This document shows, piece after piece, positions 1-64,000 of a stretch of 64,000 nt of DNA; within the stretch, counting starts at the first letter, position 1; every line of letters starts with the position of its first letter. Origin of the DNA: an uncultured Bacteroidota bacterium (GTDB taxonomy: Bacteria; Bacteroidota; Bacteroidia; Chitinophagales; Chitinophagaceae); contig CAIRYK010000037.1 of the NCBI GenBank assembly GCA_903882805.1, forward strand, positions 1-64,000, read 5' to 3'. The position numbers and the translations under genes are program-made. The notes below the pieces were generated by a model. The model was not told the origin of the DNA. It worked only from the letters and a program-made list of their open reading frames with translations, and did not search any database.

Positions 1-120
1 CGATGCTGTAGGCATCGAATGTCTATAGCGCACCAGCATTGATTAACACCGATGCTGTAGGCATCGAATGTTTATAACACACCTGTTACATTGCACCCCG
101 ATGCTGTAGGCATCGAATGT
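1..120 (+). repeat. Array of three identical 22-nt palindromic repeats (CGATGCTGTAGGCATCGAATGT) at exact 49-bp pitch; probably continues left of the window
   Basis: Identical copies at 1-22, 50-71 and 99-120 with 27-nt spacers. Core CGATGC-TGTAG-GCATCG forms a 6-bp stem with 5-nt loop. Confidence 0.95.
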
Positions 121-170
121 TCGTTACAATATCAGGTTAACCCTTAATTATAAGCGATCGCCTGCATCAA

Positions 171-635
171 TCATTCTTCGATCCATTCAAACAAATATTT
201 CTCATCAAATGGAACATCAAAAGCGTTCAAAAACGAAACATATTCGTCCTTAAAAGTCTTCTTTTTATGGTGTTCCTTTTGGTTCATTATGTAGGATATA
301 ACGTTGGTTAAATGCGAATGACTATAAGAAAAAGCACCATATCCTTCCTGCCAGGAAAACTTAAATTTTGTGAATTTTCTTTCGTTGACAAATTCATTTG
401 TAGATTTCTTTATCTCCCTAACTAAATCTGCAATGGAACAAGTTGGTCTCATTCCGATCAGAAAATGGATATGGTCTGATACACCGTTTATGGCCAGCAT
501 TTTTTGATCTTTCTTTTGAACAACTCCCGTTATGTATTTGTATAACTCTTCCTCCCAAGCAGCAGTTATCAGACTCTCGCGACCTTTTACGGCAAAGACT
601 ATTTGTATATAAATTTGAGAAAATGTATTGGGCAT
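171..635 (-). CDS. IS200/IS605-family Y1 (HUH) transposase, REP-associated (RAYT-like)
   Basis: HUH motif 'DHIHFLIG' and Y1 region 'YIMNQKEHHKKKTFKDEYVSFL', 154 aa; flanked on both sides by inverted palindromic repeat arrays. Confidence 0.9.
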   Translation of the reverse strand: MPNTFSQIYIQIVFAVKGRESLITAAWEEELYKYITGVVQKKDQKMLAINGVSDHIHFLIGMRPTCSIADLVREIKKSTNEFVNERKFTKFKFSWQEGYGAFSYSHSHLTNVISYIMNQKEHHKKKTFKDEYVSFLNAFDVPFDEKYLFEWIEE

Positions 636-724
636 AGTTTTTTGTTAAATGTACAATACGCGTGCATTCACAAATACAATCTACAACTACATTCTTGAAT
701 GTTTTTTGTGCGCACTTACTAAAA

Positions 725-892
725 ACATTCGATGCCTATAGCATCGGGAATTATTTATACAGGTTTACTATCAACATTCGATGCCTACAGCATCAAGAAT
801 TATTTATACAGGTTTACTATAAACATTCGATGCCTACAGCATCGCTGTAATTTATTCTTACATTCTATTAGCATTCGATACCTACGGCATCT
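725..892 (-). repeat. Array of four palindromic repeats, inverse orientation to the 1-120 array, ~49-bp pitch; last copy degenerate
   Basis: ACATTCGATGCCTATAGCATCG 725-746; ACATTCGATGCCTACAGCATCA 774-795; ACATTCGATGCCTACAGCATCG 823-844; degenerate GCATTCGATACCTACGGCATCT 871-892. Confidence 0.93.
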
Positions 893-1008
893 GTATTATT
901 CATAATAGCAATTTATTAAATAGCGACCACTAAAACATACGCACATCTTACATGCGTTTACTTTTAAGTCAGCCCCACTGCATAAAAACAACCCTTTCAA
1001 TGCACCAA

Positions 1009-1545
1009 TTACCCACGCCTGCGCACCAACAAAGACAAACCCATTACTGCCAGCGATGGCAACCATAGCCATTTAAATTCGTTGGCGAAGATGGCGGCTC
1101 CATTGCCGTTTACAAGGTCAGAAAAACCTATGCTGCACACCTCAATCGGGCGAAAGGGAAAGAAATATCGGTGGGCGCTAAATGGCGCAAAAAAGGCTAC
1201 TCCCAGTCCGCCATTGGTCATGGCATCGGCAATAGGGTGCAACGCTGTGGCTACAAATAAATAAGTCCAGAGAAAAACATACTCCTTAGCCCCCTTGGCG
1301 TCTTTCCTGAACGCCAGCGCCAGTACCGCTGTTGCTAATAATGCGGCAAAGAAAAAGGAATGGGTAAACCCGCGGTGACCAAACATAGACCGGTAGGGCA
1401 CACCCAACCAATAACCGATGGCGTCGAAATCGGGTACGATGGCGCATATGGCGCCCGCAACTAACGCCTTTCGGCGATTGCTCAAAAATGTAACGCTTTT
1501 GCCGGCGGCAAAAGAAACGAAAGCATGAGATAAAATAGAAGCCAT
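1009..1545 (-). CDS. Membrane-bound metal-dependent hydrolase (YdjM/DUF457-like)
   Basis: MASILSHAFVSFAAGKS...PDFDAIGYWLG...GHRGFTHSFFFA motifs and multiple TM segments; internal Met 1545 preferred over ORF start 1587. Confidence 0.75.
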   Translation of the reverse strand: MASILSHAFVSFAAGKSVTFLSNRRKALVAGAICAIVPDFDAIGYWLGVPYRSMFGHRGFTHSFFFAALLATAVLALAFRKDAKGAKEYVFLWTYLFVATALHPIADAMTNGGLGVAFFAPFSAHRYFFPFRPIEVCSIGFSDLVNGNGAAIFANEFKWLWLPSLAVMGLSLLVRRRG

Positions 1546-1695
1546 TATATTTGCGACAAATTTTAGCGGTTTGAATTGCGGCCCCATGGGGTCATGTAAA
1601 TATAGCCATTGTAGGTAGCATTAGCTGCAATGATCTATTGGCAAGACGTAACGCATTTTGAACTATTATCAATCACAACCTTTTTATACAGCATT

Positions 1696-2655
1696 ATGGC
1701 TTTTACACTGGTAATACATGGCGGCGCAGGCAACATTACTCCGGCAATTATGAATGCGGAGCAGGAAGTACAGTACACCCAAGGCCTGCAAGAGGCACTG
1801 GATATGGGGTATGATGTGTTGCGCAATGGCGGCGGCGCTATGGATGCCGTTGTAGCGTCTATAACTGCTATGGAAAACAATCCGTTGTTCAATGCCGGTC
1901 GCGGATCTGTGTTTACAAAAAAAGGGCACAACGAAATGGATGCTGCCCTTATGGAGGGTAAGGAGCTTATGGCCGGCGCGGTGGCCGGCGTACGCAACAT
2001 AAAGAATCCCATAGTACTTGCGCGCGAAGTAATGCTGCATTCGGGCCATGTGTTTTTGAGCGATAGCGGTGCTGCCGAATTTGCGCTTAGCCGTGGAATA
2101 GAAATGGCATCGGATGAATATTTCTTCAACCAGTCGAGATACGACCAGTGGATGGAGATTCGCGATACTAACTTCACCCAGCTCGACCATAAAGGCGACA
2201 ACCTGAAAGGCGCTCCCCTACCCAATCCCGGTCATAAGTTTGGCACTGTAGGCGCTGTGGCTTGCGATGAGCAGGGCAATCTTGCAGCAGGCACCTCTAC
2301 CGGCGGCATGACCAACAAACGTTTTGGGCGCATAGGCGACAGCCCCGTAATAGGCGCCGGAACCTATGCCAACAACAAAACCTGCGCCATATCGTGCACC
2401 GGCCATGGCGAGTATTTTTTGAGGGCTGTGGTTGCTTACGATGTGTCTTGCCTTATGGAGTACAAAGGTCTATCGCTGCAAGAAGCCTGTGCCGTGGTAG
2501 TAAAAGACAAACTGGTACAAATGAAGGGTGAAGGCGGCCTGATAGCGGTAGACGCTATGGGCAACCACGATTTCTGCTTCAATTCGGCAGGTATGTATCG
2601 CGGCATGAGAAACAGCGATGGTAAGAACTACGTGGGCTTTTACGGAGCCGAATAA
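1696..2655 (+). CDS. Isoaspartyl peptidase / L-asparaginase (Ntn-hydrolase)
   Basis: 'LVIHGGAGNI', 'NPLFNAGRGSVFT', 'GTVGAVACDEQGNLAAGTSTGGMTNK' (autocleavage Thr region). Start at internal Met 1696. Confidence 0.9.
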   Translation: MAFTLVIHGGAGNITPAIMNAEQEVQYTQGLQEALDMGYDVLRNGGGAMDAVVASITAMENNPLFNAGRGSVFTKKGHNEMDAALMEGKELMAGAVAGVRNIKNPIVLAREVMLHSGHVFLSDSGAAEFALSRGIEMASDEYFFNQSRYDQWMEIRDTNFTQLDHKGDNLKGAPLPNPGHKFGTVGAVACDEQGNLAAGTSTGGMTNKRFGRIGDSPVIGAGTYANNKTCAISCTGHGEYFLRAVVAYDVSCLMEYKGLSLQEACAVVVKDKLVQMKGEGGLIAVDAMGNHDFCFNSAGMYRGMRNSDGKNYVGFYGAE

Positions 2656-2809
2656 CGAACAAGCAATACATATTTATGGCGAATAGCATTGAGGTATATA
2701 ATACACTGTTGCTATTCGCTTTTTTATATGGTACCATGGTTTGATTTAGTTCATATAGCCGGATTAACTTTTATCCGCAGTTCGCCGTTCTTACTTATTT
2801 TTGCGCATT

Positions 2810-3265
2810 ATGCGCATACTAATGGTTTGTTTGGGCAATATATGCCGTTCGCCTATTGCAGAGGGCGTGCTTAGGCATAAGGCTCAGCAACATGGCCTCA
2901 ACTGGATTATAGATTCCGCAGGCACAGAATCGTATCATGTGGGCGAACAGCCGCATAGGTTTTCGCAAAAAATATGCGCCGCCAACGGTATAGATATCAG
3001 CTATCAGCGGGCTCGTATGTTTGTTAAGGCCGACTTTAAAAACTACGATCTTATCTATGCGCTTGCAGGCGATGTATATGCCGAAATAGGCAGAATAGGC
3101 GGACTACAGGCCGATATGAAAAAGGTGCACTATTTTATGAATGAACTAAACGCAGGAGCTAACCAATCTGTGCCTGACCCTTATTACGGCGCCGAAAACG
3201 GATACGAAACCGTGTACCAACTGATAGATAAAACCTGCGACGCAATAATTGCCAATCACCAATAA
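2810..3265 (+). CDS. Low-molecular-weight protein-tyrosine-phosphatase
   Basis: 'ILMVCLGNICRSPIAEG' P-loop and 'VPDPYYG' Asp motif. ATG at 2810; the track's 2801 start is a TTG. Confidence 0.92.
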   Translation: MRILMVCLGNICRSPIAEGVLRHKAQQHGLNWIIDSAGTESYHVGEQPHRFSQKICAANGIDISYQRARMFVKADFKNYDLIYALAGDVYAEIGRIGGLQADMKKVHYFMNELNAGANQSVPDPYYGAENGYETVYQLIDKTCDAIIANHQ

Positions 3266-3323
3266 GAATAATACCGATTATCACCAACTCCGTGCGCTGC
3301 TGCGCACACTACAAAATACCACT

Positions 3324-4715
3324 ATGCAAAAACCATCTATACCACAAGGCACCCGCGATTTTTCACCGGCAGAGGTTCGTAAACGCCAGTATATACTGGG
3401 TACGTTACGTACAATATTTGAGCTTTATGGTTTTCAGCCGCTCGAAACTCCATCTATGGAATACCTTACTACCCTTACCGGCAAATATGGCGAGGAGGGC
3501 GACAGACTGATTTTTAAAATACTGAACAACGGACTTCACGAAAAAAACGAGGCCGGTAAAGCTAAGCTGAACGAAGAGTGGAATACCCTTTTAAGTAAAC
3601 CTTATTCTACACCAGCTGTTACAGAGCGTGCGTTGCGTTATGACCTTACCATACCCTTTGCCCGCTATGTGGTAATGCACCAAAACGATCTGGCATTCCC
3701 GTTTCGCAGGTACCAGATGCAGCCGGTATGGCGTGCTGACAGACCTCAAAAAGGCCGCTACCGCGAGTTTTGGCAGTGCGATGCCGATGTAGTGGGCAGT
3801 GTATCGCTCATCAACGAGGCCGAACTGTTGTGCATTTACCAAGGCGCATTTCAGCAACTGCTACTGCCGGTATGTATTAAGATAAACAGCCGTAAGCTAC
3901 TTGCTGCCCTATCGGAACTCTGTGGCATGCCCGAAAAAATGATGGATATCACCATTGCCCTCGATAAGCTGGATAAAATAGGCTGGGTAGGCGTTGCCAA
4001 CGAACTAAAGGAACGGGGCATAGCCGAAGAAGGTATATGGCAGATAGAACGGGTAATAAACGTAACCGGCAACAACGAAGAAAAACTGGCTGCCTATACC
4101 GATATTATGCAGCACAGTCCAAGCGGCATAGCCGGCATAAACGAAATAAGCAAAACACTGGCTTACTACCAGTCGCTGGCATCAGCAGAATGGCAGGGGC
4201 AAATAATGGTAGATATCAGCCTTGCGCGCGGCCTCAACTATTACACAGGCGTTATTGTTGAGGTGGTTTGCACCCATCCCAAAGTGAAGATGGGTAGCAT
4301 AGGCGGCGGCGGCCGATACGACGACCTAACAGGCCTTTTTGGCCTGAAGGGGCTATCGGGCGTAGGTGTGTCGTTTGGTATAGACCGTATATACGATGTT
4401 ATAGAAGAACTCAACCTTTTCCCCGAACAACTGGCAACAGGCAGCGTGGCCATGCTGGTCAATTTTGGCGGTGATAATGAACTATATGCACTGCAACTAC
4501 TCCGCCAGCTGCGCACGGCAGGCATAGCGGCGGAGCTGTTTCCGGATAGCGTGAAGTTTGACAAACAAATGAAATATGCCAACAAGCGCGGCTTCGCTTA
4601 TGTGTTGTTGCCCGGCGACGAGGAACGCGAAAAAGGGCTGATAAGCATGAAAAACTATGCCACCGGCGAACAAAAAATGGTGAGCATTGATGATTGTGTA
4701 ACTCAGCTAAAATAA
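3324..4715 (+). CDS. hisS: Histidyl-tRNA synthetase
   Basis: MQKPSIPQGTRDFSPAEV..., 'RALRYDLTIPFARYV', 'YYTGVIVEV', 'GSIGGGGRYDDL' class II motifs. Confidence 0.95.
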   Translation: MQKPSIPQGTRDFSPAEVRKRQYILGTLRTIFELYGFQPLETPSMEYLTTLTGKYGEEGDRLIFKILNNGLHEKNEAGKAKLNEEWNTLLSKPYSTPAVTERALRYDLTIPFARYVVMHQNDLAFPFRRYQMQPVWRADRPQKGRYREFWQCDADVVGSVSLINEAELLCIYQGAFQQLLLPVCIKINSRKLLAALSELCGMPEKMMDITIALDKLDKIGWVGVANELKERGIAEEGIWQIERVINVTGNNEEKLAAYTDIMQHSPSGIAGINEISKTLAYYQSLASAEWQGQIMVDISLARGLNYYTGVIVEVVCTHPKVKMGSIGGGGRYDDLTGLFGLKGLSGVGVSFGIDRIYDVIEELNLFPEQLATGSVAMLVNFGGDNELYALQLLRQLRTAGIAAELFPDSVKFDKQMKYANKRGFAYVLLPGDEEREKGLISMKNYATGEQKMVSIDDCVTQLK

Positions 4716-4726
4716 TAAACGCCTGT

Positions 4727-4766
4727 AAAAAAAAGCCCCGGAAACCGCAATTTCCGGGGCTTTTTT
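4727..4766. terminator. Bidirectional-looking intrinsic terminator between convergent hisS and acyl-CoA dehydrogenase
   Basis: AAAAAAGCCCCGGAAA-ccgcaa-TTTCCGGGGCTTTTTT, with A/T tracts on both sides. Confidence 0.9.
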
Positions 4767-4780
4767 CTACCATAAAATTA

Positions 4781-6562
4781 TTACAAAAAGTAGTTACCAT
4801 GCTCCAGTAGTTGCGCGGCTATCCGGCGGCGCGCTTCCTTAGCATTGTAATTATCGGCCTTGGTAAATCTTTTTAGTCCCAGCAGCATCATACGCTGCTC
4901 ATCGCCATCAGCAAACGAATTGATAGCGGCTTTGCCTGCATGGTTTATTCTGTCGGCGGCATCGTATAAAAAAGTGCGGGTGGCATCGAGGGCAATTGTA
5001 GCATTTGCGTGCCCGCTGTTCTGCATTTTTATGGCTCGCAGCAGCATACTCTCTGCCTGAAATGTGTCTATGGCCATATCTGCAATGTTCATCAGCACTT
5101 CCTGCTCCTGATCCAGTTGCATCATCAGTTTCTGCACAGCCCCTCCAGCGCACATCAGTATCGCTTTCTTGAAGTTGGCAATTACTTTTTGTTCTGCGGC
5201 AAATGGCGCATCGTCTGTGCCAAAATCGGGTATGCTCATCAATTCCTTTTGCACAGCCATTGCGGGCTCCATCAGGTTTATCCTGCCCTTCATAGCGCGT
5301 TTCAGGTACATATCCAGCGTCAGCAAACGGTTGATCTCGTTGGTACCTTCAAATATCCTGTTGATGCGACTATCGCGGTAAGCGCGCGAAATATTGTATT
5401 CGTCAGAATAGCCATTACCTCCATGTATCTGCACGCCCTCATCCACAACATAGTCCAGCGCCTCGCTGCCCAGCACCTTTAGCATGGCGCATTCTATAGC
5501 ATATTCCTCAGCAGCGCCCAGCAATGCATTGTCACCCTTGCCGGCATTTTCCAGTTCATGTTCTTTTTTATCTATCCAGTCGGCTGTACGATAAAGCGCG
5601 GTTTCTGCCGCAAAAATACGCACAGCCATTTCGCCCAGCTTATGCTGTATAGCGCCAAAACTGGCAATAGGTCTTTTAAACTGCTCACGCGTTTTAGCAT
5701 AGGCTATAGTGGTTTTCAGCGCCAGTTTGGCGCCGCCCAGCGCAGCAGCGCACAGCTTCAGCCTGCCTATGTTCAGAATATTGAATGCTATTATGTGGCC
5801 TTTACCTATTTCGCCCAGTAAGTTTTCTTTAGGTACAATACAATTCTCGAAAAATAACTGCCTTGTGCTGGACCCGCGAATACCCATTTTATGTTCTTCC
5901 TCGCCAAACGATAGTCCGGGAGTATCGCGGTCAACTATGAGCGCGCTAAATTTATCGCCGTCAATTTTTGCAAATACCGTAAACACGTCGGCAAAACCGG
6001 CATTGGTTATCCATATCTTCTGACCATTAATGGCGTAGTGGTTGCCATCGGCCGTAAGTGTAGCCGTGGTTTTAGCGCCCAGCGCATCCGATCCCGAACC
6101 AGGCTCGGTAAGAGCATAAGCGCCCTTCATTACACCTGTCGCCAGCTTGGGTATGTATTTTTCCTTTTGTTCGGCTGTGCCAAAGTACAGGATAGGCAAT
6201 GAGCCTATTCCATTGTGCGCAGCCATAGCTACGGCAAACGAATGTCCGCCGCCCAAACATTCGTTAATCAAGGTAGCCGTTACAAAATCCTTGCCTAAAC
6301 CACCATATTGCTCCGGAAACGCCGCGCCCAATAGCCCAAGTTCGCCTGCTTTATCCAGCAACGAAGGCATAAGACCAGCGTCTTGCCGGTCTATAGCTAC
6401 TAAATTGGGTAATACTTCCTTCTGCAAAAAATCATCGCACATCTCAATTATCATGCGGTGTTCTTCAGAAAGATCTTCAGGTGTAAATGTGTTTTCGGGT
6501 AACGATGGCTGAATTAAAAATGCGCCGCCGGATATAGTACTGGAAATAGTTGGAGCTTGCAT
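4781..6562 (-). CDS. Acyl-CoA dehydrogenase family protein
   Basis: 'YALTEPGSGSDALGAKTTA', 'QIHGGNGYSDEYNISRAYRDSRINRIFEGTNEINR'. Confidence 0.93.
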   Translation of the reverse strand: MQAPTISSTISGGAFLIQPSLPENTFTPEDLSEEHRMIIEMCDDFLQKEVLPNLVAIDRQDAGLMPSLLDKAGELGLLGAAFPEQYGGLGKDFVTATLINECLGGGHSFAVAMAAHNGIGSLPILYFGTAEQKEKYIPKLATGVMKGAYALTEPGSGSDALGAKTTATLTADGNHYAINGQKIWITNAGFADVFTVFAKIDGDKFSALIVDRDTPGLSFGEEEHKMGIRGSSTRQLFFENCIVPKENLLGEIGKGHIIAFNILNIGRLKLCAAALGGAKLALKTTIAYAKTREQFKRPIASFGAIQHKLGEMAVRIFAAETALYRTADWIDKKEHELENAGKGDNALLGAAEEYAIECAMLKVLGSEALDYVVDEGVQIHGGNGYSDEYNISRAYRDSRINRIFEGTNEINRLLTLDMYLKRAMKGRINLMEPAMAVQKELMSIPDFGTDDAPFAAEQKVIANFKKAILMCAGGAVQKLMMQLDQEQEVLMNIADMAIDTFQAESMLLRAIKMQNSGHANATIALDATRTFLYDAADRINHAGKAAINSFADGDEQRMMLLGLKRFTKADNYNAKEARRRIAAQLLEHGNYFL

Positions 6563-6698
6563 AAAATTGTTTTCATAAAGCTATGGAAATAATGAAAAAG
6601 GTGGGTGTTAAAATTTGAGCGCTTTTCAAACAATCACTATCTGCATTTTTTAGTATTTCCAAAGCATACTTGTACATTTATTGTCATAAAAATCAGTT

Positions 6699-7547
6699 AT
6701 GCGTATTGCACTCTGTTGTATATTGCTTACACTATCAGCCCAATCTTTTGCCCAAGCGCAAACAACTAAGAAAAAAGCCTTGGCAGATACGGTATACGAT
6801 CCTTATGAGGAGCGATCGCACTTAATGTCCGGAATAAATTGCCTCACCGACAACGTATATCTGGGTCGTAAAGACACCGTAATAACGCCATACATCAGCC
6901 CTTACTTTGGCTATCAGCATAAAGGCGGTCTGTATGCTAAGGCAAGCCTCGCATACAGCCGGACAAGAAAAAACGTGGATTTGCTTACGATTGAAGCAGG
7001 TTACGACAGATCGATCACAGAACGCATTACGGCAGGAATAACAGCCGAAAAATATTTTTACAACAAAAACTCCAACAATATTCGAGGTAATATAAAAGGC
7101 AGCGCAGGCCTTTACGTTGCAAACCAAAACAAATGGGTATCGCCGCAATTGTCGTTTGATGCTAACTTCGGTAAGAAAACCGATTATATATTAGGGCTGT
7201 TTTTTGATCATCCATTCCGCATACGTAAAAGCAAATGGCTAATCACGCCATCAGCAGGTTTGAACGGCGCTACGCAACATTTTTATAACGACTATTTTGT
7301 AAGCAATGTAGCCCGTAAAGACAAAACGTCAACTTTGAGTCAAGCGATAAAAAATGCAGGCAAATTCAAGATTATGGATTACGAAGTGGGCATAAAGGCC
7401 AACTATGTTTATCGCAAATGGCTGTTTACCGGACGCGCTGTCTATTATGTCCCGGTCAATCCGGTGGTCATAGATTTGCCCAATAATGCTATTACCGAAC
7501 GAATAGCAAACACCATAGCGCTGGAGCTGGACATTTGCTACCGATAG
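6699..7547 (+). CDS. Hypothetical secreted/outer-membrane protein
   Basis: N-terminal signal peptide (MRIALCCILLTLSAQSFAQ) and alternating beta-strand-like sequence to the C-terminus. Confidence 0.6.
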   Translation: MRIALCCILLTLSAQSFAQAQTTKKKALADTVYDPYEERSHLMSGINCLTDNVYLGRKDTVITPYISPYFGYQHKGGLYAKASLAYSRTRKNVDLLTIEAGYDRSITERITAGITAEKYFYNKNSNNIRGNIKGSAGLYVANQNKWVSPQLSFDANFGKKTDYILGLFFDHPFRIRKSKWLITPSAGLNGATQHFYNDYFVSNVARKDKTSTLSQAIKNAGKFKIMDYEVGIKANYVYRKWLFTGRAVYYVPVNPVVIDLPNNAITERIANTIALELDICYR

Positions 7548-7640
7548 CCAATATTATTTCTCTATAGGTTATTAAACTAAATTCATTGGCCTGCGTCTTA
7601 ATAGCATAACAATATTTATAAGCTGATAAAATCCAAAACT

Positions 7641-8483
7641 ATGCGACAAGCAAAACTATTAATGACCGTAAGCGCGATGGCCATTGCTATGGCAGCATTT
7701 ACATTTGGCTCGGGATGCCGCAAAAACAAAAACAACGATACGACTGCTCAAACAGAGGAAACGAACGTTGCTTCTGATCATGCGGTGTCGGAACAGGCTT
7801 TTGAGGATGCGCAAACAATAGCAGATCAGGGCGCTACGGTAACTGGCGCTATGAATTTCCGAGTATCGGGCACAATGAGCAGCCCTTGCGCCACAGTGTC
7901 TCATTCCGGCGACACTACCATTATCGACTTCGGTACAGTTGACTGTACTTGTCGCGACGGCCGCACACGCCGCGGTAAGATTATTGTGGTACGCACAGGC
8001 GTTTTTACGGATAGCGGTTCAGTGCGCACTATTACGTTCGATAATTTTTACCAAAACGGCAATAAAATAACTGGCCTGCGCACCGTAGCCAATATGGGGC
8101 ATAACACCCTTGGTCAACCTTTTTATAACATAACTGTTGCCGGTAGTGTGTTGCTGTCCACCGGAGGCACAGTGGGCGTTACCTGGAACCGTACACGCAC
8201 ATGGACGGCGGGCTATAGTACTACAGGTACCTTGACAGACGATGTTTATGCAATAACCGGCTCAGGTACCATAACCCGCGCCAGTGGAGCTGTAGTGGGC
8301 GTAGAAATTACCTCGCCGCTGATACTATCAATGGATTGCAGGTATATAGAAGCGGGAACTGTAAAATATACTTTGCCATCGGGCGGTATTCGCACACTTA
8401 ATTATGGAGATACGCCTGCCTGCGATAATATGGCTAAACTGACATTGCCCAGCGGAACAGTGTATGATATAACGCTGCGCTAA
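7641..8483 (+). CDS. Putative lipoprotein, paralog of the next gene
   Basis: Signal peptide then Cys ('FTFGSGCRKNKNN'); motif 'CTCRDGRTRRGKIIV...RTITFDNFYQNGNKITG'. Confidence 0.7.
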   Translation: MRQAKLLMTVSAMAIAMAAFTFGSGCRKNKNNDTTAQTEETNVASDHAVSEQAFEDAQTIADQGATVTGAMNFRVSGTMSSPCATVSHSGDTTIIDFGTVDCTCRDGRTRRGKIIVVRTGVFTDSGSVRTITFDNFYQNGNKITGLRTVANMGHNTLGQPFYNITVAGSVLLSTGGTVGVTWNRTRTWTAGYSTTGTLTDDVYAITGSGTITRASGAVVGVEITSPLILSMDCRYIEAGTVKYTLPSGGIRTLNYGDTPACDNMAKLTLPSGTVYDITLR

Positions 8484-8502
8484 TTTTTTTTCAATGTTTT
8501 TG

Positions 8503-8536
8503 ATATAAAAGGTGGAAATGTGTTCCACCTTTTATA
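8503..8536 (+). terminator. Stem-loop terminator
   Basis: ATATAAAAGGTGGAA-atgtg..-TTCCACCTTTTATAT hairpin with T-rich tail. Confidence 0.7.
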
Positions 8537-8640
8537 TTTTGTGGTGTTTTCCGTGTGGAATATTTGCCGCAATTCGTATATTAGCGGCAAAATTTTTCGT
8601 TAACTCTTTTTTAAGAAGCTATTTAAACATAAAACCATTT

Positions 8641-9486
8641 ATGCATTGCAATTTAAATTTCAGAATCGGCTCGTTCCTTGCGCTCGTTTCCTTACTTTTT
8701 ATCAATAGCTGCCGCCCGGATAATACCAGCGTATTGTCTGACAGCGATGATAATGGTGGTTATGCATCTGACGCTTCAAGAATAGAATGGGTTAACAACG
8801 ATGTAATTTCTATTGCAGACGTAGCCGGCACTATTTACAACGGAGCGCACATGCGCACTACCTATGGCGGCATATGCGCCACTGTAGGCGTAGATACTAT
8901 CAGTACGCCCCACGTGCTTGTTATCCGTTTTGGCAGCGAAGAGAACACCTGCACAGATGGCAGAAGGCGCAGAGGCGCTATCATTGTAAAATATGATGGA
9001 CGCTACAACGACACTGCAAAAATACATACCATTACTTTCGACAACTATTTCATCAACGGCAATCAGCTCACCGGCAGCATTCAAACAACCAGAGTAGACA
9101 CTACCATAACCGGCAACTGGTATTACAAAGTGTTTGTAAACGATTCGCTGAACATGACACAATATCCGCTCAACAGCCAGTTTGTAACATGGAAAGGCAA
9201 TCTGGTACGCAAATGGTTGACTGGCCATCTTACTGCCGATAGATTTGATGATGTGTTCTCAATATCAGGTTCAACAACCATGGTTCGCCCTAATGGTCAC
9301 CAATACAGTGTAGGAATTTCAACTCCTTGGAAAATTGCCCTGACCTGTGATTATGTGCAAAGCGGAGTGGCTAACATTACAGGCTACAATGGAGCTCGCC
9401 GCCTCGACTATGGCGGAGGCGACTGCGACGCAAACGCAAACCTTTATATAGGCGTAAATTCTTACGGTATTACGCTTACTAAATAA
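8641..9486 (+). CDS. Putative lipoprotein, tandem paralog of the 7641-8483 gene
   Basis: Signal peptide with 'LLFINSCRPDN' lipobox-like site; 'CTDGRRRRGAIIVKYDGRYNDTAKIHTITFDNYFINGNQLTG'. Start 8641 chosen over 8512. Confidence 0.7.
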   Translation: MHCNLNFRIGSFLALVSLLFINSCRPDNTSVLSDSDDNGGYASDASRIEWVNNDVISIADVAGTIYNGAHMRTTYGGICATVGVDTISTPHVLVIRFGSEENTCTDGRRRRGAIIVKYDGRYNDTAKIHTITFDNYFINGNQLTGSIQTTRVDTTITGNWYYKVFVNDSLNMTQYPLNSQFVTWKGNLVRKWLTGHLTADRFDDVFSISGSTTMVRPNGHQYSVGISTPWKIALTCDYVQSGVANITGYNGARRLDYGGGDCDANANLYIGVNSYGITLTK

Positions 9487-9506
9487 TATCTGACACTTTA
9501 AATAAC

Positions 9507-9546
9507 AAAGCGAGAGCGACTTAACGGTTGCTCTCGCTTTTTCTTT
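9507..9546 (+). terminator. Intrinsic terminator
   Basis: AAAGCGAGAG-cgacttaacggttg-CTCTCGCTTTTTCTTT. Confidence 0.85.
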
Positions 9547-9887
9547 GCGCGTTGGTAGGAAGTCAGCAGCAGCAAGGAGGCCGTTATTTAATGGAAACAG
9601 CCTCGCAATACTTCTTAGCTACGCTCGTCTCTCTACTCTTTTTTGGTTGGTTGGTTGTTCCGTTTCGTTGAAGGGGTTTACTTTTTTCTGAAAAAGGTTA
9701 ATAACCAATGACATTGAAAACGCGAATAAAATCATCAGGCCGCTCATAAAACACTTGATTTTTAAAACCCGTCATTGAGTTTCTGCATACCTTATCTGCA
9801 ATAAAATCTGTGCCAGATTTTCATTTTTACGCCTTGTTTCTGGATTTTTTTTAGACAATGATCAACGTCCATAATACATATTGCTTA

Positions 9888-9920
9888 TAAAAGCAAACGC
9901 CCCCAATAATGGAGGCGTTT
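9888..9920 (-). terminator. Intrinsic terminator of secA (minus strand)
   Basis: Minus-strand hairpin AAACGCCTCC..GGGGGCGTTT followed by GCTTTTATAAG. Confidence 0.75.
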
Positions 9921-9941
9921 ACTTTTACAAACAATTGTTTA

Positions 9942-12900
9942 TTAGTTGAGTCCGCGGCCGTGGCACGCTTTATATTTCTTTCCGCTACCACAAGGGCACA
10001 GATCATTACGACCTATTTTAGGGCCTGCCTGAGCTGGTGTTTTTTTTTGAGGTTCGCCTTCTGTATAGTAATCCTCTTCGTCGGCTGCATAATCTTGTCC
10101 TCGCTCGTCTATCTCCGCCTTATTCACATGCATCTGGCTCATATCAGTATATGGTTCAGGCATTTGTGCGGGCATTGGCGGTGTTTCCTGTATTGGTATA
10201 CCAGCGCGCAACAGGAAGGAAATAATATTACGGTTAGTATCCTGCAGCATTTCTTTAAACAACTTAAAGGCTTCGAACTTGTAGATCAGTAACGGATCTT
10301 TTTGTTCGTATGATGCCATACGCACTGATGTGCGCAAATCGTCCATTGCACGCAAATGGTTTTTCCATGCGTCGTCAATCATGGAGAGGGTAATATTTTT
10401 CTCCAGATTAGCCAATACCGGCGCTGCCTGTTGCTCTACTGCTTCCTTCAATGCTACATATACCTGCATTCCACGCACGCCGTCGGTAAACGGTACAACT
10501 ATGTTGTCTACCCTATCGCCATTGTCGGCATATATCTGCTCCAGCGTTGGGGTCATATGCTCGCGCAGGGCTGTAATTTTACGATTGTAAAAATCCCTCA
10601 CCTGGCTATACAGCAGTTCGCCTATTGTGTTGGCATCGCCCTTAGCTGCTTGGTCTGCGGTAAGTTCCGGTTCAACTGCAAGATGCTTGATAGATTCGAG
10701 AGCATAGGCGTCAATATCGCGATTGGCAACATACTGTTCAGCAAGCCCCATACATACTGCATGCATTGCATTGTCTAAATCTATAGACAAACGATCGCCA
10801 AACAATGCGTGACGGCGGCGTTTGTAGATAACATCGCGCTGTGCATTCATTACATCGTCATACTCCAGCAGGTTTTTACGCATGCCAAAGTTGTTTTCTT
10901 CTACTTTGCGCTGCGCACGCTCTATCGACTTGGAGATCATGCTGTGCTGCAGCACCTCGCCGTCTTTATGGCCCATCTTGTCCATAAGCGATGCAATACG
11001 CTCAGAACCGAACAGACGCATCAGGTCGTCTTCGAGCGACACAAAAAACTGAGATGTACCCGGATCGCCCTGCCTGCCCGCACGACCGCGCAACTGGCGG
11101 TCAACACGGCGGCTCTCGTGGCGTTCTGTACCAATAATTGCCAATCCTCCTGCCTCTTTTACTCCAGGGCCCAGCTTAATATCCGTACCGCGACCAGCCA
11201 TGTTGGTGGCAATAGTGATAGCGCCTGCCAAACCAGCTTCGGCCACTATTTGCGCCTCGCGGGCGTGCTGCTTGGCATTCAGTACGTTGTGTGGTATTTT
11301 CTTTTGTTGCAGCATACGGCTCAACAATTCCGATACCTCTACCGATGTTGTGCCCACCAGCACCGGACGACCAACGCCTCTCAGCGCTTCTATTTCATCT
11401 ATTGCAGCCTTATATTTTTCACGTTTTGTTTTGTATACCAGATCCTGCTGGTCTTTACGCGATATCGGCAGGTTGGTAGGAATAGTTACCACATCCAACT
11501 TGTATATCGACCAAAACTCGCCTGCTTCAGTTTCGGCTGTACCGGTCATACCGCACAGCTTATGAAACATGCGGAAGTAGTTTTGCAGCGTTACCGTTGC
11601 AAAAGTTTGCGTAGCGGCTTCAACCTGCACATTTTCTTTAGCTTCTATCGCCTGATGCAAACCATCGCTATATCTTCTTCCATCCAGTATACGGCCAGTC
11701 TGTTCGTCTACAATCTTCACTTTACCGTCCATCACCACATACTCTACATCTTTGTCAAATAATGTGTAGGCTTTCAGTAATTGCTGTACTGAGTGAATAC
11801 GATCGGCTTTAATGGCATAATCCTGAAGTAATGCATCCTTACGTTGCGTTTTCTCCTCGTGCGGTATGCTGCTTTTCTCTATTTCTGCAAGCTCGCTGCC
11901 TATGTCTGGAAGCACAAAGAAGTTTGGTTCTTCTGCTCCGCCCGTTATCAGCGCAAGTCCTTTATCGGTGAGGTCTACACTATTGTTCTTTTCATCTATT
12001 GCAAACAAAAGCTCAACATCTACCTTAGGCATATTGCGGTTTTGCTCGCTTATGTAGTAGTTTTCCGCTTTCTGCAGTATATGCTTATTGCCTTCTTCGC
12101 TCAAAAACTTGATGAGGGCGCTATTTTTTGGCAAGCCGCGATAAGCGCGATACAGGTGCAAACCACCGGTGTCTTTATCTGTCTTACCTTCTGCTATAAG
12201 TTTTTTGGCTTCTGTAAGGCTTTGGTTAGCTATTCGGCGCTGAGCTTCCAGCAAACGTTCTATACGAGGTTTCAGCGCATAAAACTGTTGCTCATCGCCC
12301 TTAGGGATGGGACCTGAAATGATGAGGGGCGTACGCGCATCATCTATCAATACGCTATCCACCTCATCCACCATTGCAAAGTGGTGTTTACGCTGCACCA
12401 TTTCTTCGGGATGGTGCACCATGTTGTCGCGCAGATAATCGAAACCGAATTCGTTATTGGTACCCCAGGTTATGTCTGCCAGATAAGCTTGTCTGCGTTC
12501 AAAAGAGTTCGGCTCGTGCTTATCTATACAATCGGTTGTAAGTCCAAGCCACTCAAACAGCGGGCCGTTCCACTCCTGGTCGCGTCGTGCCAAGTAGTCG
12601 TTCACGGTTACAATATGCACGCCTTCGCCTGCAAGCGCATTAAGGTATGCAGGCAAGGTAGATACCAGCGTTTTACCCTCACCCGTTGCCATTTCAGCAA
12701 TTTTGCCTTCATGTAGCACCACGCCGCCTATAAGCTGAACATCATAGTGCAGCATGTTCCAGGTAACGGTAATGCCTGCCGCATCCCATGTGTTATTAAA
12801 AATAGATTTATCGCCTTCTATGCGCACATTACCCTTGTAGGTGGCCAGATGGCGGTCGAGATCGGTAGCAGTAGCTACAACTTCTTTATTTTCTTTAAAT

Positions 12901-13265
12901 CGGCGCGCTGCATCTTTCATAACAGCAAACGCTTCTGGTAAAATTTCTTTTAATACTTCTTCTATTTTCTCATCTCTTTTCTTCACCAGCTTATCTACCT
13001 CTTCATAGACAGCTTCTTTACGATGCACATCCTCTGCGTTGTCTACATCGGCCTCTGTTTTCTTGTCGGCTATCTGCTGATCAATATCTACAAGGTGATC
13101 CTGAATTCTTTGTCTGAATTCCTGTGTCTTATTTCGAAGCTCATCATTAGATAACGACTGGTATTCGTTATAGAATCGATTTATATTAGCTACAACCGGT
13201 TGTATCCGTTTTACATCTTTATCGGACTTACTGCCGCCAAATATTTTTGAAAGAAAACCAATCAT
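9942..13265 (-). CDS. secA: Preprotein translocase subunit SecA
   Basis: '[20 protein letters not shown]', 'FDYLRDNM', '[13 protein letters not shown]', '[10 protein letters not shown]' and C-terminal SEC-C zinc motif '[18 protein letters not shown]'. Start [11 protein letters not shown] at 13265. Confidence 0.97.
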
Positions 13266-13860
13266 CTGAGTTATGTTAATTTTTATAGTAAAAGCTATGT
13301 TGCCCGCAGACATTAAATAATGGCCGTACAGCAAACTCCAATCCCTGTATTATATCAAAAGCCATGCAAATAAATTTTTTCTGCCACGTTGGCATAATCA
13401 GGGATGCCAAAACTAAGATAATCGGTCGATTTAAGCAAGAATATATGAGGGCACGCGCTATTGCGACAGTTTGATTGTGCTTTATCAAGCCATTTCTGTG
13501 CCACATCTATACAAAGATGTGTTTATTATAGGTAGTATTACACTGGTACAGCTTACTTATATTATGGTAAGTGCGTAGGAAGTGTTAATGTTGCTATCCG
13601 TTAAAATTTACTTCGGAGAAAAGGCCGCCTAAAAAAAGACCTAATAAATAGCCGGAAATAAAATTATGGATGTATAAAAATACAAGTTAAACGTTTACCT
13701 TTGGCCGTGAAAATTCAGCGCCGCTACTATCCAATAGCTACGGAAAGATAGCGGATTGCAATGGTTAAATATAGTAAATAAAAAAAAATTTAGGTTAATA
13801 ATTTGCAGGGCAACAAAATTTTTATGTATTTTGGATGCAATTTTGAAAAAGAGAACAAAC

Positions 13861-14397
13861 ATGAAAAGAACCATCATTTTAGTTACAACAGTATTGGCAG
13901 CAATTTTGTTAAGCAGCAGAACCTTTGCGCAAGAAGATCTTGTTAGAGTCTTTCGTTGGTATATACCTGCAGATCAGCAATATGTAACAGTAGCCGAAGG
14001 CGAGTATCAGGACGGACAATTGTTGAACTGGGGCTGGTCGGATAAGACCCTGATATTCTGGGCATATCGCACTCCAGGTCCTGGTCGCGTTGCAATCAAT
14101 GGCTGGACAAATCCTGTAACAAGAGCGCACATAAGCGTTTGCGATGATGAGTATAACGATGATCAAATGCTGAAAAACGGCTACACTCAAAAACACCTTC
14201 AGTTTTATGCGCTTACACGTCGCGGTTCAAACACTGTGCCTGTTTATCGTTGGTTGATCCCAAAACGTCACTCTTGGGTTACTATGCCAGACGATATCGA
14301 TACAGACGTTTATATCAAGAAGGGATATCGTCATAAAACTTATCAGTACTATGGCGTTTACAGAAACGTAGATGCTCCGATTTACGATCAGCTTTAA
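13861..14397 (+). CDS. Small secreted protein made of three ~45-aa DUF5648-like repeats
   Basis: Signal peptide MKRTIILVTTVLAAILLSSRTFA; repeats starting VRVFRWYIPADQQYVT, VAINGWTNPVTRAHIS and VPVYRWLIPKRHSWVT, each ending in a GW/GY..K..[F/Y][W/Y] module. Confidence 0.65.
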   Translation: MKRTIILVTTVLAAILLSSRTFAQEDLVRVFRWYIPADQQYVTVAEGEYQDGQLLNWGWSDKTLIFWAYRTPGPGRVAINGWTNPVTRAHISVCDDEYNDDQMLKNGYTQKHLQFYALTRRGSNTVPVYRWLIPKRHSWVTMPDDIDTDVYIKKGYRHKTYQYYGVYRNVDAPIYDQL

Positions 14398-14419
14398 TCC
14401 AAACGATTACTACATACTT

Positions 14420-14447
14420 AAAGGTTGCACCATGTGCAACCTTTTTT
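14420..14447 (+). terminator. Intrinsic terminator
   Basis: AAAGGTTGCAC-cat-GTGCAACCTTTTTT. Confidence 0.88.
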
Positions 14448-14545
14448 ATTTTATCCCTGATGCCTGTTCTCACTACAATTATCACCTCTGCTTAGCTGTG
14501 CGCTGCTGATATTTTTAATTATGTTTGTTGGGCAATCTGAATATT

Positions 14546-16702
14546 ATGACCATCAAGAGAAAAATACAACTGTTTACACTGGGTGCGCTATGTTTAGCTG
14601 CTCCTGTGTTTGCACAAAAAAAACAGTTTACCATTGCTGAAGCCACCAACGGCATGAGCACAACGCTGGCCACAAAAGGTGTAAAAGGCGCTTCTTGGCA
14701 ACCCGGCACAGACAAATTCTGGCAGGTAGAAAAGAAAAACAATGAAGATGTTTGGACAGTTACCAATTATGGACTGGGCGGAAAAGCAGAAGCTACAGTA
14801 GAGCAAGGTACATACCCGGTAAAAGTAACCGCAACGCCAGCGCTGAAATGGCTGAACAAGGATGATGTTTATTTCGTAAATAGCAAGGACGTCGTTACCG
14901 GCCACCTTACCGAAAACCATTTTGCATGGAGCGTAATGGCTACACTACCGGAAAATGCTGAAAATATTACGGTAGACAAGAGCAAAAAAATAGCGTATAC
15001 TATTGATAATAACCTGTGGCTGTGGGATAAAGAAAAAGGCAAGACACAAGTAACCAATGAAGCAAACAAAGGCGTGGTGTGCGGCCAATCTGTGCACCGC
15101 GATGAATTTGGCATTGACAAAGGCATATTTTTTTCGCCCAAAGGCAATATGCTGGCCTACTACCGCATGGATCAGAGCATGGTAAAAGACTACCCGATAA
15201 TAAAGTGGGGAGAAATGCCAGCTAAAGCCGAAATAATTAAGTACCCCATGGCCGGCGGACCATCGCACGAGGTAACGCTTTGCGTATACAATCCGGCAAC
15301 AGGGAAAACAACAATTATGGAAACCGGTCAGCAAGACAAAGACCACTACCTGACATCTGTAACCTGGAGCCCCGATGAAAAATACATTTACGTCGCCATT
15401 CTCAACCGTGCTCAGAATCACCTTTGGCTAAACAAATACAGCGCTACTACAGGCGAAAAAATCAAAACCCTTTTTGAAGAAACAAACGAAAAATACGTTC
15501 ACCCTACCCATCCTCTTACTTTCTTACCGGGCAGCTCCAATGAGTTTATATGGTGGAGTCAGCGAGACGGTTTTGAGCACTTGTACCTCTATACTACCGA
15601 CGGCACGCTGGAACGCAAACTCACTTCGGGCAATTGGGTGGTAAATGAAATCGCTGGCTTCGACATGCAGAACAATAAAATAATTATTACAGCATCAAAA
15701 GAGTCACCAATAGAAAAACACATTTATACAGTAGGCATAGAAAGCGGCGCAATAGTGCGAGTAGATAAGGGCGCCGGCATGCACTCTGCCCTTTGTAGCG
15801 AAGACGGAAGATTTGTATTTGACGTATTCAGCGGAGCAGGCTCCCCCAAGAGCAGTAACATACGCGCCACAAACAATTCTATGAACCGGGAAATTGTAAA
15901 ATCGGCCAATACGCTGGAAAATTACGACAGACCCGAAATAAAGGATGTAGTGATTAAGGCAGCCGATGGGCGCACTCCGCTATATGGCAAATTGATATTG
16001 CCTACCAACTTTGATAAGAATAAAAAGTACCCGGTAATTGTGTACTTATATAATGGGCCTAACGTTCAGCTTATACATAACTCATTCCCCGAAAGCGGCA
16101 ATCTGTGGTTCGAATATATGGCGCAACATGGCTATGTAGTATTCAGCATGGATGGCAGAGGCAGTTGGAACCGCGGACTTGCTTTTGAACAAGCCACTTT
16201 CCGCAACCTTGGAGAAGTAGAAATGAACGACCAATTAAAAGGTGTGGAATATCTGAAATCGTTGCCTTATGTAGATGCCAACAGAATGGGCGTGCATGGC
16301 TGGAGCTACGGCGGATTTATGACCACATCGCTGATGCTGAAGCATCCCGGCGTTTTCAAGTGCGCAGTAGCGGGCGGTCCGGTTATGGATTGGAAGATGT
16401 ATGAAGTAATGTACACCGAACGTTATATGGATACGCCGGAAGAAAACCCCAAAGGGTATCAGAATACAAGCCTGCTTGATAAAGTAAAAAACCTGCAGGG
16501 CAAACTAATGCTAATACATGGCACCGACGACGGTACGGTTGTTTGGCAACACAGCATCAACTTTGTAAAAAAATGTGTGGACGAAGGCGTACAGCTCGAT
16601 TATTTTATGTACCCTGGCTACGAGCATAATGTAAGAGGAAAAGATCGAGTGCACCTGATGCAAAAAATCAGCGACTACTTCGATTTGTACCTGAAACCAT
16701 AA
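14546..16702 (+). CDS. S9 family peptidase (dipeptidyl-peptidase IV-like)
   Basis: C-terminal prolyl oligopeptidase domain 'GVHGWSYGGFMTTSLML' (nucleophile Ser), 'IHGTDDGTVVWQHS', 'YPGYEHNVRG'; N-terminal beta-propeller. Confidence 0.92.
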   Translation: MTIKRKIQLFTLGALCLAAPVFAQKKQFTIAEATNGMSTTLATKGVKGASWQPGTDKFWQVEKKNNEDVWTVTNYGLGGKAEATVEQGTYPVKVTATPALKWLNKDDVYFVNSKDVVTGHLTENHFAWSVMATLPENAENITVDKSKKIAYTIDNNLWLWDKEKGKTQVTNEANKGVVCGQSVHRDEFGIDKGIFFSPKGNMLAYYRMDQSMVKDYPIIKWGEMPAKAEIIKYPMAGGPSHEVTLCVYNPATGKTTIMETGQQDKDHYLTSVTWSPDEKYIYVAILNRAQNHLWLNKYSATTGEKIKTLFEETNEKYVHPTHPLTFLPGSSNEFIWWSQRDGFEHLYLYTTDGTLERKLTSGNWVVNEIAGFDMQNNKIIITASKESPIEKHIYTVGIESGAIVRVDKGAGMHSALCSEDGRFVFDVFSGAGSPKSSNIRATNNSMNREIVKSANTLENYDRPEIKDVVIKAADGRTPLYGKLILPTNFDKNKKYPVIVYLYNGPNVQLIHNSFPESGNLWFEYMAQHGYVVFSMDGRGSWNRGLAFEQATFRNLGEVEMNDQLKGVEYLKSLPYVDANRMGVHGWSYGGFMTTSLMLKHPGVFKCAVAGGPVMDWKMYEVMYTERYMDTPEENPKGYQNTSLLDKVKNLQGKLMLIHGTDDGTVVWQHSINFVKKCVDEGVQLDYFMYPGYEHNVRGKDRVHLMQKISDYFDLYLKP

Positions 16703-16716
16703 TTTTTACTACAAAA

Positions 16717-16768
16717 TAAAAGCCTGCCAACTATTCAGTTTACCTGATAAAGTTGGCAGGCTTTTTAT
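16717..16768 (+). terminator. Intrinsic terminator
   Basis: AAAGCCTGCCAACT ... AGTTGGCAGGCTTTTTA. Confidence 0.85.
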
Positions 16769-16803
16769 AGGAGCGTTATATCTATTGGCCAAAATAGTTG
16801 TAC

Positions 16804-17211
16804 TTATTTTCCTGCAGCTTTATTCAGGCTATCTATTTTCATATCCAATTCCATAGCATCGGCAGGCATTTCAGTATCCGACCGTGTGTCTTTGGTTACT
16901 ACCAGCACGCCTTTTGTAAGACAATTATCGGCTCCTGCTACGGAAATAACAAGCTGACCTATTTTTACTGCATCTGCTTTCCGCTTATCTTCGGGAGCGT
17001 TGTAAAATGCGGGGTCGCCAATAATAATCTTAACCATACTGTAGTCATCTTTTTGTATGGTATGAATGGTAGCTACAGAAGGAATTATTTTAGGTATCCC
17101 TTTTTCCAGCTCGCTTACCTGAGCCATATCTATACGTTTTTGCTCTTTACATGCCGACATCGAGGTCACTACAGCTGCAGCTACAATAATGCCAAAATTC
17201 CTGATTTTCAT
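16804..17211 (-). CDS. Hypothetical lipoprotein
   Basis: MKIRNFGIIVAAAVVTSMSACKEQ signal plus lipobox-like Cys. Confidence 0.55.
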   Translation of the reverse strand: MKIRNFGIIVAAAVVTSMSACKEQKRIDMAQVSELEKGIPKIIPSVATIHTIQKDDYSMVKIIIGDPAFYNAPEDKRKADAVKIGQLVISVAGADNCLTKGVLVVTKDTRSDTEMPADAMELDMKIDSLNKAAGK

Positions 17212-17252
17212 GGTTCTATTTGTTTGTGTATAAATATACCCAAAATATTGAT

Positions 17253-17972
17253 TTACAAAATACCTAGCACATCTTTCATTGTAAAAACACCCTTTCTACC
17301 CACCAGAAATTCGGCCGCCAATACAGCGCCCTGAGCAAAGCCATCGCGGTTATGAGCGGTATGCGTAAGCTGCAGCTCATCTATTGTAGATGAATAAGTT
17401 ACCACATGGGTACCCGGAACATTTTCAACGCGGTGAGCCGTAATAGGTAATTGCCCATTTGTTGCGTCAGCCGCTAATGCCCAACCATCAAAACCATCCA
17501 TATTATCTGCTATTTGCTCAGCTATCGTAATCGCGGTGCCGCTTGGCGCGTCTTTTTTCTGGGTATGGTGCGTTTCTTCTACAGCTACCTTATACTCGCC
17601 ATGTCCGTTCATTAGGCGCGCGAGCAGTTTATTAACTTCAAAAAAAATGTTCACCCCAACGCTGAAATTAGACGCCTGTAAAAAAGCGCCGTTTAGCGCT
17701 ACAGCTGCCTCTTTTGCAATAGCGAGGTCGTTGTTCCAACCGGTGGTGCCGCATACTACCGGCACGCCAGCATTTATACATATGAGCGTATGTTCCAGCG
17801 CGGCATCGGGCCTGGTAAATTCTATTGCCACATCTACTTCTCGTAGCATATCCGCATTTAGCTCATTTTTATTCGACGATGTAATTTTTAATACAACTTT
17901 ATGACCGCGTTTTAAGGCAACCGCTTCTATTGCATGCCCCATTTTGCCATAACCTATTAGCGCAATATTCAT
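17253..17972 (-). CDS. dapB: 4-hydroxy-tetrahydrodipicolinate reductase
   Basis: 'ALIGYGKMGHAIE', 'VEETHHTQKKDAPSGTA' motif. Confidence 0.95.
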   Translation of the reverse strand: MNIALIGYGKMGHAIEAVALKRGHKVVLKITSSNKNELNADMLREVDVAIEFTRPDAALEHTLICINAGVPVVCGTTGWNNDLAIAKEAAVALNGAFLQASNFSVGVNIFFEVNKLLARLMNGHGEYKVAVEETHHTQKKDAPSGTAITIAEQIADNMDGFDGWALAADATNGQLPITAHRVENVPGTHVVTYSSTIDELQLTHTAHNRDGFAQGAVLAAEFLVGRKGVFTMKDVLGIL

Positions 17973-18274
17973 TTTCTACGTTTATTGTCAGCAAAATTAG
18001 GTTTTAAAATCAGAGTCTGCCCTAAAAGCTGACATTACAATAAAAACTATAAGGCAGAACTACCCACAAAACATCACATATTCAACGAAACCCATGCGAA
18101 ATATAAAAATAAACAACAGGTTATAAATTCAGAGTAACCAGCATAGGTTAACAATAATTTCATGTCTACTTAAGCAAAATTTAACCCGCAAAATTAAACT
18201 TTCAACTAAAATTTTCTCAATAGGGCTTTTGCCCTAATTTTGCAAAATAAATTCAACATTCTAATTGTAAAGCA

Positions 18275-21200
18275 ATGAAGAAGATTTACCTCTTATCGCT
18301 GCTGTGCTTCCTAAGCATGGCAGTTTTCGCACAAGTGGTCTATAACGAAGGTTTTGAGGGAGGCACGGTGCCCCCGACTGGCTGGAGCATAGCGCCCACA
18401 TCTGGTACCAGCAACTGGACCATTGCGCCGGCGAGTCCTACCAACCCGGCAGCGCCCACCCATTCAGGCTCAAAAATGGCCTACTGGAACTCATTTAGCA
18501 TTGGTAATGGCAATGCTGCCAATCTGGTGACACCAGTAATTGACTGGTCGACCAGAGCTGGTGTGCCAACGACCGTAACCATTTGGTGGTACAGAGACCA
18601 GTCGGCGTCTTACAACACGTCAAGCTATTCGCTCGAAGGGGTAACTGCCTATGTAAATACGGCGCCAAACCTTACCGGCGCAGTATCTATGGGCTATGTG
18701 CCCCGCGATGTGGTGTTCCCTACATCGGGCGGCGTAACGGGTACTTCTACCCCGGCTACGCCAGGATGGTACCAGTATACCTTTACAGTACCTACCACTT
18801 ACAACACCGCAGTTAACTATATTATCTTCAATGCATACAGTCAATTTGGCAATAACTGCTATATCGATGACATACAGTGGACAGCCTACCCACCAAGCTG
18901 CACTGGAGCCCCTACTGCAGGCACTGTAAATGCATCTCCATCCAGCGGATGTAGCGCATATACCAGCGCTCTTTCACTAACCGGCGCTTCTACAGCTACC
19001 GGAATTTCTTACCTATGGCAATCATCGCCCGACAACTCAGCATGGTCTGACGTAACAGGCGCTACTAATAGCTTCTACAATGCAGGCATTACCGGCAGCG
19101 TTTACTATCGTTGCAGACTTACCTGCTCTTCAGGCGGCGGAACAGCTACTACCCCAAGTCAATTAATTTCTTTAGCTGCTCCTACTTACGCCACTTTACC
19201 CGTTGTTGAAAGTTTTGAAGGTTCTTGGATCAACGCCTGCGCTACTGCAGATGCGCCTAACAACAGCTGGAGAAACACACCGGCGACCGGCAACCAATCG
19301 TGGAGAAGAGAAGACGATGCACCAGGCGCCAACACGGCAGGCTGGACAGCCCCTACGTCTTACTTGTACTCTCCTGTTTCGAGCGCAGGTTCGCATTCAG
19401 CACGCTTCCATAGTGGCTGGGCATCATCCGGTACTTCTGGCTTTCTTGACCTTTATGTAGATCTTAGCGCATCGGGCACTAAACAACTAAGCTACGATTT
19501 CATCAATATTAATGGTACAGATGTTTTACAGGTGCTTCTGTCTACGGATGGCGGTCTGACGTTTCCCACAACCCTTGATGCCGTGGCAACTGCTGGCTCA
19601 TGGACTAACAGAACAGTAACTACAACTTTAGGAACAACAAACTCTGTAATTCGTTTTAAAACAATTTCCGACTTTGGCAGCACCGATATTGGTGTAGATA
19701 ATGTAAGTCTTATTCAGCTATTGCCATGCTCTAACCCTACCAACCAGCCTACAGCATTAACGCTCACTCCTGGTTTGTTCAACGTAGCAGGTTCATTTAC
19801 CGCAGCAACACCTGCAGTAGATAATTATCTGGTTGTATTGAAAACCACTCCATTCCTGCCAACAGCGCCATCAAACGGCACAAGCTACACAGTAGGCTCT
19901 TCAGCGCTGGGAGGCACAATCGTTTCAGCTGGTCCGTTGACTACTTTCAATGCTACAGGTCTTACTCCGGGCACTACTTATTATTTCACTGTATACTCTT
20001 ATAATTCACTTTGCGGCGGCGGACCATTATATAAGATAAACACTCCGCTTACCGGATTTATTACTACCACAAACTGTGCGCTGAGCGGTGTGAAAACTGT
20101 AGGCGCTACCGGCGACTACCCAACTATCACTGCAGCCATTGGCGCAGTAAATACTTTAGGCTTGGCTGGTCCGGTTGTTATAGAGATTCAGACAAGCTAT
20201 ACCGGCGCCGGCGAAACATTGCCAATTGTTATCAATAGCATTCCCTGCGCAAGCTCTGTAAATACTCTGACTATTCGCCCTCAAGGCCCTTTAACGCTTT
20301 CTGCATCAGTAGCTGGCGCATTACTGGATCTTAATGGAGCTAACTGGGTAATTGTTGATGGTCGCGTTGGATCAACCGGCACTACAAAAGCGCTTACGCT
20401 TAGCAATACAAACACAGCAGGTCAGGATATTCGCTTTATCAACGACGCTTCAAATAACGTTGTGAAATATTGTACCATTCTGGGCTCTTCAACTACTACT
20501 ACAAACGCAAACATCCTGTTCAGCACAACAACCGGCACAACCGGTAACGACAACAACCTGATAGATAATTGCGATGTAATGGATGGCGCAACAACCCCAA
20601 TCAACTGTATCCTTTCATCTGGTACATCTGGTAAAGAAAACAGCGGTAATACAATATCTAACTGTAACATAGCTAACTTCTTTAACGCAAGTACTGCATC
20701 AAACGGCATCTTCCTGACAACTGGTAGCTCTGACTGGACCATATCCAACAACAAAATATACCAGACAGCGCCACGCGCATATACAAGTAGCACTGTTCAC
20801 CGCGGTATATGGATCACCAACACTGCAGGCAACAACTTTGTTGTAACCGGAAACACAGTAGGCTATGCATCGAGCGCCGGTACCGGCACTTATGCAATGA
20901 CCAGCACATTAGCAACCACGTTCCACGGTATTGCCTTGAGCGTAGGTAGCGGTACTGCATCATCTGTACAAAACAACGTTATCAACAATATCAGCCTTTC
21001 TACTACATCGGCTACAGCAACATTGGGCGGTGCATTATGCGGTATCAACGTTACTAACGGTAGTGTTAACATCGGTAACATTACTCCCAATAGAATAGGC
21101 AGTACATCTGGTACTGGCGAAATTACTTTTACCACTACAGGTTCGGGTGGTACAGTTGTGGGTATTAATGGTTCTTCGGCTACGCCTTCTATCGTTAATA

Positions 21201-24200
21201 TTCAGAACAACGTTATTGGCTCTCTTACCGCAAATGGTAGCACAGCAGGCGTTGCCGCTAATATAAACGGAATACAGCTATCGTCTACAGGTATACAGAC
21301 CGTGTCTGGCAATACTATAGGCAGCACAACCGTTGCAAACAGCCTCAATGCTACTACCGTATCTAGTGCTGCACAGATAGTATATGGTATCAACTCAAGC
21401 TCTACATCAGCTGTATCTCCTGTTATTTCAGGTAATACTGTTGCTAATATCACTGGCAATGCTACATCTACAACTGCATTAGTTGCAGGTATATTGCATA
21501 GCGGTTCTGCCGCTGCAGCAATAACAGGCAATACCATCACCAATGTTACCGGAGGTTCTGCAAACACTTTGCTCTCTGGCCAAACTGGCGTGTGCGGTAT
21601 TGCATTTACTGGCGCGGGCGCGGGAACAATCTCGCAGAATACGGTCAACACAATTACGAACACCAACACAGCGGCTGTTCAATCGAATGTAGCAGGTATT
21701 GGTATTACAAGCGCAACAACACCGACAATAACACGCAACAGGATTTACGACCTGCGTAATGCGTCTACTGGAACTACCACCACTACTCCCCCTACCGCAA
21801 TAGGCATCAACATTGGCAACGTAACCACAAGCGCTACTATTGCCAACAACATGATATCGTTGGGTAACGGACAGACAAGCAACACTGCATTTACTGGTAT
21901 CATGAACAATGCTACCACTACTGCGGTATTGGGCATTTACCACAACTCTGTAAACATAGAAGGTACAGTAACTGCCGGCGCGCTGGCTACTGCTGCGTTC
22001 CACAGAGGAAACAACACAGCTACTGCAGTAACATCTACAGTAGACATTAAAAACAACATATTTGTAAACAACCGCGCAGGCGGAACAGGTAAACATTATG
22101 CAATAGCTAATGCTATTAATGCAACTGCCAGCACAACAGGCTGGGGCGTATTGGCCAGCAACTACAACATACTGAATGCTGCAAACAGCGCTACAGTAGG
22201 TTACTGGAGCGCTGATCAGGCATTTGCGGGTTGGAAAACAGCATCTGCAAGCGATAATAATTCCTATACGGCATCTGTAGTTAACTGGATAAGCACTGCA
22301 ACAGGCAACCTGCATACCAACATGCTTTTTGCAAACAACGTAGAGTCGCACGGTACTGTAATAGCAGCTGTTAACACAGATTACGACAATGATGCTCGCC
22401 CAGGTCCGGTAGGTTCAATCAATGGCGGTGGATTTGCACCTGATTTAGGAGCCGACGAATACGATGGCGTTCCGTTGGATAATCTGGCGCCTATTATTTC
22501 TTACACTACTTTGTTGCCAGCCTGCTCTACAGGCGACAGAACATTTACAGCCTCTATTGCTGATCCGGGTAGCGTACCGTTGCCTGGTTCTGGTATCGAG
22601 CCAAGAGTATACTTCAAGAAAGGAATAGCCGGCACATGGTTAAGCCGTCCGGGCACATTGTCGAGCGGCACCTACCTTAGCGGCACATGGAGTTTCACTA
22701 TTCCTGCAGCCGATATGGGCGGCGTATCTTTGGGCGACCAGATTTTCTATTATGTAATAGCGCAAGATAACCTTGGCAACATTGGTTCTAATCCACTTGC
22801 CGGAATGGTTGCTACTAACGTAAACACAGTAACCACACCTCCTACTACACCTAATAACTACACTGTTGTGCCAGCCATAGGCGGTACATACAACGTAGGA
22901 ACTGCAGGTTCGTTTGCAACGCTTAGCGCTGCGGTAGCCGCTTACAACTCATCATGCCTTACTGGTCCGGTTACCTTCAACCTTACCGACCCTGCATACA
23001 CAGGCCCAGGTGAAACATTCCCAATAGCTATCAACGCAAACGTTTTCTCGAGCGCTGTAAATACGCTAACGATTCAACCAGCGGCTGGTATAGCGGCAAA
23101 CATTACATCAGCAGGCACAGCAACAGCAGTGTTCAAACTGGTAAATGCTTCTTATGTAACTATCGACGGCGTTAACGCGGGCGGTTCAAGCCTTACACTA
23201 ACCAACAACAGCACTGCCACAAGCGCAGATGTATGGTTGGCAAGCGCAAGCGGAACAGGCAACAAGTACATTACATTGAAAAACATGACCATGTTCGGAC
23301 GCACAAACACAACCGCTGCCGACTGGTGTATATTGGCTTCAGTTGATAATACTACTCCAAATACAAATGCAGGGGCCAACAATGACAACATAACTATTCA
23401 AGGCAACAACTGCCTGAGAAGCGGTTATGCGATCTATGTAAACGGCTCTGCGGCGGTATCTGCGGGCGGCGATGATAGCTGGAACATCACAGGCAACACT
23501 TTTGGTCCATCTGCATACAGTACAGTAAACAACATGGGCTACAATGGTATGTTCTTGCAGAATATGGTGAACCCTACAATTGCTAGCAACACTATGCAGC
23601 AAATAGGATTAACTACTACTACATCACAAACAGTAGGTATCTATTTCTCTAGCAATGTAACCGGAGCTGTTGTAACTAACAACAACATCAACAATATCAA
23701 CGCTCTTGCATCTGTAAGCGGAACAAGTTCTGTTTGCGGTATATATCTGGGTACCAATGTATTGAATACCACTATCACCAAAAACACGCTAACTGCCATC
23801 AATAACATGGCAACCGGCGGTTGGGGTGTAAGAGGCATTATGGTTAATACCGGTTCTAATGTTACCAATGCAACCATTGCTAACAACAGTATCTCTGACA
23901 TTTATAACTATTCTGATGCCAGCGCCATTTACTGGGCTATGGGTATTGCTATTGAAGGCACATCGGCAGGCGTAAAAGTGTACAATAACTCTGTAAATCT
24001 GTTTGGCGACCACGTTGGTCTTACATCAGCTACAGGGTCTGCTTGTTTCTTCGCAAATACCTCAACAGGCGGCATAGATCTCAGAAACAACATCTTTGTA
24101 AACACATATAGCAACACATCGTCTTCAACAGATAAAGGTTGGGCAATCAACTCAGCAGCTCCAAGCTCTGCGTTTACCAACATAGACAACAACAACTATT

Positions 24201-27200
24201 TTGTTGCTTCTCCAAACGTGTTGGGTTTAATTGCGACAACAGATCGCCCATCGTTGGCTACAATTGTTACAGGTTTTGGCGGTAATACTTTCTCTACCAA
24301 CATACAGCCAACTTTTGTGTCAAACACAGATCTGCACCTTACCTCAGTAAGCGGCAATGCTGGTCTTACATCAGGTGTTCCGTTGGCTAGTGTTACTACC
24401 GACATTGATGGTCTGAACCGCGACGCCGTTCGTCCAACAATGGGTATCAACGAGGTATCAACTCCGGTAACCATTCCAGTCGGACCAAGAGCATGTCTTG
24501 GCGCTACCAGCGCAATACTTGCTTATACCAATGCAGCAAGCAATGCTTCAAAATTCAGTATAGTGTGGAATAGCGCAGCGCTGGCCGCAGGCTTAACCAA
24601 CATTACCAATGCAACCCTTACTCCCGGTGCAATATCGTTTGCAGTGCCAACTACAATTTCTACCGGCGTTTATACCGGTACTATGACAGTGGGTAACAGC
24701 ATCGTTACCAGCGCAGGCGTTGTATTCGACTTTACAGTAGACCCAGCTCCTTCTCTTACAGACGTTACCAGCACTACTCCAGTGTGCGCTGGCTCTACGC
24801 TTACACTATCGGCAAATGGCCCAGTGAACGTAACGGGCTATACTTGGACAGGTCCGGTAGCAATTACCGACGCTACATTGGCGACTGCTACAGTGCCAAC
24901 AGTAACATCGGCCGCAGCAGGTACCTACACAGTAGCTGTAAACAACGGTACTGGAAACGGTTGTCGCGTAGCTTATACTACATCGGTTACTGTTAACCCT
25001 CAACCAAACGTTGCCAGCTTTACTACATCAACCAACCTCCCTTGCCAGAACACAGCTGCAACTGTAACTGTAAACTCGACAAGCTTGGGTAGCGGCACGT
25101 TTACAGTAGTTTACGATTTATCCGGCGCTAACGTATCTACTGGCAACACAGCTACATTGGTTATGAGCGGCGGCACAGGTTCGTTTAGCTCTGTTACTAT
25201 GGCAAATGCTGGCGTTACTACAATCACCTTAACAGGCATTACAAATGCCTTGGGTTGTACACGCACACTAACCACAGGCAACAACTACACACTTTTTGTG
25301 TACCCTGCTCCAATAGCTAACAACGTAACTGGTACCGGCGCATACTGCGCAGGCGGCGCTGGTCTGGAAGTTATGCTTGATGCATCTGAAGCAGACGTAG
25401 AATACCAACTGTATGATGGTACAACAATGGTGGGTAGCGTGGTTCCTGGCGCATTAGATGGGTCAGCTATCAGCTTCGGCTTCCAGACAACTGCAACCAC
25501 TTATACTGTTGAAGGACGTAATACCGTAACCGGCTGCTTGAATACTATGGCCGGAAGCGCCACAATTACTATCAATCCGTTGCCAACGCAGCACGATATC
25601 ACTGGCGGCGGTCATTACTGCGCTGGCGGTACAGGCGTATCTGTAGGCTTAGATACATCTGATGCTGGTATAACTTATCAACTATACCTTGATGGCGTTC
25701 CTGTATTAAGCCCACTGGCAGGTACAGGTTCTTCACTCGACTTCGGCTTACAAACAACTCCGGGCGTTTATAACATCGTTGCTACCGACGACATTACACT
25801 TTGTACACAAACAATGAACGGTAGCGATACTGTAGTTGCAGATGTACTTCCAGTGGTGTACAATGTGATTGGCGGCGGCGCTTATTGCGCTACAGGCACA
25901 GGTGTAGATGTAGCAATTGATGGTTCAGAAACCGGCATCAGCTATCAGCTCGTGTTGGACGGAACTCCACTTACAGGCCTTACTTCAGGAACAGGCGACA
26001 CACTACACCTTGGTTTGCAAACAGCAGCCGGATTATATACTGTGATTGCAACCAACGACGCTACTCATTGCGCAAGCGATATGAGCGCTAATGCTACAGT
26101 ATCTATCAATCCGCTGCCAGCATTGCACACTGTAACCGGCGGCGGCAACTATTGCGCGGGCGGAACAGGCGTATCTGTTGGTCTTGACTCAGCAAATGGA
26201 GGTTTCAACTACGAACTATATAACGGTACAACATCTGTAACAATCATTCCAGGCGCCGAAGCGGCTATCGATTACGGCTTGCACACAGCTGCCGGTACCT
26301 ATACTGTTGTAGCTATCGATACACTTACGCTTTGTAGCGTTACAATGACCGGTTCTGCAACAATTGGCATCAATCCATTGCCTACCGACATCACTGTATC
26401 AGCCGGCGGCGCTTATTGCGCAGGCGGTACAGGCGTCGAAATTTCATTGCCTACTTCACAGGCAGGTATTCGTTATCAGGTTTACGATAGCGTTGGCGCT
26501 GTTGGCACATCTGTTGACGGTACAGGAACTCGTATCAGCTTTGGCTTCTTTACCGGCGCAGGCGCACATACCGTAATAGCTACCGACACAACTACTTCTT
26601 GTGTTAATACTATGAGCGGCAGCGCAATCATCACTATCAATCCATTGCCAGTTGTTTATACCGTAACAGGCGGCGGCAACTATTGCCCATCTGGCGCAGG
26701 CGTACATGTAGGCCTGAGCAGCTCAGTATCTGGCTTAACTTATCAGCTGTATAACGGAACTACCCCAATCGGTAGCCCGCTTGCAGGCGTTGATTCAGCG
26801 CTCGATTTCGGATTGCAAACATTGTTGGGTACTTATACTGCAATTGGTCGCGACACAACAACCGGCTGTACTGCAAACATGGCAGGCAGCGCGTTTATCA
26901 ATCACCATGCTCTACCAGTAGTGCACACAGTTACCGGCGGCGGTAGCTATTGCGCAAGCGGCGCAGGCTTGGCAGTTGGTCTCGATAGCTCATCTGCAGG
27001 CGTTAACTACCAATTGTATTATGGCACAACTGCTTTAGGCAGCGTAGTGGCAGGCGCAGACGCGCCAATCAGCTTTGGTTTACAAACAGGCGGCGGCAGC
27101 TACACAGTAGTGGCTACCGACACTACCACTACATGTACCAGCAATATGAGCGGCAGAGCAACTATTACAGTTCTTCCACTTGCATTCCCCGATGTAGCAG

Positions 27201-28270
27201 TTGCAACATCTACCGGAGCTAATGTGTGTGCAGGTACAAGCGTTACCTTCAGCGCGGCTGTAACACTTGGCGGCACTGCTCCAAGATACCAGTGGAAAGT
27301 AAACGGAACTAACGTTGGCGGCGATACAACAGCTTATACTTATGTGCCAAACAACGGCGACAGAGTGAGCGTAATGCTGAGAAGCAACGAAGTATGCGCG
27401 ACTCCTGATACCGTAAGCGACACCGTAACAATGACTGTAAATGCTATCCAGACTCCATCTATATCTGTAGCAGCCGATGGCGGTAACAGAATATGTCAGG
27501 GCTCTGCGGTAACATTCAATGCTACTACTACATTCGGAGGTTCTACCCCATCTTACTTATGGCTCAACCACGGCGTACCAGTAGGCAGCAGCGCTTCGCT
27601 TACTTATGTTCCTACCGACGGCGATATCATCTCTTGCGTATTCACCAGCAACTATACTTGCCGCTCTATCACTACTGTTTACAGTAATGACGTGCCGCTG
27701 ACAGTTGTTACGGCTGTAATTCCTTCAGTTGAAATCACTTCTCTGTCAGGTTCAATAGTAGGTCCTGGTAAATACGACACACTTGTGGCAACCGTTACAA
27801 ACGGCGGCACTGCTCCTATCTATCAGTGGTACATAGGTTCTACTTTGGTAACAGGCGTAACAGGCAATACGTTGATCCGCAACAACTTTGTTAACGGCGA
27901 TTCAGTAACTGTGGTTGTTACAAATTCAGATGTTTGTCACCTATCTACATTCAACTCCATCTTTATCAAGATTGGCAATGTAAGCGTTAAGAACGTGACA
28001 GCAGGGGTAAGCGACATCAAATTGTTGCCAAACCCTAACAAAGGTGAGTTTGCAATAAAAGGCACACTAGCTACCAGCATCGATCAGAATGTAACTGTAG
28101 AAGTTACCAATATGCTCGGTCAGGTAGTATATAAAGGCTCAGTTTTTGCACGCAATGGTATCATAGACGAAAAAATCCAACTGAACTCTTCATTGGCAAA
28201 TGGCATGTATATGCTTAACCTCCACACAGATGCGGAGACTAAAGTATTCCACATGGTTATTGAGCAATAA
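18275..28270 (+). CDS. Giant (3331 aa) T9SS-exported multidomain surface/secreted protein
   Basis: Signal peptide MKKIYLLSLLCFLSMAVFAQ; cleaved-adhesin-like N-terminus; two beta-helix-like modules; seven tandem 'GGGxYCAGGTGVxVGL' repeats; Ig/PKD-like repeats; C-terminal T9SS type A sorting domain 'LLPNPNKGEFAI...MLGQVVY...LANGMYMLNL'. Confidence 0.93.
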   Translation: MKKIYLLSLLCFLSMAVFAQVVYNEGFEGGTVPPTGWSIAPTSGTSNWTIAPASPTNPAAPTHSGSKMAYWNSFSIGNGNAANLVTPVIDWSTRAGVPTTVTIWWYRDQSASYNTSSYSLEGVTAYVNTAPNLTGAVSMGYVPRDVVFPTSGGVTGTSTPATPGWYQYTFTVPTTYNTAVNYIIFNAYSQFGNNCYIDDIQWTAYPPSCTGAPTAGTVNASPSSGCSAYTSALSLTGASTATGISYLWQSSPDNSAWSDVTGATNSFYNAGITGSVYYRCRLTCSSGGGTATTPSQLISLAAPTYATLPVVESFEGSWINACATADAPNNSWRNTPATGNQSWRREDDAPGANTAGWTAPTSYLYSPVSSAGSHSARFHSGWASSGTSGFLDLYVDLSASGTKQLSYDFININGTDVLQVLLSTDGGLTFPTTLDAVATAGSWTNRTVTTTLGTTNSVIRFKTISDFGSTDIGVDNVSLIQLLPCSNPTNQPTALTLTPGLFNVAGSFTAATPAVDNYLVVLKTTPFLPTAPSNGTSYTVGSSALGGTIVSAGPLTTFNATGLTPGTTYYFTVYSYNSLCGGGPLYKINTPLTGFITTTNCALSGVKTVGATGDYPTITAAIGAVNTLGLAGPVVIEIQTSYTGAGETLPIVINSIPCASSVNTLTIRPQGPLTLSASVAGALLDLNGANWVIVDGRVGSTGTTKALTLSNTNTAGQDIRFINDASNNVVKYCTILGSSTTTTNANILFSTTTGTTGNDNNLIDNCDVMDGATTPINCILSSGTSGKENSGNTISNCNIANFFNASTASNGIFLTTGSSDWTISNNKIYQTAPRAYTSSTVHRGIWITNTAGNNFVVTGNTVGYASSAGTGTYAMTSTLATTFHGIALSVGSGTASSVQNNVINNISLSTTSATATLGGALCGINVTNGSVNIGNITPNRIGSTSGTGEITFTTTGSGGTVVGINGSSATPSIVNIQNNVIGSLTANGSTAGVAANINGIQLSSTGIQTVSGNTIGSTTVANSLNATTVSSAAQIVYGINSSSTSAVSPVISGNTVANITGNATSTTALVAGILHSGSAAAAITGNTITNVTGGSANTLLSGQTGVCGIAFTGAGAGTISQNTVNTITNTNTAAVQSNVAGIGITSATTPTITRNRIYDLRNASTGTTTTTPPTAIGINIGNVTTSATIANNMISLGNGQTSNTAFTGIMNNATTTAVLGIYHNSVNIEGTVTAGALATAAFHRGNNTATAVTSTVDIKNNIFVNNRAGGTGKHYAIANAINATASTTGWGVLASNYNILNAANSATVGYWSADQAFAGWKTASASDNNSYTASVVNWISTATGNLHTNMLFANNVESHGTVIAAVNTDYDNDARPGPVGSINGGGFAPDLGADEYDGVPLDNLAPIISYTTLLPACSTGDRTFTASIADPGSVPLPGSGIEPRVYFKKGIAGTWLSRPGTLSSGTYLSGTWSFTIPAADMGGVSLGDQIFYYVIAQDNLGNIGSNPLAGMVATNVNTVTTPPTTPNNYTVVPAIGGTYNVGTAGSFATLSAAVAAYNSSCLTGPVTFNLTDPAYTGPGETFPIAINANVFSSAVNTLTIQPAAGIAANITSAGTATAVFKLVNASYVTIDGVNAGGSSLTLTNNSTATSADVWLASASGTGNKYITLKNMTMFGRTNTTAADWCILASVDNTTPNTNAGANNDNITIQGNNCLRSGYAIYVNGSAAVSAGGDDSWNITGNTFGPSAYSTVNNMGYNGMFLQNMVNPTIASNTMQQIGLTTTTSQTVGIYFSSNVTGAVVTNNNINNINALASVSGTSSVCGIYLGTNVLNTTITKNTLTAINNMATGGWGVRGIMVNTGSNVTNATIANNSISDIYNYSDASAIYWAMGIAIEGTSAGVKVYNNSVNLFGDHVGLTSATGSACFFANTSTGGIDLRNNIFVNTYSNTSSSTDKGWAINSAAPSSAFTNIDNNNYFVASPNVLGLIATTDRPSLATIVTGFGGNTFSTNIQPTFVSNTDLHLTSVSGNAGLTSGVPLASVTTDIDGLNRDAVRPTMGINEVSTPVTIPVGPRACLGATSAILAYTNAASNASKFSIVWNSAALAAGLTNITNATLTPGAISFAVPTTISTGVYTGTMTVGNSIVTSAGVVFDFTVDPAPSLTDVTSTTPVCAGSTLTLSANGPVNVTGYTWTGPVAITDATLATATVPTVTSAAAGTYTVAVNNGTGNGCRVAYTTSVTVNPQPNVASFTTSTNLPCQNTAATVTVNSTSLGSGTFTVVYDLSGANVSTGNTATLVMSGGTGSFSSVTMANAGVTTITLTGITNALGCTRTLTTGNNYTLFVYPAPIANNVTGTGAYCAGGAGLEVMLDASEADVEYQLYDGTTMVGSVVPGALDGSAISFGFQTTATTYTVEGRNTVTGCLNTMAGSATITINPLPTQHDITGGGHYCAGGTGVSVGLDTSDAGITYQLYLDGVPVLSPLAGTGSSLDFGLQTTPGVYNIVATDDITLCTQTMNGSDTVVADVLPVVYNVIGGGAYCATGTGVDVAIDGSETGISYQLVLDGTPLTGLTSGTGDTLHLGLQTAAGLYTVIATNDATHCASDMSANATVSINPLPALHTVTGGGNYCAGGTGVSVGLDSANGGFNYELYNGTTSVTIIPGAEAAIDYGLHTAAGTYTVVAIDTLTLCSVTMTGSATIGINPLPTDITVSAGGAYCAGGTGVEISLPTSQAGIRYQVYDSVGAVGTSVDGTGTRISFGFFTGAGAHTVIATDTTTSCVNTMSGSAIITINPLPVVYTVTGGGNYCPSGAGVHVGLSSSVSGLTYQLYNGTTPIGSPLAGVDSALDFGLQTLLGTYTAIGRDTTTGCTANMAGSAFINHHALPVVHTVTGGGSYCASGAGLAVGLDSSSAGVNYQLYYGTTALGSVVAGADAPISFGLQTGGGSYTVVATDTTTTCTSNMSGRATITVLPLAFPDVAVATSTGANVCAGTSVTFSAAVTLGGTAPRYQWKVNGTNVGGDTTAYTYVPNNGDRVSVMLRSNEVCATPDTVSDTVTMTVNAIQTPSISVAADGGNRICQGSAVTFNATTTFGGSTPSYLWLNHGVPVGSSASLTYVPTDGDIISCVFTSNYTCRSITTVYSNDVPLTVVTAVIPSVEITSLSGSIVGPGKYDTLVATVTNGGTAPIYQWYIGSTLVTGVTGNTLIRNNFVNGDSVTVVVTNSDVCHLSTFNSIFIKIGNVSVKNVTAGVSDIKLLPNPNKGEFAIKGTLATSIDQNVTVEVTNMLGQVVYKGSVFARNGIIDEKIQLNSSLANGMYMLNLHTDAETKVFHMVIEQ
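25314..27178 (+). repeat. Seven tandem in-frame repeats, ~264-270 bp each (88-90 aa), inside the giant T9SS protein
   Basis: Boundary motif PLP/ALP encoded near 25577, 25847, 26111, 26375, 26642, 26909 and 27173; each repeat carries [T/V]GGGxYCxxGxGVxVxL...YQLY...FGLQT..GxYTVxAxDxxTxC. Confidence 0.9.
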
Positions 28271-28288
28271 CTTTCAGTTTAATCGGTT

Positions 28289-28330
28289 AAAAAAGGTAAG
28301 GTCTGGCAATTTCGCCGGACCTTATTTTTT
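28289..28330 (+). terminator. Intrinsic terminator after the giant gene
   Basis: AAAAAAGGTAAGGTCTGGC-aattt-CGCCGGACCTTATTTTTTT. Confidence 0.85.
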
Positions 28331-28778
28331 TGCCTTTTCGAACACCCGATATTACTTTATACTAACTTAGAATAGTCATGCCATTGGACAATAGCATTAT
28401 TAAAGCATTTGCAACAAATGAGCGCTACCTGACTTGAAACGCGGAACCTTGTATTCAGAAAAAGTAACCTAATACCATTTGGACATTAACAATCACCATG
28501 CAGGCATTGTTGCCTCAGTACGGGGCGCAGCTTGCAAATAACGCATAACGCAACTATAAACGTATTGTACCTAACGGCGCAATGACATGCGTTGGCGCCA
28601 AATTTTAGTCGATTTGGTATAATACACTTAATCTGCCGACTATTTGCTTGAAACGGCAATAAGTGAGCGAAGGCAGGCGCTATCAGACAGGAAGTATAAT
28701 TCCAGGAAACTTTGCATTAGGAGAGATGTCGAGCGTTAATTTAAGTTGGGTAAACAGTCACCCATATAAATGCGGTAT

Positions 28779-31739
28779 TTAGACTATCGGCATAATTATT
28801 GTCACAACTGTCCATTTCAGTTGCTGATGCTCATCGCGTATTTCGCTGATTTCCAGCTTCATTTCGCGATTAAGCAAAATGCTCAGTTGCTTAATTCGCA
28901 AGCGTATATTATCAAGCCCGAATGACTCATGACCGCTTTGTTGGGGTGTTAGTTTTGCTGCATTGTGCATTCCCACACCATTATCTTTCACTTCAATATA
29001 AAGACTGCCGTTTCTATCGAAAATGCTGATGCAGATGAACCCTTCAACCGAATCGAGTGGAAAAATGCCATGCTTGATCGAGTTCTCTACCAATGGTTGC
29101 ACCAGTAATGGGGGCACCAAAATTTCAGTTAGGTCAATTTCATCATCTATATCTATTGTATAGTTTAGTCGTTCTTTAAATCGTAATTGCTCTAAACGCA
29201 GGTAATTGCGCACCAGCTCCATTTCCTTTTGCAGTGTAATGACCTCTTTCGAGATGTTGTGCATGTTTTGCCTGATAAGGTCGGCAAACACACGTAAGTA
29301 CTCATTTGCTGCAAGTTTGTCGTTACGATTTACTAAGCCTTGCACATTGTTGAGCGTATTGAAAATAAAATGCGGATTCATCAACGCGTTCAGCGCTTTG
29401 TATTCCGAACGCATAAATTTTATTTCGTTGGCGTGGTCTTTTTCACGCTTGCGTACAGCATAAGCAATCCTGTACCTTATAGCAATACCCACCAACACTA
29501 ACGACACAAGAATGCTAAGCGATATAAACCACCAGGTTGCCCAATAAGGACGCAAAATGTGCAACTTAAATACCACAGGCTCACAATAAGCGCTCGACAG
29601 ACTGCGCGCCCGTATACTAATCTCAAAATCTCCGTAACCTGAATTGATAAAATTAATCTCCTCTCCACTAATATCTCGCCAACTATGCGACTCGTTTCTG
29701 GATATGGCATATTGATAAAAGATTGAGTTGCCTGAAAAATCGATAGTGCTAAACGATACAGATAAGTTTCTTGCTTCCTGATAGGGAATTGACAGTTCAT
29801 CATTAATGAGATAAGTGCGTTTTGTAGACTTAAGGCGCGAATAAAACAACCTTGGAGGATTGGGCTGCTGCTCAAGCAGGGAAATAGGTAGCGATGTTAC
29901 ATGGCCATTTTTAAAAAAATAACAATTCACTGAATCGACACATATGGCCTCTGCCTGTAACGGAGCCAAAGGATTTTCCACTACAGTTACCCTAAATTTT
30001 TTTGTTCCGCTTTCCTCATCAACAGTGAGCAATCGGTACATGCTGTTGGTACTGATAAGCACATGCCTATCGTCGAGTCTGCAAAAATTATCCCAAATGC
30101 AGTCCTGGGCAGGCATCGTATCTGCCTTAGGCCTTCCTGCATAATCACTGAAAATCAGTAATTGATTCTGGGAGTTGTAGGCCAATAAATACTTATCGAA
30201 GAACCAGATTGACTTTAGATTGCTATGTTCGTAAGCTTTTTGTGCAATGCCCTTTCCATTTTCAATCTTGTAGAGATGTTCGGTTGTGCAGTACCAAACA
30301 GTATTGTCTGGTGCTTTAGCCATTTTAAAAATCCTGGTGACCTCCCTCGGATCATTAACTTGCCTGTATTTCAGTGAGTCGTTGGGTTTTACCTCCCTAT
30401 AATCTAACCGAAGCAAGGTATTCCCATTATTCAAATAAAGTGTGTCGGCGACGGCAACCATATTTTTAATAAAGCCGGTATTTCGGATGCCGGTTTTATA
30501 ATTACTGATTTTTAACGGACGCGCGAAGAGATTATCTATTACCGTATTTCCATATGTATAACAATTAATATACCGCCCGTTGGTGTCAATGCTAAAAGCG
30601 TGCATAGAATAAACGTCCTTCGCTTTAAGATTACTGTTGTAATCGTAAATAACGTCTATACTATCCTTGTAAATTCTATTGAGCTTGTTACCAAAAGATG
30701 TAAAAAACACCTGATTGTGTAGCGACTGTGCAAAATGAGCGGCGCCTTCATAGGCATTCAAATAGATTTTGGTTTTCAGGAAATCCTTATGCATCATATA
30801 CACCCCACGGCGAAGATCGGTAATCCAATAATTACCTTCCAGATCCTGACTAATGCAGGATACTTTATTACCGGGTAGTATTTTTATGGTGTCATTGATA
30901 ATCAAACCACTACTGACTCCGTAAAACCAACCGACTTCGTTGTGATAAACCTGATATAGTAGATTATTATCCCAAAAACCGCTATCGAATTTCCGCAACG
31001 CTTTGAAATCTTCATCGTAAAGTCCGCCTTTTGCAAGTATATAATGCTGGTTCTGGCAAAAAACCCTGCTCATATAGTCGCAACTCCCATCATATTGAAA
31101 TTTGAAGTCGGAGGATCCGATCGTTCGGGCGCCGGTAACCGAGTTAACTACTACCGACTTAACACAACTGCTTGCCTTGAAAGTATTTACACCTATTTTC
31201 TTCCAGGTCACTAAACGATACAGCAATTCGTTATCACTTAGCTCGGGAGTTTCGTAGGTATACACACTGTCGCGATATATGTTTATGAATTTAGTTTTAT
31301 CCATAAACGTAATGGTGACGCTACTGTCATCTTCTATTGTAATTGTTTTTGTAAACGAACTTGAAAAAGACATTTTCAGAAACGGCGTATTTGCATCGTT
31401 ATGAAACACGCCGTTTTCATAATAACAAAGACGACCATTATAAGTCGCCAGCCATATACGCCCTATTTTATCCTCTTTAAAGAAAAAAATCTCATTGTCG
31501 GCCAAACCATTGCGTGTTGAAAATATCTCGAATTTAAGCCCGTTATAACGCGCTATACCCTTGTCTGTAGCCAGCCACATATACCCCTTGCTGTCGCGGT
31601 AAACATTGTAGACATTATTGCTGGGCAGTCCGTCGTCGATGGTATAGTGTAGCATGGGGTAATCCTGCCCACGGACAATAGCGCTTAGCAGCATAGCCCC
31701 ACATAGCCATATAGATGCCGCTACCCTATTCATGCTCAT
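28779..31739 (-). CDS. Two-component-regulator-propeller sensor histidine kinase (Y_Y_Y plus LytS/YehU-type His kinase)
   Basis: 'TIDDGLPSNNVYNVYRDSKGYMWLATDKGIARYNG' propeller motifs; TM near 'WWFISLSILVSLVLVGIAI'; 'NPHFIFNTLNNVQGLV' PF06580-type H-box; 'LLVQPLVENSIKHGI' N-box. Confidence 0.9.
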   Translation of the reverse strand: MSMNRVAASIWLCGAMLLSAIVRGQDYPMLHYTIDDGLPSNNVYNVYRDSKGYMWLATDKGIARYNGLKFEIFSTRNGLADNEIFFFKEDKIGRIWLATYNGRLCYYENGVFHNDANTPFLKMSFSSSFTKTITIEDDSSVTITFMDKTKFINIYRDSVYTYETPELSDNELLYRLVTWKKIGVNTFKASSCVKSVVVNSVTGARTIGSSDFKFQYDGSCDYMSRVFCQNQHYILAKGGLYDEDFKALRKFDSGFWDNNLLYQVYHNEVGWFYGVSSGLIINDTIKILPGNKVSCISQDLEGNYWITDLRRGVYMMHKDFLKTKIYLNAYEGAAHFAQSLHNQVFFTSFGNKLNRIYKDSIDVIYDYNSNLKAKDVYSMHAFSIDTNGRYINCYTYGNTVIDNLFARPLKISNYKTGIRNTGFIKNMVAVADTLYLNNGNTLLRLDYREVKPNDSLKYRQVNDPREVTRIFKMAKAPDNTVWYCTTEHLYKIENGKGIAQKAYEHSNLKSIWFFDKYLLAYNSQNQLLIFSDYAGRPKADTMPAQDCIWDNFCRLDDRHVLISTNSMYRLLTVDEESGTKKFRVTVVENPLAPLQAEAICVDSVNCYFFKNGHVTSLPISLLEQQPNPPRLFYSRLKSTKRTYLINDELSIPYQEARNLSVSFSTIDFSGNSIFYQYAISRNESHSWRDISGEEINFINSGYGDFEISIRARSLSSAYCEPVVFKLHILRPYWATWWFISLSILVSLVLVGIAIRYRIAYAVRKREKDHANEIKFMRSEYKALNALMNPHFIFNTLNNVQGLVNRNDKLAANEYLRVFADLIRQNMHNISKEVITLQKEMELVRNYLRLEQLRFKERLNYTIDIDDEIDLTEILVPPLLVQPLVENSIKHGIFPLDSVEGFICISIFDRNGSLYIEVKDNGVGMHNAAKLTPQQSGHESFGLDNIRLRIKQLSILLNREMKLEISEIRDEHQQLKWTVVTIIMPIV

Positions 31740-32529
31740 ATTTGTTGCTGCGCAAAAAGTCTATAAGTTGAGTGAAACGACGGCGACTAACCGGCAATGT
31801 GCTACAATTGGCAACCGATACCGTAATGTTTTCATCTTTGTGTATTTTTTTAAGATGAATACAGTTAACAAGGTAGGACCTGTGAATTCTAAAAAAAAGG
31901 TCAATTGGTAACAACTCCTCATAATCGGCAATAGAAATACTCATTACCATGTCTTTCACTACACCATTTTTCGAAAATACAACCTTAGCATAGCTACCTT
32001 GAGCTTCTATGAAATATATTTCTTTAAAATCAACTATTTCTATCGTGTTATTATCACGTAGTGTAAGGCGCTGTTGCTTGACCTTGCTGATTACCTGACT
32101 GGAAATTTCCTGATAGGCCTGAGCATTATCGGCTAGTAAATGACGGTATTTAATCTTTTCCTGCAGCTTCAGAACAGCATTACGCAACTCTGAGATGCTT
32201 ATGGGCTTGAGTATATAATCAACCGCATTCAGTTTAAAAGCTCTAATTGCATACTCATCATAAGCAGTAACAAACACCACTTCAAAGCTAATGGGCGCAA
32301 TCCTTTCTAAAAAGTGAAAAGCGTTTTCGTTAGGCATCTCAATGTCCATAAACACAGCATCGGGACGCAGTGCATTTATTTGTTTTTCCGCCTCCTTGGT
32401 ATTATTGTATTTCCCTAAGACATTAATTGTAACATCTACATATTCGCGTAGCATGTTTTCCAGATTGTCGCAGGCTTCCTGTTCATCGTCAACAATCATT
32501 ACATTCAATACGCCAGAACCAGATATCAT
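31726..32529 (-). CDS. LytR/AlgR-family response regulator (REC + LytTR)
   Basis: 'MIVDDEQEACDNL', 'DAVFMDIEMPNENAF', 'AVDYILKPI', C-terminal LytTR 'FFRIHRSYLVNCIHLKKI'; 14-bp overlap with the kinase gene. Confidence 0.93.
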   Translation of the reverse strand: MISGSGVLNVMIVDDEQEACDNLENMLREYVDVTINVLGKYNNTKEAEKQINALRPDAVFMDIEMPNENAFHFLERIAPISFEVVFVTAYDEYAIRAFKLNAVDYILKPISISELRNAVLKLQEKIKYRHLLADNAQAYQEISSQVISKVKQQRLTLRDNNTIEIVDFKEIYFIEAQGSYAKVVFSKNGVVKDMVMSISIADYEELLPIDLFFRIHRSYLVNCIHLKKIHKDENITVSVANCSTLPVSRRRFTQLIDFLRSNKYEHE

Positions 32530-32590
32530 GCCGGTAAGATTTGAGGTCTACAACCTACGATAATATTTGCATAATTTGTACAATTAGCTG

Positions 32591-33577
32591 TTAGCCTGCA
32601 TGTTGATGTTTAAAAAACTCGACCGTAATTTTAAGACCATCCAGAAATTGCTGCGTAGGTTGATACCCAAGTAAGCGGCGTGCCTTAGAAATATCGGCAA
32701 GCGAATCGCGTATATCGCCCGTGCGGGGCTCGCGGTAAATAGCCGGGTGTTCGATACCCAATTGCTTACCGATAGCGTCGTAAAGAAAATTGACCGAAAA
32801 ATTAGCGCCTACGGCCACATTATACACCTGACCAAAGGCGTCGGGATTATCTGTCAGCATACCGCGTACATTAGCCTGAACGGCATTTTCAACAAACGTA
32901 AAGTCTCTCGTTTGCTCGCCATCGCCGTTTATATAAACAGGAGTGCGGTTGATAATGCCAGATACAAACAAAGGTATAACGGCAGCATAGGGACCATTAG
33001 GATCCTGACGAGGGCCAAAAACATTGAAGTACCTCAATCCTACCACTTTCATACCATACAGGTCGCCAAAAACACCTGCGTAAAGCTCGTTGGTCTTTTT
33101 AGTAACTGCGTAAGGCGATAACAAATTACCGGTTCTATGCTCAACCTTTGGTAGATTGGGCTCGTCGCCATATACCGACGACGAAGACGCATACACGAAC
33201 GAATGCACACCGGCATCGCGAGCTGCTTTTATCATGTGCAGGAAGCCCGTAATATTCACTTCATTTGTAGTTACCGGGTCTTTTACAGAACGCGGCACCG
33301 AGCCCAAAGCAGCCTGATGCGTTACATGATGTATACCATCGCATGCCAAACGACAACTCGCTTCATCGCGAATATCGCCAAGTATAAATTCGTATTGAGG
33401 GTAACGCTTAAATAAATCGACATTCGATTGTAATCCTGTAGACAGATTATCGAGTACCCTAACTTTACCGGCGCCATTGTTCAATAAATAAGCAACAATG
33501 TGGGACCCTATAAAGCCTGCGCCGCCGGTTACTAAAAAGTATTTGCCCGAAATATCTGTATGATGAAAAGCAGTCAT
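32591..33577 (-). CDS. NAD-dependent epimerase/dehydratase (extended SDR, UDP-sugar 4-epimerase-like)
   Basis: 'FLVTGGAGFIGSHIVAYLL', 'YASSSSVYGD', 'YAVTKKTNELY', 'GLRYFNVFGPRQDPNGPYAAVIPLF'. Confidence 0.9.
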   Translation of the reverse strand: MTAFHHTDISGKYFLVTGGAGFIGSHIVAYLLNNGAGKVRVLDNLSTGLQSNVDLFKRYPQYEFILGDIRDEASCRLACDGIHHVTHQAALGSVPRSVKDPVTTNEVNITGFLHMIKAARDAGVHSFVYASSSSVYGDEPNLPKVEHRTGNLLSPYAVTKKTNELYAGVFGDLYGMKVVGLRYFNVFGPRQDPNGPYAAVIPLFVSGIINRTPVYINGDGEQTRDFTFVENAVQANVRGMLTDNPDAFGQVYNVAVGANFSVNFLYDAIGKQLGIEHPAIYREPRTGDIRDSLADISKARRLLGYQPTQQFLDGLKITVEFFKHQHAG

Positions 33578-33619
33578 TAAATGAATGAGGATTGGGTAAA
33601 TTAATAAATAATGATAACA

Positions 33620-33654
33620 GAAAAAAGACCGTTCCACTTAGTGTACGGTCTTCA
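33620..33654 (-). terminator. Stem-loop terminator of the epimerase gene
   Basis: GAAAAAAGACCGT-tccacttagtgt-ACGGTCTTC; T-tract on the minus strand. Confidence 0.75.
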
Positions 33655-33816
33655 TTCAGTTATTGAATGCTGTAAGTGAACTATTGTGCGTACCAACCAC
33701 AGTTTTAGAGAATAGCGCATATACCGAATGTGCAAAAATTATTGCCGAACAATAAATGTAATTTTCCCCAAACACCTTGGCAGTATCGCATTACAACAAC
33801 ATTGCTAAGCAGGTAA

Positions 33817-33933
33817 TTAAGCTTTTTTCGCTTCTTTTGAAGTCGCTTTCTTTGCAATTCTAGCCAGGCGTGATTTGCCAAAGCTGCCCATTGATATCTT
33901 ACCGCGTTTCGTACGTTTATCGCCTCTTCCCAT
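33817..33933 (-). CDS. 30S ribosomal protein THX (S31e/THX family), 38 aa
   Basis: Manual translation of the minus strand: MGRGDKRTKRGKISMGSFGKSRLARIAKKATSKEAKKA*. Too short for the supplied ORF track. Confidence 0.85.
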   Translation of the reverse strand: MGRGDKRTKRGKISMGSFGKSRLARIAKKATSKEAKKA

Positions 33934-33961
33934 GATTACTTTTTGTTTAAGATGCAAACAT

Positions 33962-33998
33962 AAAAAAAAGCAAGGAATTTTCCGCTTCCTTGCCTTTG
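33962..33998 (-). terminator. Stem-loop between the HU gene and the THX gene
   Basis: GCAAGGAA-ttttccgc-TTCCTTGC followed by TTTTTTTTA on the minus strand. Confidence 0.75.
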
Positions 33999-34013
33999 TT
34001 TCTTTATCTATTC

Positions 34014-34295
34014 CTATGTTAATGAGCCAATTGTTTCTGAAAACTCTTTTCCAGCCTTAAATTTAGGCACTTTTCGAGCCTTAATTTTTATTATTGTTTT
34101 TTCGCGAGGATTACGACCGTTGCGCTCGGCGCGCTCTGAAACCGAGAAGGTGCCAAAGCCTACTAAGGTAACACGATCGCCTTGTTTGAGGGCGTCTACC
34201 ACTGCAGATGTAAATGAATTGAGCGCTTCATTTGCCTGCAGTTTTGTAATTCCCACATCTTTTGAAATTTTGTCAATTAATTCGGCTTTGTTCAT
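34014..34295 (-). CDS. HU family DNA-binding protein
   Basis: MNKAELIDKISKDVGITKLQANEAL...GDRVTLVGFGTFSVSERAERNGRNPREKTIIKIKARKVPKFKAGKE. Confidence 0.95.
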   Translation of the reverse strand: MNKAELIDKISKDVGITKLQANEALNSFTSAVVDALKQGDRVTLVGFGTFSVSERAERNGRNPREKTIIKIKARKVPKFKAGKEFSETIGSLT

Positions 34296-34503
34296 AATCT
34301 TTCGTTTTTGAGTAATGACTGTTTGAGGATACAACAAATATACTCCGATTTGCAAGAAAATCAAATATTTTAAATAGCATTTTTACACGAAAAGTATTGC
34401 CTGTAGCTCACCAAAAAAATTTGTTAACACATTTCTATCCGCCTAAAACAACAGCTTTTCGTAGTAATGCTGACCATCTATTCTGAGTTAATGATTTACA
34501 GAA

Positions 34504-34806
34504 TTATACAATCTCCATTACCGTTCGGAATGCTACAAACTGTCCGCCAAACCTTGTATTGGCTTTTTCTCTCATACTGTTCGCATGCTCGTCAATGTAA
34601 GTATCGTATTCGGTAAGACTATTGCAAAAATACTGGGCGGCAAATGTTACGCCATCGCCCTCATCCTGCTGAAGCAGCCTGCATAATCTTGCATCTACAA
34701 ACAATCCGGTAGACATCAGGTCGGGAATATGTTCTTCCTTCATCCATTTAACCCAGTCGTCGACAACTGGCGAATTTACCTTAATGGTAACATTATAAAT
34801 GATCAT
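34504..34806 (-). CDS. DUF4286 family protein
   Basis: 'MIIYNVTIKVNSPVVDDWVKWMKEEHIPDLMSTGLF...' matches remembered family character. Confidence 0.75.
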   Translation of the reverse strand: MIIYNVTIKVNSPVVDDWVKWMKEEHIPDLMSTGLFVDARLCRLLQQDEGDGVTFAAQYFCNSLTEYDTYIDEHANSMREKANTRFGGQFVAFRTVMEIV

Positions 34807-34873
34807 AGCTATGTATTTTAATTAAAAAAACTGATGATTTCCTTTAAGGGCAATCTGATAAATACTGCATCGG

Positions 34874-35809
34874 CTACCACTTCTTCTCTTCTATACTCTC
34901 TAAAATAGCAGCATAACTCAAGTACCGCTCTTCCGATATTTTCCCGTCCCTGACAGCTTGCATTACTGCGCACCCGGGCTCATTGAGATGACTGCAATTA
35001 TTAAACTTACAATTCCCCATTACCAACTTCATTTCGGGAAAGTACTGCGACAATTCCTCTTTTTTAAAATCGATAAGCCCGAACTCTTTAACCCCAGGAG
35101 TATCTATTATAGCGCCGCCGCCGGGCAAATTGAACATCTCTGCAAATGTTGTTGTGTGTTGCCCCTTGCCGCTCCATCCCGACACAACATTAGTACGAAT
35201 GCCTATGCCAGGTATAAACTGATTAATCAATGTGCTCTTGCCCACACCTGAATGTCCGCTGAATAATGTTGTTCGACCTTTGATAAGCGTGGCAAGATCA
35301 GTGAGCGACTCAGGATCGTTTGCCGATACCGGATAAAAACCATAACCGGCGGCTGTATATATTTCGCGCCAGCGCTCTAACACTGGTCTGTGCTTTTCTT
35401 TTATCAAATCTGATTTGTTGACAACCAGTATAGCCGGTATATGGTATGCCTCGGCGGTTATCAGAAACCTGTCTATAAAGCCTGTTGAGGTGCGCGGATC
35501 GGCGATTGAAGCTACTAGTAGAGCAAGGTCTATATTTGCAGCAATTATGTGCTTCTGATTCTTGTTGTGGGGCGATACGCGCACCATATAGTTGTTGCGC
35601 TGAACCACCCCCGTAATCATTGCTGTTTTTATGGCGTCGTCCTCAATATCCATAAACACTGTGTCGCCCACAGCTACCGGATTGGTTGAGGAAATGCCTT
35701 CATCTATTTTAAGCTTCCCCTTAATCCTCGCATTCCAAAAAACGCCTTCAGGGTCTTGCACTGAATACCAGCTACCCGTCGATTTATAAATTACCCCCTG
35801 CATGGCCAT
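34874..35809 (-). CDS. rsgA: Ribosome small subunit-dependent GTPase A
   Basis: Circularly permuted GTPase: 'VVNKSDL' (G4) precedes 'GHSGVGKSTLIN' (G1) and 'DTPGVKEFG' (G3); C-terminal zinc site 'CKFNNCSHLNEPGCAV'. Confidence 0.95.
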   Translation of the reverse strand: MAMQGVIYKSTGSWYSVQDPEGVFWNARIKGKLKIDEGISSTNPVAVGDTVFMDIEDDAIKTAMITGVVQRNNYMVRVSPHNKNQKHIIAANIDLALLVASIADPRTSTGFIDRFLITAEAYHIPAILVVNKSDLIKEKHRPVLERWREIYTAAGYGFYPVSANDPESLTDLATLIKGRTTLFSGHSGVGKSTLINQFIPGIGIRTNVVSGWSGKGQHTTTFAEMFNLPGGGAIIDTPGVKEFGLIDFKKEELSQYFPEMKLVMGNCKFNNCSHLNEPGCAVMQAVRDGKISEERYLSYAAILESIEEKKW

Positions 35810-35954
35810 AATATCTGTATTCAGTCTCCATCGGCAATGTTGTTGCGCATAAAAATGTAAAAGTAATGCCAATAGCGTTATCAAATTGCGATAGCAGCTA
35901 CAATAAAACGCAAAATGTGATGAAATGAACTGATGTAGGTGACCGGGATTAGCA

Positions 35955-36440
35955 TCAGGGCTTTGCTACATCGAAGTAACCGTTGGTAACGCTAATGGTA
36001 TCGGCAACAAAATCGAACGTACCTACAAGCGCATAAGGATTTATGGCTGTGGTAATATTAATTTGACCAGAAGTGGCGTAAAACCTCGTGCTACCCCTGT
36101 AGTAAGTAGCTGTGATATAGGGCGGATTGACAGGATACAAACCCGGACCGGAATAATCTGAAATAGTAAACTTTATGGTAGAGTTAAAGGCAGTTTCGTG
36201 CTTTGTGGCAGTTATCAATAAATCTACTATGCCTCTGTCATTTCCTGAGTACTTTACATTATACCCAAATGCAGAGTCTGTTTTCCATTCCTGTCCGTTG
36301 ATAGTAGCATACATGGTTACTGTCGAGTCGCGGTTGTTGTCGGGCTGAGCGCTTTTTGCATTTGCCGGCCCTTTAGCCTTGGAACACCCAAATAAAGCAA
36401 TAATAACTACAACAAGAAAACCCTGAATATACTTTTTCAT
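35955..36440 (-). CDS. Hypothetical lipoprotein
   Basis: 'FLVVVIIALFGCSKAKG' lipobox; beta-rich; C-terminus 'FDFVADTISVTNGYFDVAKP'. Confidence 0.6.
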   Translation of the reverse strand: MKKYIQGFLVVVIIALFGCSKAKGPANAKSAQPDNNRDSTVTMYATINGQEWKTDSAFGYNVKYSGNDRGIVDLLITATKHETAFNSTIKFTISDYSGPGLYPVNPPYITATYYRGSTRFYATSGQINITTAINPYALVGTFDFVADTISVTNGYFDVAKP

Positions 36441-36528
36441 AAAGACAAAAAGATTGGTATTGTTACAAGCAGCAGCGCAATACTACAAGTACATACAACA
36501 ACGAAAAAGCTACAGATTTATTATGATA

Positions 36529-36999
36529 TTACATGCCCGGCTTACCTACATTAAAGTTGCCATCGGTAATAGCCTGATCATCTACAGTGGTGAAAGAAAA
36601 ATAACCTATGATGCTGTTTGGCGTGATCTTAGTAATAGACACAATACCGCCAGCGGCATCGCTACGCACACCGGAATGCAGATAGTAAGCATGTGCATAA
36701 CCCTGCGCCATAGAAAACAAACCTGTAACGCCACGGTAGTTATTGATAACTAATACCATCTTATCGCGAGGATAAGCCTGATCGTTGCTATTGCCGGTAA
36801 TGATAAGTGTAGTAGATGTATCGTTTACTTGAGAATCTAAAGTGGAAGGAACTATACTTGCAGCCGTAAAGTTGTAAGAACCTATGTTAGCTGTCATAGA
36901 CGGTGTAATAGTAGTGACCATAGGGCCGTTTTTGATACAGCTACTGAACATTGCGGTCACGCCTGCAAATACCATTAATGCGATAATGCCTTTCTTCAT
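36529..36999 (-). CDS. Hypothetical lipoprotein, likely paralog of the 35955-36440 gene
   Basis: 'MVFAGVTAMFSSCIKNGP' lipobox; C-terminus 'GYFSFTTVDDQAITDGNFNVGKPGM'. Confidence 0.6.
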   Translation of the reverse strand: MKKGIIALMVFAGVTAMFSSCIKNGPMVTTITPSMTANIGSYNFTAASIVPSTLDSQVNDTSTTLIITGNSNDQAYPRDKMVLVINNYRGVTGLFSMAQGYAHAYYLHSGVRSDAAGGIVSITKITPNSIIGYFSFTTVDDQAITDGNFNVGKPGM

Positions 37000-37397
37000 A
37001 CTTCGATATTTCCGCTAAGATAATTCAAAATTATCCTAAAAATCAAACTTTGGGCACAAAACCTTGTTTATGCTCATTTCGATGCAGTTTTTGACCATAC
37101 AAAGGCGAACAAACAACCTGTCAAAAAAAGATATAAGCAGGGATGTTTAACGACGCTAATGAAGCGCGCCAAAAAATAGGATCACAGTACTACTTCAGGA
37201 AACGAGAACAATGACAGCTATGTACACTACAGCAACCTACTGACCTATGCAGCGGTAACGACGCAAAAAAAAAGTCCCAACCAGGAACGGTAAAGGACTG
37301 TATTTTGAGTAATGAAACAACTGCAGACAGGCCTTTCACATGCAACAAATAAAACATTCAATGCAGTTAAATTCGCGTTAAACTGCATATACATATT

Positions 37398-37426
37398 TTG
37401 TTGCCATTGGGTACAACCTATTTTTG
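37398..37426 (+). promoter_or_regulatory. Bacteroidota-type promoter for uppS-bamA-ompH operon
   Basis: TTG (37398-37400) - N18 - TATTTTTG (37419-37426), matching -33 TTG / -7 TAnnTTTG. Confidence 0.65.
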
Positions 37427-37457
37427 TACCTTCGCACACTTTTCGTAAAGTATCTCA

Positions 37458-38219
37458 ATGGAAATATTGGATTCAATTGATCGTAACAAGCTGCCCAGGC
37501 ATATAGCCATAATAATGGATGGCAACGGACGCTGGGCGCGCGAACGTGGCGAAGACAGGGTATACGGCCACTACGAGGGTGTGATAAGTGTGCGCGAAAT
37601 AGTAAATGCCTGCGGCGAAATAGGGATAGAATACCTGACGCTTTACGCGTTTTCGGCCGAAAACTGGAACCGTCCAAAACAGGAAGTAGACGCACTCATG
37701 GAGCTACTGGTAAACACTATACGAAAGGAAATAGAAGACCTGAAAAAGAACAACGTAAAGCTGCATATCATAGGCGACTTTGAAAGCCTTCCGGCTATTT
37801 GCCAGAAAGAGCTCAACGAAGCAAAAGAAATAACAGCCCACAATACCGGACTGAACCTGATATTGGCGTTGAGCTACAGCTCGCGACAGGAAATAGTGGA
37901 AGCTACCCGAAAAATTGCTGAAAAAGTTGCGGCGGGAACAATGAAGCCGGAAGATATCGGCTTCGAAACTTTTGAACAGCATTTGTATACTTCAGCATTC
38001 CCCGACCCAGAATTGATGATAAGGACGAGCGGAGAATACAGAATAAGCAATTATTTGCTGTATCAGCTCGCCTATGCCGAACTCTACTTTACGAATGTGC
38101 ATTGGCCCGATTTTCGTAAAAACAACCTAATAGAAGCGTTGCTCAACTACCAGCAGCGTGAACGCCGTTTTGGCAAAACCAGTGAACAAATACAAACGAA
38201 CACCCCCCAACATGCATAG
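37458..38219 (+). CDS. uppS: Isoprenyl transferase (undecaprenyl diphosphate synthase)
   Basis: 'HIAIIMDGNGRWARERG', 'TLYAFSAENWNRP', 'ELMIRTSGEYRISNYLLYQLAYAELYF'. Confidence 0.95.
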   Translation: MEILDSIDRNKLPRHIAIIMDGNGRWARERGEDRVYGHYEGVISVREIVNACGEIGIEYLTLYAFSAENWNRPKQEVDALMELLVNTIRKEIEDLKKNNVKLHIIGDFESLPAICQKELNEAKEITAHNTGLNLILALSYSSRQEIVEATRKIAEKVAAGTMKPEDIGFETFEQHLYTSAFPDPELMIRTSGEYRISNYLLYQLAYAELYFTNVHWPDFRKNNLIEALLNYQQRERRFGKTSEQIQTNTPQHA

Positions 38220-40977
38220 GGATAACAGCAAAACATACACTACAAATCCGTTGGAAGCCACAAAATCTCATACTGCTATTACTGCAGATGGTAACGGCTT
38301 TGTGCGGACAAGCGCACTGAATACCAACGCCGCCCGCTATGCGCTTAAATTCGGCCTGCTGTTGTTATGTGTTTTTTGCTTCACAAAGTCTGAAGCTCAA
38401 TTGGGTGGACTAAACTCGCTGAAAGGCCAAACCGGGACAGCGGAAATAAACAAACCTAAAGAATATGAACTGGCAGGCATTACTGTATCGGGCGCTAAAT
38501 ACCTTGATCAGGATTTGCTTATTGCCGTCACCAATCTAACTGTTGGTCAGAAAATTCGTTTGCCGCACGACGAGAACATTTCGCGCGCTATAAAAGCGCT
38601 CTGGAAGCAAGAACTATTTTCAAATATCGATATATCTATTACCAAGTTTATAGAGGACAAGGTATTTCTAAATATTGCAGTTGAGGAGCGTCCACGCCTG
38701 AGCCGCTATAACTTCAGAAACATTAAACCTGCCGATGCGAAAGACATAAAAGGCAAACTATCGCTGGTGGCCAACAAAGTGGTTACAGAGGCAACCAAGA
38801 AAGAGGCAATAGTAAGGATTAAAAAATACTATACCGACAAAGGCTTTGGCCGTGTAAAGGTTACAGCAATAGAGAAAAACGACACGTCGGCAATAAATAA
38901 AGTAATTCTGACTTTTGTAATAGACAAAGGCAGCAAGACCCACATCAATCAGGTTACGATTGTGGGCGCAGACAACGCTACGCCTGCACGCCTGAAAAGA
39001 GCGCTGAAGAACACCAAGGAAATGACCCGCATCACCCTATACCCCGATGCAGAACCAAGCATATACCCGGCTCCAAAAAAATCATTCAAACAATTTGTAA
39101 AAGAATTTGGCTTCCTTTCTCCATCTAAAACACTGGAAGAACTGGATCCTTATTTCCGTTTCAAATTGTTTGCCTCTTCTAAATTCAATCAAAAGAAATT
39201 TGAAGAAGATAAACAATCGCTGCTGAACTACTACAACACCCTAGGTTTCCGCGATGCTTCAGTAGCGGCCGATACAGTATATCCGGTCAAGAACGGCAAT
39301 ATCAACGTAGATATCAAAATAAGAGAAGGACGAAAATACTACTTCGGAGATATTACCTGGAAGGGTAACACTAAATACTCTGACGAATTTTTGAGTCGTA
39401 CGTTGGGCATTAAGAAAGGCGACGTGTACAACCTGCAGTTGCTGGAAACACGTATGGGTCGTCAGTTGAGCCCGGATGGCGGAGAAGATGTATATAGCCT
39501 TTATATGGACGACGGCTATTTGTTCTTCAACATGGAGCCAATAGAGACTTCCATCATAGGCGACACTATCAACTTTGAGATGCGCATGACCGAGGGTACT
39601 CAGGCTACCATTCGCGATATCAATATCGGCGGCAACGACCGTACTAACGAACACGTTGTTCGCCGTGAGTTGCGTACATTGCCTGGCAACAAATTCAGCC
39701 ATACCGACCTTATCCGTTCACAGCGCGAGATAGCTAACCTGGGTTTCTTCGATCAGGAAAAAATTGGTATTCAGCCCAAACCGCACCCTGAAGACGGCAC
39801 CGTGGATATAGACTATACTGTGGTTGAAAAATCGAGCGATCAGCTGCAATTGTCTGCTGGCTTTGGCGGCGGCGTAAACTTCTATGGCAACGTTGGCATT
39901 ACCTTCAACAACTTCTCTGCCCGCAACATATTCCGTCCTAAATTCTGGGATCCACTACCTGTAGGCGATGGCCAGAAGTTTGCAGTAAGCTACGCATCAA
40001 ACGGCGCTTACTACAACTCACTCAATACTTCGTTTACCGAACCATGGCTGGGCGGTCGTAAACCAAACGCTTTTACAGCTAACCTTATTTACAGTAAGTA
40101 CTCCTCATCACCCATCGGCGCCGACCCTAATCTGGCTTATCTGCGCATGGTAGGCGGCGGTATATCTATGGGCAAACGCCTCAACTGGCCCGATAACTTC
40201 TTCGTGTTCAACTATGGTATTTATTACAATAACTACCACTTGAAAGACTATGCGCTGGTTCCTAACTTTACAAACGGCTACAGCAATGACCTGCACTTTA
40301 AGTTTGTGCTGTCGCGCAACTCGCTCGACGGACCATTGTATCCACGCGGCGGCGCTAACATAGCGCTTACGTTCCAGGCTACTCCCCCATTTAGTTCTTT
40401 CTCGGGTCGCGACTATACCAACGAGACACCCGATCAGAAGTACAAATGGATTGAGTACTATAAATTCAAATTTGTAGCCGACTGGTACCAGAAAATATAT
40501 GGTAATCTGGTACTGAGGGTAGCGAGCAAATCGGGTTATCTTGGTTACTACAACAAAGGCATAGGCTTCTCACCATTTGAACGCTTCCAGTTGGGCGGCG
40601 ATGGTCTCTCGGGATATTCTTACTTTGTAGGTAAAGATATCGTGAGTCAACGCGGATATGAGGTATATGCTAGCGGAGCTACGATATTCAATAAAACAAT
40701 TGTCGAGTTGCGCTACCCATTCTCGCTTAGCCCTACCGCTACTATCTACGGACTGGCATTTGCTGATGCGGCCAATGCATGGGATAACTTCTCGCAATAC
40801 AATCCGCTGAAACTGAACAGAGACGTAGGTGTGGGAATTAGGATTTTCTTACCAATGTTTGGCCTGCTTGGTCTCGACTATGGCATAGGAATTGATAGAT
40901 ATAATCCGGCAACAGGTAGCACCAGTTTTAAAGACCTATCTAAATTCACCTTTATGCTGGGCTTCGAACCAGAATAG
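38212..40977 (+). CDS. bamA: Outer membrane protein assembly factor BamA
   Basis: POTRA-like repeats followed by C-terminal Omp85 barrel; 'FQLGGDGLSGYSYFVGKDIVSQRGYE', 'GVGIRIFLPMFGLLGLDYGIG'. Start probably 38212 (8-bp overlap with uppS). Confidence 0.93.
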   Translation: MHRDNSKTYTTNPLEATKSHTAITADGNGFVRTSALNTNAARYALKFGLLLLCVFCFTKSEAQLGGLNSLKGQTGTAEINKPKEYELAGITVSGAKYLDQDLLIAVTNLTVGQKIRLPHDENISRAIKALWKQELFSNIDISITKFIEDKVFLNIAVEERPRLSRYNFRNIKPADAKDIKGKLSLVANKVVTEATKKEAIVRIKKYYTDKGFGRVKVTAIEKNDTSAINKVILTFVIDKGSKTHINQVTIVGADNATPARLKRALKNTKEMTRITLYPDAEPSIYPAPKKSFKQFVKEFGFLSPSKTLEELDPYFRFKLFASSKFNQKKFEEDKQSLLNYYNTLGFRDASVAADTVYPVKNGNINVDIKIREGRKYYFGDITWKGNTKYSDEFLSRTLGIKKGDVYNLQLLETRMGRQLSPDGGEDVYSLYMDDGYLFFNMEPIETSIIGDTINFEMRMTEGTQATIRDINIGGNDRTNEHVVRRELRTLPGNKFSHTDLIRSQREIANLGFFDQEKIGIQPKPHPEDGTVDIDYTVVEKSSDQLQLSAGFGGGVNFYGNVGITFNNFSARNIFRPKFWDPLPVGDGQKFAVSYASNGAYYNSLNTSFTEPWLGGRKPNAFTANLIYSKYSSSPIGADPNLAYLRMVGGGISMGKRLNWPDNFFVFNYGIYYNNYHLKDYALVPNFTNGYSNDLHFKFVLSRNSLDGPLYPRGGANIALTFQATPPFSSFSGRDYTNETPDQKYKWIEYYKFKFVADWYQKIYGNLVLRVASKSGYLGYYNKGIGFSPFERFQLGGDGLSGYSYFVGKDIVSQRGYEVYASGATIFNKTIVELRYPFSLSPTATIYGLAFADAANAWDNFSQYNPLKLNRDVGVGIRIFLPMFGLLGLDYGIGIDRYNPATGSTSFKDLSKFTFMLGFEPE

Positions 40978-41125
40978 CAGAACAAATTGCTCCGGTTGCC
41001 CAATGTATATTACCCATATTTTAAACGTCATTATCTGATTTTAACCATTAATTCAGGTCAGTTTTAAGCAAACACATTTAGCTGACTAACGACCTAAAGA
41101 AATCGAAAACATTAAAATATAGTTT

Positions 41126-41644
41126 ATGAAGAAGGTATTTTTAGGCAGTCTGTTTTTACTATGTATGGGCGGCACAGCTATGGCCCAGCAACACTATTGC
41201 GTTATAGACTCTAAATACATACTGGAAAAAATGAGCGATTACAAAGACGCTCAGGGCAAACTGGATAATCTGTCGAAAGCATGGCAGGAGGAGATAGACA
41301 CTAAGATGGCTGAAGTAGACAAAATGTACAAAAGCTATCAGGCCGAAAAACCTATGCTGTCAGACGACATGCGCAACAAACGCCAGGATGAGATAATTAG
41401 CAAAGAGAAAGCCGCAAAGGACCTGCAAAAACAACGTTTTGGTTATGAAGGCGATCTTTTCAAGAAACGCCAGGAGTTTGTAAAACCCATTCAGGATAGG
41501 GTTTTCAACGCAGTGCAGAAGCTGTGCACATCTAAAGGTTTCGACATGGCGCTCGACAAAGCAGGAGGGGTAACCCTATTTTATGCCGACCCAAAACTCG
41601 ACAAAAGCGAGGATGTTTTAAAAATACTTGGAATAAACAAATAA
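41126..41644 (+). CDS. OmpH/Skp family chaperone
   Basis: Signal peptide, 'CVIDSKYILEKMSDYKDAQGKLDNLSKAWQEEID' plus coiled coil; follows bamA. Confidence 0.88.
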   Translation: MKKVFLGSLFLLCMGGTAMAQQHYCVIDSKYILEKMSDYKDAQGKLDNLSKAWQEEIDTKMAEVDKMYKSYQAEKPMLSDDMRNKRQDEIISKEKAAKDLQKQRFGYEGDLFKKRQEFVKPIQDRVFNAVQKLCTSKGFDMALDKAGGVTLFYADPKLDKSEDVLKILGINK

Positions 41645-41725
41645 TGGCATTTACTTTGCACACCCGTTAAATAAAAATAAACAACAATACTCAAAGACAA
41701 AACAAACAAAAGTCAAAAAACCATA

Positions 41726-42241
41726 ATGAAAAAGTTAGTAATGTTTCTTGCCTGCGGACTCTTGATAGGCAATGTAGTTTTGGCTCAAACCGCCAACCTG
41801 AAAATAGGTTATATCAATTCTGTTGTTTTGCTGTCGGCAATGCCTGAAAAAGCTAAAGCTGATTCCGATTTGGCTAAATATGCAAAATCGTTTCAAGACC
41901 AGATAGATATAATGATGAAAGATTACCAAACTAAAGGTCAGCAATATCAAGCTTCTGAAAAAACAATGTCGGAAGCTATGAAGGAAGTAAAAATGAAAGA
42001 AATACAGGATTTGCAGAACCGCATAGAAAGCATACAGCAGAGCGCTCAGGAAAAACTGCAAACCAAAAAGCAGGATGTATACACTCCTATACTTGAAAAA
42101 GCAGACAAAGCAATTAAAGAAGTAGCTAAAGAGAAAAACTACGATTTCATATTTGATCAGTCTGCAAGCGGCGCAATGGTGTTTGGTAAAGACACCTACG
42201 ACGTTACCCCACTCATAAAAGCGAAATTAGGTATCAAATAA
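41726..42241 (+). CDS. OmpH/Skp family chaperone (second copy)
   Basis: 'LKIGYINSVVLLSAMPEKAKADSDLAKYAKSFQDQID', 'KNYDFIFDQSASGAMVFGKDTYDVTPLIKAKLGIK'. Confidence 0.9.
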   Translation: MKKLVMFLACGLLIGNVVLAQTANLKIGYINSVVLLSAMPEKAKADSDLAKYAKSFQDQIDIMMKDYQTKGQQYQASEKTMSEAMKEVKMKEIQDLQNRIESIQQSAQEKLQTKKQDVYTPILEKADKAIKEVAKEKNYDFIFDQSASGAMVFGKDTYDVTPLIKAKLGIK

Positions 42242-42281
42242 TTATTGGGTGATGCTCGCGTAAAAAACGCAAAAAAATTAC

Positions 42282-42341
42282 AAAACACTAATCCCTACAA
42301 TATACGCCTACGGGCAGTATGTTGTAGGGATTGGTGTTTTA
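42282..42341 (+). terminator. Intrinsic terminator of the bamA-ompH operon
   Basis: AAAACACTAATCCCTACAA ... TTGTAGGGATTGGTGTTTT. Confidence 0.85.
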
Positions 42342-42395
42342 GAGGGGATTAAACGGAGTTTGTGGATTCTTCCAATTTTGCAGTAAACCGCCGTA

Positions 42396-43841
42396 ATGGC
42401 ACAGTTTTTGCAAAAAACTGGAAAACTCTTTCTAATGACCATTTCTATGCGCCCTACAGCTCCGTTCCAAAGGCTACTTACATTTGCCTATACCATCCTT
42501 TTACTACCCATTGCAGGCCATGCTGCAACTACAATTCGCTGGCAAAAAAAGTCGCCAATCACTACCGTGGCAGGCGCGTCCTGTATCGCAACATCGCCGG
42601 GCGGCGACACCCTAATAATTGGCGCCTATAATAAGGGCGTATTCGTTACTACCGATGGCGGAGATACCTGGCGCAATACACTATCATTCGCAGTCGATAG
42701 TCCGGTTTATTGCATTTCTGCTTTTAATGACGGGCTAACCGTTGCCGGCGGTGAGGGTGTAATATACTGTAGCAACGACTACGGCATATCTTGGCGTAGC
42801 GTAAATGCTCCCTGCCGCTACCCGATAAGAAGCGTCATTAAATCCGGCAACCTATTTTTCGCCGGTTCGGGCGATTATAGCTTTGGCGTTGAGTATGGCG
42901 ATGGCGTTTTAATATCAGACGACTATGGCAACAACTGGCGTAGTGCAAACGTCGGGTTACCCGCTACTCAATCTGTTTGGGCGCTGGCAGCCGACAGAAC
43001 GGGACGTATATATGCAGCCTGCAGCGACATCAATGGCGCCGGGCATGGCGGGCTATATTATTCTGATAACAATGGCGCATTTTGGAACCACATGGATTTG
43101 ACAATAGACGGGCGTGGGATAATTTATGACGAAGTGCAACTAACGGAAATAACCAATCTTGTTATTTCACCCGACGACTCCATAATATGCTCTGGCAACG
43201 GCATTAGCGGCAGTGTTGCTGTAACTGGTATGTTCCGTAATACTTTTAGCGAAGCCATCGCAGGACAAAAATGGCTCAATGCCGGTTTCTGGCGTTCGGT
43301 TAGCTTTTGGCTACGCTCTCCCGCTATGTCATTATCATTTCTAAACAGCTCAGAGGTTTTGGGTAGCTACACTGGCGGGCTCGTTACCGGCGGGCCGTAT
43401 TATAGCGCAGATAAAGGCAATACATGGCAGCACATAATAGACGGCATAGACCCGGTGGGAGGCGGCTACAATGCCAATGCTTTTTGCGGTGTAAACGGTA
43501 AACGCCTATACATGATTCAGCATGGCGATAACGACCTTTACTATTCCGATAGTATTACCTATAAACTTGAGACTCCCCTACCCGATAAACATTCTATCGC
43601 AGCTCACCTCTACCCAAACCCATCTAAAAAGAGGTTCACTATATGTGCAGATGGTATTGACAAATTACTGAACGAAATAACTATTACGGATATTTACGGG
43701 CGCAAACAAGCCAGTTGGAACGTTACCCATGGCAATGGCAGTATGGTGATAACACACCAACTACCTGCCGGGCATTATGTCATTAATTATTTTTCGGGCA
43801 ATTCGGCTATGCATAATATAGGCTTCATTGTAGAACCGTAG
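42396..43841 (+). CDS. Secreted BNR/sialidase-like propeller protein with T9SS sorting domain
   Basis: Repeated 'TTDGGDTWRN', 'SNDYGISWRS', 'SDDYGNNWRS', 'YSADKGNTWQH' Asp-box motifs; C-terminal 'LYPNPSKKRFTI...ITDIYGRKQASW...LPAGHYVINY'. Confidence 0.85.
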   Translation: MAQFLQKTGKLFLMTISMRPTAPFQRLLTFAYTILLLPIAGHAATTIRWQKKSPITTVAGASCIATSPGGDTLIIGAYNKGVFVTTDGGDTWRNTLSFAVDSPVYCISAFNDGLTVAGGEGVIYCSNDYGISWRSVNAPCRYPIRSVIKSGNLFFAGSGDYSFGVEYGDGVLISDDYGNNWRSANVGLPATQSVWALAADRTGRIYAACSDINGAGHGGLYYSDNNGAFWNHMDLTIDGRGIIYDEVQLTEITNLVISPDDSIICSGNGISGSVAVTGMFRNTFSEAIAGQKWLNAGFWRSVSFWLRSPAMSLSFLNSSEVLGSYTGGLVTGGPYYSADKGNTWQHIIDGIDPVGGGYNANAFCGVNGKRLYMIQHGDNDLYYSDSITYKLETPLPDKHSIAAHLYPNPSKKRFTICADGIDKLLNEITITDIYGRKQASWNVTHGNGSMVITHQLPAGHYVINYFSGNSAMHNIGFIVEP

Positions 43842-43849
43842 CTCACCTA

Positions 43850-44890
43850 TCAGGCAAAGATCCTCACCACAAAAAAGGTAAGCGCGAGTGTGGCTGCTGC
43901 AAGGGCAGCAGTTGTTACCAGTTGCTTGGATGTGCTTGCGCGCTTACTAATACCGGGATAATAGATATAGCCTATTATCATGCCGCTCAGCAATCCGCCT
44001 ATGTGGGCAGCGTTGTCGGTATTGCCCTGTAAGCCATAAAGCAGATTCAGTACCACGAAAAACAGAATACTGCGTAGCATAGTTTTGCGCAGCGTTTTCT
44101 GTATATGGTTGGTGGTTAGCATTGACAGGAACACGCCATACATACCAAATATAGCCCCGGAAGCGCCTACGCCTACACTGAATCCGTGCATGGTGATGCT
44201 CAGCAAACCCGCACAAATACCGGTGAGGATGTATGCCGATGCGAACCTTAGTTTACCCATCAGCGGCTCCAGATACATACCAATATATAACAGTGCAAAA
44301 GTATTCATGAGCAGGTGCATGGCCCCGCCGTGCAAAAACATATAGGTGAGCAGCCTCCACCATTCGCCATCGGCAACTGCTGGCCTGAAATTACCTCCCC
44401 ACACAAACAATTGCTGCGCAGTGGGGTGCAACGGCGAAATACCCGCTACCACCATTGCCACGAATACCAGTGCATTGGCATATACAAGGTAGGGAGTTAC
44501 CTGATAACTTTTAGATGGCACTAATGCGCCATACGGTTCGCGATGCATGGGGTGTAAATTGCGATCGGCCTTTTCCTGTTCGGCTACAAGAGCAGCTACC
44601 ACTGCAGCAAACTGCGCTACATTTTTTTGATTCTGAGCGTCGTCCCAGTAGTATTCATTTACCGGACGGCTACTCATGGTGGCGTTTCCACGGGCTACAT
44701 TTATAGTAACTATTTCGCCTTGGTAAAAACCAGCAGCTGCCGTTTGGCAAATAAGGCTGTTATCGTTAGCTACTACTACCACCCACCCCAGCCGCGCAAC
44801 TGCTTTATGGGCTATTGCCAACGATTGGTTCAGATCTTTCTGGTGCAAGGGTACATTTTCTACATACTCGCCGGGACTCAAAACTTCCAT
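43850..44890 (-). CDS. Rhomboid family intramembrane serine protease with soluble N-terminal extension
   Basis: 'WWRLLTYMFLHGGAMHLLMNTFALLYIG', 'GVGASGAIFGMYG' (catalytic Ser), 'DNAAHIGGLLSGMIIGY' (catalytic His). Confidence 0.9.
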   Translation of the reverse strand: MEVLSPGEYVENVPLHQKDLNQSLAIAHKAVARLGWVVVVANDNSLICQTAAAGFYQGEIVTINVARGNATMSSRPVNEYYWDDAQNQKNVAQFAAVVAALVAEQEKADRNLHPMHREPYGALVPSKSYQVTPYLVYANALVFVAMVVAGISPLHPTAQQLFVWGGNFRPAVADGEWWRLLTYMFLHGGAMHLLMNTFALLYIGMYLEPLMGKLRFASAYILTGICAGLLSITMHGFSVGVGASGAIFGMYGVFLSMLTTNHIQKTLRKTMLRSILFFVVLNLLYGLQGNTDNAAHIGGLLSGMIIGYIYYPGISKRASTSKQLVTTAALAAATLALTFFVVRIFA

Positions 44891-45204
44891 GTACGCATTT
44901 TTGTTTTATAAAGGTAACAGTGTTGCGGACAGAAATAATATTAGAATATCTGAATCGCAAATCATAAAAGATGATAATTGAACATAACAATATTGAAGCC
45001 GACTGTTAAAAACAGCCGTTTTGTCGTAAATGCAAATAAATAAACGCCGTTTTGGCGCAAACTACTTATCGCTGCAACTAAGCAGTAAACCACTGAAGGT
45101 ATACCCAATAGTCAAGGCGCCGTAATGCCACTGATAGAAGATTGACGCACATACATACAAACAACCAAAAAAATGCGGAAATTTATACCCCAATACATAA
45201 CCCA

Positions 45205-45567
45205 ATGTCGGCAAACAACAATATACAAATAGCCAAACAGTGGTTTGCAGCTTTCAACGAACACAATCTTGAAAATCTGCTATCGCTATACCACAATAAT
45301 GCAGCTCATTATAGCCCAAAACTAAAGATACGCCAACCTGAAACAGAAGGACTTGTACGCGGCAAGGCCGCGCTCCGCGCATGGTGGCAAGATGCTTTCG
45401 ATAGGTTGCCAACGCTACACTATCGCTACACCACACTCACCGCCAACGACGATCGCGTATTTATGGAATACATACGCACCGTAACCGACGAACCCGAAAT
45501 GCTTGTAGCCGAGGTATTGGAAATATCGGACGGGCAAATTGTGGCATCGAGGGTGTATCATGGATAG
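45205..45567 (+). CDS. SnoaL/NTF2-like nuclear transport factor 2 family protein
   Basis: 'QIAKQWFAAFNEHNLENLLSLYHNNAAHYSP...VRGKAALRAWWQDAFDRLP'. Start 45205 preferred. Confidence 0.8.
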   Translation: MSANNNIQIAKQWFAAFNEHNLENLLSLYHNNAAHYSPKLKIRQPETEGLVRGKAALRAWWQDAFDRLPTLHYRYTTLTANDDRVFMEYIRTVTDEPEMLVAEVLEISDGQIVASRVYHG

Positions 45568-45601
45568 ACGCACCGCATTCTTTTGTTATTAATTCCACTT
45601 T

Positions 45602-46159
45602 ATGCTGCACCTTGAAAAATTGGAGTCGAAAGACCCCAAAATCAAATACGGATATGCAAAAGAACTGACGCAACTCGCTTCAACAGCGCCTCAATTGCTA
45701 CTACCCTACTATGCTGAATGGCTAAAGCTATTGCACCATCCTAATAATATCATAAAATGGACGGCCATCGATATTATTGGGCGCCTGTCGGCCGCTGATA
45801 GCGATGGCAGCACAATAACAGCGCTCCCCAACATCATTGCGCTGCTGCATAGCGGCAAGCTAATAACGAGCGGCCACGCTATTGCTGCTTTATGCATGAT
45901 AGCAAAAAATATACCCTCTATGAAGGATGCCATATTAATCGAACTCTTCAAGGTTGCTGAAGATGTATTTGAAACTACGGAGTGCCGAAACATAGCTATC
46001 GGTCATGTATTAAAAGGCCTTATAGATTTTACGCCCGACATAAAACACAATACTGCTGCGAAATTATTGATTGATAAAGCCATGGCCAATTCGAGAAATG
46101 CAACGCGCATCAAGGCTGCTAAACTGAGCAAAAAGTTGGCGTACGAACTACATACCTAA
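45602..46159 (+). CDS. HEAT-repeat-like hypothetical protein
   Basis: All-helical, 'DPKIKYGYAKELTQLA...NIIKWTAIDIIGRL...GHAIAALCMIAK' repeat pattern. Confidence 0.6.
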   Translation: MLHLEKLESKDPKIKYGYAKELTQLASTAPQLLLPYYAEWLKLLHHPNNIIKWTAIDIIGRLSAADSDGSTITALPNIIALLHSGKLITSGHAIAALCMIAKNIPSMKDAILIELFKVAEDVFETTECRNIAIGHVLKGLIDFTPDIKHNTAAKLLIDKAMANSRNATRIKAAKLSKKLAYELHT

Positions 46160-46326
46160 AATCTACACCCCTCAAAAACCAGTCTTCCGCTTGGTATAAT
46201 AATTTTTATTAGTTTTGAAAATTCCAAAAAACACCGATTAATCAAAAAAATTTGGCTTCGTTGAAAGGAAAGATAGCTTAATCAGCTATAACCGCCAGAA
46301 TACTTATAAAGCAATCGCCGAAAACA

Positions 46327-47745
46327 ATGAGCCTAAAGAAACTGATACTCGATAACGCATTGGCGCGAATTATTATTCGCATACTACTGCATTTCGACAC
46401 GGTGCCTGCGGCTATTGATTTGCACAACTATCGCTTTTATATTATATCCAATGTCGGGTACACGGTAGCATGGATCATACATTTCACCTGGCTTGTCATT
46501 TTTTTTAACCTTGGTCAGCACACTATGACGGCGCTGCAACTGGCCAGCATAGCCTGCCATGTTGTAGCCATTACCCTCAATCGCCGCGGACATCACCTTA
46601 CGGCAATGGTAGTAGGTATGCTCGAGGTAATTGGCCATCAGCTGTTAGCAGTAAAGCTACTTGGCTGGGGCGCTGGTTTCCAGTATATCATACCGGCTAT
46701 TGTTTTATTTCCCTTTCTCAACAGCCATGGCAATAAAATAATCAAGGTGTTTCTGGTGTTATGCTGCGTTACCAGCTATCTAGGGCTTGAGTTGTTTTTA
46801 AAAAACACTACCCCTATTTACCAGCTGACTAGCTTTGCGCTGCAAGCGTTCAATTACTCCAATATTGTGTTCTGTTTCGGCCTGATTACTATATGGGGTA
46901 TATACATTACCATTGCTATACAGCGTAGCGAGGCTGTGCTTATAGAAAAAAACAAGGAACTATTTGCCGCAGAGAAAGCTAAAGAAAAAGCTGAGCTACA
47001 ACGACTGATAGAAGTAAAAGACCGCGATGCCGAAATATACCGGTTGCGGAATGTAGAGTTAAAAAACAGCAACGATGAGATACTGTTGCGCAATAAAATA
47101 ATAGAGCAGGAAAAGAAAAGATCGGACGACCTACTGCTGAATATTTTGCCGATGGAGGTGGCCGAAGAGCTGAAAGACAAAGGCAGCGCTGCTGCAAAAC
47201 ACTTTGATCATGTAACTGTGATGTTTACTGACTTTGTAGGCTTTACCAAAATAAGCGAGCAAATGGATGCTCAGCAGCTTATTGACGAACTGGACGCCTG
47301 CTTTAAGGGATTTGATGGTATAATAGGCAAGTACAACATAGAAAAGATAAAAACCATTGGCGATGCCTACCTCGCGGTAGCTGGCCTGCCCACAGCCGAC
47401 CCGGAGCATGCCAAGCATGTGGTAAACGCCGCGCTGGAAATAGTGGCGCTTATGGACAAACGGCGAAAAACGCTTGGCGATAAAACATTTCAACTTCGGG
47501 TAGGCGTGCATAGCGGCAGCGTAGTCGCCGGCATAGTGGGCATCAAAAAATTTGCTTACGACATATGGGGCGATACGGTAAATGTGGCCGCGCGCATGGA
47601 ACAAAACTCACTACCCGGTAGGGTAAACATATCGGGAGCCACATACGAACTGGTAAAAGACGATTTCGATTGCGAATACCGTGGCCAAATACACGCTAAG
47701 AACAAAGGCGAAATGGATATGTATTTTGTTACTGCCGCGCGGTAA
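46327..47745 (+). CDS. Membrane-bound class III adenylate/guanylate cyclase (predicted adenylate cyclase)
   Basis: N-terminal multi-TM, coiled coil, catalytic domain 'VTVMFTDFVGFTKISEQ', 'IEKIKTIGDAYLAVAGLP', 'YDIWGDTVNVAARME'. Confidence 0.92.
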   Translation: MSLKKLILDNALARIIIRILLHFDTVPAAIDLHNYRFYIISNVGYTVAWIIHFTWLVIFFNLGQHTMTALQLASIACHVVAITLNRRGHHLTAMVVGMLEVIGHQLLAVKLLGWGAGFQYIIPAIVLFPFLNSHGNKIIKVFLVLCCVTSYLGLELFLKNTTPIYQLTSFALQAFNYSNIVFCFGLITIWGIYITIAIQRSEAVLIEKNKELFAAEKAKEKAELQRLIEVKDRDAEIYRLRNVELKNSNDEILLRNKIIEQEKKRSDDLLLNILPMEVAEELKDKGSAAAKHFDHVTVMFTDFVGFTKISEQMDAQQLIDELDACFKGFDGIIGKYNIEKIKTIGDAYLAVAGLPTADPEHAKHVVNAALEIVALMDKRRKTLGDKTFQLRVGVHSGSVVAGIVGIKKFAYDIWGDTVNVAARMEQNSLPGRVNISGATYELVKDDFDCEYRGQIHAKNKGEMDMYFVTAAR

Positions 47746-47780
47746 TATATGCAAATAAAAAGCTGCTTGTCTATTGCAAA

Positions 47781-47816
47781 AAACATCCCTTTGCTCCGAA
47801 AAACAAAGGGATGCTC
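47781..47816 (-). terminator. Stem-loop terminator of kor operon
   Basis: CATCCCTTTG-ctccgaaaaa-CAAAGGGATG; T-rich on the minus strand downstream. Confidence 0.75.
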
Positions 47817-47832
47817 AATAATCAATAAAGTA

Positions 47833-48882
47833 CTAAAGTATTGTCCAAGTTTTGTCGCCCGATAGTATTTTGTCGAGCGATGGACGGCCTTTGCGGGCTA
47901 TTAGTTCATCAATCTGTTCCTGCATAGCGGTTTCGTAAGTGCTGCGGTTTTCGGTGTATATCACACCAAAGGGACGAGGAAAATCTACACCTTCATAAGC
48001 CGTGTCGAAGAAACTGGCTATAATGTGCGCCTTGTTTTTATCGTGCTCGTCGTGTATCCACAAGTCGTCTACCGATACGCCCTCGGCGTTCAGGTCTACA
48101 ATTACCGGCATTACGCCATCCAGCTTTATACCTTTGTTATCGGTAGCGCCAAAAATGAGCGGCTTACCGTGTTCTAAAAACAGCGATTGTTCTTTTTTGG
48201 TTTCTTTCTCAGAAAATGCAAAGAAAGCGCCATCGTTGAACACCGTACAGTTTTGGTAAATTTCTACAAACGAAGTGCCTTTGTGCTCGTTAGCGCGTTT
48301 CAGCACCATTTGCATATGTTTTGGGTCGCGATCGAGCGAGCGGGCCACAAAACTTGCGCGTGCACCCAATGCCAGTTCGCTTGGGTTGAATGGTTCCTCT
48401 ACAGAGCCGAATGGGGTAGATTTTGCCACCTTACCCTTGCCCGATGTGGGCGAATATTGCCCTTTGGTAAGACCATAAATCTCATTGTTGAACACCAGAT
48501 AGTTTACATCGAAGTTCTTACGCATCAGGTGTATAAAATGGTTGCCGCCAATTGAGAACGCATCGCCGTCGCCCGATATTACCCAAACGCTGAGGTTAGG
48601 GTTCATGGCTTTTACGCCGCTGGCTATTGCCGCTGCGCGCCCATGTATACTATGCATACCATAGGTATCCATGTAGTAGGTGAAACGAGCCGCGCAACCT
48701 ATACCTGAAATAAATACTATATCTTCCTTCGGCACTCCAAAATCGGGGAATACCGTTTGTACCTGCTTTAATATGGAATAATCCCCGCAACCCGGACACC
48801 ACTTAACTTCCTGATTTGATGCAAAATCCTTGGCCGTAAGTTTAGCCGCCGGAACCTGTTCTGATATATTAGACATTAGCAA
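47833..48882 (-). CDS. korB: 2-oxoacid:ferredoxin oxidoreductase subunit beta
   Basis: 'WCPGCGDYSILKQVQ', 'GIGCAARFTYYMDTYGMHSIHGRAAAIASG', 'GDGDAFSIGGNHFIH' TPP motif. Confidence 0.93.
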   Translation of the reverse strand: MLMSNISEQVPAAKLTAKDFASNQEVKWCPGCGDYSILKQVQTVFPDFGVPKEDIVFISGIGCAARFTYYMDTYGMHSIHGRAAAIASGVKAMNPNLSVWVISGDGDAFSIGGNHFIHLMRKNFDVNYLVFNNEIYGLTKGQYSPTSGKGKVAKSTPFGSVEEPFNPSELALGARASFVARSLDRDPKHMQMVLKRANEHKGTSFVEIYQNCTVFNDGAFFAFSEKETKKEQSLFLEHGKPLIFGATDNKGIKLDGVMPVIVDLNAEGVSVDDLWIHDEHDKNKAHIIASFFDTAYEGVDFPRPFGVIYTENRSTYETAMQEQIDELIARKGRPSLDKILSGDKTWTIL

Positions 48883-48884
48883 TG

Positions 48885-50765
48885 TTATTTTAGAGTTTCA
48901 AGAATTTTGTTTTTCAATTCAGCAGTGGTAAATGGCAATCCCTGCATCTTGTTCAGTCCAACAGCCGGAATAAGGTACTTGGCGCGTATCAGGCTCAGCA
49001 ATTGTCCGCCATTCATTTCAGGCACCAATACATTGTCGTAGCCTTTCAGCAATTCGCCCAGATTCTTGGGGAACGGATTGATGTGGCGCAAATGGATATG
49101 CGCTACATCATAGCCTTCTGCCAGCAGCTCGCGCACTGCCGTCTTGATTGCGCCGCTTGTAGAGCCCCAGCCCAGCACTGCCAGTTTGCCGCTGGCGTTA
49201 CCGCTGTCGGGGGCTATATTGGGTATATAATCGGCTATTTTTTCAATTTTAGCAGCGCGAAGATGCGTCATTGCTTCATGGTTTTTAGCATCATACGACA
49301 CATTACCTGTGTTCTCTGCTTTTTCCAGTCCACCTATGCGGTGCATCAGTCCTTTGGTGCCTGGTTTTGCCCATGGGCGCACCAGTTTTTCGTCGCGCTT
49401 GTAGGGCTGGTAAGTTCCGTTTGGACCGTTAGGCTCTGTAGCAAACTCCACGTTTATAGGCTTCAGCTGATCCTTGCTTGGGAAACGCCATGGCTCAGTG
49501 CCATTAGCTATATAGCCGTCGGTAAGGCATATTACCGGAGTCATGTGCTCTATAGCTATACGCGATGCTTCCAGCACTGTGTCGAAACAGTCGGCGGGCG
49601 AGCAAGCGGCTATTACTGGCAACGGACCTTCGCCATGACGACCATACATTGCCTGCATAAGGTCTGATTGCTCAGTTTTTGTAGGCAGACCCGTAGACGG
49701 ACCGCCGCGTTGTATATTTACTATTACCAGCGGTATTTCCAGAATGGTAGCAAGGCCTATCGCTTCTGTTTTCAGCGACATACCGGGGCCAGATGTAGTG
49801 GTTACACCCAATCCGCCGGCATAGGTGGCGCCAATAGCCGCGCAAATGGCCGCTATTTCGTCCTCGGCCTGGAATGTTTTTATGCCGCTTGTTTTATATT
49901 TTGATAGTTCGTGCAACACATCGGATGCCGGAGTGATGGGGTAAGAACCCAAAAACAGCGGTAAACCAGACATTTCTGAAGCAGCCACCAAGCCAATGGC
50001 CGTAGCCTGATTGCCCGAGATATTGCGGTATACGCCCTTAGCCATTTTGGCCGGCGATACGCGGAAACGGGTAGTAAATATTTCGGTATGGTCGCCAAAA
50101 TTCCAACCCGCTTTCAATGTCTTGATATTTGCGTCGGCGATATCCTGCTTTTTCGCAAATTTTTCTTTGATGAAGTTGATGGTATAATCCATGGGCTCAT
50201 CAAACATCCAGAACAGCAGCCCCAAAACGAACATGTTTTTAGAGCGCTCTATTTCCTTCATGCCCAATCCCGAACCTGCCAGACATTCCTTGGTGAATTT
50301 GGTAACGTCTATTTTATGTACGGTATAATTTTCGAGGGTGCCGTCTTCGAGCGGATTAGCGTCGGCGGCATAGCCTGCAAGATTGAGGTTCTTTTTATCG
50401 AAACCTGCAGTGTTTACAATTACAATGCCACCAATTTTAAGACGGGCAAGGTCCACCTTAAGCGCGGCTGAGTTCATGGCTACCAGCACATCGTACTCGT
50501 CGCCGGGAGTAAATATTTCTTTACTACCAAAGTGCACCTGAAAACCAGATACGCCGGCGGTAGTGCCTATTGGGGCGCGAATTTCGGCAGGAAATTCGGG
50601 GAAGGTGCTCAAATCATTACCTAAGAATGCCGCTGTATCTGTAAACTGATTACCTGTAAGCTGCATACCATCGCCCGAATCGCCCGAAAACCTGATAACT
50701 ATACTTTCAGATTCTATTAGTGTGGTTTCGTGTCCGGGATTATTGTCTGCTATTATTGAATCCAT
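48885..50765 (-). CDS. korA: 2-oxoacid:ferredoxin oxidoreductase subunit alpha (gamma-alpha fusion)
   Basis: N-terminal gamma domain 'RFSGDSGDGMQLTGNQFTD', alpha domain 'GSYPITPASDVLHELSKYK', 'GVTTTSGPGMSLKTEAIGLA'. Confidence 0.93.
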   Translation of the reverse strand: MDSIIADNNPGHETTLIESESIVIRFSGDSGDGMQLTGNQFTDTAAFLGNDLSTFPEFPAEIRAPIGTTAGVSGFQVHFGSKEIFTPGDEYDVLVAMNSAALKVDLARLKIGGIVIVNTAGFDKKNLNLAGYAADANPLEDGTLENYTVHKIDVTKFTKECLAGSGLGMKEIERSKNMFVLGLLFWMFDEPMDYTINFIKEKFAKKQDIADANIKTLKAGWNFGDHTEIFTTRFRVSPAKMAKGVYRNISGNQATAIGLVAASEMSGLPLFLGSYPITPASDVLHELSKYKTSGIKTFQAEDEIAAICAAIGATYAGGLGVTTTSGPGMSLKTEAIGLATILEIPLVIVNIQRGGPSTGLPTKTEQSDLMQAMYGRHGEGPLPVIAACSPADCFDTVLEASRIAIEHMTPVICLTDGYIANGTEPWRFPSKDQLKPINVEFATEPNGPNGTYQPYKRDEKLVRPWAKPGTKGLMHRIGGLEKAENTGNVSYDAKNHEAMTHLRAAKIEKIADYIPNIAPDSGNASGKLAVLGWGSTSGAIKTAVRELLAEGYDVAHIHLRHINPFPKNLGELLKGYDNVLVPEMNGGQLLSLIRAKYLIPAVGLNKMQGLPFTTAELKNKILETLK

Positions 50766-50923
50766 TTTAAAATTTTTATTTACAAAAAACAATTTCGAAA
50801 TATCAAGTATTGCCTTATGGGCAATTGCAACAATGGGTATCCAGGCACGTAAACACGGCAGTAAACTGCCAACACAGAGCGGCTCCTGGAAAACCCGCCC
50901 TAACTAATAGACATTTGCAACCC

Positions 50924-51271
50924 TTATGGGTGCAAAGTTCCCTTTTTAATTTCCAATTCCTCTCTACTTTCTACATTATCTTCATCGGGTATGCAGCAGT
51001 CTACCGGACAAACAGATGCGCACTGCGGCTCATCATGAAAACCTACGCACTCTGTGCATTTGTCTGTAACAATATAGTAGTAGTCGCTCGATACAGGGTC
51101 CTGACCAGCGTTTACATCGGCAGTGAGGCCGCTTTTGGCCACAAACGTACCAGATAATGAAGTTTTATAGGAAAACATCCATTCGTCTCCTCCTGCAAAA
51201 ATTGCCCCATTCGGACACTCAGGCTCACAGGCGCCACAGTTAATACATTCGTCGGTTATTTTAATTGCCAT
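50924..51271 (-). CDS. 4Fe-4S ferredoxin (2x[4Fe-4S])
   Basis: 'ITDECINCGACEPECPNGAI' and 'TDKCTECVGFHDEPQCASVCPVDCCIPD'. Confidence 0.92.
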   Translation of the reverse strand: MAIKITDECINCGACEPECPNGAIFAGGDEWMFSYKTSLSGTFVAKSGLTADVNAGQDPVSSDYYYIVTDKCTECVGFHDEPQCASVCPVDCCIPDEDNVESREELEIKKGTLHP

Positions 51272-51511
51272 GTTTTTAGATTTTTTTTAAAAGTATAAAA
51301 ACTGGTCGGAAAAATAAATTTATTTTATACCTACAAGACTGATTTTAGTCAGGAAATTGGCCGTATTTGTAACTAAAAAGTAAAAAAACGCTATCGACAG
51401 TCAATGGATTGTAAAAACGTGCCAAAACTGATTGGAGAACAGGAGATAATAGTATTAATTGCTTTTCTAAAACAGCGTCGGCATATTTTTAGAAAAATTG
51501 ATAAGAAAAAT

Positions 51512-51519
51512 TAATTTTG
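51512..51519 (+). promoter_or_regulatory. Possible -7 element upstream of nuoA
   Basis: TAATTTTG matches TAnnTTTG; no good -33 TTG at consensus spacing. Confidence 0.35.
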
Positions 51520-51626
51520 GAGCGCTATCTTTATTAGCAGAAAACAATATTGAACAAAAATAGCCGGTTTTGGTTGCCTGCTGTGGCGTTATGAGTTCCG
51601 GAAACGGTGTATAAAACTAAAAAATT

Positions 51627-51977
51627 ATGGGTTCGGTAGCTTTAATATTATTGGTAATAGTGGGAATAGCCTTTGCAGGCGGCGGCATACTGGTATCGAA
51701 AGCAGTAGCCAAATCATCTAAAAACGTAACCAAGGGCGAACCTTATGAGTGCGGGATACCCACTACCGGCACCTCATGGATACAGTTCAATGTAGGTTAC
51801 TACCTTTTTGCGCTCATCTTCCTGATATTCGATGTGGAGCTGGTATTTATGTACCCGTGGGCCGTTGCTGTGAAAAAAGTAGGTATTATAGGCCTTGTGG
51901 AAATTGTAATATTCATGTTCATTCTGTTTATGGGCTTGCTATATGCCTGGAAGAAGGGCGCTCTGAAATGGATGTAA
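51627..51977 (+). CDS. nuoA: NADH-quinone oxidoreductase subunit A
   Basis: 'EPYECGIPTTGTSWIQFNVGYYLFALIFLIFDVELVFMYPWAV'. Confidence 0.95.
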   Translation: MGSVALILLVIVGIAFAGGGILVSKAVAKSSKNVTKGEPYECGIPTTGTSWIQFNVGYYLFALIFLIFDVELVFMYPWAVAVKKVGIIGLVEIVIFMFILFMGLLYAWKKGALKWM

Positions 51978-52360
51978 CATGCGTTGTAGCATCTTACCCG
52001 GGCGCTAATAGGACAAGAAGTAGCGTAGTGAGCGCTACAATATACTCTTAGTCTTCAGGATAGGAGGTATGCGCATCTAGGCAAACATACCTGCGGATTA
52101 TAACAATATAAAATCAGACAATACTTCCTTTCTCATTCGACTGCTTATTGTTTTCTTTCTGGTTTCTCCTTTTTATCATACATTTTATATAGCTCATGCA
52201 ACTTTGTTTGCAGCAACTTTTTGTATGGTTCTTCGGGCTAAGCCTGTATTTGCTTGCAAAATCAGACTTTTTAAATGCATGTAGTGCAGCGATGTTTCAT
52301 TCTCTCCAAATTCACCTGTCTGGTCACGGCTTAAGCCACGCTAATACCATCAATCCATTT

Positions 52361-52392
52361 TTTGTAACCGCAGGAAAAATAGGTTAATTTTG
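52361..52392 (+). promoter_or_regulatory. Bacteroidota-type promoter of the toxin-antitoxin module
   Basis: TTTG (52361-52364) - N20 - TAATTTTG (52385-52392), 16 nt before the antitoxin ATG. Confidence 0.7.
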
Positions 52393-52408
52393 TAAGAAGC
52401 AATATTTT

Positions 52409-52666
52409 ATGACACCGATTGAAACACTTAGAAAACGCGCGAAAGAATATATAGATAATGCCGACGAAAACTCGTTGCGTAGAGTGAATGCAATACTGGA
52501 AATAGACAATAATGCAAATGGCTGGTGGAAAGACAAACAATTTGTAGCAGAATTAGATAAAAGATACAACGATATAGAATCGGGTAAAGACAAAGGCTAT
52601 ACTCCCGATGAATTGGTGGCATCTGTAAGGGAACACAAAAAAAATAAAGATGCCGGAAAAGCATAA
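52409..52666 (+). CDS. Putative antitoxin (addiction module component)
   Basis: 85 aa, charged, overlaps the downstream toxin ORF by 17 bp; 'LDKRYNDIESGKDKGYTPDELVASVREHKK'. Confidence 0.7.
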   Translation: MTPIETLRKRAKEYIDNADENSLRRVNAILEIDNNANGWWKDKQFVAELDKRYNDIESGKDKGYTPDELVASVREHKKNKDAGKA

Positions 52667-52952
52667 TTATACCAGCGTTTTTTCGAGTAAAGCACAAAGG
52701 GAGCTAATTGTTTCATTTGACTGGTATGAAGAGCAACAAACAGGGCTCGGGGATAGTTTTATTGAAAATGTGTTGGCTAAAGTAAAATTGATAGAGCAAT
52801 ATCCAATGCTCTATTCAGTGAAATCTAAGATATATCGTGAAGCAACCATAGTGAAGTTTCCTTTCGTTATCGTGTACAGTGTAAATAACAGAAAAAGAAG
52901 AATTACCATAGTGTCCGTTTTCCACACTTCACGTTTATTCAATACCTTGTAA
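52650..52952 (+). CDS. Type II toxin, RelE/ParE superfamily
   Basis: 'FSSKAQRELIVSFDWYEEQQTGLGDSFIENVLAKVKLIEQYPMLYSVKSKIYREATIVKFPFVIVYSVNNRKRRITIVSVFHTSR'. Confidence 0.85.
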   Translation: MPEKHNYTSVFSSKAQRELIVSFDWYEEQQTGLGDSFIENVLAKVKLIEQYPMLYSVKSKIYREATIVKFPFVIVYSVNNRKRRITIVSVFHTSRLFNTL

Positions 52953-53007
52953 TTTGTTGGGTGGATAGCAGGTATTAAGCTCCCATTGTATAAATATCCA
53001 TCTGGCG

Positions 53008-53030
53008 CGAGTGTTCCGAAGGATCACTCG
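53008..53030. repeat. Imperfect palindrome / stem-loop between TA module and nuoB
   Basis: CGAGTGTTCC-gaa-GGATCACTCG: 10-bp arms with one mismatch. Confidence 0.7.
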
Positions 53031-53043
53031 TGTCCCACTAAAA

Positions 53044-53064
53044 ACGCCGGTTTGTAACCGGCGT
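53044..53064. terminator. Stem-loop, possible terminator or second half of a REP-like pair
   Basis: ACGCCGG-tttgtaa-CCGGCGT. Confidence 0.55.
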
Positions 53065-53413
53065 AAATTAGAACTCACAACTACGGAAGTCGGCGCCTAA
53101 AATAAGTTGCTCCATTTACAAGAATAACTAATTGCGCCCACACCAACCCATCTTCCACAAAAAACTGTTAAGATTATTCCTTTTTTTGGCAATCCCGCTA
53201 TTTCATTTTATGAAAACTATTAGCTACATTTAAACTCTCGGCAAATGCAGCAAAAGATGAATACAAAAATTGTGCGTTTTGGAAGGTAAAAATGCATCTG
53301 ACCGAAAGAACATAGGGAATAAGCTTACGTTTCAATACCAAAAAACTATGCCTTTGGCGGCTACGGCCACCTTGCATAGTGAATAGCAGATCAATATACA
53401 TAATGATTTTTCT

Positions 53414-53947
53414 ATGGCAGAAACAGAAAAAATGATTTTTCCGGCACAACTTCACCAAACAGCAGACGGTGGAATTGTGGTGTCGAAGCTGGACGATATG
53501 ATTAACTGGGCGCGGTCCAATTCGCTTTGGCCGCTTGTGTTTGGCACAAGTTGTTGCGCTATAGAAATGATGTCTGCTGCCGATGCCAAGTACGACTGGT
53601 CGCGTTTTGGGTTTGAAGTAGCTCGCGCTACTCCCCGTCAGGCCGACCTGATCATAGTAGCCGGCACCATAGTTATGAAAATGGCTCCTGTACTGAAACG
53701 CCTTTACGACCAAATGCCCGACCCAAAGTATGTAATAGCCATGGGCGCCTGCACCATATCGGGCGGTCCATTTTTTTACAATACCTACTCGGTTGTAAAA
53801 GGCGTAGACCACGTGATACCTGTAGATGTATACATACCTGGCTGCCCTCCCCGTCCCGAGGCGCTACTCCATGCTATGATAACGCTACAGGAAAAAATAA
53901 AACACGAAACGTATTTTGGTAAAGCAAAAACAGAAGAAGGCAAATGA
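53414..53947 (+). CDS. nuoB: NADH-quinone oxidoreductase subunit B
   Basis: '[50 protein letters not shown]', '[10 protein letters not shown]', '[16 protein letters not shown]'. Confidence 0.97.
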
Positions 53948-54399
53948 CCAACGAAGAAATAAAAACGGCCGTTTCTGCCCTGTTTCCATCTGTTACTTAC
54001 GACGAAACCGGTGAGTTTCTGACGCTGCTAATAACGCCTGCCGAAATAAGGTCGGTGATGAAAGCGTTGCGCTACAATACGGAGTTTAGCTTCGATTATA
54101 TGTTTTGCCTGACGTGCATAGACTGGAAAACCCATTTTATGATGGTGTACCACCTGCTGTCAAAAACGCACCGGCACAACATAGTGGTAAAAGCCAAAAT
54201 AGCCGATGTAAATAAACCCGAGATAGAAACGCTATGCGATATATGGCAAACAGCCAATTTTCATGAACGCGAGGTGTACGATCTGTTTGGCATACGATTT
54301 TTAAACCATCCCGACCTACGCAGGCTTCTGCTGGACGAAGGTTGGGACGGATACCCGCTGAGAAAAAATTATGTGGATGAAAATATGATATCGTTATGA
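53944..54399 (+). CDS. nuoC: NADH-quinone oxidoreductase subunit C
   Basis: '[41 protein letters not shown]'; ATGA overlap with nuoB. Confidence 0.95.
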
Positions 54400-55517
54400 G
54401 TTTGTTAGGAGAACCAGAACTGACCGAAGAAGGGGAATTTGTCATCAATATTGGTCCCCAACACCCCAGCACGCATGGCGTGCTGCACCTGAAGGTGTGG
54501 CTGGATGGCGAAACCATAAAAAAGATACAACCCCATTTGGGCTACATACACCGGTCTATAGAAAAGATGTCGGAAAGCTTGTCTTACCGCAATTTTATCT
54601 ATGCTACTAGCCGTATGGACTATCTAAGCGCCCACATCAACAATCAGGCTTGCGCGCTTACCGTAGAAAAAGGCTTGCAAATAGAAGCCCCGCCACGAGC
54701 GCAAGCCATACGCATATTAATGGCAGAGTTGACAAGGCTTTCGTCGCACCAACTATGGTGGGGCTGCACTGGCTTGGATCTTGGAGCTGTTACGCCGTTC
54801 TTCTACGCATTCAGAGAGCGCGAGTTGATAATGGAGATCATGGAAGAAACCTGCGGCGCGCGCCTTACCCAAAACTACAGCGTGCCCGGCGGAGTGATGT
54901 ATGATGTACACCCCAACTTTCAGAACCGGGTAAAGGATGTAATGAAACAGGTGAAGTCGAGATTCAGAGAATATGAAGAAGCGCTTACCGGTAATGTGAT
55001 ATTTGAACAGCGCACTAAAGGCGTGGGCTACCTGTCGGCAGAAGACGCTATATCGTTTGGCTGTACCGGCCCCACGGCGCGGGCATCGGGCGTGAGCTGC
55101 GACATCCGCAAGTGGTTTCCCTACGATGGTTACGACAAACTACAGTTTGACGAAATAATAATGACTGGCGGCGATAGCTACACCCGCTACATGGTGCGCA
55201 TGGAAGAAATGAAACAAAGTGTGGCCATAATAGAACAACTTATAGATAATATACCAGAGGGCGACTTCCAGGCAAAAACTAAAATGGTGATAAAACTGCC
55301 CAAGGGCGAGTTTTATCAACGCGTGGAGACCGCGCGCGGCGAACTGGGCGTGTATATAGTGAGCGATGGCGCTGCATCGCCCTACCGTATAAAATACCGC
55401 TCGCCCAATTTCTCCAATCTGTCGGCATTGAGCCATATGGCTACTGGCGCCAAAATAGGCGACCTTGTAGCTATAATGGCAACGATAGATTTGGTGATAC
55501 CCGATGTAGACCGATAA
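54396..55517 (+). CDS. nuoD: NADH-quinone oxidoreductase subunit D
   Basis: 'NIGPQHPSTHGVLHLKVWLDGE', 'LGYIHRSIEKMSES', C-terminal 'ATIDLVIPDVDR'. Confidence 0.97.
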   Translation: MSLLGEPELTEEGEFVINIGPQHPSTHGVLHLKVWLDGETIKKIQPHLGYIHRSIEKMSESLSYRNFIYATSRMDYLSAHINNQACALTVEKGLQIEAPPRAQAIRILMAELTRLSSHQLWWGCTGLDLGAVTPFFYAFRERELIMEIMEETCGARLTQNYSVPGGVMYDVHPNFQNRVKDVMKQVKSRFREYEEALTGNVIFEQRTKGVGYLSAEDAISFGCTGPTARASGVSCDIRKWFPYDGYDKLQFDEIIMTGGDSYTRYMVRMEEMKQSVAIIEQLIDNIPEGDFQAKTKMVIKLPKGEFYQRVETARGELGVYIVSDGAASPYRIKYRSPNFSNLSALSHMATGAKIGDLVAIMATIDLVIPDVDR

Positions 55518-55656
55518 CTGAATGTGAACAGGAAGAGTGTGGCTGAAGAAATTTTGAATATGTTTAACTACTAAACAATTACGAACATTGGCGCTTTTTT
55601 TAACAATCAGTTTTTCATCGATAGCCACGGGCATTCATACGTGGCTGGCCGGAACC

Positions 55657-56682
55657 ATGCAAAACGAAATGCTGGTCAAGATCACCGAAATGGCCATTGC
55701 GGGCATTAGCTTGTTGCTGTTTCTGGTGCCGCTCTGTTTTTTTCTGGGCTACATGGAACGCAAGGTGGCGGCATTTATGCAAATCCGCCTCGGCCCTAAC
55801 CGGGTAGGCCCTAAGGGTAGCCTCCAGATAGTTGCCGACACCATTAAGCTACTGCTTAAGGAAGGCCTAACACCTACTGCGTCAGATAAGTTTCTCTTCA
55901 ACCTGGCGCCAATGATAGTGGTGGTAACCAGTATGCTGGTTATGGCGCCCATAGCGTTTGCCAAAGATTTTCAGATATGGGACCTAAGTATTGGCGTGCT
56001 GTATGTATCGTCGGTATCATCGATTGCGGTTATAGGAATACTTATGGCCGGCTGGAGCAGCTACAACAAATACTCGCTGCTGGGCGCAATGCGTAGCGGG
56101 GCGCAGATAGTAAGCTACGAGCTATCGGTAGGCTTATCGCTGATATCTATAGTAATACTTACCGGCAGCCTGCGCATGAGCGATATAGTGATGAGTCAGG
56201 AAAACGGCTGGTGGATATTTAAGGGGCACATACCAGTACTAATCTCGTTTGTAATATTTGTAATAGCCTCCACTGCCGAAATTAACCGCGCCCCCTTCGA
56301 CCTTGCAGAGGCAGAACAGGAGTTGACCGCGGGCTTTCATACCGAATATTCAGGCATGAAGTTCGCTATGTTCCTATTGGCAGAGTATATCAATCTGTTT
56401 GTGGTGTCGGCTATAGGCGCTACGCTGTTCCTTGGCGGATGGATGCCTTTTCACATAGGTCATTGGGAGGCATTCAATCATATTATGGATTTTATACCGT
56501 CGTCGTTGTGGTTCTTCGGCAAAACATTCGCTATCATATTCATTATCATGCAGTTCCGCTGGACCTTCCCTCGCCTGCGCGTAGACCAACTGCTGACGCT
56601 GGAGTGGAAGTATTTGCTGCCCATAAGCATGGTAAATGTGCTGTTTGTAACGGTGATGGCCATAATGGGATGGCATTTTTAG
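55657..56682 (+). CDS. nuoH: NADH-quinone oxidoreductase subunit H
   Basis: 'YMERKVAAFMQIRLGPNRVGPKGSLQIVADTIKLLLKE', 'AEINRAPFDLAEAEQELTAGFHTEYSGMKFA'. ATG at 55657; the track's 55588 start is a TTG. Confidence 0.95.
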   Translation: MQNEMLVKITEMAIAGISLLLFLVPLCFFLGYMERKVAAFMQIRLGPNRVGPKGSLQIVADTIKLLLKEGLTPTASDKFLFNLAPMIVVVTSMLVMAPIAFAKDFQIWDLSIGVLYVSSVSSIAVIGILMAGWSSYNKYSLLGAMRSGAQIVSYELSVGLSLISIVILTGSLRMSDIVMSQENGWWIFKGHIPVLISFVIFVIASTAEINRAPFDLAEAEQELTAGFHTEYSGMKFAMFLLAEYINLFVVSAIGATLFLGGWMPFHIGHWEAFNHIMDFIPSSLWFFGKTFAIIFIIMQFRWTFPRLRVDQLLTLEWKYLLPISMVNVLFVTVMAIMGWHF

Positions 56683-56751
56683 GAGAGGAACTAACGCCGG
56701 AAGTACTGGCAAATAAAATTAATTGGGTATTGCTACTAAAATAAAGCGCCA

Positions 56752-57228
56752 ATGTTTTTAAAAGACTATTTCGTTACCATATACAAATCAGTAGGCTCAC
56801 TGCTCAAGGGCATGAAAGTAACCGGCTACTACTTTACGCACCCTAAAGAGATACAAACACAGGAGTATCCCGACAACCGGGCTACGCTGCAAATGTTCGA
56901 CAGGTTTAAGGGCGAGGTGGTAATGCCGCACGACGAAAACAACGAGCACCGCTGCACGGGCTGTCAGGCGTGCGAAATAGCCTGCCCCAACGGCACTATA
57001 AAAATTATTACCAAGCAGGAACTGCAGCCCGATGGCAAAAAGAAAAAAGCGATAGACACATTTGTTTACCATCTGGAACTTTGCACCATGTGCAATATGT
57101 GCGTTACAGCCTGCCCATCGGACGCCATAAAGATGGCGCAGACATTTGAGCATAGCGTGTATGATAAGCGACAACTAAAGAAGGTGCTTAATGCGCCTGG
57201 TTCGAAATTAATGGAAGGCGTAGAGTAA
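56752..57228 (+). CDS. nuoI: NADH-quinone oxidoreductase subunit I
   Basis: Two 4Fe-4S motifs 'CTGCQACEIACPNGTI' and 'CTMCNMCVTACPSDAI'. Confidence 0.93.
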   Translation: MFLKDYFVTIYKSVGSLLKGMKVTGYYFTHPKEIQTQEYPDNRATLQMFDRFKGEVVMPHDENNEHRCTGCQACEIACPNGTIKIITKQELQPDGKKKKAIDTFVYHLELCTMCNMCVTACPSDAIKMAQTFEHSVYDKRQLKKVLNAPGSKLMEGVE

Positions 57229-57292
57229 TTCATCTTAAAATATAACGAAACACCCTATCGCAACAGACAATCAAATAAATAATTAGCAGCGC

Positions 57293-57883
57293 ATGAATGC
57301 ATCAACGATTATTTTTTACCTGCTGGCCGCTATTATAGTGGGCGGCGGACTTATGGCGGTAACATCGCGAAAGATATTCCGCTCGGCGGTATATCTGCTA
57401 TTTTCGCTGATAGGTATAGCCGGCCTGTACTTTTACCTCGACTACGAATTTATAGGCGCTGTTCAAATAGTAGTCTATGTGGGCGGCATAGTGGTGCTTA
57501 TCATTTTCTCGATTTTCCTCACCCAGGGCTCGGGCGAAGACATGAAGAAACCGGCCCTTGGGAGAGCTGTATTTTCGGCATTGGCAGCCGCCTTTGGGTG
57601 TGCGCTCACTATGCTGTATATCAATGAACAGGGTTTTACACCAAATGGAAAACCAGCGCTGGAACCAAGCGCTGGCAATATAGGCGCACAAATGCTGGAC
57701 ACAGCCGAACATGGCTACATACTGCCATTTGAGGTGGTAAGCATGCTGCTGCTTGCCGCCATGATAGGCTGTATAGTAATAGCCATAAAAATTAAAATAC
57801 CGCCCCACCCCATCTTACCCGAAAAAGACGACATAAACATTGCAGAAATAAACCACGAGTTTGCGCCCGAAATGGAAGGCTAA
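57293..57883 (+). CDS. nuoJ: NADH-quinone oxidoreductase subunit J
   Basis: 'NPIRSAVYL'-type region 'KIFRSAVYLLFSLIGIAGLYFYLDYEFIGAVQIVVYVGGIVVLIIFSI'. Confidence 0.93.
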   Translation: MNASTIIFYLLAAIIVGGGLMAVTSRKIFRSAVYLLFSLIGIAGLYFYLDYEFIGAVQIVVYVGGIVVLIIFSIFLTQGSGEDMKKPALGRAVFSALAAAFGCALTMLYINEQGFTPNGKPALEPSAGNIGAQMLDTAEHGYILPFEVVSMLLLAAMIGCIVIAIKIKIPPHPILPEKDDINIAEINHEFAPEMEG

Positions 57884-57909
57884 CCAAGAACTACTAAACA
57901 ATACAAAGA

Positions 57910-58224
57910 ATGAACGCCATAGGATTGCCCCAAATACTCTTTATCAGTTGCGCCTTGTTTTTTATAGGTGTTTACGGTTTTCTTACCCGCCGAAACATGA
58001 TCACCATGCTCATGTCGGTGGAGCTGATACTGAACAGTGTAAACATCAATTTTGTAGCATTCAATAAGTATCTGTTTGCCGACAAGCTCGATGGGCTGTT
58101 CTTTACGCTGTTCATCATTACCATAGCCGCCGCTGAGGCTGCTGTGGCCATAGCTATTATTATTAACCTGTACCGCAACTACAACACGATTGATGTAGAC
58201 GAGGTGGACACAATGAAATTTTAA
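57910..58224 (+). CDS. nuoK: NADH-quinone oxidoreductase subunit K
   Basis: 'GVYGFLTRRNMITMLMSVELILNSVNINFVAFN', 'ITIAAAEAAVAIAIIINLYRN'. Confidence 0.95.
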   Translation: MNAIGLPQILFISCALFFIGVYGFLTRRNMITMLMSVELILNSVNINFVAFNKYLFADKLDGLFFTLFIITIAAAEAAVAIAIIINLYRNYNTIDVDEVDTMKF

Positions 58225-58227
58225 ACC

Positions 58228-60195
58228 ATGCTGAGCGCTTCACTGATTGCACTAATACCACTACTGCCGTTATTTAGCTTCACGCTTATAGCGCTGGTAG
58301 GGCGCAAAAACTTCCCCGGCCTCTGCGGCATACTGGGCACACTGTCTTTGCTTACCTCTTTTATACTGGCTGCTACGGTAGCTTACGACTACTTTTTTGT
58401 TGCAGGCAAGGTGGGCGACACCTATCAGCAACTGATTCCGCTGAAAATAAACTGGCTACAGTTTACCCCAAGCGTATCTATTGATCTGGGCATATTGCTC
58501 GACCCAATATCGGTTATGATGCTGGTGGTGGTAACGCTAATATCGCTCATGGTCCATTTTTATAGCCTTGGCTATATGAAGGGCGAGGAACGCTACGCGA
58601 CCTACTATTCGTACCTCGGTCTGTTTACGTTTTCAATGCTAGGACTGGTAATGTCGTCCAATATTTTTCAGATCTACATGTTTTGGGAGCTGGTGGGCGT
58701 ATCGTCTTACCTGTTGATAGGTTATTATTTCGATAAGCCATCGGCAGTGGCTGCCAGCAAAAAAGCGTTTATCGTTACCCGCTTTGCCGATCTCGGTTTT
58801 TTGATAGGCATACTGGTATTGAGCTACTACAGCGGCACCCTCGATTTCCAAACCATGATAGTGCGCCTCACCACCCCCACCGACCAATTGCATAATGTAG
58901 TTACCGCATCGTTCCTCGGTTGCTCAGCCCTTACCTGGGGCTTGTTGCTGGTGTTTATTGGCGGCGCAGGCAAGTCTGCTATGTTTCCTCTGCACATCTG
59001 GTTGCCAGACGCTATGGAGGGCCCCACACCGGTATCGGCCCTTATACATGCGGCCACCATGGTCGTTGCAGGTGTATTTCTCGTTGCTCGGCTGTTTCCT
59101 ATTTACGCGCTTTCGTGCCCATCGGCTTTGCAGGTGGTCACCTATGTAGGCGCGGCATCGTCGCTAATTGCAGCTCTGATAGCCTGCACCCAGACCGATA
59201 TAAAGCGCGTATTGGCCTACTCTACCATGTCGCAAATAGGGTATATGATGTTTGCATTGGGCGTATCTGGCTATGGCGGCGAACATGGCCTGGGCTATAT
59301 GGCTTCTATGTTCCACTTGTTTACACATGCTATGTTCAAGGCACTATTGTTCCTTGGCGCCGGCTCGGTGATACACTATGTACACAGCAACGAAATGAAA
59401 GACATGGGCGGACTGCGCAAGCTTATGCCCATAACACACATTACGTTTTTGGTAGCTTGTCTGGCTATTGCGGGCATACCGCCGTTTGCGGGCTTCTTCA
59501 GTAAAGAAGAAATATTGCAAGCCGCCTACCACGCCAACAAGGGCATTTTTGCGCTGGCCATAACCACTGCCGCTATTACCGCCTTCTATATGTTTAGGTT
59601 GTATTTCAGCATTTTCTGGAGTAAGACCTACCATGCCGCCCCAGCCGATCATGACGCCCACGGCAGCCATGACGACCACCACAGCCATGGCGAAGGACCG
59701 ATAACTATGCTACTTCCGCTCCTCCTATTGGGCGCGCTATCGGTAGGCGCTGGTTTTATACCATTTGGCAAGCTGGTAACCAGCGATGGGAAGGCGTTGA
59801 TATCTGAAATGCATATCACCTTTTCTATAGCCCCGGTATTGCTGGCTACGGCCGGTATTTTCATTGCCCTGTCGCTCTATAAAAAAGAGAACGCTACCCC
59901 GCAACGCATAGCCGATGGCATGGGCGGACTATACCGCGCCGCCTACCGTAAATTTTACATAGACGAGCTATATCTGTTCATCACCAAGAAAATAGTGTTT
60001 AACCTCATAGGCCGCCCTGCAGCCTGGATAGACCGCAACATAATAGATGGCCTCATGAATCTGTTGGCCACCGTAACCGGTAAAATATCACTACTCATCA
60101 AACAACTGCAATCGGGCAAGCTACAAGACTATGCAGCCTATTATTTTGCGGGAGTTATGGGGTTGGTAGTGGTGGTGGTGTATTGGTGGAGGTGA
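58228..60195 (+). CDS. nuoL: NADH-quinone oxidoreductase subunit L
   Basis: 'FYMFWELVGVSSYLLIGYYF'-like, 'GGAGKSAMFPLHIWLPDAMEGPTPVSALIHAATMVVAGVFL', 'KRVLAYSTMSQIGYMMFALG'. Confidence 0.96.
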   Translation: MLSASLIALIPLLPLFSFTLIALVGRKNFPGLCGILGTLSLLTSFILAATVAYDYFFVAGKVGDTYQQLIPLKINWLQFTPSVSIDLGILLDPISVMMLVVVTLISLMVHFYSLGYMKGEERYATYYSYLGLFTFSMLGLVMSSNIFQIYMFWELVGVSSYLLIGYYFDKPSAVAASKKAFIVTRFADLGFLIGILVLSYYSGTLDFQTMIVRLTTPTDQLHNVVTASFLGCSALTWGLLLVFIGGAGKSAMFPLHIWLPDAMEGPTPVSALIHAATMVVAGVFLVARLFPIYALSCPSALQVVTYVGAASSLIAALIACTQTDIKRVLAYSTMSQIGYMMFALGVSGYGGEHGLGYMASMFHLFTHAMFKALLFLGAGSVIHYVHSNEMKDMGGLRKLMPITHITFLVACLAIAGIPPFAGFFSKEEILQAAYHANKGIFALAITTAAITAFYMFRLYFSIFWSKTYHAAPADHDAHGSHDDHHSHGEGPITMLLPLLLLGALSVGAGFIPFGKLVTSDGKALISEMHITFSIAPVLLATAGIFIALSLYKKENATPQRIADGMGGLYRAAYRKFYIDELYLFITKKIVFNLIGRPAAWIDRNIIDGLMNLLATVTGKISLLIKQLQSGKLQDYAAYYFAGVMGLVVVVVYWWR

Positions 60196-60217
60196 TTACA
60201 AATAACCGAAATGAGCA

Positions 60218-60265
60218 TTATAATGTATATAGCCCGCGAAATTTCGCGGGCTATATACATTATAA
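60218..60265. repeat. 48-bp perfect palindrome (24-bp arms, no spacer) between convergent nuoL and lon
   Basis: TTATAATGTATATAGCCCGCGAAA|TTTCGCGGGCTATATACATTATAA equals its own reverse complement. Confidence 0.95.
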
Positions 60266-60281
60266 AAAAAACAATTACCCC

Positions 60282-62705
60282 TTACTTCTTCACCAACGCC
60301 AACTCCAGCACCTGTGCCGCATCTGTAACGTAGTGAAATGAGAGGCCCTTAATATATTCTTTGTTTATTTCGTCTACATCTTTTTCGTTTTGCTTGCACA
60401 TTATTATTTCCTTGATGCCGGCGCGCTTGGCTGCAAGTATTTTCTCTTTTATGCCGCCTACCGGTAGCACTATACCTCGCAGCGTTATCTCGCCGGTCAT
60501 GGCAATATAGGGCTTAACTTTGCGGCCGGTAAATGCCGACGCTAACGAGGTAAGCATGGTAATGCCGGCGCTTGGTCCGTCTTTAGGCACAGCGCCCTCC
60601 GGAACATGCACATGTATATTTTTCTCTTCAAATGCCGCATCGGCTATTTTCAAAGGCTCGGCATGGGCGCGCAAGTAAGAGAGGGCGGTGCTTACGCTTT
60701 CCTTCATCACATTGCCTAGGTTGCCGGTAAGCGTTAGTACGCCCTTGCCTTTAGATAAAGATGTTTCTATAAACAGTATGTCGCCGCCGGCGGCTGTCCA
60801 TGCCAGGCCAACCACTACTCCGGGCGGATGGCCCTTTGTGTACATATCATTGGTAAAGCGCGGTTTTCCCAGCGCTTGTTCTACTTGATCCATCGTAACG
60901 GTAGCGGGCACCTTCTCCTCCATGGCAACATGCTTGGCTACAGACCGCATCATAGCGGCCAGCAGCCTGTCCAGTTCGCGCACGCCGCTCTCGCGGGTGT
61001 ACTCTTGTATAATTTTCACAATCACCTTCTCCGAAAACTTGAGCGGCGTTTTCAGCAACCCATGTAGTTCTTTTTGTTTCGGTATAAGGTGGCGTTTGGC
61101 TATTTCCGTCTTTTCTTCCGGCGAATAGCCCGATAACTGAATAATTTCAAGACGGTCGCGCAGAGCTGGCTGTATATCGCTCAGACTGTTGGCTGTAGCA
61201 ATAAACAGCACCTTAGAGAGGTCGAACTCCAGTTCCAGATAGTTATCGTAAAACGAATTATTCTGCTCAGGATCCAGTATTTCCAGCAATGCCGACGATG
61301 GGTCGCCGCGGAAGTCTTTACCCAGTTTGTCTATTTCATCGAGTATAAAAACAGGGTTAGCGCTTTTTACCTTGCGCAGCGACTGTATTATGCGGCCGGG
61401 CATAGCGCCTATATAGGTCTTGCGGTGACCGCGCAGCTCGCTTTCATCGTGCAGGCCGCCGAGGCTAAGCCGCACATACTTACGGTGTATAGCGCTGGCT
61501 ATGCTTCGTCCCAGCGACGTTTTACCAATACCGGGAGGACCTACAAAGCACAATATCGGCGATTTCATATCTCCCTTCAGTTTCAGCACTGCCAGATATT
61601 CTACAATACGGTCTTTTATCTTATCCATACCGTAGTGGTCCTCATCCAGCACCTTTTGCGCCTTTTTCAGGTCGTAGCTATCTTCGGTATATGTTTTCCA
61701 CGGCAGGTCCAGCATCAGGTCCAGGTGGTTGTATATTACCGAATAGTCGGGCGTGGTGGGGTGCATGCGTTCCAGCTTCTCAATATTTTTCTTGAACAAC
61801 TCTTTTGCTGCATCGGTCCATTTCACGCCTTCAGCGCGTTTTTGCAAGTCTTTTATTTCGCGTTCGTTGGGGTCGCCGCCAAGTTCTTCGCGTATCGACT
61901 TCATTTGCTGTTGCAAGAAGTATTCGCGTTGCTGACGGTCTATATCGGCGCGTGTCTTGTTGGTAATTTCATTTTTCAGCTCCACCAGTTGCAATTCCGA
62001 CTGCAACAGTTGCAGCAATTTCTCAGCGCGCAGCGTTACGTCGTTTTCCTCCAGCATAGCCTGCTTTTCGGGCAGCTTTGCCGACAGATTAGAGGCCACA
62101 AAGTGCATCAAAAACGACTGCTGTTCAATATTGCGTAATACTATACCTGCTTCATTTGGAGAGTTGGGCGATTGCTGCGCTATACGCTCAGAATAATCTT
62201 TAATATTTGATATCAACGCATCGAAAGAAGCATCTTTTTGTGGATATATATCTTCGAGGTAGGAAACGCTGGCTGTGTAGTAAGGGTCGAGTTGCGTATA
62301 CTCTTCTATCTTGAAGCGCATACGCCCCATAATAAAGATCGTGATGTTGCCATCGGGCATTTTTATTTGTTTCACCACTTTGGCAAGGGTACCCACTCTG
62401 TATATGTCGTCGGGGTTAGGGTCGTCGTTAGCGCTATCTCTTTGCGCTACCACGCCAATCCACTTTCCGGATTTTTGCGCTTCGGCTATAGCTTTCACCG
62501 ATTTCTCGCGCGCTACAGTAATGGGTAAAACAACATTGGGAAACAATACGGTATTACGAAGGGCTATAATAGGCAAATCTGATGGCAAGGAGTTTCTTTC
62601 CTGCTCATCCATTTCATCTTCACCAAGCGGCACAATGGGCATAAACTCCATTTCTTGCTCACTTTGGCCTAAAAACATATCTAACATTGATCTTATTTCG
62701 GACAT
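60282..62705 (-). CDS. lon: ATP-dependent endopeptidase La (Lon)
   Basis: '[21 protein letters not shown]', '[20 protein letters not shown]' (catalytic Ser), '[15 protein letters not shown]'. Confidence 0.97.
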
Positions 62706-62888
62706 TATGACAAAGTTACTTCCTATTTAGTTACAAATAAAGTAGGTAAAGATAATGGTCAATACTTATGCCAAAAGCAAAGACGCTGTAATTTTTGCAG
62801 CATATTACGCAACCAAAATGAACAGCCTGCGCTTAATCTCTAAAAAGAAGTTATCTGTGCATTGTTCTATCTTTGCCCAAACAAGGAT

Positions 62889-63665
62889 ATGAACCTTAAA
62901 TCCATAGTATTGCTTTTTGCTGCAGGCGTAGCATATACAACAACAACATTTGCAGCGCCAATAGCCGCAGATACTACCAAAGCATCGCAAACGGGGCTAC
63001 CCATCAGAAAACTGTATGTAGGTACCGCTTTCGATGGCGCTATTTTCTCTACGGCGCTCGTAGACAAAACTGATGCAAGCCTGATTCTGCCTGCGCCAGG
63101 AGGGCCTATTCCCTCTACCAAAACCCCGGTCTGGACGCCCCTGCGTTTTTCGCTTTTCTTAAATATAGGATTTACTTTCAATTACAACTTCAACCGACAT
63201 ATTGGCATATTTACAGGCATAGACGTAAAAAACATAGGCTACATAGAAGAAACCGAAAACGACCAAATGGTAAAACGTCGGAGCTATAATGCCGGAGCGC
63301 CGCTGGGCATACGTATAGGCAATATGGGCAAAAACAATGCGGCCTTTTTTATAGGCGGCGGCATAGACTATACCATAAACTATAAAGAGAAACGCTTCCT
63401 GAACCGCAACGAAAAATATGTGTACACTGAATGGTTCAGCTCTCGCACACCTACCTATATGCCGTATGTTTTTGCAGGAGTGTCGAACAAAAAAGGCTTG
63501 TCGCTAAAGGTGCAATACTACCCCAACGACTTCCTGAATCCGCGCCCCGGCGAAATGCGCAAAAATGTACGGATATTGGCCTTAAGTCTGGGATTCAATC
63601 TGCATCTGGATAAAGAGCCCGACTTTAAGTTTCCGCAGAAACCCACCCAAACAATAGCGTTGTAA
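62889..63665 (+). CDS. Outer-membrane beta-barrel hypothetical protein
   Basis: Signal peptide MNLKSIVLLFAAGVAYTTTTFA; repeated amphipathic strands; start at Met 62889. Confidence 0.65.
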   Translation: MNLKSIVLLFAAGVAYTTTTFAAPIAADTTKASQTGLPIRKLYVGTAFDGAIFSTALVDKTDASLILPAPGGPIPSTKTPVWTPLRFSLFLNIGFTFNYNFNRHIGIFTGIDVKNIGYIEETENDQMVKRRSYNAGAPLGIRIGNMGKNNAAFFIGGGIDYTINYKEKRFLNRNEKYVYTEWFSSRTPTYMPYVFAGVSNKKGLSLKVQYYPNDFLNPRPGEMRKNVRILALSLGFNLHLDKEPDFKFPQKPTQTIAL

Positions 63666-63704
63666 AACTCTGGCGCATGAAGCGCAGGCGCAAAATATTA
63701 CAGC

Positions 63705-64000
63705 ATGACAAAGAAGAAAACAATGGACGAACTGGGCCGTATAAGCCCCGAAGAAAGCAAGGGCGCAACCAAACACCCTATAATTGTAATACTAGACGAT
63801 GTGCGCAGCATGCACAATGTAGGGTCTACATTCCGCACCTGCGATGCGTTTGCGGTTACCGCTCTGTACTTGTGCGGCTACACGCCCACCCCGCCCCACC
63901 GCGACATAAATAAAACAGCGCTGGGAGCTACCGAAACCGTACACTGGCAACACTTCAGCAGCGCGGTAGAAGCTATAGGCTTTGCGCGCCAGCAAGGTTA
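63705..64000 (+). CDS. TrmH/SpoU-family RNA 2'-O-methyltransferase, truncated by window end
   Basis: Manual translation: MTKKKTMDELGRISPEESKGATKHPIIVILDDVRSMHNVGSTFRTCDAFAVTALYLCGYTPTPPHRDINKTALGATETV..., open to 64000; absent from ORF track because no stop lies in the window. Confidence 0.85.
   Translation, partial: MTKKKTMDELGRISPEESKGATKHPIIVILDDVRSMHNVGSTFRTCDAFAVTALYLCGYTPTPPHRDINKTALGATETVHWQHFSSAVEAIGFARQQG

Follow-up and report, generated by a model that had tools for sequence, protein, structure and literature searches.

Subclass 1.2 Y1 transposases and their phased hairpins: a putative family of miniature single-stranded DNA mobile elements in Bacteroidota

The stretch of DNA analysed here (64,000 nt, hereafter the window), which comes from an uncultured bacterium of the family Chitinophagaceae, opens with a Y1 transposase gene lying between two inverted arrays of short palindromes. 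We regard this locus as probably the autonomous form of a putative Bacteroidota family of miniature single-stranded DNA mobile elements moved by transposases of the TnpA_Y1 subclass 1.2, a reading built on comparative sequence evidence. The association between these enzymes and their hairpins is real and extends across the phylum, where the published classification, as far as the open-access literature goes, says that none exists. The dispersed hairpin units that accompany the genes are best read as putative REPIN- or MITE-like miniature single-strand mobile elements of the subclass 1.2 transposases.

The palindrome proper of the window is 17 nt long (stem CGATGC/GCATCG, loop TGTAG) and carries a 5-nt tail. 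Three mutually identical copies on the forward strand (1-22, 50-71 and 99-120) are found to the left of the gene, and four on the reverse strand (725-746, 774-795, 823-844 and 871-892, with 0, 1, 0 and 3 mismatches to the pattern) to its right, the last one being the diverged GATGCCGTAGGTATC. A preliminary description had reported these seven copies, with the tail AATGT facing the gene on both sides and a regular pitch, and our analysis agrees on each point: the chance expectation for the copies is 0 in 100 shuffles, and the pitch is 49 and 49 bp on the left and 49, 49 and 48 bp on the right. The copy at 1-22 is of the P1 type, with the tail CTATAG, and sits at the contig end; the copy closest to the gene on the left (99-120) occupies the P2 position and lacks the TATAG tail, and its counterpart closest on the right is 725-746. 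For P1 as single-stranded DNA, the folding energy is -5.9 kcal/mol (z=-7). Over about 121 bp, spacers included, each array repeats the other in inverted orientation: a blastn self-match pairs 1-121 with 844-724 at 77.7% identity, the left arm (1-121, forward) consisting of the left array and the right arm spanning 724-844 on the reverse strand. Contig C37 ends at base 1 of the window, so the assembly cuts the left array short. The last copies of another array, at the end of contig C64, match window positions 1-81 at 98.8%, and the C64 end and the window start may be neighbours or recent duplicates.

The gene, tnpA (171-635, reverse strand), encodes a Y1/HUH transposase of 154 aa (PF01797 Y1_Tnp, E=2e-25), whose motifs DHIH, SWQ and YIMNQKEHH (Y---Q--HH) are those of TnpA_Y1 subclass 1.2 when compared with PMC6006769, and by these motifs it is a member of that subclass. 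Quentin et al. 2018 (PMC6006769) described subclass 1.2 as proteins of about 148 aa, mostly from Cyanobacteria and Bacteroidetes, with Y---Q--HH, DH[IV]H and WQ, scored as “REP: no”, generally devoid of IS200-type terminal structures and of IS properties, and present in low copy number. The Y---Q--HH signature is found in 78 of 80 homologous proteins, and a plasmid search for cyanobacterial members gave just four matches. The window protein passes the NCBIfam IS200/IS605 equivalog model NF033573 (65.5 bits, cut-off 55) and matches the ISHp608 TnpA structures weakly (E 6e-4). The earlier designation as a RAYT-type enzyme does not hold, given Y---Q--HH instead of Y---NP, a score far below the cut-off for REP_Tyr_transpos (25.8 against 80 bits) and palindromes without a 5′ GTAG.

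The source genome encodes five Y1 genes, three of them full and subclass 1.2-like, the other two of these three being 39-49% identical to that of the window. The window tnpA is single-copy in its genome, unlike the near-identical multicopy elements by which IS200/IS605 insertion sequences are recognised, and it alone among the five has the window type of hairpin and tail within 700 bp. The Y1 genes of contigs C63 and C64 have other palindromes nearby, those on C63 with a related tail, AAAGGTTTGTAGCAA. On C64 (L036, 2278-3364), a second Y1 gene (YIANQHERH) lies between repeats AGCCCTGAAAGGGCG...GCGAGGGG, which form a separate palindrome family.

We fetched, with their flanks, the 80 homologs closest to the window protein among public genomes; almost all are from Bacteroidota, and their flanks repeat the anatomy of the window locus with stems that differ. 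A scan for hairpins with a loop of 3, at least 6 pairs and the tail ATGTTTATAG with up to 2 mismatches gave 329 matches in the 80 loci and 6 in shuffled sequence. Such a hairpin with its tail lies within 500 bp of tnpA in 73 of the 80 loci, a figure that is partly self-selected because the first loci had already been seen when the tail motif was chosen; for the same reason, the weight of the argument is carried by the decay with distance and by an independent genome sample. The density of hairpins falls about 20-fold, from 2.0-2.9 per kb near tnpA to 0.12 per kb at a distance of 2-3 kb, and among the 7 loci without a hairpin several have their tnpA at a contig end. Mapped on the tree, the presence of the tail is not monophyletic (10 changes) and is much clustered (mean of 19.4 changes when shuffled, 0 of 500 shuffles as low). 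Hairpins on either side face inward toward tnpA in 9 of the 80 loci; in most of the rest the gene stands just beside complete units. As judged from these flanks, subclass 1.2 in the clade of the window has a hairpin partner in nearly every locus, which corrects the published “no REP” and leaves membership in the subclass intact.

The independent sample consisted of 248 Bacteroidota genomes drawn evenly, with TnpA matches accepted at E<=1e-20. A covariance model of the unit, R1, matched in 29 of them and TnpA in 100, and 26 of the 29 had both (Fisher p=7e-9). By a reading of coordinates in this sample, a unit lies within 500 bp of a TnpA match in 13 genomes (G071, G076, G091, G093, G112, G133, G171, G175, G182, G183, G196, G221 and G295). 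Thus, the link between transposase and palindromes first proposed for the window holds phylum-wide, in the 80 loci as in the 248 genomes. Units are also found on many contigs of two named isolates, Aequorivita capsosiphonis and Pedobacter chitinilyticus. Within the genus of the window, no unit was found in five genomes that lack any TnpA match, and those with a close TnpA (G000, which is the source genome, G008, G014, G015 and G031) have 14-72 unit matches, both strands counted. In three genomes (G026, G019 and G030) units occur but no close TnpA does; the many units of G026 and G019 are either orphan repeats, like orphan REPs, or a product of gaps in the metagenome assemblies. One genome (G024) has a TnpA of 61% identity and no unit. 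Absences of this kind are weak evidence because such assemblies break at arrays.

The unit itself has a fixed geometry. A next hairpin follows 45-55 nt downstream of 286 of the 356 tail hairpins, with a peak at 51 and a second one at 102, and the full unit, H1-51-H2-51-H3′ (about 120 bp), occurs 169 times with symmetric 51/51 spacing, in 43 loci. Across an alignment of 40 sequences the spacers are unconserved, and covariation is seen in the three stems, where both sides have changed in 13 of 19 pairs and 96.4% of cells are paired, a value as high being reached in 0 of 500 shuffles. Conservation ends at the feet of the outer hairpins, and the flanks are unconserved. Even inside a single unit, H1, H2 and H3 have different stems, so that the stem sequence is no specific key. 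Two causes had been suggested for the strict pitch of the window, amplification of a 49-bp unit and a phasing constraint, and both find support. Recent amplification is indicated, for the array at the C64 end and for part of the right array of the window, by spacers that are nearly identical; a spacing of about 51 nt kept where spacers are unconserved argues for the constraint.

On the tail-bearing strand, the ratio of GNA to TNC loops is 28:0 for H1 and 28:0 for H3, and 10:9 for H2, and model R1 matches the same places on both strands about equally well. Polar ends, a non-polar centre and these matches indicate together that the unit is strand-symmetric, such that either strand could be processed. 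G.T wobble pairs could be thought to discriminate the strands (33 GT to 1 AC in the source genome), a discrimination that we do not claim because phylum-wide it is weak (44 to 31). On one strand the conserved 10-mer follows the hairpin at its 3′ side (ATGTTTATAG), and on the other it precedes it at the 5′ side (CTATAAACAT). By analogy with the guides of IS608 and the GTAG of REPs, the 5′ arrangement, CTATAAACAT followed by the hairpin, would be the likelier substrate, which would reverse the “AATGT guide tail” put forward previously. A reading as GTAG-tagged REPs was discarded, as GTAG occurs only inside the loop of the window variant, with GAA or GGA in relatives. A look for cleavage or guide tetranucleotides showed no sequence conservation beyond the hairpin feet; CTATAAACAT precedes the hairpin, at its 5′ side, on one of the strands.

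A pattern search of the source genome gave 100 copies of the palindrome, and 0 in the control. They are arranged in three ways: direct pairs of about 71 bp, in which P1 with the tail TTATAGCAA is followed 47-50 bp on by P2; mirrored P1-P2-P2′-P1′ units, four times on contig C84 (the fourth incomplete) and on C36; and long direct arrays, on C2, on C25 and at the C64 end. The blast matches of dispersed pairs typically span about 70-75 bp and end near the hairpin feet. The copies are almost all intergenic: 90 of 92 lie outside ORFs of at least 120 aa, although such ORFs make up 70% of the same regions, and several lie between convergent genes. With about 100 further copies dispersed in the genome, the locus is not a self-contained unit, and the mirrored units on C84 and C36 contradict, genome-wide, the claim that the arrangement is phased rather than BIME-like. 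Genome-wide arrays unlinked to this or related transposases had been named as an outcome that would speak against the link; it is half borne out in this genome, where most copies are far from a tnpA, whereas related transposases are strongly linked to such repeats. In this 95-contig assembly, arrays stand at the ends of C2, C12, C13, C25, C31, C37, C47, C64 and C65, and since contigs end inside arrays, copy numbers, array lengths and tnpA counts are minimum values. On C2 (L038), a segment of about 870 bp (665-1526 and 3527-4397) is duplicated at 72.7% together with a palindrome array, and two contig ends (L043, 37-370, on C65; L048, 1-249, on C31) carry 156-bp tandem units with a compensatory variant of the P1 stem, GACGC/GCGTC.

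Evidence for insertion comes from the nuoJ-nuoK junction. In two species, tnpA and units lie between these genes (L056 and L058), in one of them (L058) as P1-P2-tnpA-P2′-P1′, and the same gap measures 0 to about 95 nt in the source genome and in G008, G011, G019 and G038. These occupied and unoccupied junctions tell us that insertion has happened; its exact borders at nuoJ-nuoK are not readable, and no precise empty site or target sequence was mapped. A search for the empty site of another locus (L049) found no syntenic junction, the flanks being on different contigs in relatives. The window locus is an array-expanded form of the autonomous layout of L058, with the same array polarity on each side. 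Overall, two positions of tnpA recur: beside units and, for the window and L058, flanked by the P2 half on one side and the P2′ half on the other. Non-autonomous units take the form H1-51-H2-51-H3′ through most of the phylum and, in the genus of the window, that of either P1-P2 (about 71 bp) or mirrored P1-P2-P2′-P1′.

A plausible mechanism can be proposed from these features. TnpA would recognise the terminal hairpins, formed by a stem-loop plus ATGTTTATAG (on the other strand, CTATAAACAT 5′ of the hairpin), each paired with a second hairpin about 50 nt away. Binding would occur on single-stranded, lagging-strand DNA, the tyrosine would cut near the hairpin feet, and the unit would be excised and then reinserted. 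The distance of about 51 nt could be set by the enzyme bridging two hairpins. IS608 TnpA and TnpA_REP bind hairpins in single-stranded DNA (PMC8266576), and by analogy with both of them the subclass 1.2 TnpA most likely binds its hairpins in the same state and moves the unit. Arrays may grow by tandem duplication of the 49-bp unit or by repeated insertion beside resident copies; for some arrays, duplication of the 49-bp unit is shown by near-identical spacers. More tentatively, subclass 1.2 might constitute an active, phylum-wide system of single-strand transposition with strand-symmetric elements, in which the non-polar central hairpin would partner either polar end at about 51 nt, and either strand would be processed. 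Classical IS200/IS605 elements are strand-specific.

A host-serving role has been proposed for RAYT and REP in proteobacteria, and a similar case could be made for a domesticated system, with an immobile transposase and with palindromes kept as terminators, as stabilisers of mRNA 3′ ends between convergent genes or as nucleoid sites, the two being linked by slow co-evolution. The low number of tnpA copies and their divergence within the source genome, in line with the low copy number of the subclass in Quentin 2018, fit such a scenario, as do intergenic copies, several of them between convergent genes. We nevertheless find it unlikely, since sharp-edged families are dispersed over at least five sites (C84 four times, C36), a terminator needs no strand-symmetric unit, and arrays that were amplified recently, repeats left as orphans and units present in some lineages of the genus but absent from others look like mobility. 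An ordinary IS200/IS605 insertion sequence with unusual left and right ends, to which the best family match, the weak resemblance to ISHp608 TnpA and the same-strand position of P1 and P2, reminiscent of LE and RE hairpins, could point, is quite improbable for a locus that has inverted arrays as ends, the subclass 1.2 motif and no tnpB, in a genome without any identical multicopy element bearing tnpA.

The left array has the look of repeats and spacers, and its hairpin could form in RNA, as expected for a transcribed structured RNA (a CRISPR-like array, a riboswitch or an attenuator); this is highly improbable, because an Rfam search of the arrays gave no match, both strands are about equally good, the loop polarity is opposed at the two ends and the companion gene codes for an HUH transposase. 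Minisatellites born from replication slippage of a 49-bp unit, with the transposase as a bystander or a chance insertion, would account for the near-identical spacers of the C64-end array and part of the right array. They would not account for the phylum-wide association with a transposase clade, the 51-nt spacing conserved between covarying stems with unconserved spacers, or the existence of solitary pairs and mirrored units, so that this explanation is largely refuted and retains a minimal probability.

How does the putative element family compare with known systems? RAYTs and REPs show GTAG or GTGG 0-2 nt 5′ of the palindrome. With the REPINs and BIMEs of RAYTs (TnpA_REP, subclasses 2.2/2.5), the window system shares short intergenic palindromes, an adjoining Y1 gene and inverted palindrome pairs, which occur as dispersed units both on C84 and C36 (P1-P2-P2′-P1′) and phylum-wide (H1..H3′); it differs in lacking GTAG 5′ of the stem and Y---NP, and in having a fixed pitch of about 51 nt, a symmetric unit of three hairpins and a conserved 10-nt tail motif. 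IS200/IS605 elements (IS608, ISDra2) and their non-autonomous derivatives offer the closest protein class, with a Y1 HUH domain and tyrosine, hairpins at the ends and, in LE plus RE, a parallel to the direct P1-P2 pair; here, in turn, the ends are mirror images, and there is no multicopy IS, no tnpB and no recognisable cleavage tetranucleotide. The system thus works like REP/REPIN with RAYT, or like a minimal IS200, but lacks the defining RAYT and REP features tested. Subclass 1.2 as published (PMC6006769) agrees in DHIH, WQ, Y---Q--HH, a length of about 150 aa and its occurrence in Bacteroidetes, and differs in the absence of REPs and, generally, of IS200-type ends, where the clade of the window has its hairpins. 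TIRYTs, or TIRtrons (PMC3733652), also have a Y1 gene between inverted repeats; they are mostly of subclass 2.1, with HTH tails and GGGGWSAS TIRs, a motif not seen in the array arms of the window, where the inverted repeats are hairpin arrays and the protein has the subclass 1.2 motif. The BrickBuilt MITE of P. gingivalis (PMC4596501), likewise a Bacteroidota MITE with an inner tandem repeat, was set aside, as its 23-nt repeat is unrelated in sequence, its TIRs are of the IS5-family type and it has no link to Y1. RepRanger (PMC12306157) counted REPs in Bacteroidota, with no link to RAYTs or transposases shown.

The only survey describing subclass 1.2 that we found in the open-access literature assigned it no DNA partner or function. 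A covarying hairpin at fixed spacing is now a candidate substrate, which makes binding, cleavage and mobility directly testable, and would explain a class of intergenic palindromes in Bacteroidota together with the assembly breaks they cause. The REP/RAYT concept would extend to a second protein branch that follows other rules: no GTAG, phased and strand-symmetric.

Further palindromes were observed near more distant Y1 genes. One perfect palindrome of 42 nt lies about 248 bp from a divergent Y1 transposase gene (L164), and five copies of ACCCTGCCATGCGGCAGGGT at a pitch of about 59 bp stand beside another Y---Q--HH transposase (L156, G052:C32). Finally, TTTGCTCCGATGGAGCAAG palindromes stand on both sides of a distant subclass 1.2 tnpA (L147, G037:C218), and on one of these sides they keep a strict 54-bp pitch; phased arrays recur there with other sequences.
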